Positions 1 to 33,039 of a DNA stretch of 33,039 nt are shown here, one piece after another. The translations under genes were made by a program, and so were the position numbers. Position 1 is the first letter of the stretch, and each line of letters starts with the position of its first letter. Under the pieces are notes generated by a model. That model had not been told where the DNA came from, did not search any database, and was given only the letters and a program-made list of their open reading frames with translations. Origin of the DNA: a virus. The DNA lies in the IMG/VR virus record IMGVR_UViG_3300042448_001132, positions 1-33,039 of that record; one strand, 5' to 3'.

Positions 1-235
1 ACGCATCCATCAGAAGCGTGTACGCTCCGTGCTCAAGCATGGAAAGCCTTCCAGCTTTTTTGTGGTAATCCCCGATGTTTCTTTTGAAGTAATGCATACA
101 ATCCTCTTTGGTGGACGATCCCGTGTGAGAATTACCGGGAGCATTCGACTCGGTGGAGTCATTGAGGCGGCATCGAGACCGTCCCCAAAGAGAACTGTAT
201 CAATGCTCCATTTACGCTTCTCACGGCGCAATTAG
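1..235 (+). CDS. Partial ORF at left edge, possibly an integron cassette ORF
   Basis: The plus-strand frame is open from base 2 to a TAG at 233-235, giving about 77 residues with no start inside a convincing context; a GTG lies at 29. I do not recognise the protein. A minus-strand frame (10-231, TTG start) is also open, so coding strand is uncertain. I prefer plus because the cassette array at the right end is on plus, and joining 231 to 32576 would put this ORF immediately before attC1. The phage gene on minus ends with its stop at 232-234, so the phage boundary falls at about 231-238. Confidence 0.3.
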   Translation, partial: RIHQKRVRSVLKHGKPSSFFVVIPDVSFEVMHTILFGGRSRVRITGSIRLGGVIEAASRPSPKRTVSMLHLRFSRRN

Positions 236-534
236 ATTTTATTCGTTTGCTTCAAAAATGCAAGCCCCTGCTTAGTAATCGCCCACACTCGTGACTGTCG
301 CCCTTTTTTGCTTGGTCTTGTCTCAGTCGTAACCCTAACAAGGTTTGTCATCTCTGGCAGTCGTCTGCTTATCTGGTACTTGTCTAACCAGCAATAATCT
401 GCTATTTCGTCAGCCGTTTTGTTTTTCATGTCGGCTAATGCCAGCAAAATAGCTCGATAATGACGAGGCGCAAAGTTTGCCGCATTCTCGCCAGCCAGCT
501 TACTTGTTGCCGGGTCTGTCTTTCTTGCTCTCAT
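232..534 (-). CDS. Winged-helix DNA-binding phage protein
   Basis: A 100-aa basic protein. The N-terminus has the phage motif KTDPATS, followed by helices and a winged-helix segment (residues about 25-95) with an ISRRLPEM recognition-helix region and a GRQSRVWAIT wing. Such proteins are common at the end of phage ninB-type operons and probably bind DNA as regulators. I chose the ATG at 534 because AGGAG stands 6 nt before it; the ATG at 540 touches that site. It overlaps the end of the upstream Cys-rich gene by 35 nt. It is the last phage gene before non-phage sequence, and its stop marks the left boundary. A replication role is possible but nothing shows it. Confidence 0.75.
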   Translation of the reverse strand: MRARKTDPATSKLAGENAANFAPRHYRAILLALADMKNKTADEIADYCWLDKYQISRRLPEMTNLVRVTTETRPSKKGRQSRVWAITKQGLAFLKQTNKI

Positions 535-703
535 TTTCATCTCCTATGAAATAATCACATCCTTTTGCTGGAATCAAAAAAGCCTCAAAGTCACTCACTA
601 CTTGGTAACCAACAGGCCGCCAGGGTGAAGTAAAGCGTGCGCATTTATGTCGCTGTTCGCATTTTTTGGCTTCGCAACGCGCCATGTCGTAAGGTAATGT
701 CAT
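500..703 (-). CDS. Small Cys-rich (zinc-type) phage protein
   Basis: A 67-aa protein starting MTLPYDMARC. Cysteines at residues 10, 15 and 21, plus a later Cys in a KGCDYF motif, suggest a metal site of the kind seen in many small nin-region proteins. An upstream GGAAG about 7 nt before the ATG at 703 supports this start rather than a GTG at 787, which would add 28 unlikely residues overlapping the Rap1a-like gene. Function unknown. It overlaps the following winged-helix gene. Confidence 0.65.
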   Translation of the reverse strand: MTLPYDMARCEAKKCEQRHKCARFTSPWRPVGYQVVSDFEAFLIPAKGCDYFIGDENESKKDRPGNK

Positions 704-762
704 ATTGTCTTCCTGCAAATCGCTGTTGATTTTTTTCGGTGTGCGAATTAGTATGAAGCAAG

Positions 763-1074
763 TCATATTTGACCCTTGCACGGCCATGTAGCGCCAAACA
801 CTGCTATCACTATCACATATCCGTCTAAATGCCGATATTTTGGCTCTATCTTTAGGTAATTATGCACAACATCACGCGCTTGTCCGAAAGTAACTCCGTC
901 AGGTGAACAGTGGGCAGTCCCTCGCGTAAACTGAAAAATGCCCGTTATGTACCCCAAGGCATGACTTTTGAGCATATATTCATTGCTTTCAATGTTGTCC
1001 AGCAGTGTGTTTCCTGTCACTTGTGCGCTTGCAGTAGAAGCGGCGAACAGCAGGGCGGCTAGTAGCTTTTTCAT
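763..1074 (-). CDS. Secreted Rap1a/Tai-like protein
   Basis: A 103-aa protein with a clear signal peptide (MKKLLAALLF core, cleavage expected after ASA at residue 17). The mature part resembles the Rap1a/Tai immunity fold: GYITGIFQ, then HCSPDGVTFGQARDVV, a helix, and WPC near the end, with two cysteines likely forming a disulfide. In type VI secretion Rap1a neutralises a peptidoglycan amidase in the periplasm; phage and prophage copies are frequent but of unknown role. It could protect against a wall hydrolase or exclude other phages. It lies 1 nt from the preceding small gene in the left operon. Confidence 0.7.
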   Translation of the reverse strand: MKKLLAALLFAASTASAQVTGNTLLDNIESNEYMLKSHALGYITGIFQFTRGTAHCSPDGVTFGQARDVVHNYLKIEPKYRHLDGYVIVIAVFGATWPCKGQI

Positions 1075-1075
1075 T

Positions 1076-1255
1076 TCACTTTTCCTTTATCGTTTCAATA
1101 AGAAGCCTGATGCCATTTGAACTGTCTAACGGTCTTTTGCCGTTTTCTTTTAAGTATTTCCTTCCCTGCTCGTCAATCCATAGTTTTCCTGCTTGACGTA
1201 TATTTACTGTTTTAGCAACGTTCAGGCGTTGTAGTGTTCCAGTGTGCGTGTACAT
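1076..1255 (-). CDS. Small basic hypothetical protein, 59 aa
   Basis: The ATG at 1255 overlaps the stop of the YbcO-like gene (TAATG), which is typical coupling in this operon. The product is lysine-rich, with a possible helix-turn-helix-like segment (LNVAKTVNIRQAGKLWID) followed by an EQGRKYLKENGKRPLD stretch that reads like a short DNA-binding domain. No family recognised. It ends 1 nt before the ATG of the secreted Rap1a-like gene. Confidence 0.6.
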   Translation of the reverse strand: MYTHTGTLQRLNVAKTVNIRQAGKLWIDEQGRKYLKENGKRPLDSSNGIRLLIETIKEK

Positions 1256-1542
1256 TAAATCACCTTTATCAGTTCACGTTCAAAAAGTTGAGCTATCGTC
1301 TTTCGGTGTGCTTCTTCCCAAATCTCTATGCGCTCTGTTTTGTTTAATATGCTGCCCTGGTCAATATCAGCATGACACCTGAAACACAAAGCCGCTACCC
1401 TGTAATCATGTGCTTTTATTCCCTTTCCTTTGCCGTCTCTGAGTTGGTTCGAGTGTGCCGCCACTACCGTGCCATCTTCCGCACCGCAGTGCTGGCATGG
1501 CATCTCACGGCAAGCCTCAAGTAGTTTCTTGTTGCGGTACAT
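1255..1542 (-). CDS. YbcO-type (DUF1364) HNH-like nuclease
   Basis: A 95-aa protein matching the DUF1364/YbcO family: an N-terminal RNKKLLEACREMPC block, CQHC at residues 16-19, VVAAHSN with H30, GIKAHDYRVA, and CFRCH at 53-57, then DQG. The two CxxC pairs are expected to bind zinc, and the histidines form an HNH-like beta-beta-alpha site. In lambdoid phages such a nuclease sits beside NinB and recombination proteins, as it does here. It overlaps the NinB gene by 26 nt and the next gene by 1 nt. Confidence 0.85.
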   Translation of the reverse strand: MYRNKKLLEACREMPCQHCGAEDGTVVAAHSNQLRDGKGKGIKAHDYRVAALCFRCHADIDQGSILNKTERIEIWEEAHRKTIAQLFERELIKVI

Positions 1543-1906
1543 TTTCAGCCTTCCATGCTTTTATGTATTCAATCAAATCTGTCATTTGCGACTTGCTCAG
1601 AGTGCTAGTACGCTGATACAAAACATCCATGCCCTGACCGTCCACGGCTTGAACATACAAAACGCCGCCTTGTTGAGTAGCACGCATCCATGCCGCTGTA
1701 AGTAGTCGCTTCCATTGCTCTACCTCCAGCGTCATGTTGCACCATTTTTTATTTGCTGCCAGCTCCTGCAATTCAGCGTGTAAAAGCGCGTTTTGCTCAA
1801 GGTTGCGGGTCGGTTCTGTCACTTTCACCACCCAACCATCAGGCGCTTGCCTGATAGCTTGGATGGCGTTTTCTCGTGCAGCCTGGTGGACTAAACGAAA
1901 CATCAT
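1517..1906 (-). CDS. ninB: NinB-family recombination protein
   Basis: A 129-aa protein close to the usual NinB length (about 140). Family features include the WVVKVTEPTRNLEQNALLHA block near residues 25-44, a WKRLLTAAWMR helix, and the C-terminal STLSKSQMTDLIEYIKAW region. NinB (lambda Orf) is a recombination mediator that binds single-stranded DNA and can stand in for RecFOR. Here it directly follows the ERF annealing protein with no gap, as expected of a phage recombination cassette: ERF, NinB, YbcO. Confidence 0.88.
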   Translation of the reverse strand: MMFRLVHQAARENAIQAIRQAPDGWVVKVTEPTRNLEQNALLHAELQELAANKKWCNMTLEVEQWKRLLTAAWMRATQQGGVLYVQAVDGQGMDVLYQRTSTLSKSQMTDLIEYIKAWKAENVPQQETT

Positions 1907-2665
1907 TTATTTACTTCCCGCATCTTTGCCGTCGCACTGTGCAACATCAGTCCATGTATTTTTGTCTGCATTCTTAGCTTCGCCAATCTTTTTAATGGCC
2001 GTTCGTTTTTGACTTCTTACTTTTGACCATAGCGCCGTTTGTTGTTCGGTGTCTAGCATTTGCTTGGCTTTTGTGTATGCGTCGAATGTTGCCTGGTCGG
2101 TTTCAGCGCCTTCAATTTTCATCGCAAAGTCCAGAATAAGGGCGCGTTCTTGTTCGTCACACTTGTCAAAATAGTCCTGACCTCCTACGTTAGCGGGTAT
2201 TCGCAAGCGCCCGTTTTTGTATGGAAATTCAGCGGGTGTCAGTTTGCTTGCAGCGTTGCCATCGTCATCTTCTGGCGCAATGCCACACACTGCCATCAAA
2301 CTATAACGTCGCGCATACGTTAAAGCCGAGCCGTACCCCTGCGGGTCTTGCTTGCTTGCTGGTACGCGCAAAATCCCGCCGCTGATCTGCTCACCACTTT
2401 CGTGCATTAGTATTGTTTCCACAGCCACACCAGATTCGCACTCGTGCGTTTTTTGCATCAAAGCGAAGCCGTTTTTGTGTAAGCTGTCGATTACAGCCTC
2501 GACGCAGGCGCTCAAATCAGCGTAACGGCTGCGAAAATGCGGGTTTGTGCTGGTTTTCAGTGCTGCGCCGAATCCTGCCTGGGCGCGTACAAATGCGGCT
2601 GATGCTTTCATGTCTAAATACTCCCGTTCTTTCATCACTGTTTCTAAAAATTCTTGTTGGCTCAT
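1907..2665 (-). CDS. erf: ERF-family single-strand annealing protein
   Basis: A 252-aa protein with the ERF core: NPHFRSRYADL at 41-51, a helix with VIDSLHKNGFAL, VETILMHESGEQI, then the PASKQDPQGYGSALTYARR segment around 102-120 and GIAPEDDDGNAA at 128-139. ERF proteins anneal complementary strands and circularise or recombine the infecting phage genome. The C-terminal part (from about 145) is lysine-rich and variable, which is normal. It is the first of a recombination block with NinB and the YbcO nuclease and is probably driven from the promoter at 2930-2957. Confidence 0.92.
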   Translation of the reverse strand: MSQQEFLETVMKEREYLDMKASAAFVRAQAGFGAALKTSTNPHFRSRYADLSACVEAVIDSLHKNGFALMQKTHECESGVAVETILMHESGEQISGGILRVPASKQDPQGYGSALTYARRYSLMAVCGIAPEDDDGNAASKLTPAEFPYKNGRLRIPANVGGQDYFDKCDEQERALILDFAMKIEGAETDQATFDAYTKAKQMLDTEQQTALWSKVRSQKRTAIKKIGEAKNADKNTWTDVAQCDGKDAGSK

Positions 2666-2905
2666 TTACAGAACGCCTTTAGAAATGGTAGGCGGAACCT
2701 GTTTTGGTTTTAACTCAACTTTTTTATATGTAGGCTGTATGGCTAGAATATCCAGTTCCAAATGGTTTACTATTGCATCTATTACTTGATTTATTGGTAT
2801 TGGTTGAGACATTAAGTAGTAACCTTTTGTCGGATATATAGATACGTTACTTTCTAGTGCATCTAACCGTTTTTTTAATTCAGCTATTTCTTTATTACTA
2901 AACAT
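2666..2905 (-). CDS. Hypothetical protein, N-terminal coiled coil
   Basis: A 79-aa protein. Residues 1-20 form a short heptad helix (EIAELKKRLDALES) and the rest has a PIPINQVIDAIVNHLELDI segment. No family recognised. The ATG at 2905 is preceded by AAGGAG and lies about 25 nt below the -10 box of the promoter at 2930-2957, so this is the first gene of the ERF unit. A start at 2938 would fall upstream of the expected transcript start. Confidence 0.6.
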   Translation of the reverse strand: MFSNKEIAELKKRLDALESNVSIYPTKGYYLMSQPIPINQVIDAIVNHLELDILAIQPTYKKVELKPKQVPPTISKGVL

Positions 2906-2929
2906 TTCATTTCTCCTTGTAAAACTATA

Positions 2930-2957
2930 ATTATACACACTTAATCTATTAAATCAA
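2930..2957 (-). promoter_or_regulatory. Repeated-type phage promoter, copy 5
   Basis: On minus: -35 TTGATT (2957-2952), 16-bp spacer ending AAGTGTG, -10 TATAAT (2935-2930). It has the same spacing and TGTG motif as the copies at 4547, 26025, 31219 and 31798. It overlaps the 3' end of the preceding gene and drives the hypothetical gene at 2905 and then ERF, NinB and YbcO. Confidence 0.75.
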
Positions 2958-3180
2958 CCTGCCCCTTAATATATTTTTTTCGGTGTAGCTCCCAACGCAC
3001 AATTGTTAGCTGTTGCGAAATAATCCTCCGCTGTCTTTCTAGGTCGTCTATGGTGGCTTGCAGCGCGTCGAGTTCAGCCTGGTCGCCGTCGGGCGCAAAA
3101 AAAGCAATGGCGTTTTGCCGGGCTCGTCTAAATTTTGATGCTGGAAAGTACAGTTTGAAAAACTCTTTGATGTCAGTCAT
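2941..3180 (-). CDS. Coiled-coil hypothetical protein, 79 aa
   Basis: The N-terminal third is basic (ASKFRRARQNAIAFF); residues 32-65 form a long helix (AELDALQATIDDLERQRR) that looks like a coiled coil. Unknown function. The ATG at 3180 overlaps the stop of the preceding gene as ATGA. Its end carries the -35 region of the next promoter. Confidence 0.6.
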   Translation of the reverse strand: MTDIKEFFKLYFPASKFRRARQNAIAFFAPDGDQAELDALQATIDDLERQRRIISQQLTIVRWELHRKKYIKGQVDLID

Positions 3181-3464
3181 TTCTTACCCCTTGCTTTTGC
3201 AATAGCGGCACTGGCGCGCTCAAACATGCAACCGTCGCCGTCGTCGTTAAAGTTTTCTTGACGTTGGCACATGGCTAACAATTCTTCTAACGCTCCAAGC
3301 AAATCAGGCGCAGCGGCAAATAATTGAGCAAGCGCCAAGGTTTTATTAAAATCGCCGTAATTCAATACATAAGCCACCTGAATGTCGGGGTTATCTACTT
3401 CCTGTATATACATTTCACAGTCACTGCATTCGCCGTATGTAAGAGGTTTAATTGTGCTAGTCAT
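3177..3464 (-). CDS. Early protein with AAAPDLLGALEE module
   Basis: A 95-aa protein. Residues about 43-64 carry the AQLFAAAPDLLGALEELL helix, a module that recurs in many unrelated small phage proteins and also here at 30860-31192 (ARLIAAAPELLKAL). The N-terminus has CSDC. It ends in -ARGKK, encoded by the Shine-Dalgarno region of the next gene, with an ATGA stop/start overlap. Function unknown; it belongs to the mosaic family discussed in the findings. Confidence 0.65.
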   Translation of the reverse strand: MTSTIKPLTYGECSDCEMYIQEVDNPDIQVAYVLNYGDFNKTLALAQLFAAAPDLLGALEELLAMCQRQENFNDDGDGCMFERASAAIAKARGKK

Positions 3465-3694
3465 TTCTTCCCCCTTGCTAGTATGGCTTCTAGTGTTGAG
3501 GCAAATGTATTCCAGTCACCCCCAAGCAAGTCCATACCTGCTGAATGCCATGCTTCATATACTGCATCAAAGAATAACCCTTTGTGTAATTCAGCGAAGC
3601 GTTCAAGCGAGCCGTCAAGCCTAAACTGTATTGACCCGGTTCCCGTCATGGCTCCGGCTTCTTGCGCTATGCGAATAATGTCTTCTTTAGTCAT
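3461..3694 (-). CDS. Hypothetical early protein (GGDW motif)
   Basis: A 77-aa protein beginning MTKEDIIRIAQEAG, a common start of small phage early proteins. A MDLLGGDWNTFASTLEAIL block near the C-terminus is closely similar to IDVLGGDWNKICRAAAVIL in the gene at 27675-27902, so the two are mosaic paralogues lying 24 kb apart. It overlaps the next gene by ATGA. The 5' end lies in a direct repeat (3678-3712 and 3744-3778). Confidence 0.65.
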   Translation of the reverse strand: MTKEDIIRIAQEAGAMTGTGSIQFRLDGSLERFAELHKGLFFDAVYEAWHSAGMDLLGGDWNTFASTLEAILARGKK

Positions 3695-3778
3695 TTATGT
3701 CCCCAATGCGTCTTGCTGTTTTGTATTTACTGTACCTTTTCAAAATGTCGTCTTTAGTCATTTATGCCCCCAATGCGT
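3678..3778. repeat. Direct repeat, about 35 bp, copies 66 bp apart
   Basis: 3678-3712 and 3744-3778 match at all but about three positions, sharing the blocks CTTTAGTCATTTATG and CCCCAATGCG. Each copy includes a start codon and the first codons of a gene on minus (MTKED and MTKDD). It looks like a partial tandem duplication of a gene start. Confidence 0.75.
3687..3761 (-). CDS. 24-aa ORF made by a duplication
   Basis: The ATG at 3761 directly follows the stop of the membrane-protein gene. The product begins MTKDDIL, then RYSKYKTARRIG, and stops after the second repeat copy. It starts like the neighbouring gene at 3694 (MTKEDII), so it is probably a truncated duplicate of that start rather than a functional protein, though it could serve as a leader peptide coupling translation of the two genes. 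Confidence 0.35.
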   Translation of the reverse strand: MTKDDILKRYSKYKTARRIGDIND

Positions 3779-3893
3779 TAAAAATAGCCTGCACTTGCTC
3801 ATAAGTCAGGCCGAAAGAAAGAATTAGCAAAGCCGCAAAACTTACTCCGGCCAGCCCCCAGGTTATGCACTCCATTACAATGCGTCCTATCAT
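3762..3893 (-). CDS. Small single-pass membrane protein, 43 aa
   Basis: The protein has one hydrophobic segment (residues about 8-30, WGLAGVSFAALLILSFGL). The ATG at 3893 has AAGGAG 6-7 nt before it. Unknown role; short one-pass proteins are frequent in phage early operons. It follows the gene at 3904-4107 closely and is followed without gap by the 24-aa ORF. Confidence 0.6.
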   Translation of the reverse strand: MIGRIVMECITWGLAGVSFAALLILSFGLTYEQVQAIFNALGA

Positions 3894-3903
3894 TTCATTC
3901 TCC

Positions 3904-4107
3904 TTAATCTCTATCGCCACCATTTTCGTGACGGCACGAAAATGCTATGCTTTCTAAATAGTAATCACGTTGTGCGTTTTTTGCTTTGCGTAGCGTCTCA
4001 TCATCAATCTCAATTAGATTTTTGCCGTGCAACCAAACAATATATGAAGGTTCTATTTCTATCACCTCTTCTATTGTTTTACCTTTGAATTTTCCGAATT
4101 CAATCAT
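3904..4107 (-). CDS. Exo X-C-terminal-like / DUF3820-like protein
   Basis: A 67-aa protein starting MIEFGKFKGKTIEEV. The GKFKGKTI motif followed by PSYIVWL resembles the small domain found at the C-terminus of exodeoxyribonuclease X-type proteins and in DUF3820. It may bind nucleic acid. The ATG at 4107 overlaps the stop of the preceding gene as ATGA. Assignment is by motif only. Confidence 0.6.
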   Translation of the reverse strand: MIEFGKFKGKTIEEVIEIEPSYIVWLHGKNLIEIDDETLRKAKNAQRDYYLESIAFSCRHENGGDRD

Positions 4108-4283
4108 TTCACCCTCAACTCTTCCAATTTTTCGCGCAGGCAGTCAGTTAAATACGGGTAACTTGTGCCAGCATTGCCCTCTAAAATTACCGAAACCAGT
4201 GTTTCTATGCTGTAATTGCCGAATCCGGCAATTTCTATGCGTTCATCTTTGAAAATTACTGCGTATTTAAATATGCTATTCAT
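4104..4283 (-). CDS. Hypothetical protein, 59 aa
   Basis: A short protein beginning MNSIFKYAVIFKDERIEIAG, with two probable beta strands and a C-terminal helix (LTDCLREKLEELRVK). Both ends overlap neighbours by ATGA, which strongly supports translation as part of the 4522-to-2941 operon. No family recognised. Confidence 0.6.
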   Translation of the reverse strand: MNSIFKYAVIFKDERIEIAGFGNYSIETLVSVILEGNAGTSYPYLTDCLREKLEELRVK

Positions 4284-4522
4284 GCTAATCGCTCCATAAA
4301 GTTAATTACTTCATTGTTGATACGGCTTTCTTCTTTAACAGTCAATTTTTTTTCAAGCCAGTTTGCTTTGTAACCTTTACGGTCACAAATAACCCAATTC
4401 ATGCGGCCGCACAATGTGCCTTCGTCATCGTCGCTCATATCATAATCAAGCACGGCAGCAATGCAGGGAATGCCGCCTACTGTAGTCTGTACGTCAGCTA
4501 TGCTGTTATGCGTAAATTTCAT
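4280..4522 (-). CDS. Hypothetical protein, first gene of left early operon
   Basis: An 80-aa acidic protein with a MSDDDEG loop and the segment MNWVICDRKGYKANW; unknown function. I chose the ATG at 4522 (AGGAG 6 nt upstream), because the promoter -10 at 4547-4552 places the transcript start near 4540, just upstream; a start at 4555 would not be transcribed from it. It couples by ATGA to the 59-aa gene. Confidence 0.65.
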   Translation of the reverse strand: MKFTHNSIADVQTTVGGIPCIAAVLDYDMSDDDEGTLCGRMNWVICDRKGYKANWLEKKLTVKEESRINNEVINFMERLA

Positions 4523-4546
4523 TTCAATCTCCTGTCTATGAACATA

Positions 4547-4574
4547 ATTATACACACATTAAAACAGAATGCAA
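4547..4574 (-). promoter_or_regulatory. Repeated-type phage promoter, copy 4
   Basis: On minus: -35 TTGCAT (4574-4569), 16-bp spacer ending TGTGTG, -10 TATAAT (4552-4547). It lies directly after the late terminator and restarts transcription into the left early operon (4522 to about 2941). Confidence 0.8.
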
Positions 4575-4577
4575 GCG

Positions 4578-4605
4578 AAAAAAAACCCGGCACAAAGGCC
4601 GGGTT
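4578..4605 (-). terminator. Rho-independent terminator of the late/lysis operon
   Basis: Stem AACCCGGC/GCCGGGTT (8 bp, loop CTTTGT on minus), followed on minus by eight T. It is the strongest terminator in the window. It sits 19 nt after the stop of the holin-like gene and just before a promoter, separating the late block from the left early operon. Confidence 0.9.
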
Positions 4606-4623
4606 AAGTTACCACAGGAGAGA

Positions 4624-5160
4624 TTATTTTGACTGACCTCGGCTTACGAACCAGTAGCCAAGCACCGCCGAAGCCTGCCCGGTTATCCAGGCGAAGGCTT
4701 GCATGGCCGCATCGTATTTCTGTTCTGTACTCAAAGCGTCCCAGCCGGTGCCGAGGCGCTCGACAAGTAGCCAGTTTAGGTACAAAGCCATGCTAACAAG
4801 CAACAGCGTCAGCACAGGGCGTATCAAGCGCCTGAATGCGTCTGTCAGTATCAACAACCACGCCCAACCACCAGCGCTTTTTATTTCCTCTGCGCCCAGA
4901 TTATCGGCTGCATGGGCTTGTCCGATTGCTGTCATCCGGGATGATTCTATCTCACCCTCAGATTCCGCAACGGCAACTTGCAGCCGCCCTTCCGCTTCGA
5001 TCTTGGCAAGCTCTCGATCTTCTTTCCTCAGTTCTAGCTCGTGGGCATGGTCAAGCCGTCTGATCTCAATATCAGCTTTTTTGTTCAGAAACGCAAAAAT
5101 GCCGCCAATCAAACTGCCGACCGTGCTTGAACCAAGAATCGCTAAAATCGCGCTTAACAT
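4624..5160 (-). CDS. 3-TM holin-like membrane protein
   Basis: A 178-aa protein with a hydrophobic N-terminus (residues 2-26), a long charged helix rich in Glu, Arg and Ala (about 28-90, coiled coil), and two further membrane segments (about 101-128 and 150-172). This layout fits the Holin_3TMs family of phage holins, which permeabilise the inner membrane at lysis. It is the last gene of the lysis block and is followed by the terminator. Its ATG at 5160 overlaps the end of the DUF5675-type gene. Confidence 0.7.
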   Translation of the reverse strand: MLSAILAILGSSTVGSLIGGIFAFLNKKADIEIRRLDHAHELELRKEDRELAKIEAEGRLQVAVAESEGEIESSRMTAIGQAHAADNLGAEEIKSAGGWAWLLILTDAFRRLIRPVLTLLLVSMALYLNWLLVERLGTGWDALSTEQKYDAAMQAFAWITGQASAVLGYWFVSRGQSK

Positions 5161-5579
5161 ATCACCTCCAAATTAAACGGCTTTCCATCAGCCCAATTCA
5201 TTAGTTTTCTAAGCGCAGGGCGTGAAACAAGCCCGGCAGCCTGCATTTTACCGCTGGGTATCTTAATCGAGCCAAGTCTTTCGGCTGGCGCAATACATCC
5301 GTGAAGCTGAGTTATCCACCCATTATACACATCCCCTGCAAGGTTAGATGCGTGTATAAGTATGTGACTACGCCCAGGCACGTTCTGAACCCCATAAACT
5401 TTCCCGAATCTTGGGCTATTCACCAAAGCGCACTGATACGTCCCGGTCGGTATGCAACTCACTCGGCGTGCATTGTCGCGCCACGGCAATTCGACCGTGT
5501 GCAGTACGTTTCCACCGAAATATAACCTGCCAAACGTGCCTTGGTCTGTACTGTTTCCGCGCTTTAGCGTGACAATCAT
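5154..5579 (-). CDS. DUF5675-like phage protein, possible lysis enzyme
   Basis: A 141-aa protein. Features include an N-terminal strand MIVTLKRG, WRDNARRVSCIPTGTY, SHILIHASN with H76, and QLHGCIAPAE with C95. DUF5675 proteins in phages and effectors share this His...Gly-Cys arrangement, which recalls L,D-transpeptidase-type folds; a cell-wall role is inferred from the neighbours. The ATG at 5579 overlaps the preceding stop as ATGA and is preferred to a TTG at 5591. Confidence 0.7.
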   Translation of the reverse strand: MIVTLKRGNSTDQGTFGRLYFGGNVLHTVELPWRDNARRVSCIPTGTYQCALVNSPRFGKVYGVQNVPGRSHILIHASNLAGDVYNGWITQLHGCIAPAERLGSIKIPSGKMQAAGLVSRPALRKLMNWADGKPFNLEVIC

Positions 5580-5737
5580 CTGTCTATGCAAGAAGCAACC
5601 AAACGGTATTCTTTGGGCATATCTTTCAGCAATTTAGCTTTTGCCAGTTCGCACGTTTGCTGCGAACCGTGAACCGTAGTGATGGGCTGGGTCATCGTGC
5701 CGTTTGCCATTACAAAAAACGCTATTAAGTATGTCAT
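5576..5737 (-). CDS. Small Cys-containing protein in lysis block, 53 aa
   Basis: Begins with a short hydrophobic stretch (MTYLIAFFVMANG) that may act as a membrane anchor or signal, followed by a polar part with Cys in QTCELAKAK and in ASCIDR near the end. It overlaps both neighbours by ATGA. By position it could be an outer spanin-like or holin-accessory protein, but there is no lipobox. Function unknown. Confidence 0.6.
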   Translation of the reverse strand: MTYLIAFFVMANGTMTQPITTVHGSQQTCELAKAKLLKDMPKEYRLVASCIDR

Positions 5738-6015
5738 TTGTCTGCTTTGTTTAGTCGTTGCTCAATCTGGCTGATCTTAGCATCAAAAAGCTGGTCTTTA
5801 ACCTTCAGTTCCATCAAATCTTTAGTCATGGCGTCTTGTTTTTGCATCACTTCCTTGCCCAAACGAACCGCGCTTTCTAGTTGAATTTTCAGGTCGGCGG
5901 CCTGCCATCCGGCATAAAACAAAGATGAAGCAACAACACCAAAACCGCCAATAAGCCAAGTAATAGGCACCTCATAACGAATTGTCATCTTTTGTGGTGG
6001 TTGAATTTCGTTCAT
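5734..6015 (-). CDS. Membrane-anchored coiled-coil protein (holin or spanin-like)
   Basis: A 93-aa protein. The N-terminal 14 residues are cytosolic, a transmembrane helix spans about 18-40 (VPITWLIGGFGVVASSLFYAG), and residues 42-93 are a charged coiled coil (KDLMELKVKDQLFDAKISQ). This shape fits an inner-membrane spanin or a one-TM holin partner. It sits between the papain-fold hydrolase and the 53-aa gene, with ATGA overlaps on both sides. Confidence 0.65.
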   Translation of the reverse strand: MNEIQPPQKMTIRYEVPITWLIGGFGVVASSLFYAGWQAADLKIQLESAVRLGKEVMQKQDAMTKDLMELKVKDQLFDAKISQIEQRLNKADK

Positions 6016-6443
6016 AATGTCTCTTTATTGCTAATCATCCAAATGTGTTGTGGGGTAACTCTTGAAAACGTGCCAAGTCTAAACAATGGTTCGTTAGCTT
6101 GTGAGAAAGCCCACGCAACAAGTTCTGAACAAAACCACTTATTTGTTTTTTCCCAATTACGCCTAGCCACAAAACCAAAAATTGCACCAATATCATAGGG
6201 TTTGCCAACTTGAGACCGTGCTGCCTTTATTATTTCAGCATCGTTTTTAGTCTTGACTTCAGCAATTACCCAACTTTCATATTTATTCTTTGCTTCTTCA
6301 AGTTTAGACACCCGTACTTTAGGCCATACTGCTTCGATAATCTCGTCGCCGTCAATAATTCCGACATGGCTCCAGTCGCTCCACGTCAACACGCGAATTG
6401 CGACAGAAGCAGGTAGATTACTCGTGCAAAACAACAGTTTCAC
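6012..6443 (-). CDS. Permuted papain-fold (NlpC/P60-like) hydrolase
   Basis: A 143-aa protein of the YiiX/C92-like circularly permuted NlpC/P60 class. The catalytic His is in WSHVGII (H26) and the Cys in WFCSELVAWAF (C105), preceded by SQVGKPYDIGAIFGF; the order His before Cys marks the permutation. Such enzymes cleave amide or thioester bonds in wall peptides or lipids. At the head of the lysis block it could be the endolysin, since no muramidase or classic amidase is visible; a tail-associated role is the alternative. Confidence 0.75.
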   Translation of the reverse strand: MKLLFCTSNLPASVAIRVLTWSDWSHVGIIDGDEIIEAVWPKVRVSKLEEAKNKYESWVIAEVKTKNDAEIIKAARSQVGKPYDIGAIFGFVARRNWEKTNKWFCSELVAWAFSQANEPLFRLGTFSRVTPQHIWMISNKETL

Positions 6444-6718
6444 AAAGTTGCCGCCAAATTAAAAAGGTCATCTAGCTGCGCTTCTGTTAAATTTAATGCC
6501 ACGGCAAGCGATTGCAATAACGGCCTATTACGCTCGACAGCGCTGGAAAATTCCCATTCTATGCGCGCTGCCTCACCTTGAGAACCTGGCAGGTTTTGAA
6601 TGGCAATATTCACCTGTTCAAGCAAACCAGTTTGCAACAACGCTAGGCGCGCCTGTCTCATGGTTACAGACAGTGGCGCATCTGGCGGGTTCAATTCCCT
6701 GTCAATTTTCACAATCAT
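6440..6718 (-). CDS. Conserved tail-fibre-associated phage protein, 92 aa
   Basis: Mostly helical, with SVTMRQARLALLQTGLLEQV near residues 17-36 and IEWEFSSAVERNRPLL near 54-69. Proteins of this pattern are found directly after tail-fibre genes in many podo- and siphoviruses; the role is unknown, possibly fibre assembly. It overlaps both neighbours by ATGA. Confidence 0.7.
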   Translation of the reverse strand: MIVKIDRELNPPDAPLSVTMRQARLALLQTGLLEQVNIAIQNLPGSQGEAARIEWEFSSAVERNRPLLQSLAVALNLTEAQLDDLFNLAATL

Positions 6719-6963
6719 GGGTTACTTTCAAAAGTATTTGATTCACTACCGACACCATCGGTCAAATCTTCGTCGTCGCACGTCCAATAGGCTCGTTCGC
6801 TCCTGTCCGCAGGTAACTCACTAGCGTCGATGATTTTGTAAGGCTTTCCTGCCGGTACATCTTTAGCCGCAATAGCCCCAATGCCATACAGCTCAAGCGC
6901 TTCAACCGTGGGGCGAATAACAGCCAAAACACCATTGTTTTGTTTGTAGATTATGACTTGCAT
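6715..6963 (-). CDS. Tail-fibre accessory protein, 82 aa
   Basis: Begins MQVIIYKQNNGVLAVIRPT, then AAKDVPAGKPYKIIDASELP and an aromatic/acidic end. The VPAGKPYxIxxxSELP pattern is typical of small proteins beside phage tail fibres, often annotated as fibre assembly or hypothetical. It lies 12 nt after the tail-fibre gene and is coupled to the next gene. Confidence 0.7.
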   Translation of the reverse strand: MQVIIYKQNNGVLAVIRPTVEALELYGIGAIAAKDVPAGKPYKIIDASELPADRSERAYWTCDDEDLTDGVGSESNTFESNP

Positions 6964-6975
6964 GGTTATGGTCCT

Positions 6976-8160
6976 TTAGCGGAAGATAGCGACATGCACT
7001 TGCGGGCAGTCTTCGTTGCTAGAGCCTGCATAAAGTGTGCCGACGCGAACAGAAGATGTGGTCAAGGCGGTTACGCCTTGCTTTAGCGCGAGCGAGTTCC
7101 CGCCATCGTTAGTGGCATTGCGCTGGGCAGTGCCGGCCACCATATAATTTGCATCAGGCATCGCCGTGATGAAGTTCACCGTATAATCGCCCGTGCCATT
7201 ATCCGTGATGCTGCTGACATTACCAGAAGCGCGAATAGCAACAGTGCCAGTGCCGTTAAAGTTCACCCATGCGCGGCAGGCAAATTGAGGCAGTAGAGCC
7301 GTGCCGCCCGGTATGACGGATAACTGAGAGCCGTCAGGGGCTATTTGAAACCGTGTCGCGCCGTTATTGAAAAATGCAGTGACTCCAGCCGCTGTGGTGT
7401 TTGCCACAAAAAGACTAGTACCGATCTGAACAAATTCACCGTTATTCGCCCCGCTAGAAACTACCAGGCCAGTGGGTCCAGAAGGCTTTGCCACATGAAG
7501 CCCATAGACTGACGGTGAAATCGTCCCAATGCCAACATTGCCACTTGTATCCCAAAATAAACCACCAGTGGATAATTTAGCTGGAGTGACAGAACCATTA
7601 GGTATAGCCAAAGGACTACCATCTGACCTTTGATAACCAGCAACCCTCCACCCATTAGCCGGGCTTCCGCTCGGCACCACAATAGCGCTATCCCCTGCTG
7701 CCGTGGTGATGTTAGCCGCGCCGGGAAGTATCAGCGTAGTAGCGTTATGGGTCAGCGTAAGCGCACCGTCGAAACGAACATATCGAGGCCCGTTGTAGTT
7801 CGTGCCAAAGCTCGTGATCGTCGTCGTGCCGGTTATGTTCAGAAATACCGAGTTCTGCGCGCCTATGTCCGTAGTGGTCGCGCTTACCAGGTTTTGGGGC
7901 GTTCCTTGGCTGAATAATTGTTCCCAGCGTACAGAATCGCCAGTGGCAGACCCGGCACCAAGCCCGGTCAGCTTGTTTCCGGTCATAGGCAGGTTCCCGG
8001 TGGCCGGCGTTTGGCCGTCAGACGAAAGCGACTGCGTAAGCGCTGCCGCTATGTCATTAGCCAGGTTTTGCCAGTCTGCCGCAGTAGCGGAAACCCCGTT
8101 GATAGCAGGGTTCCAGCTATTCACTGGTAGACTGTATACTCCGCTTCCGTTACGTGACAT
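6976..8160 (-). CDS. Tail fibre
   Basis: A 394-aa protein. The N-terminus (MSRNGSGVYSLPVNSW, then ATGNLPMTGNKLTGLGAGSA and GDSVRWEQL by about residue 84) is the virion-attachment module shared by podovirus fibres. The middle is rich in Gly, Thr, Ser and Asn with beta repeats, a GNVGIGTISPS motif near residue 210, and a C-terminal beta domain ending VHVAIFR. It binds the host receptor. It is the most host-specific gene in the window. No chaperone (S74) domain is visible. Confidence 0.85.
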   Translation of the reverse strand: MSRNGSGVYSLPVNSWNPAINGVSATAADWQNLANDIAAALTQSLSSDGQTPATGNLPMTGNKLTGLGAGSATGDSVRWEQLFSQGTPQNLVSATTTDIGAQNSVFLNITGTTTITSFGTNYNGPRYVRFDGALTLTHNATTLILPGAANITTAAGDSAIVVPSGSPANGWRVAGYQRSDGSPLAIPNGSVTPAKLSTGGLFWDTSGNVGIGTISPSVYGLHVAKPSGPTGLVVSSGANNGEFVQIGTSLFVANTTAAGVTAFFNNGATRFQIAPDGSQLSVIPGGTALLPQFACRAWVNFNGTGTVAIRASGNVSSITDNGTGDYTVNFITAMPDANYMVAGTAQRNATNDGGNSLALKQGVTALTTSSVRVGTLYAGSSNEDCPQVHVAIFR

Positions 8161-8169
8161 TTTTTTCCT

Positions 8170-9870
8170 TTATTGGGTACTTAAAACAGGGACAGCAGTT
8201 GGCAAAGATTGTCTTAAAGCGTTAATCAAAGCTTGATTTTGTGGGCTTGCTTGAGATGCTAATCTTCTAGCCAGAGCCGGGCTATTTAATGCTGAACTTA
8301 CACCATAAGCAGCAGGAGCCGTTGCTAATATTCTTGGGTCAAAATAAGAGCCAACAGCAAAAGCGCTACCTAAAGTATTTTGAGCAAAAGCTCGCGGACT
8401 GCCGCCTGTTTGCGCGACACGATCAGCAACAAACCTAGACCCCATTTGCGCCGCTTCGCCTAGTGGAGTATTGCTTGCTCCCCTTCCGTATTGCTGGAAT
8501 ACAGCATTAGGCAACAAAGCGGCAGGAACATCGCCCATTTCTCTACCAGCAACTCCGACCTCACCTTTAGCCAGCAAAGGTTCTACCGTTTTGAATGCTC
8601 GGTATTGCTGTTTGTTCATAGTCAGCGCGGCAGCATCCTCCGGCGTTAGTCCCCGACCAAATGCGGATAGCACTGATTTTCTAAGATCGCTTAATAACTT
8701 TTGATGAAACCCTTTTTCTCCTTCAGCGACGATTCTTAATCGAGATTGCCAGTTGTTTGCAAAATTACCGGGGATTGCTCCGTTTTCTTGCCTTCGTAGC
8801 AAGTTTCCGATTATCTTGTCAATTTTTGTTATTTGTTCCGGGTCAAGATTTTCAGCAGCTTCTTGTTGTATTTTTGCAATGTCATCAGCTAGATTTGAAT
8901 CTAGTACGAGTTTATTATTCCCCCACAGACGATTAAACTCAGCGCCCAACCTCTTACTCGCGTCGTCCATTACGTCTGGTGTTAGTTTGTCAAACTCAGC
9001 GCCAAAAGATTTCCCTACCTGACGATTAAACCATTCTTGTTTTGCTTTTGCAGCCGCGTTTGCAGGTCGTCCGATTATTGGAAGGTCAGCTAAAAATGAT
9101 CGTATTCCTTTGACCATTGCATTTTCAGATAAATCAGCAATACCAAGTGGGGCGCCGGCGGTTAATGCTTTTTTTACTAACGGATTATTAACATCTGGAC
9201 GAATTGCAGAACCTATTGCCTGCCCAGCCATTCCAGCACCACGAACAGCCGCAGGCAATGCAGCGCCAAAAATTGCACCAGTGTCAGCTTCTTCAGGATT
9301 GACCAAACCAGCAGCAGTAGCGCCGGTAGTAGCGCCGCCAGCCGTCCGTAATCCAGCGTTTGCAAGCGTAGCGCCCCTACCGCCTTGAATGCCGGGCGAC
9401 ACTAAACCGCCACCACGCAGCGCATTGACTATGGCAGGCGCGGCTCTTAGCGCTTGAGCGCCTTTTGCTAAAATTCCGGGCGCGCCAGCGGTTCCCGCTA
9501 TTTCAGTAGCAAGTTTACCGCCTTGATAGCTTAAAGACTCAGGCTCAGCGCCCAAGTTTTTTAGCCCTTCCTCTGTCGCCGCTCGCCTGTCAAATTGTTT
9601 GAACCCGCCTACCCCTGTTTTTTCAGACAGGTATTCAGCCGCTACATCTACTGGCTTTAGCAACGTCGCCCCAATATTAGCAGCGCCGCGAATAGCCCCT
9701 AAAGTGCTTTGTACGGGCAGTGAACCCATTACCTCTTGTTTAAGCATTTCTCCGAATGACGGTTTTTGCGTTGCGCCAAGTCGTTGTTTAACAACTCTCT
9801 GGATCACATCCTGAGAAGTTCCTTCGGGAAATTCCAATACTGTACCGTCTGGCAATTCGGCTTCTATCAT
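8170..9870 (-). CDS. Ejection / internal virion protein, 566 aa
   Basis: The N-terminal LPDGTVLEFPEGTS motif (residues 5-18) is the short domain found at the start of many phage ejection or tail proteins. Residues 40-245 are rich in Gly and Ala with amphipathic helices (for example GAIRGAANIGATL), able to associate with membranes; the rest is helical. In P22-like phages such proteins leave the capsid with the DNA and form a trans-envelope channel. The ATG overlaps the stop of the preceding gene. Assignment rests on composition, motif and position. Confidence 0.7.
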   Translation of the reverse strand: MIEAELPDGTVLEFPEGTSQDVIQRVVKQRLGATQKPSFGEMLKQEVMGSLPVQSTLGAIRGAANIGATLLKPVDVAAEYLSEKTGVGGFKQFDRRAATEEGLKNLGAEPESLSYQGGKLATEIAGTAGAPGILAKGAQALRAAPAIVNALRGGGLVSPGIQGGRGATLANAGLRTAGGATTGATAAGLVNPEEADTGAIFGAALPAAVRGAGMAGQAIGSAIRPDVNNPLVKKALTAGAPLGIADLSENAMVKGIRSFLADLPIIGRPANAAAKAKQEWFNRQVGKSFGAEFDKLTPDVMDDASKRLGAEFNRLWGNNKLVLDSNLADDIAKIQQEAAENLDPEQITKIDKIIGNLLRRQENGAIPGNFANNWQSRLRIVAEGEKGFHQKLLSDLRKSVLSAFGRGLTPEDAAALTMNKQQYRAFKTVEPLLAKGEVGVAGREMGDVPAALLPNAVFQQYGRGASNTPLGEAAQMGSRFVADRVAQTGGSPRAFAQNTLGSAFAVGSYFDPRILATAPAAYGVSSALNSPALARRLASQASPQNQALINALRQSLPTAVPVLSTQ

Positions 9871-11147
9871 GGTATTAAATTCCCTTGAGCGTCATAACGA
9901 AGTCGGTTTTTGGGAATGGCAGGTTGTTCAATTTTAGGCGCGCTTGGCGCTATTCCGCTTTGCGCAGTTCTTGCGCGTTCTACGCCTTTGCGAATAATAG
10001 ACTGAAATTCTCGTGCAGCTTTTATAAACTCAGATTCGCTCCCAGCGGCATCCATTCGAGCAATTGCATCAGTTGCTTTTTTACCTTCAACCTCAGTAAT
10101 TGCACCCCCTCCTTTAAGAGATTCAAATGCTTGTAAGAACTGTTGCCCTTTGAGTTGGTCAAGACGAATATCAAAATCTTTAGCAGGAGTGCCTGGAATT
10201 TTTTGGATTCCAAGCAAACGACTCGCCCCGACCGCTTGTTTCATTCCTGGGGCATTTAACAAATCATCAACAAGACGAATTGTCTCTTCACCTTGCGTTA
10301 TTGCTTTTGGAGCTTCTAATCGCGATTCTGTACGCATTTTTGCTTCGGTTGTTGCTGCCGCTTTTGCTCCAGCTAAAGAACCTTGTAAGGTCGGGTCATC
10401 AGAAGCTTTGATAACCGGCTGACCATTGATGGAGCCAAGCGACAATTCACCTGTACGCGCATTGCCCACGGCGATGCCCTGGGGTGTTCCGATGAACTGG
10501 TAATACCCTTGTTGCTGCGGCTGCATACTACGGCGCAACTCAACCATTTCGCGCTGGAATTGGCGTTGCATTTCGGCTTGTTCTGCTGCGCTGGCGTTTC
10601 TAGCCTGTAGTTCTGCCATGCGCGACTCTTGCTGGAATCGAAGCTGGTCCATACGAGCCTGTCGTGCTGTTTCAGCCTCTTGCTGACGGAATGCTCGATC
10701 TTCAACCCTTTGAGCCGCTGCCGCTTCCAGTTCAGGAATTCGACTAATTCCTTGCATTGCCATCTGACGATAGCCAGCATCAGGCGCACCCATCAATGCT
10801 CTATAAGCGCCTGGCATATCTTGTGGCTCTGCGGGTCTTGGTGGGCCAGCAACATCGGGCGGCAATACTTCAGCCGGTCGGCCTAACGCTTTTTCGGTGA
10901 AACCGCGAAGCGCGTTAGCTAAAGCTTTTTCTCTTTCACTTCCGATTTGCGTTATTTCTTCCTGCGCCATTTGTTGCCCACGCATACCGCCGAGCGAACG
11001 AAGGCCAGCGGCTAGATATTCAAGCGGGTTAGGGGCAACGTATATATTCCCCACCATGCGGCCTTGCGGAGCTTGGTATTGAGCTTGCTGGCCGTAGCGT
11101 AATGCTCTTTCACGCGCTAGTTGCAGTTGTTGTTCGTAGTCTGTCAT
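9867..11147 (-). CDS. Ejection / internal virion protein with coiled coil, 426 aa
   Basis: Helical, Gln/Ala/Arg-rich. Residues about 135-215 form a long coiled coil (many Glu-Ala and Arg-Gln repeats, e.g. QAEMQRQFQREMVELRRSM). The C-terminal half (about 265-400) has helices with GASRLLGIQKIPGT, DQLKGQQFLQAFESLKGGGAITEVEG and ARMDAAGS. The latter pattern is common in podovirus structural proteins that precede the large ejection protein. It probably forms part of the ejected channel. Confidence 0.65.
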   Translation of the reverse strand: MTDYEQQLQLARERALRYGQQAQYQAPQGRMVGNIYVAPNPLEYLAAGLRSLGGMRGQQMAQEEITQIGSEREKALANALRGFTEKALGRPAEVLPPDVAGPPRPAEPQDMPGAYRALMGAPDAGYRQMAMQGISRIPELEAAAAQRVEDRAFRQQEAETARQARMDQLRFQQESRMAELQARNASAAEQAEMQRQFQREMVELRRSMQPQQQGYYQFIGTPQGIAVGNARTGELSLGSINGQPVIKASDDPTLQGSLAGAKAAATTEAKMRTESRLEAPKAITQGEETIRLVDDLLNAPGMKQAVGASRLLGIQKIPGTPAKDFDIRLDQLKGQQFLQAFESLKGGGAITEVEGKKATDAIARMDAAGSESEFIKAAREFQSIIRKGVERARTAQSGIAPSAPKIEQPAIPKNRLRYDAQGNLIP

Positions 11148-11149
11148 GA

Positions 11150-12016
11150 TTACCTTCCAAACAAACTAGGGAATTGTTTGCCAAAGAAATTCCCGCCCAA
11201 AGAACCGCCGCCAGCAACCGGCAGCCCGGCAATTCCCATCCCTAATCCAAAAATGCCGCCCAACGGGCTGGAGGCTTGCTCGGCGTTGTAAGCGTTCAAT
11301 TGTGCGCCGTATTGAGCATTAGCAGCATTCAGGTAATCAGGGCCTTGCGTAGCGTTTTGCAGTGCAAATTGCTGGAACTGAGGCGCTTGCACTTGGTTGC
11401 CAGAGCGTAGCGCGTTAATCAGGTTGAGCGGTCGGTCTTGCAGATAAGCCTGTTCTTGAAGTGCGGCAGCACGGTTAGCTTGGTCAAGACTGATACCCTG
11501 CATTGCAGCTTGCGTCATCAGATCATTAGCTTGCTGGTTTTGCATCGCCATCTCACGCGAGAATGCGTCAGAACCGAGACCAATGCCGGTATTAGCCAGC
11601 CGTTGCCGGGTGGCTTCTTCTTGCGCCTGTAGTTGTGGCCTAAGTCTTGCCAAAATCGCTTCTTGCGCGGTCTGTCCGACATTTATACCTCTGGTCGGTA
11701 AACCGCTAACGTCTAGCTCAGGGTTTTCAAATATCCGGCGAGCGCGGTCAAAACCAAGGTTGGCAACCTCGCCGTATTTCCGATTGAGCGCTAGTTGCTC
11801 GTCAAGTGCGGATTGGGCTTCCGGGGTCAAATTGGTGTATTGTTCCCATACGCCATCATCATCGGTCGGTCTTTTATAAGTCAAAGAACCCCAGGGGGTG
11901 TATTGATTTATGCGGTTCGCTTTAGTAGCGTATTTTGCGGCCTCTAAATTGCCAGCCGCCGTTTGTTCTGCCGCGCCGCGATAATCTGGCGGGGGGGGTG
12001 GGCTAGAGCTGCACAT
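11150..12016 (-). CDS. Ejection-type virion protein, 288 aa
   Basis: Starts MCSSSPPPPPDYRGAAEQT, a Pro-rich N-terminus typical of small podovirus ejection proteins, followed by PWGSLTYKRP, and a helical region TAQEAILARLRPQLQAQEE, then LANTGIGLGSDAFSREM around residues 140-157. The C-terminus is Gly-rich and hydrophobic (GIFGLGMGIAGLPVAGGG), suited to membrane insertion. Together with the next two genes it probably builds the DNA-ejection apparatus. Confidence 0.7.
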   Translation of the reverse strand: MCSSSPPPPPDYRGAAEQTAAGNLEAAKYATKANRINQYTPWGSLTYKRPTDDDGVWEQYTNLTPEAQSALDEQLALNRKYGEVANLGFDRARRIFENPELDVSGLPTRGINVGQTAQEAILARLRPQLQAQEEATRQRLANTGIGLGSDAFSREMAMQNQQANDLMTQAAMQGISLDQANRAAALQEQAYLQDRPLNLINALRSGNQVQAPQFQQFALQNATQGPDYLNAANAQYGAQLNAYNAEQASSPLGGIFGLGMGIAGLPVAGGGSLGGNFFGKQFPSLFGR

Positions 12017-12018
12017 AT

Positions 12019-12480
12019 TTACCTCAATTCATAAACCATTTCGGTTGCCATATTCTTAAACCCCATTCTTTGCCATAACTTGCTAACTCTTAAGTCAGTC
12101 ACGGCTGTACAATAGGCTTTTTGAACGTCAAGTTTTTTTAGTTCAGCCAATACATGCTGCACTAATTTCTTTCCTATGCCATTCCGATGGTTTCGGGTAA
12201 CGAATAACGCATCTTCTTTGGCTATTTTATCACCGTTATGCATATCATTGGTAATATAAATCAAACAATATCCGACACATTCAGCGTCGTGTTTTACAAT
12301 AAAAAACTTTAACCAGCCATCATTATTAAATTTGATGTACCTGTCTAGTTGCGGATTAAATGGCGAAATTTTTATGCCATCTTTTTCTAATCGTTCTTTC
12401 ATTTCTTGGTAATGCTCACTCGTCAATCGGCAAAAATCAGGCAAATTGTTTGCTATTTTTGCTTCATGAAAAGTGTACAT
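12019..12480 (-). CDS. GNAT-family N-acetyltransferase
   Basis: A 153-aa protein with the GNAT acetyl-CoA site: ALFVTRNHRNGIGKKLVQHV around residues 91-110, where RNGIGKKL is motif A, and the C-terminal KLWQRMGFKNMATEMVYEL strand. Phages of this type often encode a GNAT among the tail and ejection genes; the substrate is unknown. It might modify a virion or host protein. It fits tightly between the tail protein and ejection gene (8 and 2 nt gaps), so it is expressed late. Confidence 0.85.
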   Translation of the reverse strand: MYTFHEAKIANNLPDFCRLTSEHYQEMKERLEKDGIKISPFNPQLDRYIKFNNDGWLKFFIVKHDAECVGYCLIYITNDMHNGDKIAKEDALFVTRNHRNGIGKKLVQHVLAELKKLDVQKAYCTAVTDLRVSKLWQRMGFKNMATEMVYELR

Positions 12481-12488
12481 ATTTAGCC

Positions 12489-14012
12489 TTATAAAACAGA
12501 GTTGGCAGGCTGGTAGACATAATCGACATTGGTGAATCGTACTTCTGCCCCGTTATTTTGCACTTTAAGCCTTAGTGCGGCAGAGTTTGCCACCGCCCCG
12601 ACAGTATTCCAGCCAGTCGTCGAACGTAACCCGCCGCCCCAAACCATTGAACCCCATGTCATTGAACCCCACACCATACCCGTAGGTGCGACAAAACTTA
12701 ACGTACCTTGTGGGTCTTGTGCCAGATAGTTTGTATTCAGACCGTAAACAGCAGTCGGGTTTCCGCTTGTTAAAATGTACGGGCGCACCATGGTGAAATA
12801 CTTATTGAATGCCTTGTTGCCAAAGTAACCGAAGGCGGTCAGGCAGTCAGATTGAATAGGCGCGGACACGTCAACATTAGACACCCACGCTTTGTAGACT
12901 TTGGTGTTGTCTGCGTAATAAAGCCCTGTTGAGGCACGCAACAACACGTTCGCATTCCAGCCGGTGAACTTAGTCCATGCGCCAGTAATTGTGTTTTGTG
13001 CGAACTGATACGCCCCGCCGGTTGCCGGTACGTTCAATAACATCATGTTTTCTTCGGGGAAAAGACACAATTGCCACCCGAATGCTGACGAGAAAGAATT
13101 GGCAGCTATTGAGACACTATTCTGTATTTTGTCGGTCAAAGCCACTCGTCTATCGACACTTGCGGACAATAACCCTCTGCCTAAAGGAAATACACCCTCG
13201 GTCGTATTAACAGCTAGATCGCCGCCGTACTTTGCCGCGCATCGTCTGCCTAGTGGTCGCCCAAGCTGAAACACGCCAATGATCGAAAAATCACCGCCCG
13301 CACCTGGATTGCTTCCTCGATAAACCGCTACCTCGCCATTAGTAGATAGCACGACAAAGTGATCGTCAGCGCCAGAGCCAGCGTCAACCGTCCATGTATA
13401 ACAAGCCTGAATTGAACCGCCATTTCTAAACACGCTTGACAAGTCAAGAGTGCCAGCAGCGCCCCCAACCTGACCAACCGGCAGAAATGCCACCGTCATA
13501 CTGTTTTTAACGACAAAGTACAACCTCGACTTAAACACGCAAACATGCACCAGGCTGGTAGTCGTCACGCCTGTAATCGAAGGCGACGACGCTCCATCAA
13601 TGGCCGTCCAAGTGGTCCCATTGAATAACTGAGGCTTATCTACCCCGTTGACCAGGTACAGAAAAGACCCGCCAGCGGTCGTCACGTTAGCATCTTGCCA
13701 TTGCGCCGAAGTCTGGCCGGTAACGACTGCCGCGCCAAGCGTTCCAGCGGTTGTAACGTCAAATATAGACCCGCCAGCCGCAGCAAATAGCTTAGATACG
13801 CCTGACGTTGGAAGATACTCAACCAGCGTTTGCACTGGGTTTGTAAAGCCAGTAACGTGGTTTGCGCTACCTTTTCTGATGCCTAAGTAACCCGGATATG
13901 GCCACCAGTTTTCAAGAATGGGCGCGTACTGAGCAGGCATGTCGGCAATGCTATCGCGGTCATTGAGACCACCAACTGGGGCGGGAATAGAGGTAGCGCG
14001 TGCTGTTGCCAT
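12489..14012 (-). CDS. P22 gp10-like tail / DNA-stabilisation protein
   Basis: A 507-aa protein with an N-terminal PAPVGGLNDRDSIADMP motif and NWWPYPGYLGIRKGS around residues 35-49, shared by podovirus tail hub proteins that close the portal after packaging. The rest is a repeated beta pattern that looks like a propeller (STSGLFAAAGG..., FLYLVNGVDKPQLFNGTTW). MVWGSMTWGSMVWGGG near 444-459 is a local repeat. It follows the adaptor and ART-domain genes and overlaps the latter by 1 nt. Confidence 0.75.
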   Translation of the reverse strand: MATARATSIPAPVGGLNDRDSIADMPAQYAPILENWWPYPGYLGIRKGSANHVTGFTNPVQTLVEYLPTSGVSKLFAAAGGSIFDVTTAGTLGAAVVTGQTSAQWQDANVTTAGGSFLYLVNGVDKPQLFNGTTWTAIDGASSPSITGVTTTSLVHVCVFKSRLYFVVKNSMTVAFLPVGQVGGAAGTLDLSSVFRNGGSIQACYTWTVDAGSGADDHFVVLSTNGEVAVYRGSNPGAGGDFSIIGVFQLGRPLGRRCAAKYGGDLAVNTTEGVFPLGRGLLSASVDRRVALTDKIQNSVSIAANSFSSAFGWQLCLFPEENMMLLNVPATGGAYQFAQNTITGAWTKFTGWNANVLLRASTGLYYADNTKVYKAWVSNVDVSAPIQSDCLTAFGYFGNKAFNKYFTMVRPYILTSGNPTAVYGLNTNYLAQDPQGTLSFVAPTGMVWGSMTWGSMVWGGGLRSTTGWNTVGAVANSAALRLKVQNNGAEVRFTNVDYVYQPANSVL

Positions 14013-15181
14013 TATTTGATGCCCATTAAGCCTAATGGCTGATTGTTGCGCTCCAATATTCTGAGCATGTTTTCATTTCCGGGAAATACCACAAAGTTTG
14101 AAGTGCCAGCGCCAGCGCCGCGACTGCCTTGATCTAAGTATCGAATGCCGGGGATACCTAGCTCATTGAGTCGCAAAGAAACGGCTTGGGGAGTGTTGCC
14201 TAAGTTTGTTCTTCCTGAAGTTATATTGAGCCCAGTTGCATCTTCCAATGCTTCACGCTTTGTCGCGTACGTATTGCCGCCATATTCCCAATAGTCGCCG
14301 CGATTAACAGGCGCATCGTTTATAGCGTTAATTATTGTTTTGTCGCCTGACTTTAGTAGCGCCGCCCGCACTTCCGGTGCTTGCTGACTTAATGGCTTAT
14401 CCCAATCCAGCATTTTTGCTATAGCTTCGTCTGGTAGGTCTACTTTGTAAAGCGCGCCTTCTGGTTTAATAGTTTTTACTATTGGGCGCTCGCCAGCATC
14501 TAATAATTTTAATGCTTGTTTTGCGGAATCGGTAACGGATTTTGCCCCTCCCGGTCTAGCTAATACAGCAAGAGACTGCCGCGCAGCTTCAACATTTCCA
14601 GATTCGTCAGACAATATGCGCGCCAAAAAATGTTTGGGAATTCCTGAATCAAGCAATTGCCCATCAACGTAATCATCAGAATGTGTTAATGCTGTTTGAT
14701 ATGCTTTTGCCACATCCGGCGACTCTGCCAGATACAACCCATGCCCATACGCTTGCGCGCCTTCGCCAGTTCCGATCTTGCTTGCGTCGAAACGGTCGAA
14801 TTTGTGTGGGCTACCGTGCCATACAATCGCCCCGCGTTGTCCAGCAAAGCCAGGGGTGTTTAATGTAGCTGGTGCCATAGCGTTTTCAATTGCGCGGTTA
14901 GCACCTGCCGCTATTTGTGGCGCTTTGGCTGTCGCCGCCATAGGAAAAATCATTCCAAAAGTTTCGCCTACGGTTTTCGGTATTCCTTCTTGTACTGGAA
15001 CGGTCAACCCTACATCCTCCATCCAGCGCGAGCCTCCCAACGCGTTTTCAGGAACAGGTACGCCCATTTTGCGAAGCCCAGCGGCTATTAAGTCCACCGG
15101 CGCAGAGACACCGCTTGCTATGGTGTTCGAGGCGCTTTGTGCGGTATCTCGCAGAGCTTTAATTATGGCTTTTTTGTCCAT
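14012..15181 (-). CDS. Virion protein with PARP-like ADP-ribosyltransferase domain
   Basis: A 389-aa protein. Residues 1-110 are helical, with the virion-protein motif VPENALGGSRWMEDVG at 44-58. An ADP-ribosyltransferase-type domain begins at about 118: WHGSPHKFDRFD (H122), then GEGAQAYGHGLYLAES (Y150), matching the His-Gly-Ser and Gly-x-Gly-x-Tyr signatures of PARP-like enzymes. The C-terminus has LNELGIPGIRYLDQGSRG and NFVVFPGNE. It lies among tail and ejection genes, so it may be packaged and injected to modify host proteins early, as T4 Alt does. The catalytic Glu is not obvious, and activity is unproven. Confidence 0.75.
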   Translation of the reverse strand: MDKKAIIKALRDTAQSASNTIASGVSAPVDLIAAGLRKMGVPVPENALGGSRWMEDVGLTVPVQEGIPKTVGETFGMIFPMAATAKAPQIAAGANRAIENAMAPATLNTPGFAGQRGAIVWHGSPHKFDRFDASKIGTGEGAQAYGHGLYLAESPDVAKAYQTALTHSDDYVDGQLLDSGIPKHFLARILSDESGNVEAARQSLAVLARPGGAKSVTDSAKQALKLLDAGERPIVKTIKPEGALYKVDLPDEAIAKMLDWDKPLSQQAPEVRAALLKSGDKTIINAINDAPVNRGDYWEYGGNTYATKREALEDATGLNITSGRTNLGNTPQAVSLRLNELGIPGIRYLDQGSRGAGAGTSNFVVFPGNENMLRILERNNQPLGLMGIK

Positions 15182-15182
15182 A

Positions 15183-15890
15183 TCAGCCTGGGAAATTTCC
15201 GTCTTGAATGTTCCACTCGGTCAACAGAATATTACGCGGGAATGAGCCAAGTGACAATTTTTGAGCCGATTTGTCCTGCGCTTTTATGGTATCAAACATG
15301 GCGCGAAACTCGGAAACATCAAAGCTTGCATCCAAGCCTTTCGCGGCCTTCCATTGCACCTTGAGGCCGGTCAGCATCAGCGAATCATCAAACATTGATA
15401 CGTCTGTGTCAGCTTGGTACTTGTACCGATAAACCCCGCCGCCAGCATCAATCCAGTTTTTCGAGACATAGAAAAACGAAAGGTCAAGGCCGCCAGTCGC
15501 AGGGTCAACCTCGACGAAGTTATTAGCTATTCTGAAACGAAGATTGGGGCCTTGGCTGATAATGGCTGATTTGTATATCTGCCACTCTTGAGTAGTCGCA
15601 GGACCTATGAGCGGCCATCGTGACGTTCTATCCCATTCGGTCTGCGGTATTTGTCTGAGCCAGTCAGTAGGCAGTGCATATTGCGACTGCCCCTGCACCG
15701 TGGTGAAGCTGTACTCTTTATTTAGCTTCTGCCACTCATATTGCCGAGAAATGTCACGTCCGAGCCTGTTTGCCAGCGCCAGCAATTGAACGACCTGCGG
15801 GTCTGTATTGCCGACAACAAAGCTCGGACTTGGTAATAACCCCAACTCGCCGGTGACTTGTTGTATCAGTTCGAGCAGGGTGTAATTCAT
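15183..15890 (-). CDS. P22 gp4-like head-tail adaptor
   Basis: A 235-aa protein resembling the P22 tail accessory factor gp4 family: an N-terminal helical region with LLALANRLGRDISRQYEWQKL (about 32-52), YALPTDWLRQIPQTEW (about 71-86), and beta strands (GLDLSFFYVSKNWI). Gp4 binds below the portal and starts the tail; some members have muramidase activity, which cannot be judged here. Order with gp10-like and portal genes supports the call. It directly follows the preceding gene with no gap. Confidence 0.7.
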   Translation of the reverse strand: MNYTLLELIQQVTGELGLLPSPSFVVGNTDPQVVQLLALANRLGRDISRQYEWQKLNKEYSFTTVQGQSQYALPTDWLRQIPQTEWDRTSRWPLIGPATTQEWQIYKSAIISQGPNLRFRIANNFVEVDPATGGLDLSFFYVSKNWIDAGGGVYRYKYQADTDVSMFDDSLMLTGLKVQWKAAKGLDASFDVSEFRAMFDTIKAQDKSAQKLSLGSFPRNILLTEWNIQDGNFPG

Positions 15891-16430
15891 TTATTCCTCG
15901 ACTTCCTCTTTGATTTGTCGTTTGCGTTTGATTTCAGGGTTTTGCAATGAAGCTTTCAGCGCTTCAAACTCTTGCTTGAGCTTTTCGTTTTCAGCCTGCA
16001 ACGCGCTAATCGGTGCATTCCCTGCCGCTGCCGCTAAGTAATCACGCGCTTTCTTGCGTAATTCCATCCAGCCAATACCGATACGCTGTAATGCAGCATC
16101 GTTGACTTCGGCCAAGTTTTCAACAGTGCGAATGCCAAAATACTCGGCTTCTTTACACTGAGACTTAGTAACCTGCGGCCATTGTGACAAAGGCGTTCCG
16201 ATCACTTCGCCAGCCAGCCCCGCTTCAAATTCACGCCACTGGCGGCTATATTTTTGTTTGTAGTGCTCGTCTGCTTTTACTTCAAGAATGTTCAAACGAT
16301 CACCGGGGTGTTGAATACGAATGAAAGGCATTTCCTTAAAAATAGGACGGCCAGCCTTTTCGCTTTCGTATCTTAGCTCAACGGATTCCATGAAAAATTC
16401 TACAAAACTGCCGGATTGAGGATTGCTCAT
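15891..16430 (-). CDS. Conserved virion-module protein with C-terminal coiled coil
   Basis: A 179-aa protein. Residues 1-60 contain MPFIRIQHPGD; residues 95-130 (EAEYFGIRTVENLAEVND, then LQRIGIGWMELRKKA) resemble a helix-hairpin-helix; the end (about 140-179) is a charged coiled coil. This combination is common in phages near capsid and tail genes but has no settled function. It follows the terminator-like hairpins at 16448-16486, 59 nt after the 118-aa gene. Confidence 0.65.
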   Translation of the reverse strand: MSNPQSGSFVEFFMESVELRYESEKAGRPIFKEMPFIRIQHPGDRLNILEVKADEHYKQKYSRQWREFEAGLAGEVIGTPLSQWPQVTKSQCKEAEYFGIRTVENLAEVNDAALQRIGIGWMELRKKARDYLAAAAGNAPISALQAENEKLKQEFEALKASLQNPEIKRKRQIKEEVEE

Positions 16431-16447
16431 ATCGACTTTCTAAAAAT

Positions 16448-16486
16448 GCCCGAGGGCGTTGATAAAACAGGGGCGCGAAGCCCCTG
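16448..16486 (-). terminator. Two hairpins, terminator-like, after capsid accessory genes
   Basis: On minus, CAGGGGC/GCCCCTG (7 bp, 16486-16468) is followed by TTTTAT, and a second short hairpin GCCC/GGGC (16457-16448) is followed by ATTTTT. Either may partly stop transcription after the capsid block and lower expression of the tail genes. Their strength is moderate. Confidence 0.6.
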
Positions 16487-16489
16487 CCC

Positions 16490-16846
16490 TTAATACGTAA
16501 CCCAGTTAAGGTTATTTCGACCTAAAAAACGACCTTGACCAGCAGCCGCAACTGAAAAACCGGCATTAGCAGCTAAAGCGTTAATAGCACCACCCGTTGC
16601 CGGATAGACTAAAACAGCGTTAGCCCCAAGGTTTTTCACAGTAACCTCTGCACAAGGTTCGGCCGGGGGCAAAATAACACCAGTGCTGGCTGCCGCTGTC
16701 GTTACTATGACATGAGCGCCAGTTACTAGGGTTGCCGTGCCTTGAGTTGAACCCGCAGCAGTCACGTTGTCTTGAACGTCGCCACACACCTGTTCGGTTA
16801 GTGCAGCAGCCATTCCGACACCCATACACCGTGAAGGGTAGCTCAT
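16490..16846 (-). CDS. Small virion protein, Ala/Gly/Val-rich, 118 aa
   Basis: A low-complexity beta-rich protein (TQGTATLVTGAHVIVTT, then GVILPPAEPCAEVTVKNLG and LVYPATGGAINALAANAG). The PPAxxCAEVxVxNxGAxxxLVYPxxG pattern is found in phage capsid decoration or head-fibre subunits. It follows the 100-aa gene by 10 nt, and both lie directly after the major capsid gene, which fits a capsid accessory role. Confidence 0.65.
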   Translation of the reverse strand: MSYPSRCMGVGMAAALTEQVCGDVQDNVTAAGSTQGTATLVTGAHVIVTTAAASTGVILPPAEPCAEVTVKNLGANAVLVYPATGGAINALAANAGFSVAAAGQGRFLGRNNLNWVTY

Positions 16847-16856
16847 AATCTACTCC

Positions 16857-17159
16857 TTAAACAGAAGCAGCAGAGAACCAGCCACGATCACCAGTCGCCA
16901 TAGCAACAGCAGGCGAACGGTATGAACCGCCCGTAGCAGTCACTAAAAACGTGGCGGCGTTGACGGTACATACTGCGGTCGAGGCGGTAATAGTCGCGTT
17001 AGCTTGTGCATAAACATAACGACGACCATCAGAGCCAAGAGTTTGAGTACCCAATTGCGGTGCATCTTCTGCGCCAGAAGTGGGGCCAACATCAGCGGCC
17101 AGAGTGATGGTATTGAAATCACACCCCAAAACCGGGGAAACGGTAAACGGTGCAGCCAT
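16857..17159 (-). CDS. Small capsid accessory protein, 100 aa
   Basis: A beta-rich protein (MAAPFTVSPVLGCDFN, then LGTQTLGSDGRRYVYAQANA, ending WFSAASV). The G-SDGRRYVYAxANA pattern is typical of small proteins following the capsid gene in BPP-1/epsilon15-like phages, possibly a decoration protein. It lies after a GNRA-loop hairpin that follows the capsid gene. Confidence 0.65.
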   Translation of the reverse strand: MAAPFTVSPVLGCDFNTITLAADVGPTSGAEDAPQLGTQTLGSDGRRYVYAQANATITASTAVCTVNAATFLVTATGGSYRSPAVAMATGDRGWFSAASV

Positions 17160-17179
17160 TTTAATTCCTTTCAGAAATA

Positions 17180-17193
17180 GGGGCTTACGCCCC
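17180..17193 (-). terminator. Hairpin after the capsid gene, weak terminator or mRNA stabiliser
   Basis: GGGGC/GCCCC stem with a GTAA (GNRA) loop on minus, followed by TATTTC rather than a clean T-run. Its place right after the major capsid stop suggests partial termination or protection of the capsid mRNA 3' end. Confidence 0.5.
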
Positions 17194-17199
17194 GTTTAT

Positions 17200-18192
17200 T
17201 TAGTCAGTCAGAACGCCTTGATAACGAGGGCCGGAGCTTGTCAAGTTACCTGCCCAGCCAATCAAGCGCACCATTGCGTCCTGGTTGACGGACATACGGT
17301 CGCCGCCAATAGGCACAAAGTTACGGTCACGATGGGGACGGAAGAACAGATACTTGGTATTCAGAAAGTACATGCGGTTCGTGTTCAATTGACCACCGAT
17401 ACCGCCATCCAAATACACATCGCAGTTAAAACCGGCACCAAAGTATTTCAGGCTAGTGAAACCGGCACCGGCTGACGTTTCCGAAGTGATACGCTGAATT
17501 GCTTGCAGCGATTCCAGATAGAAACGATAGTAGTTATTACCGGCCACGATGATATCGGGACGATCTGCACCGCGCACCAACTGAACTGCAACCCGGTTCA
17601 TGTACGATTGAATGTTAGCCACAGAAGCAGCAGCGCCGCCGTCAGTGGTAGCATCAAAAGCTACGTTACGCCAGAACGAGAAGTTAGTACGGTTAATGCC
17701 GCCGTAAGTACCGGAACCGGGCGAAGCTGCTACAGCTAAAGCCAAGCCGGTAATATCCTTGCCGCCATTACCAGTGCCGTCAGAGTAAATACCAGCGCTG
17801 ATATCGTTCATCAGTTGAGCTTCGGCAACCTGAACGCGACCCTCTAGCAAGTCGATGATCTGCTCTTTGCCAGCATTTTGCAGCACTTCCAGACCGCTCA
17901 TTGAAACAGCAGCGGCATATTGCTTAATGTCAAACTGAGCAGAAGAAATTGGGCTGTTCGGGGTAATGTCGATAATGTCATACCCTGAGAAAGAGCCAGC
18001 ATTTTCTGTTGCCGGATCGTTATACATAACCTCTTGAAGAATAACGTTACCGCCGGAAAATGGCTTGACGTTACCGCGCTCTTTGAGTTTGTATAACAGT
18101 GCGTTGTTGTTGGTAGTGCTGTCGGCTAAAGTGCCGGAACGAGATTGAACGGTGGTTGCGACAATGTCGCTTAAACCTGCAAAAGTGGCCAT
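17200..18192 (-). CDS. Major capsid protein
   Basis: A 330-aa protein of the HK97-like fold group seen in BPP-1/epsilon15-type podoviruses. Marks are NVKPFSGGNVILQEVMYND near 41-59, an E-loop-like region, FDIKQYAAAVSMSGLEVLQNAG around 87-108, IIVAGNNYYRFYLESLQAIQR in the middle, and a C-terminal MVRLIGWAGNLTSSGPRYQGVL. It follows the scaffold gene by 14 nt, the usual order. It is the most abundant virion protein expected here. Confidence 0.9.
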   Translation of the reverse strand: MATFAGLSDIVATTVQSRSGTLADSTTNNNALLYKLKERGNVKPFSGGNVILQEVMYNDPATENAGSFSGYDIIDITPNSPISSAQFDIKQYAAAVSMSGLEVLQNAGKEQIIDLLEGRVQVAEAQLMNDISAGIYSDGTGNGGKDITGLALAVAASPGSGTYGGINRTNFSFWRNVAFDATTDGGAAASVANIQSYMNRVAVQLVRGADRPDIIVAGNNYYRFYLESLQAIQRITSETSAGAGFTSLKYFGAGFNCDVYLDGGIGGQLNTNRMYFLNTKYLFFRPHRDRNFVPIGGDRMSVNQDAMVRLIGWAGNLTSSGPRYQGVLTD

Positions 18193-18206
18193 GATCGGCT
18201 ATCCTT

Positions 18207-19178
18207 TCAGTTAGAATCAAATTGCGCTGCAATAATGTCCCGCAGCGAACCTTTAGTACCGGGCTGAACCCCACCAGAAACAGGACTAGAGCCTTTTACA
18301 CTTACCGCAGCGGTTCTCGCTTTTTGCGCTTGTGCTTGCTCTAATGCTTTCTTTTGGGCTTCTGCGCGTTGCTGATCTAACAGGGATTGCCTGATATCTT
18401 TACGCATCCAAACAGCCGTATCGTAGGCTTCTTCTAACGATTCTGCATTGCCGGTTGCCAGCAAATCAGCCATATCGTTACGCACTGCCTCGAAGTGCAC
18501 TTTGTCAGCAGTCACAAACTTGGCTAATTCTGAATTAGCCCTAGCCTGCTCTTGCTGTTGTATCTGATTTTGCCACAGTTGTTGCTGATTGCGCAACTGT
18601 TGCAGCTCGCTCATTAAATAATTTGTTTGCGGGTCGAGTTGTGGCGGTTCCTGCACGCTGTTCAGGTCAATGCCATATTCTTTAGCCAACTGGGAAAAAT
18701 ACTGCGCTTTCGTTACCGGGTCTGATGTTCTAAGAATGGTATCAGCACGCATCAGGGCAGAAATGGCGGTCGGTGCATCTACTCCAAGGCGCTGCAAGTG
18801 AGCCTGGTACGGAGCAATGGCAGCATCGTAGGCTTTTGCGCGTTCGCTGTGTGACTTAAATTCGGACACGCCTTTATGGAAGTCTGATTCGCGCCGCTCT
18901 GCCTCTGCTGTTAGCAGCTTGATTTCCTCCGGTGTCAGGGCTTCGCCACGATCAGCCTTCAGAAAAGCCTCTTGCGCCGCTGGTTTCCAGCTGGACGGGG
19001 CTTTGCGTGGGGCAGGTTCAGTTTGCTCAGTTGGCTCGATCTCTTTCGCAAATTTTCCCGCTTCGTCACGAGGCTGTTCGGTCTGTTCCGGCTCTGGCGT
19101 TGGCTCCGGCTTAACTTCCGGGCTTTCCTCGGCTTTTTCTGCGAATGCTTCTTCTAATGCGGTGCGTAAATCACTCAT
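18207..19178 (-). CDS. Scaffolding protein
   Basis: A 323-aa protein. The N-terminal 60 residues are acidic with Glu-Pro repeats (PEVKPEPTPEPEQTEQP), then RKAPSSWKPAAQEAFLKADRG, which is typical of podovirus scaffold proteins; residues 185-290 are Gln-rich helix/coiled coil and the end is basic (QKARTAAVSVKG), likely contacting the capsid. It lies immediately upstream of the major capsid gene. Scaffold assists procapsid assembly and leaves on maturation. Confidence 0.85.
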   Translation of the reverse strand: MSDLRTALEEAFAEKAEESPEVKPEPTPEPEQTEQPRDEAGKFAKEIEPTEQTEPAPRKAPSSWKPAAQEAFLKADRGEALTPEEIKLLTAEAERRESDFHKGVSEFKSHSERAKAYDAAIAPYQAHLQRLGVDAPTAISALMRADTILRTSDPVTKAQYFSQLAKEYGIDLNSVQEPPQLDPQTNYLMSELQQLRNQQQLWQNQIQQQEQARANSELAKFVTADKVHFEAVRNDMADLLATGNAESLEEAYDTAVWMRKDIRQSLLDQQRAEAQKKALEQAQAQKARTAAVSVKGSSPVSGGVQPGTKGSLRDIIAAQFDSN

Positions 19179-19265
19179 GGTAGGGTTTTCCTATCTGTGC
19201 CGCCCAGAATATCCACCTTCCGGTCGGCGTGGCGCATCTCTGCGGACACAATAAGCCAGTGGGGG

Positions 19266-19640
19266 CTAATAACCTCTCGATGCCATCACTTCGGCAATGG
19301 CGCGTTTTCTCAATTCCCGGTCGTCACGGGGCTGTTGTTTCGTCATTGCTGTTTTGATCTCGTTGCCGATCTCAACCAGGCCGTGTTGTTTCAAGTGCGC
19401 CCGGTGGTGGCTTCTCGATGTAATCATCTCGCCGGTCTGCATACTTTTGTAAGGTTGAATGTCTGGCATGACATAGGGCGAAGTATTCTCCGGTGCGTAA
19501 TATTGATCTTTCGGCACCAGTTCGCCGGTTTCAGGGTCTTGGATGAAACTTCCACGAATAGGCTTTTCAGTGAAAATTTTGTCGAAATTTCCTGAAAAGG
19601 CATCGTGATTAGTCGGTCTTTGTTTGCTGCCCTTGCTCAT
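19266..19640 (-). CDS. Hypothetical head-module protein, 124 aa
   Basis: A basic N-terminus (MSKGSKQRPTNHDAFSGNFDKIF) followed by ETGELVPKDQYY and PDIQPYKSMQTGEMITSRS, then a His-rich helix region (HHRAHLKQHGLVEIG). The ITSRSxHRxHLKxHGxxEIG pattern recurs in head modules of podoviruses, function unknown. It couples by ATGA to the preceding gene. An 87-nt gap before the scaffold gene holds no obvious site. Confidence 0.6.
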   Translation of the reverse strand: MSKGSKQRPTNHDAFSGNFDKIFTEKPIRGSFIQDPETGELVPKDQYYAPENTSPYVMPDIQPYKSMQTGEMITSRSHHRAHLKQHGLVEIGNEIKTAMTKQQPRDDRELRKRAIAEVMASRGY

Positions 19641-19987
19641 AACAATAAAACCTCCAGGTCGTCCTCTTCTATCGCGTTTTCTATTTGCTTTTGTATCAGA
19701 TTTGCAACTATTCTTTGTAATTTTATATTGTTTTGCAAAAATTGATAGTCAAAATCTGGGTATTTTTCAAAAATCTCGGCTTTTACTTCCGGTATTTCTT
19801 CGATGATTTGCGGGTTTTCTTTTATTTCCTCGATGATCTCTTTGATCTGAGGTTTTTCCAACATTTTCTTGTACTTATCCAGCCACCATGCGCCGTAATG
19901 CCCACCCGTGATAACTGGCTCAGGCGGGTCAGGCTTCGATGGCGAAGCGCCATCGATTAACTCAAGGCTGAGTAAATGGATCCACAT
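19637..19987 (-). CDS. Acidic hypothetical protein with IIEEI repeats
   Basis: A 116-aa protein. After YGAWWLDKYKKMLEK the middle (about 46-75) repeats Ile/Glu units: PQIKEIIEEIKENPQIIEEI. The rest is helical. Probably a coiled-coil or scaffold-like helper of the head module; no family recognised. Start at 19987 is the first Met after the preceding stop. Confidence 0.6.
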   Translation of the reverse strand: MWIHLLSLELIDGASPSKPDPPEPVITGGHYGAWWLDKYKKMLEKPQIKEIIEEIKENPQIIEEIPEVKAEIFEKYPDFDYQFLQNNIKLQRIVANLIQKQIENAIEEDDLEVLLL

Positions 19988-19990
19988 GGA

Positions 19991-20257
19991 TCAGCCAAAA
20001 GTCAGCGTACTGATGTTGTTTTCTGCGTCATCTACACGGGAAACGCTGGCAGGTGCTGGCAAATCTGTGGGAGGCGGAATCAAAGTGCGCAAAATGTCAG
20101 CGGGCGGAACCGTCAGGATGTTGGGCGCGTAGCCATTGCCAATAACTACAGTCGAGCCATCGTCTTCGGTTGTGCCATTGGCGTTGTCGCAGCTAATAAC
20201 CTCGCTGGTTTCTGGATCGCGGATCAAAACTTGGATGGCAACGGTTTTTGTGGTCAT
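19991..20257 (-). CDS. Hypothetical structural-module protein, 88 aa
   Basis: Residues 3-17 read TKTVAIQVLIRDPET, followed by a Asp/Asn-rich loop and a proline-rich part (LIPPPTDLPAPAS). A beta-rich small virion or assembly protein is likely from the neighbours. Not recognised. Confidence 0.5.
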   Translation of the reverse strand: MTTKTVAIQVLIRDPETSEVISCDNANGTTEDDGSTVVIGNGYAPNILTVPPADILRTLIPPPTDLPAPASVSRVDDAENNISTLTFG

Positions 20258-20281
20258 GATAAATCCTTTGTTAATTGAAAA

Positions 20282-21472
20282 TCAAGCGGAAGCAATAAAG
20301 CCAGTCACGTCACCCGCCGCAAGTCCGGTGGCCGTGTTATCGGTCAATCCTCTAGCGGATGTGACTGCGATCTGAATGCCAGTTGAAAAACCTAGCCCGC
20401 CAGGGAAATTGACAGTCCGTGCTTGGCTAGGCTCTAAACAAACCTCAAACAGCGCACTTGTGGTGCCCATAGTGACACTTGTGGCATTAAAAAACTTGAC
20501 ATAGCGCCGAGTAACAGCAGCATTGTGCAAATCGTATCCCGCCAGTCTACCGGCCGAACCTTTGATGGATTGCCCTGCGGGGGTTGCCGGAGAGGTTACA
20601 GGAGCAGCCGATGCCGCACCCGTCGCTGTGCTTCGGTACTGAATGCCAAAATCACCGATGGCATTAGTACCAGCAGCAATAGAGCCCGTACCGATGTTGG
20701 CAGTAACCGTGCCCGATACAGGCTGCGTGCCACTGATCTGGGCCGCTGGAATTGGCTCCGTAGCGTATGCACCCGGCTGAATCTGAATGGTCGCAGTGCC
20801 CGATGTCCACGCAGTGGCGCGCACGCGGAACCAATTCAGCCCGTTAACCGCTAGCTCCCAGCCATAAGCGGGAGGTGCGCCCAATACGCCCGATGTCGTC
20901 TCAATTGTGTTGGCGTTTGTGCGTACAGCCTGAATGCCAAACCAGTTGCCATTGGTGCCGTTCGTGCTGTTGAGCGATCCCTCAAAAGTAAAGTTGACGC
21001 CCGCAAACGTACCAACAACGTACACCATGACGTTAGACACGCGGCTGACGTTAGACGGCACCGCGCTGCTTGCACTTGTGATTGTCCCGGTCACTAGCGG
21101 ATACCCGGCAGGCTGCACAGCGACCTTAAGCCGCCCTGCTTCGTCCATCTTGAGAATGGTGTAGTCGCCGTCATCCGCTGTCGATGTGTCAGTATCTGAT
21201 CGAATCGCTAACATCAGATTACCGATTGCGCCTGTAACGTGTAGCGTGTCCTCAGCGTAAGCTGACGCGCTCGTAATCGGCAAAGGCGTTGCCCGTAGCT
21301 GCGCGTCAGTCACCGGGCCAGTAACAGGCATCGGGTTAGCCGCAGTTACAGGCGAAGAAATACCATCGCCGCCGATGTCAAGCTTGCTGTAAGGGTACTT
21401 AACACCCGCCACATCATCGGCAGCAAACGTATCGCCACCTGTCCCAGGATTGGCCGTAAAGTTATCTGCCAT
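20282..21472 (-). CDS. Putative head decoration / virion protein, 396 aa
   Basis: A beta-rich protein with PMPVTGPVTDAQLRATPLPI (residues 46-65), a repeat type found in phage virion proteins next to the portal, then DDGDYTILKMDEAGRLKV, ATIQIQPGAYATEPI around 230 and GLGFSTGIQIAVTSARGLTDN near the C-terminus. The last motif (FSTGIxIAVTxARxLTD) is common to this family. It may decorate capsid or attach near the portal. Its ATG overlaps the portal stop by 1 nt. Confidence 0.7.
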   Translation of the reverse strand: MADNFTANPGTGGDTFAADDVAGVKYPYSKLDIGGDGISSPVTAANPMPVTGPVTDAQLRATPLPITSASAYAEDTLHVTGAIGNLMLAIRSDTDTSTADDGDYTILKMDEAGRLKVAVQPAGYPLVTGTITSASSAVPSNVSRVSNVMVYVVGTFAGVNFTFEGSLNSTNGTNGNWFGIQAVRTNANTIETTSGVLGAPPAYGWELAVNGLNWFRVRATAWTSGTATIQIQPGAYATEPIPAAQISGTQPVSGTVTANIGTGSIAAGTNAIGDFGIQYRSTATGAASAAPVTSPATPAGQSIKGSAGRLAGYDLHNAAVTRRYVKFFNATSVTMGTTSALFEVCLEPSQARTVNFPGGLGFSTGIQIAVTSARGLTDNTATGLAAGDVTGFIASA

Positions 21473-23670
21473 TATTCGCTTTCAATTTCAATGACGCCAA
21501 TTGCTCGACCATCTTGCCCACGCTCCACAATTTTACGCTTCGGCTTGTTCATTTTGGTAACTGCATCAGCCAACATCGCTACAGCTTGCGCCATGTTGTT
21601 TTGTTGGTCGCTCAATATGTTAGCGGCCTGATCTGCCATCATTTTTACTTCGTCGCCAACTTTTTGTAAATGATTTTCGCCCTCGATTTGTACTGATACC
21701 GCTGGCTTTTCTGAGGCCTGCGCGGTCATTTGTGCAATTGTGATTTTAGTTTCAGCGTCGATCCTGGCTTTCATTTCTGCGCGTTCTGTTTCAGCCTGCT
21801 GGCGCATGATTTCGAGATTCTTGGCTTGTTCTGCTTTGAATTGCTCAATCTGCAAACTTGCTTGCAGCTTAGCTTGCTCGATTTGCCCTTGCGTTTGTAT
21901 TTTTGCCTGTTCTAGCTGCATCTTGCCCTGTTCGACCTGCATCATAGCCTCGGCTTTCATTTGTTCCGGGTCAGGCTGCGGCTGTTCAGGCGGTTTCGGT
22001 GCGTTCAGTTTAGCCATCGCCTCATCAAAAGCAGATTCCATCATTCTGCCGCCTTTGAATGCGCGAACACCAAACATCAGCATTTCACCCATTAAAGGCG
22101 CAAGTTCTGGCACTTGTTGTGTAACGGGTAATGCTCTGTCCATGAACTGACCGACCGCACCCAGAAACTCAATCCGGCTTTGTTTTTCGGTGGCTTCGTC
22201 CATTTCTACCAGTGAATCAGAGGCAACCTCAATCCTGAACCCTCTGGCTGGCTCAGACTTCAACAACATAATGGCCTGCTCTGCGTATTGAGCGTCCATT
22301 GTCCCCATGATTCCAGACATCTCGACAAGGGTCTGTGGTGCGTAAAAATCACACATTATCTGGGCTTTGATTCTCAGCACTTCCGAAGCAAACTGCGCCA
22401 CTTCGGTCTGTAGGCGTTTCAGTCTCAGTGAAGCGTACTGGCTTTTAATCTGTTGCGCGGTAGCCGTTTCCGAAGCCATCGACGCACCGCGAATGATGTC
22501 AGACAGTCCGGTGATCTCATACACTACCTGCTTCGCTTGCTCTCTGGCTGCGTAGCATTCTCTTAAAGCTTGAAGGACAGAATCCAGCGGCATGAAGTCC
22601 ACGACACCCTTTAGCCCGCCCTTTTCCGCAAAAGCCGCCCAAGTATCCACAGGTATCAACTGGTTATTCACACCCTCGCTTAACATCCTTTGCACACCCT
22701 GCTGGCTTGCGTCATAGACACCCACGACTTTAACCGCTTCGACTAACATTGCTATCCTGTTGGTTAGCATGTCAATCTCTTCGGCTTGGTCTTGGTAAAG
22801 GCTGTAATCAGCTATGGGTACTAAAGTCTCGGTGGTTTGGGTAGAAAATAAAGGCTTGGGACAAGGCCAGAAATTATCTAAACCGAGCGGGTCGTCTTTA
22901 ATGTCCAGCGTCTTAGAGTATCCCTCAGACACCCAGAAGACCTGCTTTGTCGTCTTGCTCCATATTTCCCAGACAACGGCTTTTTTCATGTCGTCCAGGC
23001 CTTCAACACCCATCTTTTCCATCTCGTCAAGGCCAACAGGCTCGTGAGTTAATGGAACTTGCTTAAAATCCTCGCCGAATCGTTTAATACCGTCCTCTTG
23101 GCTCATGTACACCCTACGGGCGATCCATGTCACTTCATCCCAACATCTTGCGGGTGAATATCTAACATCTTTCCAGAAGACATAATCTACCGGGGTACAT
23201 TCGTATTTATACGGCGCGTTGGGCATGACCTGCGCCTCGCCGCCTTCCTCACCGGGCAAAGCGTCAACAGGTTGGGCTAGTTCTTTTTCCTCGAATCGCA
23301 CCCACACCGTACCGCGTCCCGGAAGCAATCTGTCAAGTATCGCCAGCCTCATCGAAGCGTCAAAATCGCCCTTGTCAATCTCGTACTGTAAGCAACGTTC
23401 TATAATCACCGAGGCAGTGCGTCCTACTGGGTCAGAATCCTTCCAGCGTCTCGATACTTCGGCTCTAGGTGTTTTCCCGTATAGGGCTGGCATCATGGTC
23501 TGAATGTTCGACCACAATATATTGAATCGCCTACCGTATGTCGTGAAGTTTTTACGGTCGTCGCGGTAACGCCTGATTATTTTGTCGCCACGCTCAATAA
23601 ACTTCTCATCTTCACGCTTGGCAAGTTTTAACTCAGCCAGCCATTTTGTGCTTGCATCAACGGGGTTCAT
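21472..23670 (-). CDS. Portal protein, P22/epsilon15-type
   Basis: A 732-aa protein, the size of P22-like portals (about 725). Residues 30-75 carry YGRRFNILWSNIQTMMPALYGKTPRAEV, characteristic of this family; then CTPVDYVFWKDVRYSPAR and LFSTQTTETLVPIADYSLYQDQAEEID. Residues about 555-640 form a long Gln/Ala/Glu coiled coil with tandem EQAKIQ-like repeats, and the end is ERGQDGRAIGVIEIE. It forms the dodecameric DNA channel. Overlaps the preceding gene by ATGA. Confidence 0.93.
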   Translation of the reverse strand: MNPVDASTKWLAELKLAKREDEKFIERGDKIIRRYRDDRKNFTTYGRRFNILWSNIQTMMPALYGKTPRAEVSRRWKDSDPVGRTASVIIERCLQYEIDKGDFDASMRLAILDRLLPGRGTVWVRFEEKELAQPVDALPGEEGGEAQVMPNAPYKYECTPVDYVFWKDVRYSPARCWDEVTWIARRVYMSQEDGIKRFGEDFKQVPLTHEPVGLDEMEKMGVEGLDDMKKAVVWEIWSKTTKQVFWVSEGYSKTLDIKDDPLGLDNFWPCPKPLFSTQTTETLVPIADYSLYQDQAEEIDMLTNRIAMLVEAVKVVGVYDASQQGVQRMLSEGVNNQLIPVDTWAAFAEKGGLKGVVDFMPLDSVLQALRECYAAREQAKQVVYEITGLSDIIRGASMASETATAQQIKSQYASLRLKRLQTEVAQFASEVLRIKAQIMCDFYAPQTLVEMSGIMGTMDAQYAEQAIMLLKSEPARGFRIEVASDSLVEMDEATEKQSRIEFLGAVGQFMDRALPVTQQVPELAPLMGEMLMFGVRAFKGGRMMESAFDEAMAKLNAPKPPEQPQPDPEQMKAEAMMQVEQGKMQLEQAKIQTQGQIEQAKLQASLQIEQFKAEQAKNLEIMRQQAETERAEMKARIDAETKITIAQMTAQASEKPAVSVQIEGENHLQKVGDEVKMMADQAANILSDQQNNMAQAVAMLADAVTKMNKPKRKIVERGQDGRAIGVIEIESE

Positions 23671-23918
23671 GTCGGTATTCCGTATTTTTCAAGAAGCGGC
23701 TTGTCGGTCATAATTCTTGACCAAGCTTCTTCTGGGCTTTCCGCAACGGCCACCAGTCTTTCAGGTGTTGCGCTAGTTTTTAACTCTGCGCCATTTGGGA
23801 ACAAATAATATGCTGTTTTGTCTTCACATTTAACAGGATGCCACATGACATATTGCACCGCGCCAATTTTATCAATGACGGGCGGCCTGGCTTGTGGGTG
23901 CGCTTGTACAAATATCAT
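23667..23918 (-). CDS. Hypothetical protein, 83 aa, before the portal
   Basis: Starts MIFVQAHPQARPPVIDKIG; has AVQYVMWHPVKCEDKTAYYLF and a C-terminal helix TPERLVAVAESPEEAW. The ATG at 23918 overlaps the preceding stop as ATGA, which fits the operon pattern better than an extension to 24002 that would overlap the neighbour by 88 nt. Function unknown; probably a small assembly protein. Confidence 0.6.
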   Translation of the reverse strand: MIFVQAHPQARPPVIDKIGAVQYVMWHPVKCEDKTAYYLFPNGAELKTSATPERLVAVAESPEEAWSRIMTDKPLLEKYGIPT

Positions 23919-24253
23919 GGGACTATGCTCAGTCTTACCGCGCCATTCGCAACCATAGGCGTACCGTTTGAATATGTCGCCAGTGCGCCCGTCGAGACAC
24001 ACAAAGCGCCATCATTGGCTCTGGGAAGTCCGTTAGACCACACCACATTTACAGGAAGTCCAGCAGTAGCGTCAACGTATCGAATCTGTCCTGCGTCTGT
24101 CATTAAAAGACCGTTAGCGTACTCATCACCACCTGTAGCAATAGCCCTGTTTAAGTCACCAGATAAAAGCACACCATTCTGGAATGTGTCTGTCGGCTGA
24201 ATAGCGCCAGTTCCTAATTGCACTACTTCTGCTGATACTGTAAATATAGACAT
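23915..24253 (-). CDS. Putative small virion protein, 112 aa
   Basis: Repetitive beta pattern with three related units of the form NGLLMTDAGQIRYVD, NGLPRANDGALCVST and NGTPMVANGAVRLS. Each reads N-G-x-P/L...GA-x-x-x. Such units occur in phage virion proteins and suggest a small structural or decorating role. Its ATG touches the terL stop (1-nt overlap). Confidence 0.6.
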   Translation of the reverse strand: MSIFTVSAEVVQLGTGAIQPTDTFQNGVLLSGDLNRAIATGGDEYANGLLMTDAGQIRYVDATAGLPVNVVWSNGLPRANDGALCVSTGALATYSNGTPMVANGAVRLSIVP

Positions 24254-25671
24254 TAGTATCTTTCCTGATGGCGTTTAACGTCTTGCCACAATTCGTCTAA
24301 AGGTGCCGTAATTATGACACCGTTTTGTGCTTTTATGTTGAATTTTGCGGGTTTTTCGGGTTCTTTTGGCTTAATTTGCTCCGCTATCAGGCATCCGTAA
24401 CTGAATCCGTCGCCATCATGTGACGCCCAATTGTGGTCTGGGTCACTTGAAAATATGCGTCTTTCCTCATCCCATATATAACTCCAAGCGCTTAAACCTT
24501 CTAGCCCTTTTTCACATTTGTCGGAAAATTCGCATCTTTGAATAATCCTTCGGGCGGCGTTTACTCTGTCTGCTTTTTTGCTGTCTGGCGTTATTTTGAC
24601 GTGCGAAGCGCCGAAATACTTAAGGAAAATCTCTATTGCGCTATATTTTGCCGCAAAAGTCTTATTTCTTGCGTCATGGGGTAGCCATATTTTGCCTAAA
24701 GCAGATGAACCATTGGCTCGTTTGTACTGGCTTATTTTGTCGCGCAAACGATCACACCACTGGTCAGCATCTAAACCGAATCCGCAGTCATAGTCAAAAA
24801 TCGTATAACCGCCGATTGTTGGCTGCCAGAAATACCATGTTGATGTGTCTTTTCTGCCTATGTCTGCACTGATATAAAAATCAGCGCCATTGGGGTCAAA
24901 TTCAACATGAGAACCTATCCGACCCTGTTTTTCCAGCCTTGATATTCCAGCCGCTAGTATTGCGCCAATGTTCGACGCAGTAAAGCTGCACATATATTCT
25001 TGGTCAAACTTGGCTAATCCGTAATCCTCGCCAAACTCGTCAATATATGCTCTTTTTTCTCGCGCTATTTCTTCAAGCGTCAAGACTTTTGTTTGCTCAA
25101 CGTCTAAAATCTCGGCGTAAGCGTCCGGGTTGTTTCTTGCCGCCTGGAATGTCTTGTATGCGTGATTTTTGCCGCGTGGCGTTGTAATAAATATCTGCCA
25201 GCCTTTATTTTCCGCAAGAATCGGGCGAAGGTATGCCCTTGAGTTTGGATTAGCAAGCGCCCACTCTGAATACACAATCCCGGCTGGCGTAGCGCCGACA
25301 AGACTATTGTAACTATCGCTTCCCACTACTTGCCACGTTGACCCGTTTTTGAACTCGATCATCATTTCCTGATTTCGGGTCGTTTTTCGTAGCTCAACTG
25401 GAAAAGCCTCATCTATTCGCTTTTTGCCAGTGTGCGGGTTTACAGCATCCCATATAGCTTTACGTGCTTGAGAGTATTCCGGGAGCATGTGCCAATACCC
25501 TGCCACTCTCTCAAAAGCAGCGCAAGCGGCGCGGTGCAAAGCTATTTCGTCTTTGCCTGACCGCCTGTGCCAGATCAATTCAGCATGCCGACCACCGCGC
25601 TCTAAGTATTTCCACGCTTTCTTTTGATAACTACGTGGCTCCCAGTTGTTGGGCAATACGATTTTAGTCAT
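24253..25671 (-). CDS. terL: Terminase large subunit
   Basis: A 472-aa protein. The ATPase has an atypical Walker A, WHRRSGKDE at 34-42 (Asp in place of Ser/Thr after GK), as in many podovirus terminases; Walker B-like GIVYSEWAL at 131-139; coupling motif FITTPRGKNH at 161-170. The RuvC-like nuclease has ADIGRKD (D270), LPHDARNKTF (D333) and SHDGDGFSYG near 425. It packages DNA into the procapsid with the small subunit and portal. It overlaps terS by 8 nt. Confidence 0.93.
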   Translation of the reverse strand: MTKIVLPNNWEPRSYQKKAWKYLERGGRHAELIWHRRSGKDEIALHRAACAAFERVAGYWHMLPEYSQARKAIWDAVNPHTGKKRIDEAFPVELRKTTRNQEMMIEFKNGSTWQVVGSDSYNSLVGATPAGIVYSEWALANPNSRAYLRPILAENKGWQIFITTPRGKNHAYKTFQAARNNPDAYAEILDVEQTKVLTLEEIAREKRAYIDEFGEDYGLAKFDQEYMCSFTASNIGAILAAGISRLEKQGRIGSHVEFDPNGADFYISADIGRKDTSTWYFWQPTIGGYTIFDYDCGFGLDADQWCDRLRDKISQYKRANGSSALGKIWLPHDARNKTFAAKYSAIEIFLKYFGASHVKITPDSKKADRVNAARRIIQRCEFSDKCEKGLEGLSAWSYIWDEERRIFSSDPDHNWASHDGDGFSYGCLIAEQIKPKEPEKPAKFNIKAQNGVIITAPLDELWQDVKRHQERY

Positions 25672-25993
25672 CAGAAAATCGTTTGATTACAACCGTCAAA
25701 GCTCCACCATTGTCCCCAACATGCTCAGTTCGTGCTAACTTGGGCGCAGCAAACTCAGCCAGCTTTGCCAACAGGTCAAGGGCTTTGCCGGGGTCTGGCT
25801 TGATTTCTCTTTCTAAATCACCTTCTGCCACTATTGTTAGCCACTTGGCAACGTTATCGGCATTACCCTCCAACAGCTTATTGATCGTTTCCCTGAATTC
25901 GCGTGTGGCTTTGTTCGGTGTCCCGGCAGTTCTTCCTCCGGTCTTCGGTGTTCCTTTAGGCCGACCAAAGCCGGATTTCGGCTTAGTAGTCAT
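25664..25993 (-). CDS. Small terminase subunit-like protein
   Basis: A 109-aa protein with a basic N-terminus (GFGRPKGTPKTGGRTAGTPNKATREF, an AT-hook-like stretch), followed by a helix INKLLEGNADNVAKWL and another with KALDLLAKLAEFAAPKLAR. This arrangement is typical of the small ORF before terL in BPP-1/epsilon15-type phages and of DNA-recognising terminase subunits. It is the first gene after the promoter at 26025-26052, and its Shine-Dalgarno may be paired in a leader hairpin. Confidence 0.8.
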   Translation of the reverse strand: MTTKPKSGFGRPKGTPKTGGRTAGTPNKATREFRETINKLLEGNADNVAKWLTIVAEGDLEREIKPDPGKALDLLAKLAEFAAPKLARTEHVGDNGGALTVVIKRFSDD

Positions 25994-25996
25994 AAT

Positions 25997-26020
25997 CTAT
26001 CCATTTTTTACTATAGATAG
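25997..26020 (-). promoter_or_regulatory. Leader hairpin over the terS ribosome-binding site
   Basis: On minus, CTATC (26020-26016) can pair with GATAG (26001-25997), extended by outer A-T pairs to 8 bp with one mismatch. The second arm includes the only purine-rich Shine-Dalgarno candidate (GGATAG, 5 nt before the ATG). The transcript is expected to begin near 26019, so its 5' end could mask translation of the terminase operon. Five-base core only, so tentative. Confidence 0.35.
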
Positions 26021-26024
26021 GTTT

Positions 26025-26052
26025 ATTCTACACAATTATGCGGTTTTTGCAA
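26025..26052 (-). promoter_or_regulatory. Repeated-type phage promoter, copy 3 (terminase operon)
   Basis: On minus: -35 TTGCAA (26052-26047), 16-bp spacer ending AATTGTG, -10 TAGAAT (26030-26025). It lies at the end of the 51-aa gene, whose stop is within it, and drives terS, terL and the head genes. Confidence 0.75.
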
Positions 26053-26191
26053 CACTTGCTCTTATGTATCTTTTGTATTGTCGGCTATCTAAAATGAATG
26101 CATCGCAGTTAATAACTGGCCGTTTCTTAAAGTGACCACCTAACCCGACCAAATACAAAGCGTATCTACTGACGATGTATTTTCTTTTCAT
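26036..26191 (-). CDS. Small basic protein, 51 aa
   Basis: Starts MKRKYIVSRYALYLVGLGG, then FKKRPVINCDAFILDSRQYKR. Rich in Lys, Arg and Tyr. The ATG at 26191 overlaps the preceding stop as ATGA, strong evidence that it is translated with the 102-aa ORF. Its 3' end holds the promoter of the terminase operon. Unknown function. Confidence 0.6.
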   Translation of the reverse strand: MKRKYIVSRYALYLVGLGGHFKKRPVINCDAFILDSRQYKRYIRASVAKTA

Positions 26192-26496
26192 TTTGCACCC
26201 CACTTTATAGGGTCGCCATCAATGTCAACAACATAAACAGGCAGCGCCATTGTTTCCGCGTCTGCTTTTATTCGCTCTTTCCATACTCCTGGAATTTGTG
26301 CGTACTTTTCCCCCGTTATTGTCCGGCATGGGGCGAGTTTAGGATAGCTTTCTTTTGCAAGTAGCCTATCCAGTTCTTTAGTCTCACTCTGTTTGAAAAG
26401 TTTGTAAACTACTCCCAGCGGCCATTCTGGGTCGTCTGTTTTGTTCCAGCGTATTTGTAAATGCGCCCCTAGCTCTTTTAATGATAATTCAACCAA
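26188..26496 (-). CDS. 102-aa ORF, probably the second half of a frameshifted gene
   Basis: The frame is well formed (LKELGAHLQIRWNKTDDPEW, then KLAPCRTITGEKYAQIP and MALPVYVVDIDGDPIKWG), but its only start is a TTG at 26496 with no Shine-Dalgarno. It overlaps the 58-aa ORF by 19 nt, and an A8 run just upstream allows a -1 shift from that ORF into this one, giving a single 155-aa protein with a continuous helix at the join. Function unknown. Sequencing error or true mutation at the A8 run are alternatives. Confidence 0.6.
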   Translation of the reverse strand: MVELSLKELGAHLQIRWNKTDDPEWPLGVVYKLFKQSETKELDRLLAKESYPKLAPCRTITGEKYAQIPGVWKERIKADAETMALPVYVVDIDGDPIKWGAK

Positions 26497-26654
26497 TTCG
26501 GCATATTTTTTTTGTTGTTTTCAGCCCATTGCAATATAGCCTCAGTCTGCTCCGGTGTTGTCGCTAATACCGCATCACTGCCCTTATGCAGCATAATCCA
26601 GCCCCCTTTATATTTCTCTACAGCAAAGTTGTAGTCAGGTAAATAGTATTTCAT
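26478..26654 (-). CDS. 58-aa ORF, first half of a frameshifted gene
   Basis: Starts MKYYLPDYNFAVEKYKGGW, then GSDAVLATTPEQTEAILQW; the frame passes an A8 run at about residue 48 and stops after eight more residues (MPNWLNYH). A slip at A_AAA_AAT would continue as YAELVELSL in the 102-aa frame. The ATG at 26654 lies 10 nt after the lipoprotein stop. The product may be a minor or regulatory form of the 155-aa fusion. Confidence 0.55.
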   Translation of the reverse strand: MKYYLPDYNFAVEKYKGGWIMLHKGSDAVLATTPEQTEAILQWAENNKKNMPNWLNYH

Positions 26655-26664
26655 GCTAGGCGCG

Positions 26665-26928
26665 CTACTTCATATAGTTCGTCATGTACCACGACTGGGT
26701 GCTGCACTGACTCACAACGTCAGCCACATCGTCGTCCGATTGGCGCGGCATCTTGGCGGCCAGCTCCATGCACTTTACAAACAGCGCCTCACGCGCAGCG
26801 CCTCTACGTGCGTCTTGTGCCAACTTGGCCGCAGAAGCCTCCTCGGTCGGCGTAAATGCGCCGTTTGTGCAGCCGGTTAGCGTGGCAGCCAGCGCCGCGA
26901 TCAGTAGTGCTCTTATCGTCAAAATCAT
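26665..26928 (-). CDS. Small lipoprotein, 87 aa
   Basis: The signal peptide (MILTIRALLIAALAATLTGC) ends in a lipobox with Cys20, so the mature protein is lipid-anchored. The rest is Ala-rich with a helix (KLAQDARRGAAREALFVKCME), a DDDVADVVSQC segment and a second free Cys pair. AGGAGCGC lies before the ATG. A superinfection-exclusion or spanin-like role is possible, but it is not Pro-rich and lies before the terminase genes. It directly follows the structured RNA. Confidence 0.7.
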   Translation of the reverse strand: MILTIRALLIAALAATLTGCTNGAFTPTEEASAAKLAQDARRGAAREALFVKCMELAAKMPRQSDDDVADVVSQCSTQSWYMTNYMK

Positions 26929-26975
26929 TGTGCGCTCCTAATTTTTATATATCAAAATATAAGGCTGTATAAGGT

Positions 26976-27525
26976 GGGGCTTATTACCCCGGATGTCCGT
27001 AGCCCTATTCGTCAATAGGGTTCACTGGTAAATCCCAGCCATACGCTTTGCAGGCTACTTTCGTAGCTCCTGTGCCGGACTGTTCACTAACATTGAAGCA
27101 GGCAGGGTTTGACCTGCTATCTCAGTCCCTACTCATCGCGTCTGAGGCCACGAACATTCGGGTTTTGTGCGTGTCCATTAAGTGCCTACGCACTCCACGC
27201 CGCCGCTTCAATGTTAGTCCCCGTACTTTCCGGGGTGTCATCTAGGTGCTGCATTTAGAACTGCCTAGCCAATTCGAGCAAACGAAAGCAGCGTCCGTTT
27301 TGTTAGTGGCGGTGCTGTCTCCCCGCTTGTGGTTTTGTCCTTTCGGCTTGTCCACCAGAACACCACGGCTTTTCACCGTTGATCTTGCGTATCAGCCTAC
27401 GCATTCACTAACAAGTCTAGGGTCTGCTCGCATAAAGCAGCGACGCACAAGAAAGGACCAAACCAAAACAACGGCGCTAACCCGTTGCCAGACCCTAGAC
27501 TTTTTAGTCCCCGTGCTTTCCGGGG
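26976..27525 (-). ncRNA. Large structured RNA, about 550 nt, GOLLD/ROOL-like
   Basis: There is no credible gene between the stop at 27526 and the lipoprotein at 26928. On minus, two halves each begin with the same 17-nt hairpin CCCCGGAAAGYACGGGG (27525-27509 and 27235-27219) followed by GACTAA and a long perfect stem: 14 bp (27502-27489 with 27426-27413) and 14 bp (27218-27205 with 27099-27086). Others are 27469-27487 (6 bp), 27300-27308 with 27406-27414 (9 bp), 27386-27403 (6 bp), 27167-27193 (6 bp), 27054-27067 (5 bp, GAAA loop on minus), 27003-27020 (7 bp) and 26976-26990 (4 bp). The GNRA loop and operon direction favour minus. GOLLD and ROOL are giant phage-associated RNAs of this size; I cannot tell which, if either. 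Confidence 0.75.
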
Positions 27526-27678
27526 TCAGTGCTTATTTTCCCTCATTTTCTCTATCTTATCCAACATTTCCCGCTTTTCAATTAGCGCTTTTGCTTTCTT
27601 TTCTGCCTCCGCTTTACTCATTCCCGCGTCGTATTGAAGTATTGCTGCGCGTTCTTCAAATGCTTCTCGGTCATTCAT
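27526..27678 (-). CDS. Small phage protein, 50 aa (ERAAI...SKAEAE motif)
   Basis: Starts MNDREAFEERAAILQYDAG, then MSKAEAEKKAKALIEKRE. The ERAAIxxYDxGxSKAEAE motif is common in short phage proteins and at the ends of some primases, probably a small helical binding module. The ATG at 27678 overlaps the preceding stop as ATGA; an extended start at 27726 is less likely. It is the last gene before the structured RNA, which begins one base after its stop. Confidence 0.7.
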   Translation of the reverse strand: MNDREAFEERAAILQYDAGMSKAEAEKKAKALIEKREMLDKIEKMRENKH

Positions 27679-27902
27679 TTTGTTTCTTTTAGTATGACTG
27701 CGGCTGCACGGCAAATTTTGTTCCAATCACCTCCAAGTACGTCAATACCCCACTGCTCTGGTTGCGCTAGTCGCTCACGTAGTGCTTCAATTGAAGGAAC
27801 TTGCATAAAAAGATCAGGCTCACCGCCTTTGATGTATGCGACCAGCGCTTCAAGATCGTTTAGCGCTTGCTGTATTAGTTCTCGGTCAGTTTTGTCAGTC
27901 AT
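27675..27902 (-). CDS. Mosaic early protein (RERLAQPE, GGDW modules)
   Basis: A 75-aa protein starting MTDKTDRELIQQALNDLEAL. It has EALRERLAQPEQWGID, then VLGGDWNKICRAAAVIL, the latter shared with the gene at 3461-3694. The N-terminus is shared with the next gene upstream (MTDKIDREIMQQALDAL). It overlaps both neighbours by ATGA. Function unknown; part of a mosaic family. Confidence 0.65.
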   Translation of the reverse strand: MTDKTDRELIQQALNDLEALVAYIKGGEPDLFMQVPSIEALRERLAQPEQWGIDVLGGDWNKICRAAAVILKETK

Positions 27903-28321
27903 TTTTGCCCTCCTGTGTACTCGTAAAAATACCGATCTGTTAATTCTTCCTGCATTCTTTTGCGATTATTGCCTTCCGGCCAAGATAGCGCAGCTTCTTT
28001 TTTGGCTCTTTTTTTTGCTTTTAGATGTAATTCTTCCAAGTCAAGAGCTATGCGTCGTGGTTGCGTGTCTGGCGCTAGTGCGGCCTCGATTTCTTGCTGC
28101 ACGTCAGTAAAACGCTGCAGTGGGTCTGGCTGCGCTAGTCGCTCGCGTAGAACGGCGCTGTGTTTGGCAATACACTCATGAAGCGCACGCTCAAAAATTG
28201 CATCTTCTTGTGAGTAAAAACCATAACCTCGCTTTGCTTGAGTAATGCCAAGCAGTCGGGCGTTTTCTATTAGCGCATCTAGCGCTTGCTGCATTATTTC
28301 TCGGTCAATTTTGTCAGTCAT
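27899..28321 (-). CDS. Mosaic early protein with QRFTDVQQEIE module
   Basis: A 140-aa protein. MTDKIDREIMQQALDAL start, VLRERLAQPDPLQRFTDVQQ, EIEAALAPDTQ, then a Lys-rich helix (LKAKKRAKKEAALSWPEGN) and DRYFYEYTGGQK end. The RLAQPxPLQRFTDVQQEIExAL module is repeated at 28518-28991. The ATG at 28321 overlaps the previous stop as ATGA. Confidence 0.65.
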   Translation of the reverse strand: MTDKIDREIMQQALDALIENARLLGITQAKRGYGFYSQEDAIFERALHECIAKHSAVLRERLAQPDPLQRFTDVQQEIEAALAPDTQPRRIALDLEELHLKAKKRAKKEAALSWPEGNNRKRMQEELTDRYFYEYTGGQK

Positions 28322-28521
28322 TTCATGCACTCCCAATACTTGCCGTTGAATACTGGCTTACCTTCGTTTTTAATGCACAATGCGCGGTATTCGGATGCAG
28401 GGTCTTCACCGATTGCGTGCTTGTATAGTGAAAGTACACCATGCGCGAATACACAAATTAAAAAAAGAGCAGTTACCACAATTAGCACTTGAATTAAAAT
28501 TTCAAAAATAGCATCTTTCAT
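28318..28521 (-). CDS. Single-pass membrane protein, 67 aa
   Basis: The N-terminus has one transmembrane helix (about residues 4-30, FEILIQVLIVVTALFLICVF), followed by a soluble part with ALCIKNEGKPVFNGKYWECM, two Cys likely paired. The ATG at 28521 is preceded by the common GGAGAAAAACAC junction. Unknown role; topology suggests periplasmic C-terminus. Confidence 0.65.
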   Translation of the reverse strand: MKDAIFEILIQVLIVVTALFLICVFAHGVLSLYKHAIGEDPASEYRALCIKNEGKPVFNGKYWECMK

Positions 28522-28991
28522 GTGTTTTTCTCCTTTAGTTTCCCCTGCACCTCGCCAATCAAAGCAGCATACTCTAAATTGTAGCGACTCATGATTATGA
28601 TTTCCTCCTCCGTCAGCCCTTGCCATTCGCGCTGTTGTGGGGAGGTGTAAAGCGGAACAATCTCAGCAATACCGTTCTGTACCCAAGGATCGGCGCGTAA
28701 CTTCTCAATCTTGCTTTCAAACGTTGACCATCCCGTAGGCGCAATTTCATCACTGATTGACTTGCTACTTAGTGTACGAAGTACATACGCCACTGGATCC
28801 TGCTCTGGCGTTAATGCGGACTCTATCTCTTGCTGCACGTCAGTAAAACGCTGCAGTGGCTCTGGCTGCGCCAGCCTCTCGCCTAGTGCGGCGATGGCTT
28901 CGCTGTGTCCATCCAAGTCTTTGTTTGAGTTTGAATATGGATGTGCTTTTATCAGCGCCTCCAGCGCTTGCTTCATTGCTTCGATGCTCAT
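28518..28991 (-). CDS. Mosaic early protein, MSIEAMKQALEAL type
   Basis: A 157-aa protein assembled from modules: MSIEAMKQALEALIKA (shared with 30172 and 30453 genes), GERLAQPEPLQRFTDVQQ (shared with 27899), ALTPEQDPVAYVLRTL, then VPLYTSPQREWQGLTEEEI near the C-terminus and a KEKNT end. The last modules recur in small early proteins of many phages. The end is encoded by the Shine-Dalgarno region of the next gene. Confidence 0.7.
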   Translation of the reverse strand: MSIEAMKQALEALIKAHPYSNSNKDLDGHSEAIAALGERLAQPEPLQRFTDVQQEIESALTPEQDPVAYVLRTLSSKSISDEIAPTGWSTFESKIEKLRADPWVQNGIAEIVPLYTSPQQREWQGLTEEEIIIMSRYNLEYAALIGEVQGKLKEKNT

Positions 28992-29194
28992 GTGTTTTTC
29001 TCCTTTAATTTTGTTTCAACGGCGCGCAAACTTTCGCGAATCATGTCGTCAAGCCAGTCAGTTCCGCTATCGGGCACTTTGAGCTTGATGGCTGCGTATT
29101 GGCGCAGGGTCATGCCAAAGAATGTCTCGATACCTGCCGGGCCATGATCCACTTGACCTGGAAACGCTGGCCCACCGTCGTCAATGTTGCTCAT
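28988..29194 (-). CDS. Conserved phage protein (DGGPAFPG motif), 68 aa
   Basis: Starts MSNIDDGGPAFPGQVDHG, then GMTLRQYAAIKLKVPDSG. The DGGPAFP...GMxLRxYxA pattern is common in phage early proteins of Gram-negatives, function unknown. It ends KEKNT through the shared junction. The ATG at 29194 is preferred to 29230 because AAGGGGAAACAC lies before it and it overlaps the preceding stop. Confidence 0.75.
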   Translation of the reverse strand: MSNIDDGGPAFPGQVDHGPAGIETFFGMTLRQYAAIKLKVPDSGTDWLDDMIRESLRAVETKLKEKNT

Positions 29195-29610
29195 GTGTTT
29201 CCCCTTGCCTTTGCTAATGCTATAGCCCACTCCCTGGCTTGAAAACGGATGTAATCTTGTTCACTAACAGACAACAAACCAAAGTCGTGTCGGTAGCTCA
29301 GGCAAGCAGAATCAATCTGTTCGTCTGTTAGTTCTTGCAATTCGCGCTGGGGCAGGGCTGTGTAGAGCATAGTGCCGATTGGAAGGGCATCAATTTCTTT
29401 TTGCATGTAATCAATATTGTGTTTTGCCTTCCCAAACCCTTCACAAACCCACGCCACTGGCTCCTGCGTTCCACGACGTAACCTAAGCGCGTTTAACTCT
29501 GCAATCTCTTTTGCAGCTTGCTTGCATAAATTTCTCAAGTACTCGTCAGATACGGCACCCTCAAGTTTGTCTATGTTTTCTAAAATGGCTAGTAATCTTA
29601 AGTCGCTCAT
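29191..29610 (-). CDS. Mosaic early protein, EPVAW / PQRELQELTDEQI modules
   Basis: A 139-aa protein. Helical N-terminus (MSDLRLLAILENIDKLEG), QEPVAWVCEGFGKAKH in the middle, then ALPIGTMLYTALPQRELQELTDEQI and FQAREWAIALAKARGNT at the end. The EPVAW...LYTxPQRExQxLTDEQI architecture is widespread in phage early genes. The ATG at 29610 has the GGAGAAAAACAC junction. Confidence 0.7.
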   Translation of the reverse strand: MSDLRLLAILENIDKLEGAVSDEYLRNLCKQAAKEIAELNALRLRRGTQEPVAWVCEGFGKAKHNIDYMQKEIDALPIGTMLYTALPQRELQELTDEQIDSACLSYRHDFGLLSVSEQDYIRFQAREWAIALAKARGNT

Positions 29611-29623
29611 GTGTTTTTCTCCT

Positions 29624-29914
29624 TCATTTCGGTTTCTTGGCGAGGCCAGCACTCAATAGCCTGTCCGCTTCAATCGCTGCCAGTTCCAGGGTTGCATGAT
29701 TGCCGTAAAAGCAATTCCCCATTTGGAGCCAATAGCGCTTTGTCTCGTCACCGAACGAAATTATAATATTCATCCCGTCGTGCCGGCGCAGCCAAGTGCC
29801 AAAGAACTTCCCGTGAATATCACCGGACTGCTGATGCCCATCTAGCTCGTGCTTGCCGTAATCCCAAAATTCAACATCGCGCCCAACCGGACGCGGGTTC
29901 CGTTCCTTGCTCAT
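29624..29914 (-). CDS. Hypothetical protein, 96 aa
   Basis: Begins MSKERNPRPVGRDVEFWDYG; the middle has DIHGKFFGTWLRRHDG and IISFGDETKRYWLQMGNCF, and the end LELAAIEADRLLSAGL. Aromatic-rich; no family recognised. The ATG at 29914 follows the common GGAGAAAAACAC junction; the frame open to 30055 is only a read-through of the upstream gene. Confidence 0.65.
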   Translation of the reverse strand: MSKERNPRPVGRDVEFWDYGKHELDGHQQSGDIHGKFFGTWLRRHDGMNIIISFGDETKRYWLQMGNCFYGNHATLELAAIEADRLLSAGLAKKPK

Positions 29915-29936
29915 GTGTTTTTCTCCTTTAGTGTAT

Positions 29937-30194
29937 TTAATACCATTTATAATCTTCATCTGTCGGCTTTGATACTGGCGTTTTCCAATAAGGTTCTTTT
30001 TTCTCGGTCGGTGATCCTTTTGGTCGTGTTTTTCCTGTGTAGCAAACCTGTTCATCGTCCGCTGTAATTACTCGTCCCTCGCGTGCCAGCCATACATGCT
30101 TTATTTGTGTCCGAGCCTCACCGTCCCACAAGTGCCAGACGTATGCGTCTTGTGGCATTTGTTTTAGTAATTCAATAAGCTTTTTTACTTTCAT
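29937..30194 (-). CDS. Phage protein, DUF6972-like (LKKMPQDAxVW), 85 aa
   Basis: Starts MKVKKLIELLKQMPQDAYVW, followed by a strand-rich part (GEARTQIKHVWLAREGRVI, then DEQVCYTGK) and a basic C-terminal tail with KEPYWKTPVSKPTDED. Proteins opening with a V-x-x-LIELL...PxDAxVW motif are frequent in phages; the role is unknown and the family name is only a guess. It overlaps the preceding gene by 23 nt and has GGAGAAAAACTC before its ATG. Confidence 0.6.
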   Translation of the reverse strand: MKVKKLIELLKQMPQDAYVWHLWDGEARTQIKHVWLAREGRVITADDEQVCYTGKTRPKGSPTEKKEPYWKTPVSKPTDEDYKWY

Positions 30195-30456
30195 GAGTTT
30201 TTCTCCAAAGTATGCCGGAAATTAGCGGTTGCCATTCACGCTGCAACTCCTGTTTCTCAGGCTTTCTATGCGCTATAGCCTCTCCGTCAGCAAACAAGAC
30301 TTCGCGCAGCGCCCAGCTTTCTTGCTTCTCAGCCTGTTCAATAGCAGCACGTAGGGCGTCAATAGTTTCGCCAAAAGTGATCGGGTCTGCCGCGTCACCT
30401 CGCTCCAACACTTCCATCGCCCGTTCCATCGCTTGCTTCATTGCTTCAATGCTCAT
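30172..30456 (-). CDS. Mosaic early protein, MSIEAMKQA type, 94 aa
   Basis: Shares MSIEAMKQAMERAMEVLE with the 28518 and 30453 genes, then ALRAAIEQAEKQESWALREV, similar to the 30453 gene (TLRAAIEQAEEP). The C-terminus has LQREWQPLISGILWRKTHE, with the REWQ module. ATGA overlap with the preceding gene. Function unknown. Confidence 0.65.
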   Translation of the reverse strand: MSIEAMKQAMERAMEVLERGDAADPITFGETIDALRAAIEQAEKQESWALREVLFADGEAIAHRKPEKQELQREWQPLISGILWRKTHESKKAY

Positions 30457-30863
30457 TTCTTCTCTCCTATGCCGTGCGCGGCTTCTGTAGCTGAGAAAAT
30501 GCGCGGCTTCGGCAAATCACTCAGCCACTTTTCAGGCGCGTCCTTGAACTGCGGCTCTCGCTGCTCAAGCAGTGACACCGCAAACTCCAGCCCGTTGTAA
30601 AGCCCGTGCATATACGGGTCGCAGTTCCATGTACCGTCCATGCCCTGCACATCCCGCATTTGGCGCACTGAATCAATCAGCGGCTCTTCCGCTTGCTCGA
30701 TAGCTGCGCGGAGGGTGGTTATGGCGTCGGCGATCTTCTTAACATCCTCATATATCGCGGTCTTGTAGCCAACAGAGGCATACGTCTCCACCGCTTCATC
30801 ATTCACGCATTCGTAGCCGATCTCTAGCGCATCCAGCGCCTGCTTCATTGCTTCAATGCTCAT
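30453..30863 (-). CDS. Mosaic early protein, MSIEAMKQALDALE type, 136 aa
   Basis: Modules: MSIEAMKQALDALEIGYEC, KIADAITTLRAAIEQAEEP (about 45-63), then GTWNCDPYMHGLYNGLEFAV and LLEQREPQFKDAPEKW. The last two occur in short phage early proteins. It ends GEKK via the junction, with an ATGA overlap. Unknown role. Confidence 0.7.
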   Translation of the reverse strand: MSIEAMKQALDALEIGYECVNDEAVETYASVGYKTAIYEDVKKIADAITTLRAAIEQAEEPLIDSVRQMRDVQGMDGTWNCDPYMHGLYNGLEFAVSLLEQREPQFKDAPEKWLSDLPKPRIFSATEAAHGIGEKK

Positions 30864-31192
30864 GTTTTCCCCTCTGCTTTGGCAATGGCTTTTTTAGCAA
30901 TCTTACGGCCTTCTTCAACCCACTCACCAAAATCTACAACTTCTCTGTCATCAAGAAAATAAAGCAACGCCTTAAGCAACTCCGGCGCGGCTGCGATCAG
31001 GCGAGCGTTATCGAATCCACTGTAGCAGTGCGCCACAACGTGAGACTCTTGACCATCAGGAAACATCTTGCGAATAACGAGGTCATCCTGCGCGTTGAAG
31101 TAGATGTCCCACGGCCCCGGTGTGATGCTTTTACCGCCTCGGCAAAATTCATCGAATGTCATATCGACGATCTTTTCATTGATGATGTTCAT
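30860..31192 (-). CDS. Early protein with TPGPW and ARLIAAAPELLKAL modules
   Basis: A 110-aa protein. TPGPWDIYFNAQDD around residues 24-37 and DNARLIAAAPELLKALLYFL around 61-80 are the classic pair seen in phage early proteins of unknown function; residues 81-110 form a helix with Lys-rich end (AKKAIAKAEGKT). First gene of the mosaic cluster; AAGGAGAGAGAT precedes the ATG and the promoter at 31219-31246 lies 27 nt upstream. Confidence 0.75.
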   Translation of the reverse strand: MNIINEKIVDMTFDEFCRGGKSITPGPWDIYFNAQDDLVIRKMFPDGQESHVVAHCYSGFDNARLIAAAPELLKALLYFLDDREVVDFGEWVEEGRKIAKKAIAKAEGKT

Positions 31193-31218
31193 ATCTCTCT
31201 CCTTAGTTGGTAAGAGAT

Positions 31219-31246
31219 ATTATACACACTTATTCAGATCATGCAA
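31219..31246 (-). promoter_or_regulatory. Repeated-type phage promoter, copy 2
   Basis: On minus: -35 TTGCAT (31246-31241), 16-bp spacer ending AAGTGTG, -10 TATAAT (31224-31219). It has the same -35 as copy 4. It overlaps the end of the resolvase gene and drives the mosaic cluster from 31192 leftward, and possibly the structured RNA. Confidence 0.8.
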
Positions 31247-31652
31247 GCGCTAAAACACACATTGCCGCATCGCGCTCGTGTTGGTTGCTTTTTTTCTGCC
31301 AGCCCGTCAGCTTGTTAAAAGTCTCAGCGTCCAGCTTGCGCCCTTTGTGCTTCGGGCTTATTCCGTGGGCGTTTATTTTCATTTCTTCACATATGGCGCA
31401 TATTAAATTGCATATAGCGTCAACCTGCCCGACATTCCGGGCTATCTTCATGCGTGCAGCTTGGCTAGTGCCCCGGCTCCAAACTGGCGAAGTCAAGCGC
31501 GAATCCTCGAATATCACGCTTGTAACGGAAAAGCTAGGAAGCAGCGTTATTAGCTGTATTGGCGTCCAGGTGGTTAGCTTTGTAAGCTTTCCGTTCTCAA
31601 ATATAGCTACGCCAGTGCTTGCTCCGGGGTCAAGTCCGATTAGCATACTCAT
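31239..31652 (-). CDS. RuvC-like Holliday-junction resolvase
   Basis: A 137-aa RNase H-fold nuclease. MLIGLDPGASTGVAIFENG holds the first catalytic Asp (D8), SVIFEDSRL the Glu (E49), and the final helix NQHERDAAMCVLALA the last Asp (D128), as in phage RuvC-type resolvases. It would cut branched DNA before packaging or during recombination, pairing with ERF and NinB. The ATG at 31652 lies inside the end of the ribbon-helix-helix gene (overlap 23 nt). Confidence 0.88.
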   Translation of the reverse strand: MSMLIGLDPGASTGVAIFENGKLTKLTTWTPIQLITLLPSFSVTSVIFEDSRLTSPVWSRGTSQAARMKIARNVGQVDAICNLICAICEEMKINAHGISPKHKGRKLDAETFNKLTGWQKKSNQHERDAAMCVLALA

Positions 31653-31791
31653 TTATCAGCTTAGTCACGCCAGCGGAAAAATTCCCCCCGCCGATCTTTT
31701 TCGCTTTTTCGTGCGCTTTTTTTGAAATGTAGATATTCACGCGCTTTGCGTCTTCAATTGTTTTTGGCTTGCCGATTTTTTTAGTGTCCAT
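31630..31791 (-). CDS. Ribbon-helix-helix DNA-binding protein, 53 aa
   Basis: After a short N-terminus (MDTKKIGKPKTIED), residues 16-50 match the MetJ/Arc-type fold: strand RVNIYIS, helix KKAHEKAKKIGG, turn, and helix NFSAGVTKLINEYA. Such dimers bind DNA through the strand. The ATG at 31791 is 7 nt from the -10 box, at the expected transcription start, so the mRNA from that promoter would be leaderless. It is the only clear repressor-type gene here and may regulate the repeated promoters. Confidence 0.85.
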   Translation of the reverse strand: MDTKKIGKPKTIEDAKRVNIYISKKAHEKAKKIGGGNFSAGVTKLINEYANRT

Positions 31792-31797
31792 AATCTC

Positions 31798-31825
31798 ATT
31801 CTACACACTTACGCGGCAGGTTCAA
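31798..31825 (-). promoter_or_regulatory. Repeated-type phage promoter, copy 1 (RHH gene)
   Basis: On minus: -35 TTGAAC (31825-31820), 16-bp spacer ending AAGTGTG, -10 TAGAAT (31803-31798). Only 6 nt separate the -10 from the ATG of the ribbon-helix-helix gene. Confidence 0.75.
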
Positions 31826-31922
31826 GCCTTTTGTCCCAATCACACTCAAAAGAAAACGGAAGCCTGCCGAATATCTGCATTAGCTCCCGCTCTTTAGCGC
31901 TTAACGCGCAGCCTTTCGACAT
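31809..31922 (-). CDS. 37-aa ORF overlapping the 73-aa gene
   Basis: Starts MSKGCALSAKERELMQIFG, then FSFECDWDKRLEPAA. It overlaps the end of the previous gene by 29 nt in another frame. Its start has no clear Shine-Dalgarno, but the coupling resembles that of the neighbours and the sequence is protein-like. It could also be the shifted end of the 73-aa product. The -35 box of promoter copy 1 lies in its 3' end. Confidence 0.45.
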   Translation of the reverse strand: MSKGCALSAKERELMQIFGRLPFSFECDWDKRLEPAA

Positions 31923-32115
31923 CTCTAAGCCAGCCCGATGACTTCGCACAGGCAAGAATGCTGGTTTTGACGCGTTCGGCAATGTCGCGCCCAAGTCGGG
32001 CTTCAATGTCTCGCAAGTAGTCCGCGACTTTATCTCTTTCCCCATCATGAAAATTCTCGACGGCGCAGCAGAAACGCTCAAAAGTCTCGGCGCGTTCATT
32101 CGTTTGCAGGCTCAT
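31894..32115 (-). CDS. Hypothetical protein, 73 aa, helical
   Basis: Starts MSLQTNERAETFERFCCAVEN, with DGERDKVADYLRDIEARLG and VKTSILACAKSSGWLRDVE; mostly helix with three Cys. It overlaps the preceding 53-aa gene by 20 nt. A competing ORF on the same strand (up to 32099, another frame) is rejected upstream of 31922. Function unknown. Confidence 0.6.
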   Translation of the reverse strand: MSLQTNERAETFERFCCAVENFHDGERDKVADYLRDIEARLGRDIAERVKTSILACAKSSGWLRDVERLRVKR

Positions 32116-32257
32116 TCAGGTATTCGATTATTTGTTGTGCTGATATGATTGTTTGCGCTAAAAACAACAATGCAGCGTTTTTGTCTTTCATCATTAGCAC
32201 CGGCAATTTTCTGCCAGCTTCTTGTATTTTGAGTACGTCTTCGCTGTAGTCTTTCAT
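32096..32257 (-). CDS. Hypothetical protein, 53 aa
   Basis: MKDYSEDVLKIQEAGRKLPV start, then LMMKDKNAALLFLAQTIIS and a helical end (AQQIIEYLNEPANE). No family recognised. The ATG lies 4 nt after the stop of the zinc-type gene. Probably coupled to it in the same transcript. Confidence 0.6.
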   Translation of the reverse strand: MKDYSEDVLKIQEAGRKLPVLMMKDKNAALLFLAQTIISAQQIIEYLNEPANE

Positions 32258-32261
32258 TAAC

Positions 32262-32549
32262 TTATTCCTTTGCAGCGTTTTTGTTTGCCATCGAAATTAA
32301 ACATTGTGCGCGAATATCTGCCAACAAGTTTGCTGTTATTCCATGCCTATCCATAACTTCAAACGCCGAGCGCATCATGCTTTCAAACAATTCAATATCG
32401 CTTTGTCTCGCAACGACCGGGTGACGATAGCGGTTGATATACCCGCAGTGTTGGCAACGGGTTTCTGTTGTTGCCATTTCCATTTCTGCCATTTCTTGCA
32501 ACGTTTCGCCAAGCCACTTGCTCATAGGTTTATCGTTATAAGTGTTCAT
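32262..32549 (-). CDS. Zinc-type (CxxC) early protein, 95 aa, first phage gene
   Basis: Residues 31-37 carry RCQHCGY, followed by INRYRHPVVARQSDIE; a single CxxC with H42 could be half a zinc site completed by dimerisation. The rest is helical (FESMMRSAFEVMDRHGITA). AAGGAGCG stands 8 nt before the ATG at 32549. It is the right-most phage gene; attC1 begins 26 nt upstream, so no phage promoter of the repeated type precedes it. Confidence 0.65.
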   Translation of the reverse strand: MNTYNDKPMSKWLGETLQEMAEMEMATTETRCQHCGYINRYRHPVVARQSDIELFESMMRSAFEVMDRHGITANLLADIRAQCLISMANKNAAKE

Positions 32550-32575
32550 AATTTTCTCGCTCCTTTTTCCTTTTC

Positions 32576-32633
32576 ACATAACACTACGTTCCTGCGGATT
32601 CGCTACGCTCACCGCTGAACTTATCCGTTAGAA
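32576..32633 (+). other. Integron attC site 1
   Basis: TAAC (32579-32582) pairs with GTTA (32627-32630); the L boxes GTTC-C-TGCGG (32588-32597) and CCGCTGAAC (32612-32620) pair with an extrahelical C at 32592 and one T-T mismatch. Spacers are 5 and 6 nt and the loop is 14 nt. The core site is GTTAGAA (32627). The extrahelical base on the 5' arm sets the orientation as plus, like aadA attC. Confidence 0.88.
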
Positions 32634-32637
32634 CTTT

Positions 32638-32901
32638 ATGAACCATCGTTATGCCGTTCTTTTCCATAAAACGCCTCCTCAAGAGCTTCTCGCATTGTTT
32701 GAGGATTATTTTTATTCTTTCCACGATCAAAAATTTCTTCTTTGTTATTCATTTGAGAATCTTGGTGCATTTTCTTTGCTTGAAATAATGCACACTGACA
32801 AAAGCAAAAAACCGTGGAGGGTTCAGGTGCAAACTCAATACGTCCTAGCTGTTGCTGACATGTCAAATGTTGATAATGTGCCAATTGGTTTTCTTTCATA
32901 A
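32638..32901 (+). CDS. Integron cassette ORF, 87 aa
   Basis: Starts 10 nt after the attC1 crossover point and ends 9 nt before attC2, exactly the layout of a gene cassette of 331 bp. The protein begins MNHRYAVLFHKTPPQELLAL, has a SFHDQKFLLCYSFEN segment and ends VLAVADMSNVDNVPIGFLS. It looks like a small alpha/beta protein; not recognised. It is on the opposite strand from all phage genes. The minus-strand ORF over the same bases is a shadow. It has no Shine-Dalgarno of note, as is common in cassettes. Confidence 0.8.
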   Translation: MNHRYAVLFHKTPPQELLALFEDYFYSFHDQKFLLCYSFENLGAFSLLEIMHTDKSKKPWRVQVQTQYVLAVADMSNVDNVPIGFLS

Positions 32902-32910
32902 AAATTCCTT

Positions 32911-32964
32911 TTCTAACCCATCGTTCCAGCGGATGCTTCGCCCCGCTGAACTTCGCCGTTATGC
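32911..32964 (+). other. Integron attC site 2
   Basis: TAAC (32914-32917) pairs with GTTA (32958-32961); GTTC-C-AGCGG (32923-32932) pairs perfectly with CCGCTGAAC (32943-32951), with extrahelical C at 32927. Spacers are 5 and 6 nt and the loop is 10 nt (ATGCTTCGCC). The core is GTTATGC (32958). About 54 bp in total, with the same arms as attC1. Confidence 0.92.
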
Positions 32965-33039
32965 TTTATGCTGTTCCACACCGTAGGTTTCCCGGTCACG
33001 CTTTCGAGGTAGCAACCATCCGCTTTGTCAGGTCGAACG
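32961..33039 (+). CDS. Start of a second integron cassette, cut by the window
   Basis: After the attC2 crossover, an ATG at 32961 (within the core site) opens a frame that stays open to the window end (MLYAVPHRRFPGHAF...). A second ATG at 32968 stops after 14 codons. A different frame is open from 32987 to the end and, if base 33039 were joined to base 1, would run into the ORF ending at 235. Gene content cannot be settled from 79 bases. Confidence 0.35.
   Translation, partial: MLYAVPHRRFPGHAFEVATIRFVRSN

Follow-up and report, generated by a model that had tools for sequence, protein, structure and literature searches.

Differing attC-bounded gene cassette arrays at one locus of an uncultivated tailed-phage lineage

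Related tailed phages carry different arrays of small, attC-bounded units at one and the same locus, the arrays lie inside the phage genomes, and the units that they share change neighbours at the core G/TT (the slash marks the cut). The finding stems from a 33,039-bp virus record, IMGVR_UViG_3300042448_001132, which is called the window here. Our preferred reading, held with reasonable confidence, is a phage-borne CALIN (at least two nearby attCs and no intI) at a fixed locus of a tailed-phage lineage, in which the host integrase does the shuffling, alongside some homologous recombination. The relevant features of the window are as follows.

1907-2665, minus: Erf-like single-strand annealing protein, candidate phage recombinase; across the array from the RuvC-like side on the circular map
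21472-23670, minus: portal protein, phage marker
24253-25671, minus: terminase large subunit, phage marker
31239-31652, minus: RuvC-like Holliday junction resolvase, conserved on the left of the array locus
32262-32549, minus: left flank gene; varies among related phages, and its leader touches attC1
32576-32633, plus: attC1 (R' GTTAGAA), found by covariance model; array edge adjoining phage genes
32628-32958, plus: cassette 1, 331 bp from core G/TT to core G/TT
32636-32899, minus: competing 87-aa ORF, preceded by AAGGA; slightly less conserved in the homologue named in the next line
32638-32901, plus: 87-aa ORF in the usual cassette orientation, mildly favoured; homologue with 40% identity in a phage cassette (contig 3300037485_000776)
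32911-32964, plus: attC2 (R'' TTCTAAC, R' GTTATGC), found by covariance model
32913-33039, minus: second cassette, RNA-ligase gene (3' end only); reads through attC2 and off the window end

Both window sites are attC sites, as the initial annotation had proposed. A covariance model built from 18 bacterial attCs (R1; class 1 cassettes plus Burkholderiales/Rhodocyclaceae arrays) finds the two on the plus strand with 42.1 bits (E 4e-9) for attC1 and 45.6 bits (E 4.3e-10) for attC2, the next best match in the window having E=2. As 4 of the 18 training rows had been found via a pattern derived from phage sites, the model was rebuilt minus these rows (R2), and it again recovers both, with E values of 1.7e-5 and 2.5e-7, respectively, and a next best in the window of 0.82. 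The sites have R''/R' boxes (RYYYAAC...GTTRRRY) and paired L''/L' boxes with an extrahelical base; the first description is borne out both for the C that is extrahelical in the 5' arm (GTT-C-CAGCGG / CCGCTGAAC) and for the GTTAGAA and GTTATGC cores. Pairing holds for the inner AAC/GTT and for the L arms, while outer R-box positions are often unpaired. Among 27 distinct attC sites, 85% of cells are paired, versus 23-39% with the partner slid, in an alignment that was itself fitted to the structure. As single-strand folding energy alone is unremarkable (z -0.7 to -1.6), the attC case rests on sequence, structure and comparison; a 21-nt 5' arm of a phage attC is identical to that of a Comamonas integron attC. 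In approximately 468 kb of phage DNA, attC matches occur only at the array locus, plus one weak match at a contig end. The initial annotation had named as the sign of a wrong call phage homologues that lack L-box pairing and conserve a gene on the minus strand; none appeared. Rfam over 30000-33039 gave nothing relevant, and neither the cassette region nor a phage attC had a DNA match in the plasmid and phage collections (blastn for the phage attC against the phage collection). A strict stem scan was dropped as a source of reference attCs because it missed bulged sites.

To collect relatives of the window, the flanking gene, the cassette ORF, the terminase and an attC pattern served as queries. 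Whole-contig comparison yields a circularly permuted map that puts the array between window 33039 and window 1, bracketed by the window's Erf-like gene on one side and its RuvC-like gene on the other; a longer array begins with the two window attCs and runs past the window end. Contig G006 (3300042914_001603) has six attCs at this locus as well as the whole RNA-ligase gene, and G014 (3300008112_000002), whose ends overlap exactly over 114 bp, has two. As befits a phage-borne CALIN, phage genes flank the array on both sides in several contigs, these two included. G014 has the array region and flanking early genes in common with the window, but nothing in it detectably matches the window's structural genes; the locus is thus retained across different virion modules. 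The initial annotation had placed a cassette next to a phage: the attCs and the cassette are real, but the array sits within the phage genome and not beside it.

Across 12 related contigs from 12 metagenome records, with more contigs found later, attC arrays of varying content occupy this one locus. G006 and G010 (3300034061_002638) carry one array; the remaining contigs differ in content, order or flank over the visible part, and units around CPKCEG, MMKSW, MDEQ/NLPI and MEVKHF recur in changed orders and with changed neighbours. We compared 35 pairwise neighbour changes, which are not independent of one another. In right-shared pairs whose left side is resolvable, identity stops 1-2 nt left of the G/TT cut. 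In left-shared pairs, divergence begins 3-4 nt right of the cut, i.e., after TTA/TTAG, in all but one, the exception being G006 attC5 and G012 attC4, where identity extends 10 nt right of the cut. From exactly TTAGG on, G013 and G007 agree without a difference over 629 bp, with an attC there in only one of the two. Differences at the end of the attC are also seen: the window and 3300044617_001246 (G011) share cassette 1 yet have different bases 2-4 nt to the left of the cut, and G012 and G013 differ in the L'-R' spacer. These indicate crossovers inside the attC, which fit homologous recombination better. Solo TTTATTTTCTACG/TTAGG junctions without an attC act as cassette borders at G006 7537, G007 14501, G008 7290 and G015 1178 (coordinates with attC on plus); they may be collapsed attCs or attG-like sites.

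A changing row of attC-bounded small genes at one locus makes gene swapping by the host's own cassette-shuffling enzyme probable. The phage would provide the attC sites, and single-stranded phage DNA present during infection would allow the attC bottom strand to fold. The host integron integrase would then cut at G/TTRRRY and insert, remove or reorder cassettes, with the host integron or a co-infecting phage as exchange partner. Further exchange would come from homologous annealing of the near-identical attC repeats, which the phage Erf-like protein may carry out, and the resulting array units would derive both from bacterial cassettes in the usual orientation and from phage-type small genes on the phage coding strand. 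We infer the host integrase as the enzyme, the timing during infection and the benefit to the phage. Counted against this reading are the junctions that fall within the attC rather than at the core, the solo CTACG/TTAGG junctions without an attC, and several units whose genes run opposite to the usual cassette orientation. It is conceivable, though we lean the other way, that the array is the lineage's own diversity device, in which attCs are kept without an integrase, each host's integrase is borrowed, the phage's own early genes are made into cassettes, and anti-defence or host-takeover genes are swapped at G/TT with host integrons and other phages.

The strongest competing explanation, which we regard as unlikely but by no means negligible, accepts the array as real and has it shuffled solely by phage homologous recombination, the attC repeats providing homology for the Erf-like annealase and no integrase acting after the first capture. 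The Erf-like and RuvC-like genes that flank the array, the near-identity of the repeats and the breakpoints within the attC, left of the core, are all consistent with this, whereas several junctions lie within 2 nt of G/TT, including comparisons with sites that have no attC, where only approximately 7 nt are common.

Cassette 1 spans the 331 bp that the initial annotation gave to the unit between the attCs. It is identical in G006 and G010 and matches G011 exactly over 327/331 bp, after which G011 runs into another cassette. The plus-strand ORF fills the space between the attCs, as claimed, but the minus-strand ORF of equal size fills it equally well. The minus ORF was favoured first, on its AAGGA leader, and yielded to the plus ORF after the divergent homologue of 3300037485_000776 was compared: this scores 151 on plus versus 137 on minus, and its differences by codon position are 32/26/37 on plus versus 29/30/24 on minus, the position test alone being not significant (p=0.21). 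Codon usage does not separate the strands (0.08 versus 0.11), and the AlphaFold2 models of both ORFs, predicted from single sequences, were of poor quality (pLDDT 51 and 60) and were set aside. The plus ORF belongs to no known family; the collections searched gave no relative of it in bacteria or plasmids and no relative of the minus ORF in phages. Thus, of the earlier claim that attCs and ORF are all on plus, the attC part holds, the placing of the ORF on plus has mild to moderate support, and other units of the locus carry minus-strand genes.

Among the cargo on the minus strand are a predicted RNA ligase (PF09414, E 1.6e-18) and a Tad2-like anti-defence protein (PF11195, E 1.3e-22); PADLOC returned one weak match, which is not credible. 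Judged by sequence comparison, the arrays include units of two kinds. Some are bacterial cassettes in the usual orientation, e.g., cassette 1 of G007, whose protein is 76% identical to that of a bacterial gene followed by a weaker attC match (23.8 bits). Others are minus-strand genes like the rest of the phage, e.g., the MDEQ unit, in which variation falls mostly at third positions on minus and the plus frame gains a stop. Different minus-strand proteins run C-terminally through an attC and end in a near-identical tail (PNAEFSGERSESAGT), as at G012 1994-2182, G017 5319-5549 and G013 9913-10122 (oriented coordinates). As these C-termini run through the attC, cassette exchange would confer a shared, attC-coded tail.

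The gene layout also bears on whether the repeats merely look like attC and are intergenic elements of the phage (terminators or leaders). Minus-strand genes often begin just past one attC and finish within another, which such elements could explain along with the ordinary folding energy, but the matches to a model of bacterial attCs only, the arm identical to that of Comamonas, the junctions at G/TT and the bacterial cassette homologues make this very improbable. Least probable of all is a contig chimera or host contamination, with a bacterial integron misjoined to a phage contig or a prophage edge, to which the window's end within the array and the capacity of attC repeats to break assemblies might point; it is refuted for the lineage as a whole by the same array place in 12 contigs from 12 metagenome records, several arrays with phage genes on both sides, and one contig with exactly overlapping ends.

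No intI (TIGR02249) was found in 27 virus records, window included, most of which are fragments, whereas intI above the curated cut-off is present in each of the five bacterial genomes that the same attC pattern retrieved (5/5). The initial reading as an integron cassette therefore survives in part: integron-type attCs and a cassette are present, but with two attCs in the window, six in G006 and no intI in the phage records, the array is a CALIN rather than a complete integron. The Comamonas attC array (MAG CAMZGS010000002.1) lies close to intI, and an attC of a Rhodocyclaceae MAG matches a phage attC at 95% identity over 55 bp. The best of the listed phage matches to the window's Erf-like protein comes from a Methylophilales phage and reaches 68% across half of the protein. 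This match and the Rhodocyclaceae attC likeness suggest a betaproteobacterial host, and the hosts are probably Burkholderiales/Rhodocyclaceae-type bacteria. An attC of the betaproteobacterial pattern also occurs in a MAG contig labelled Marinifilum (DYDG01000031.1, our L054), through a mislabelled bin or distant transfer. Four more distant viral contigs with a DUF1376 gene (L153, L167, L168 and L126) have two to five attC-like sites and no intI.

Phage CALINs are a kind already known: 17 were reported among 10,705 phage genomes (Qi et al. 2023; PMC9892861), IntI1 recombined five out of the six attCs of those other phages that were assayed, and the virulent phages TJE1, PH101 and P12002L carry CALINs (PMC9892861). 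The present arrays resemble these in having at least two attCs in a phage genome, no intI, small cassettes and possible counter-defence genes, there DNA methyltransferases (PMC9892861). However, those are single isolated genomes, whereas here an uncultivated lineage has differing arrays at one locus, with junctions that speak for exchange, cargo that includes Tad2-like and RNA-ligase genes, and mixed gene orientations. Burkholderiales chromosomal integrons such as that of Comamonas are alike in attC sequence and structure, and one cassette gene family is common to the phage and an attC-adjoining bacterial gene, but the phage is without intI and without a recognised attI. Mosaic module exchange in tailed phages likewise swaps small early genes among relatives beside an Erf-like recombinase; here, in contrast, the boundaries are attC cores. 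The literature searched, whose coverage was incomplete, contained no phage lineage with differing cassette arrays at one locus and integrase-cut junctions. The new part is the lineage-wide turnover together with mixed gene orientation, and the association of phages with attCs is possibly wider than the window's lineage.

Integrons are known as bacterial gene stores. If this lineage keeps and shuffles cassettes via the host integrase, phages would not only carry the cassette pool but also draw on it, anti-defence genes could travel in cassette form, and infection-driven, integrase-dependent exchange between phage and chromosome would become testable.
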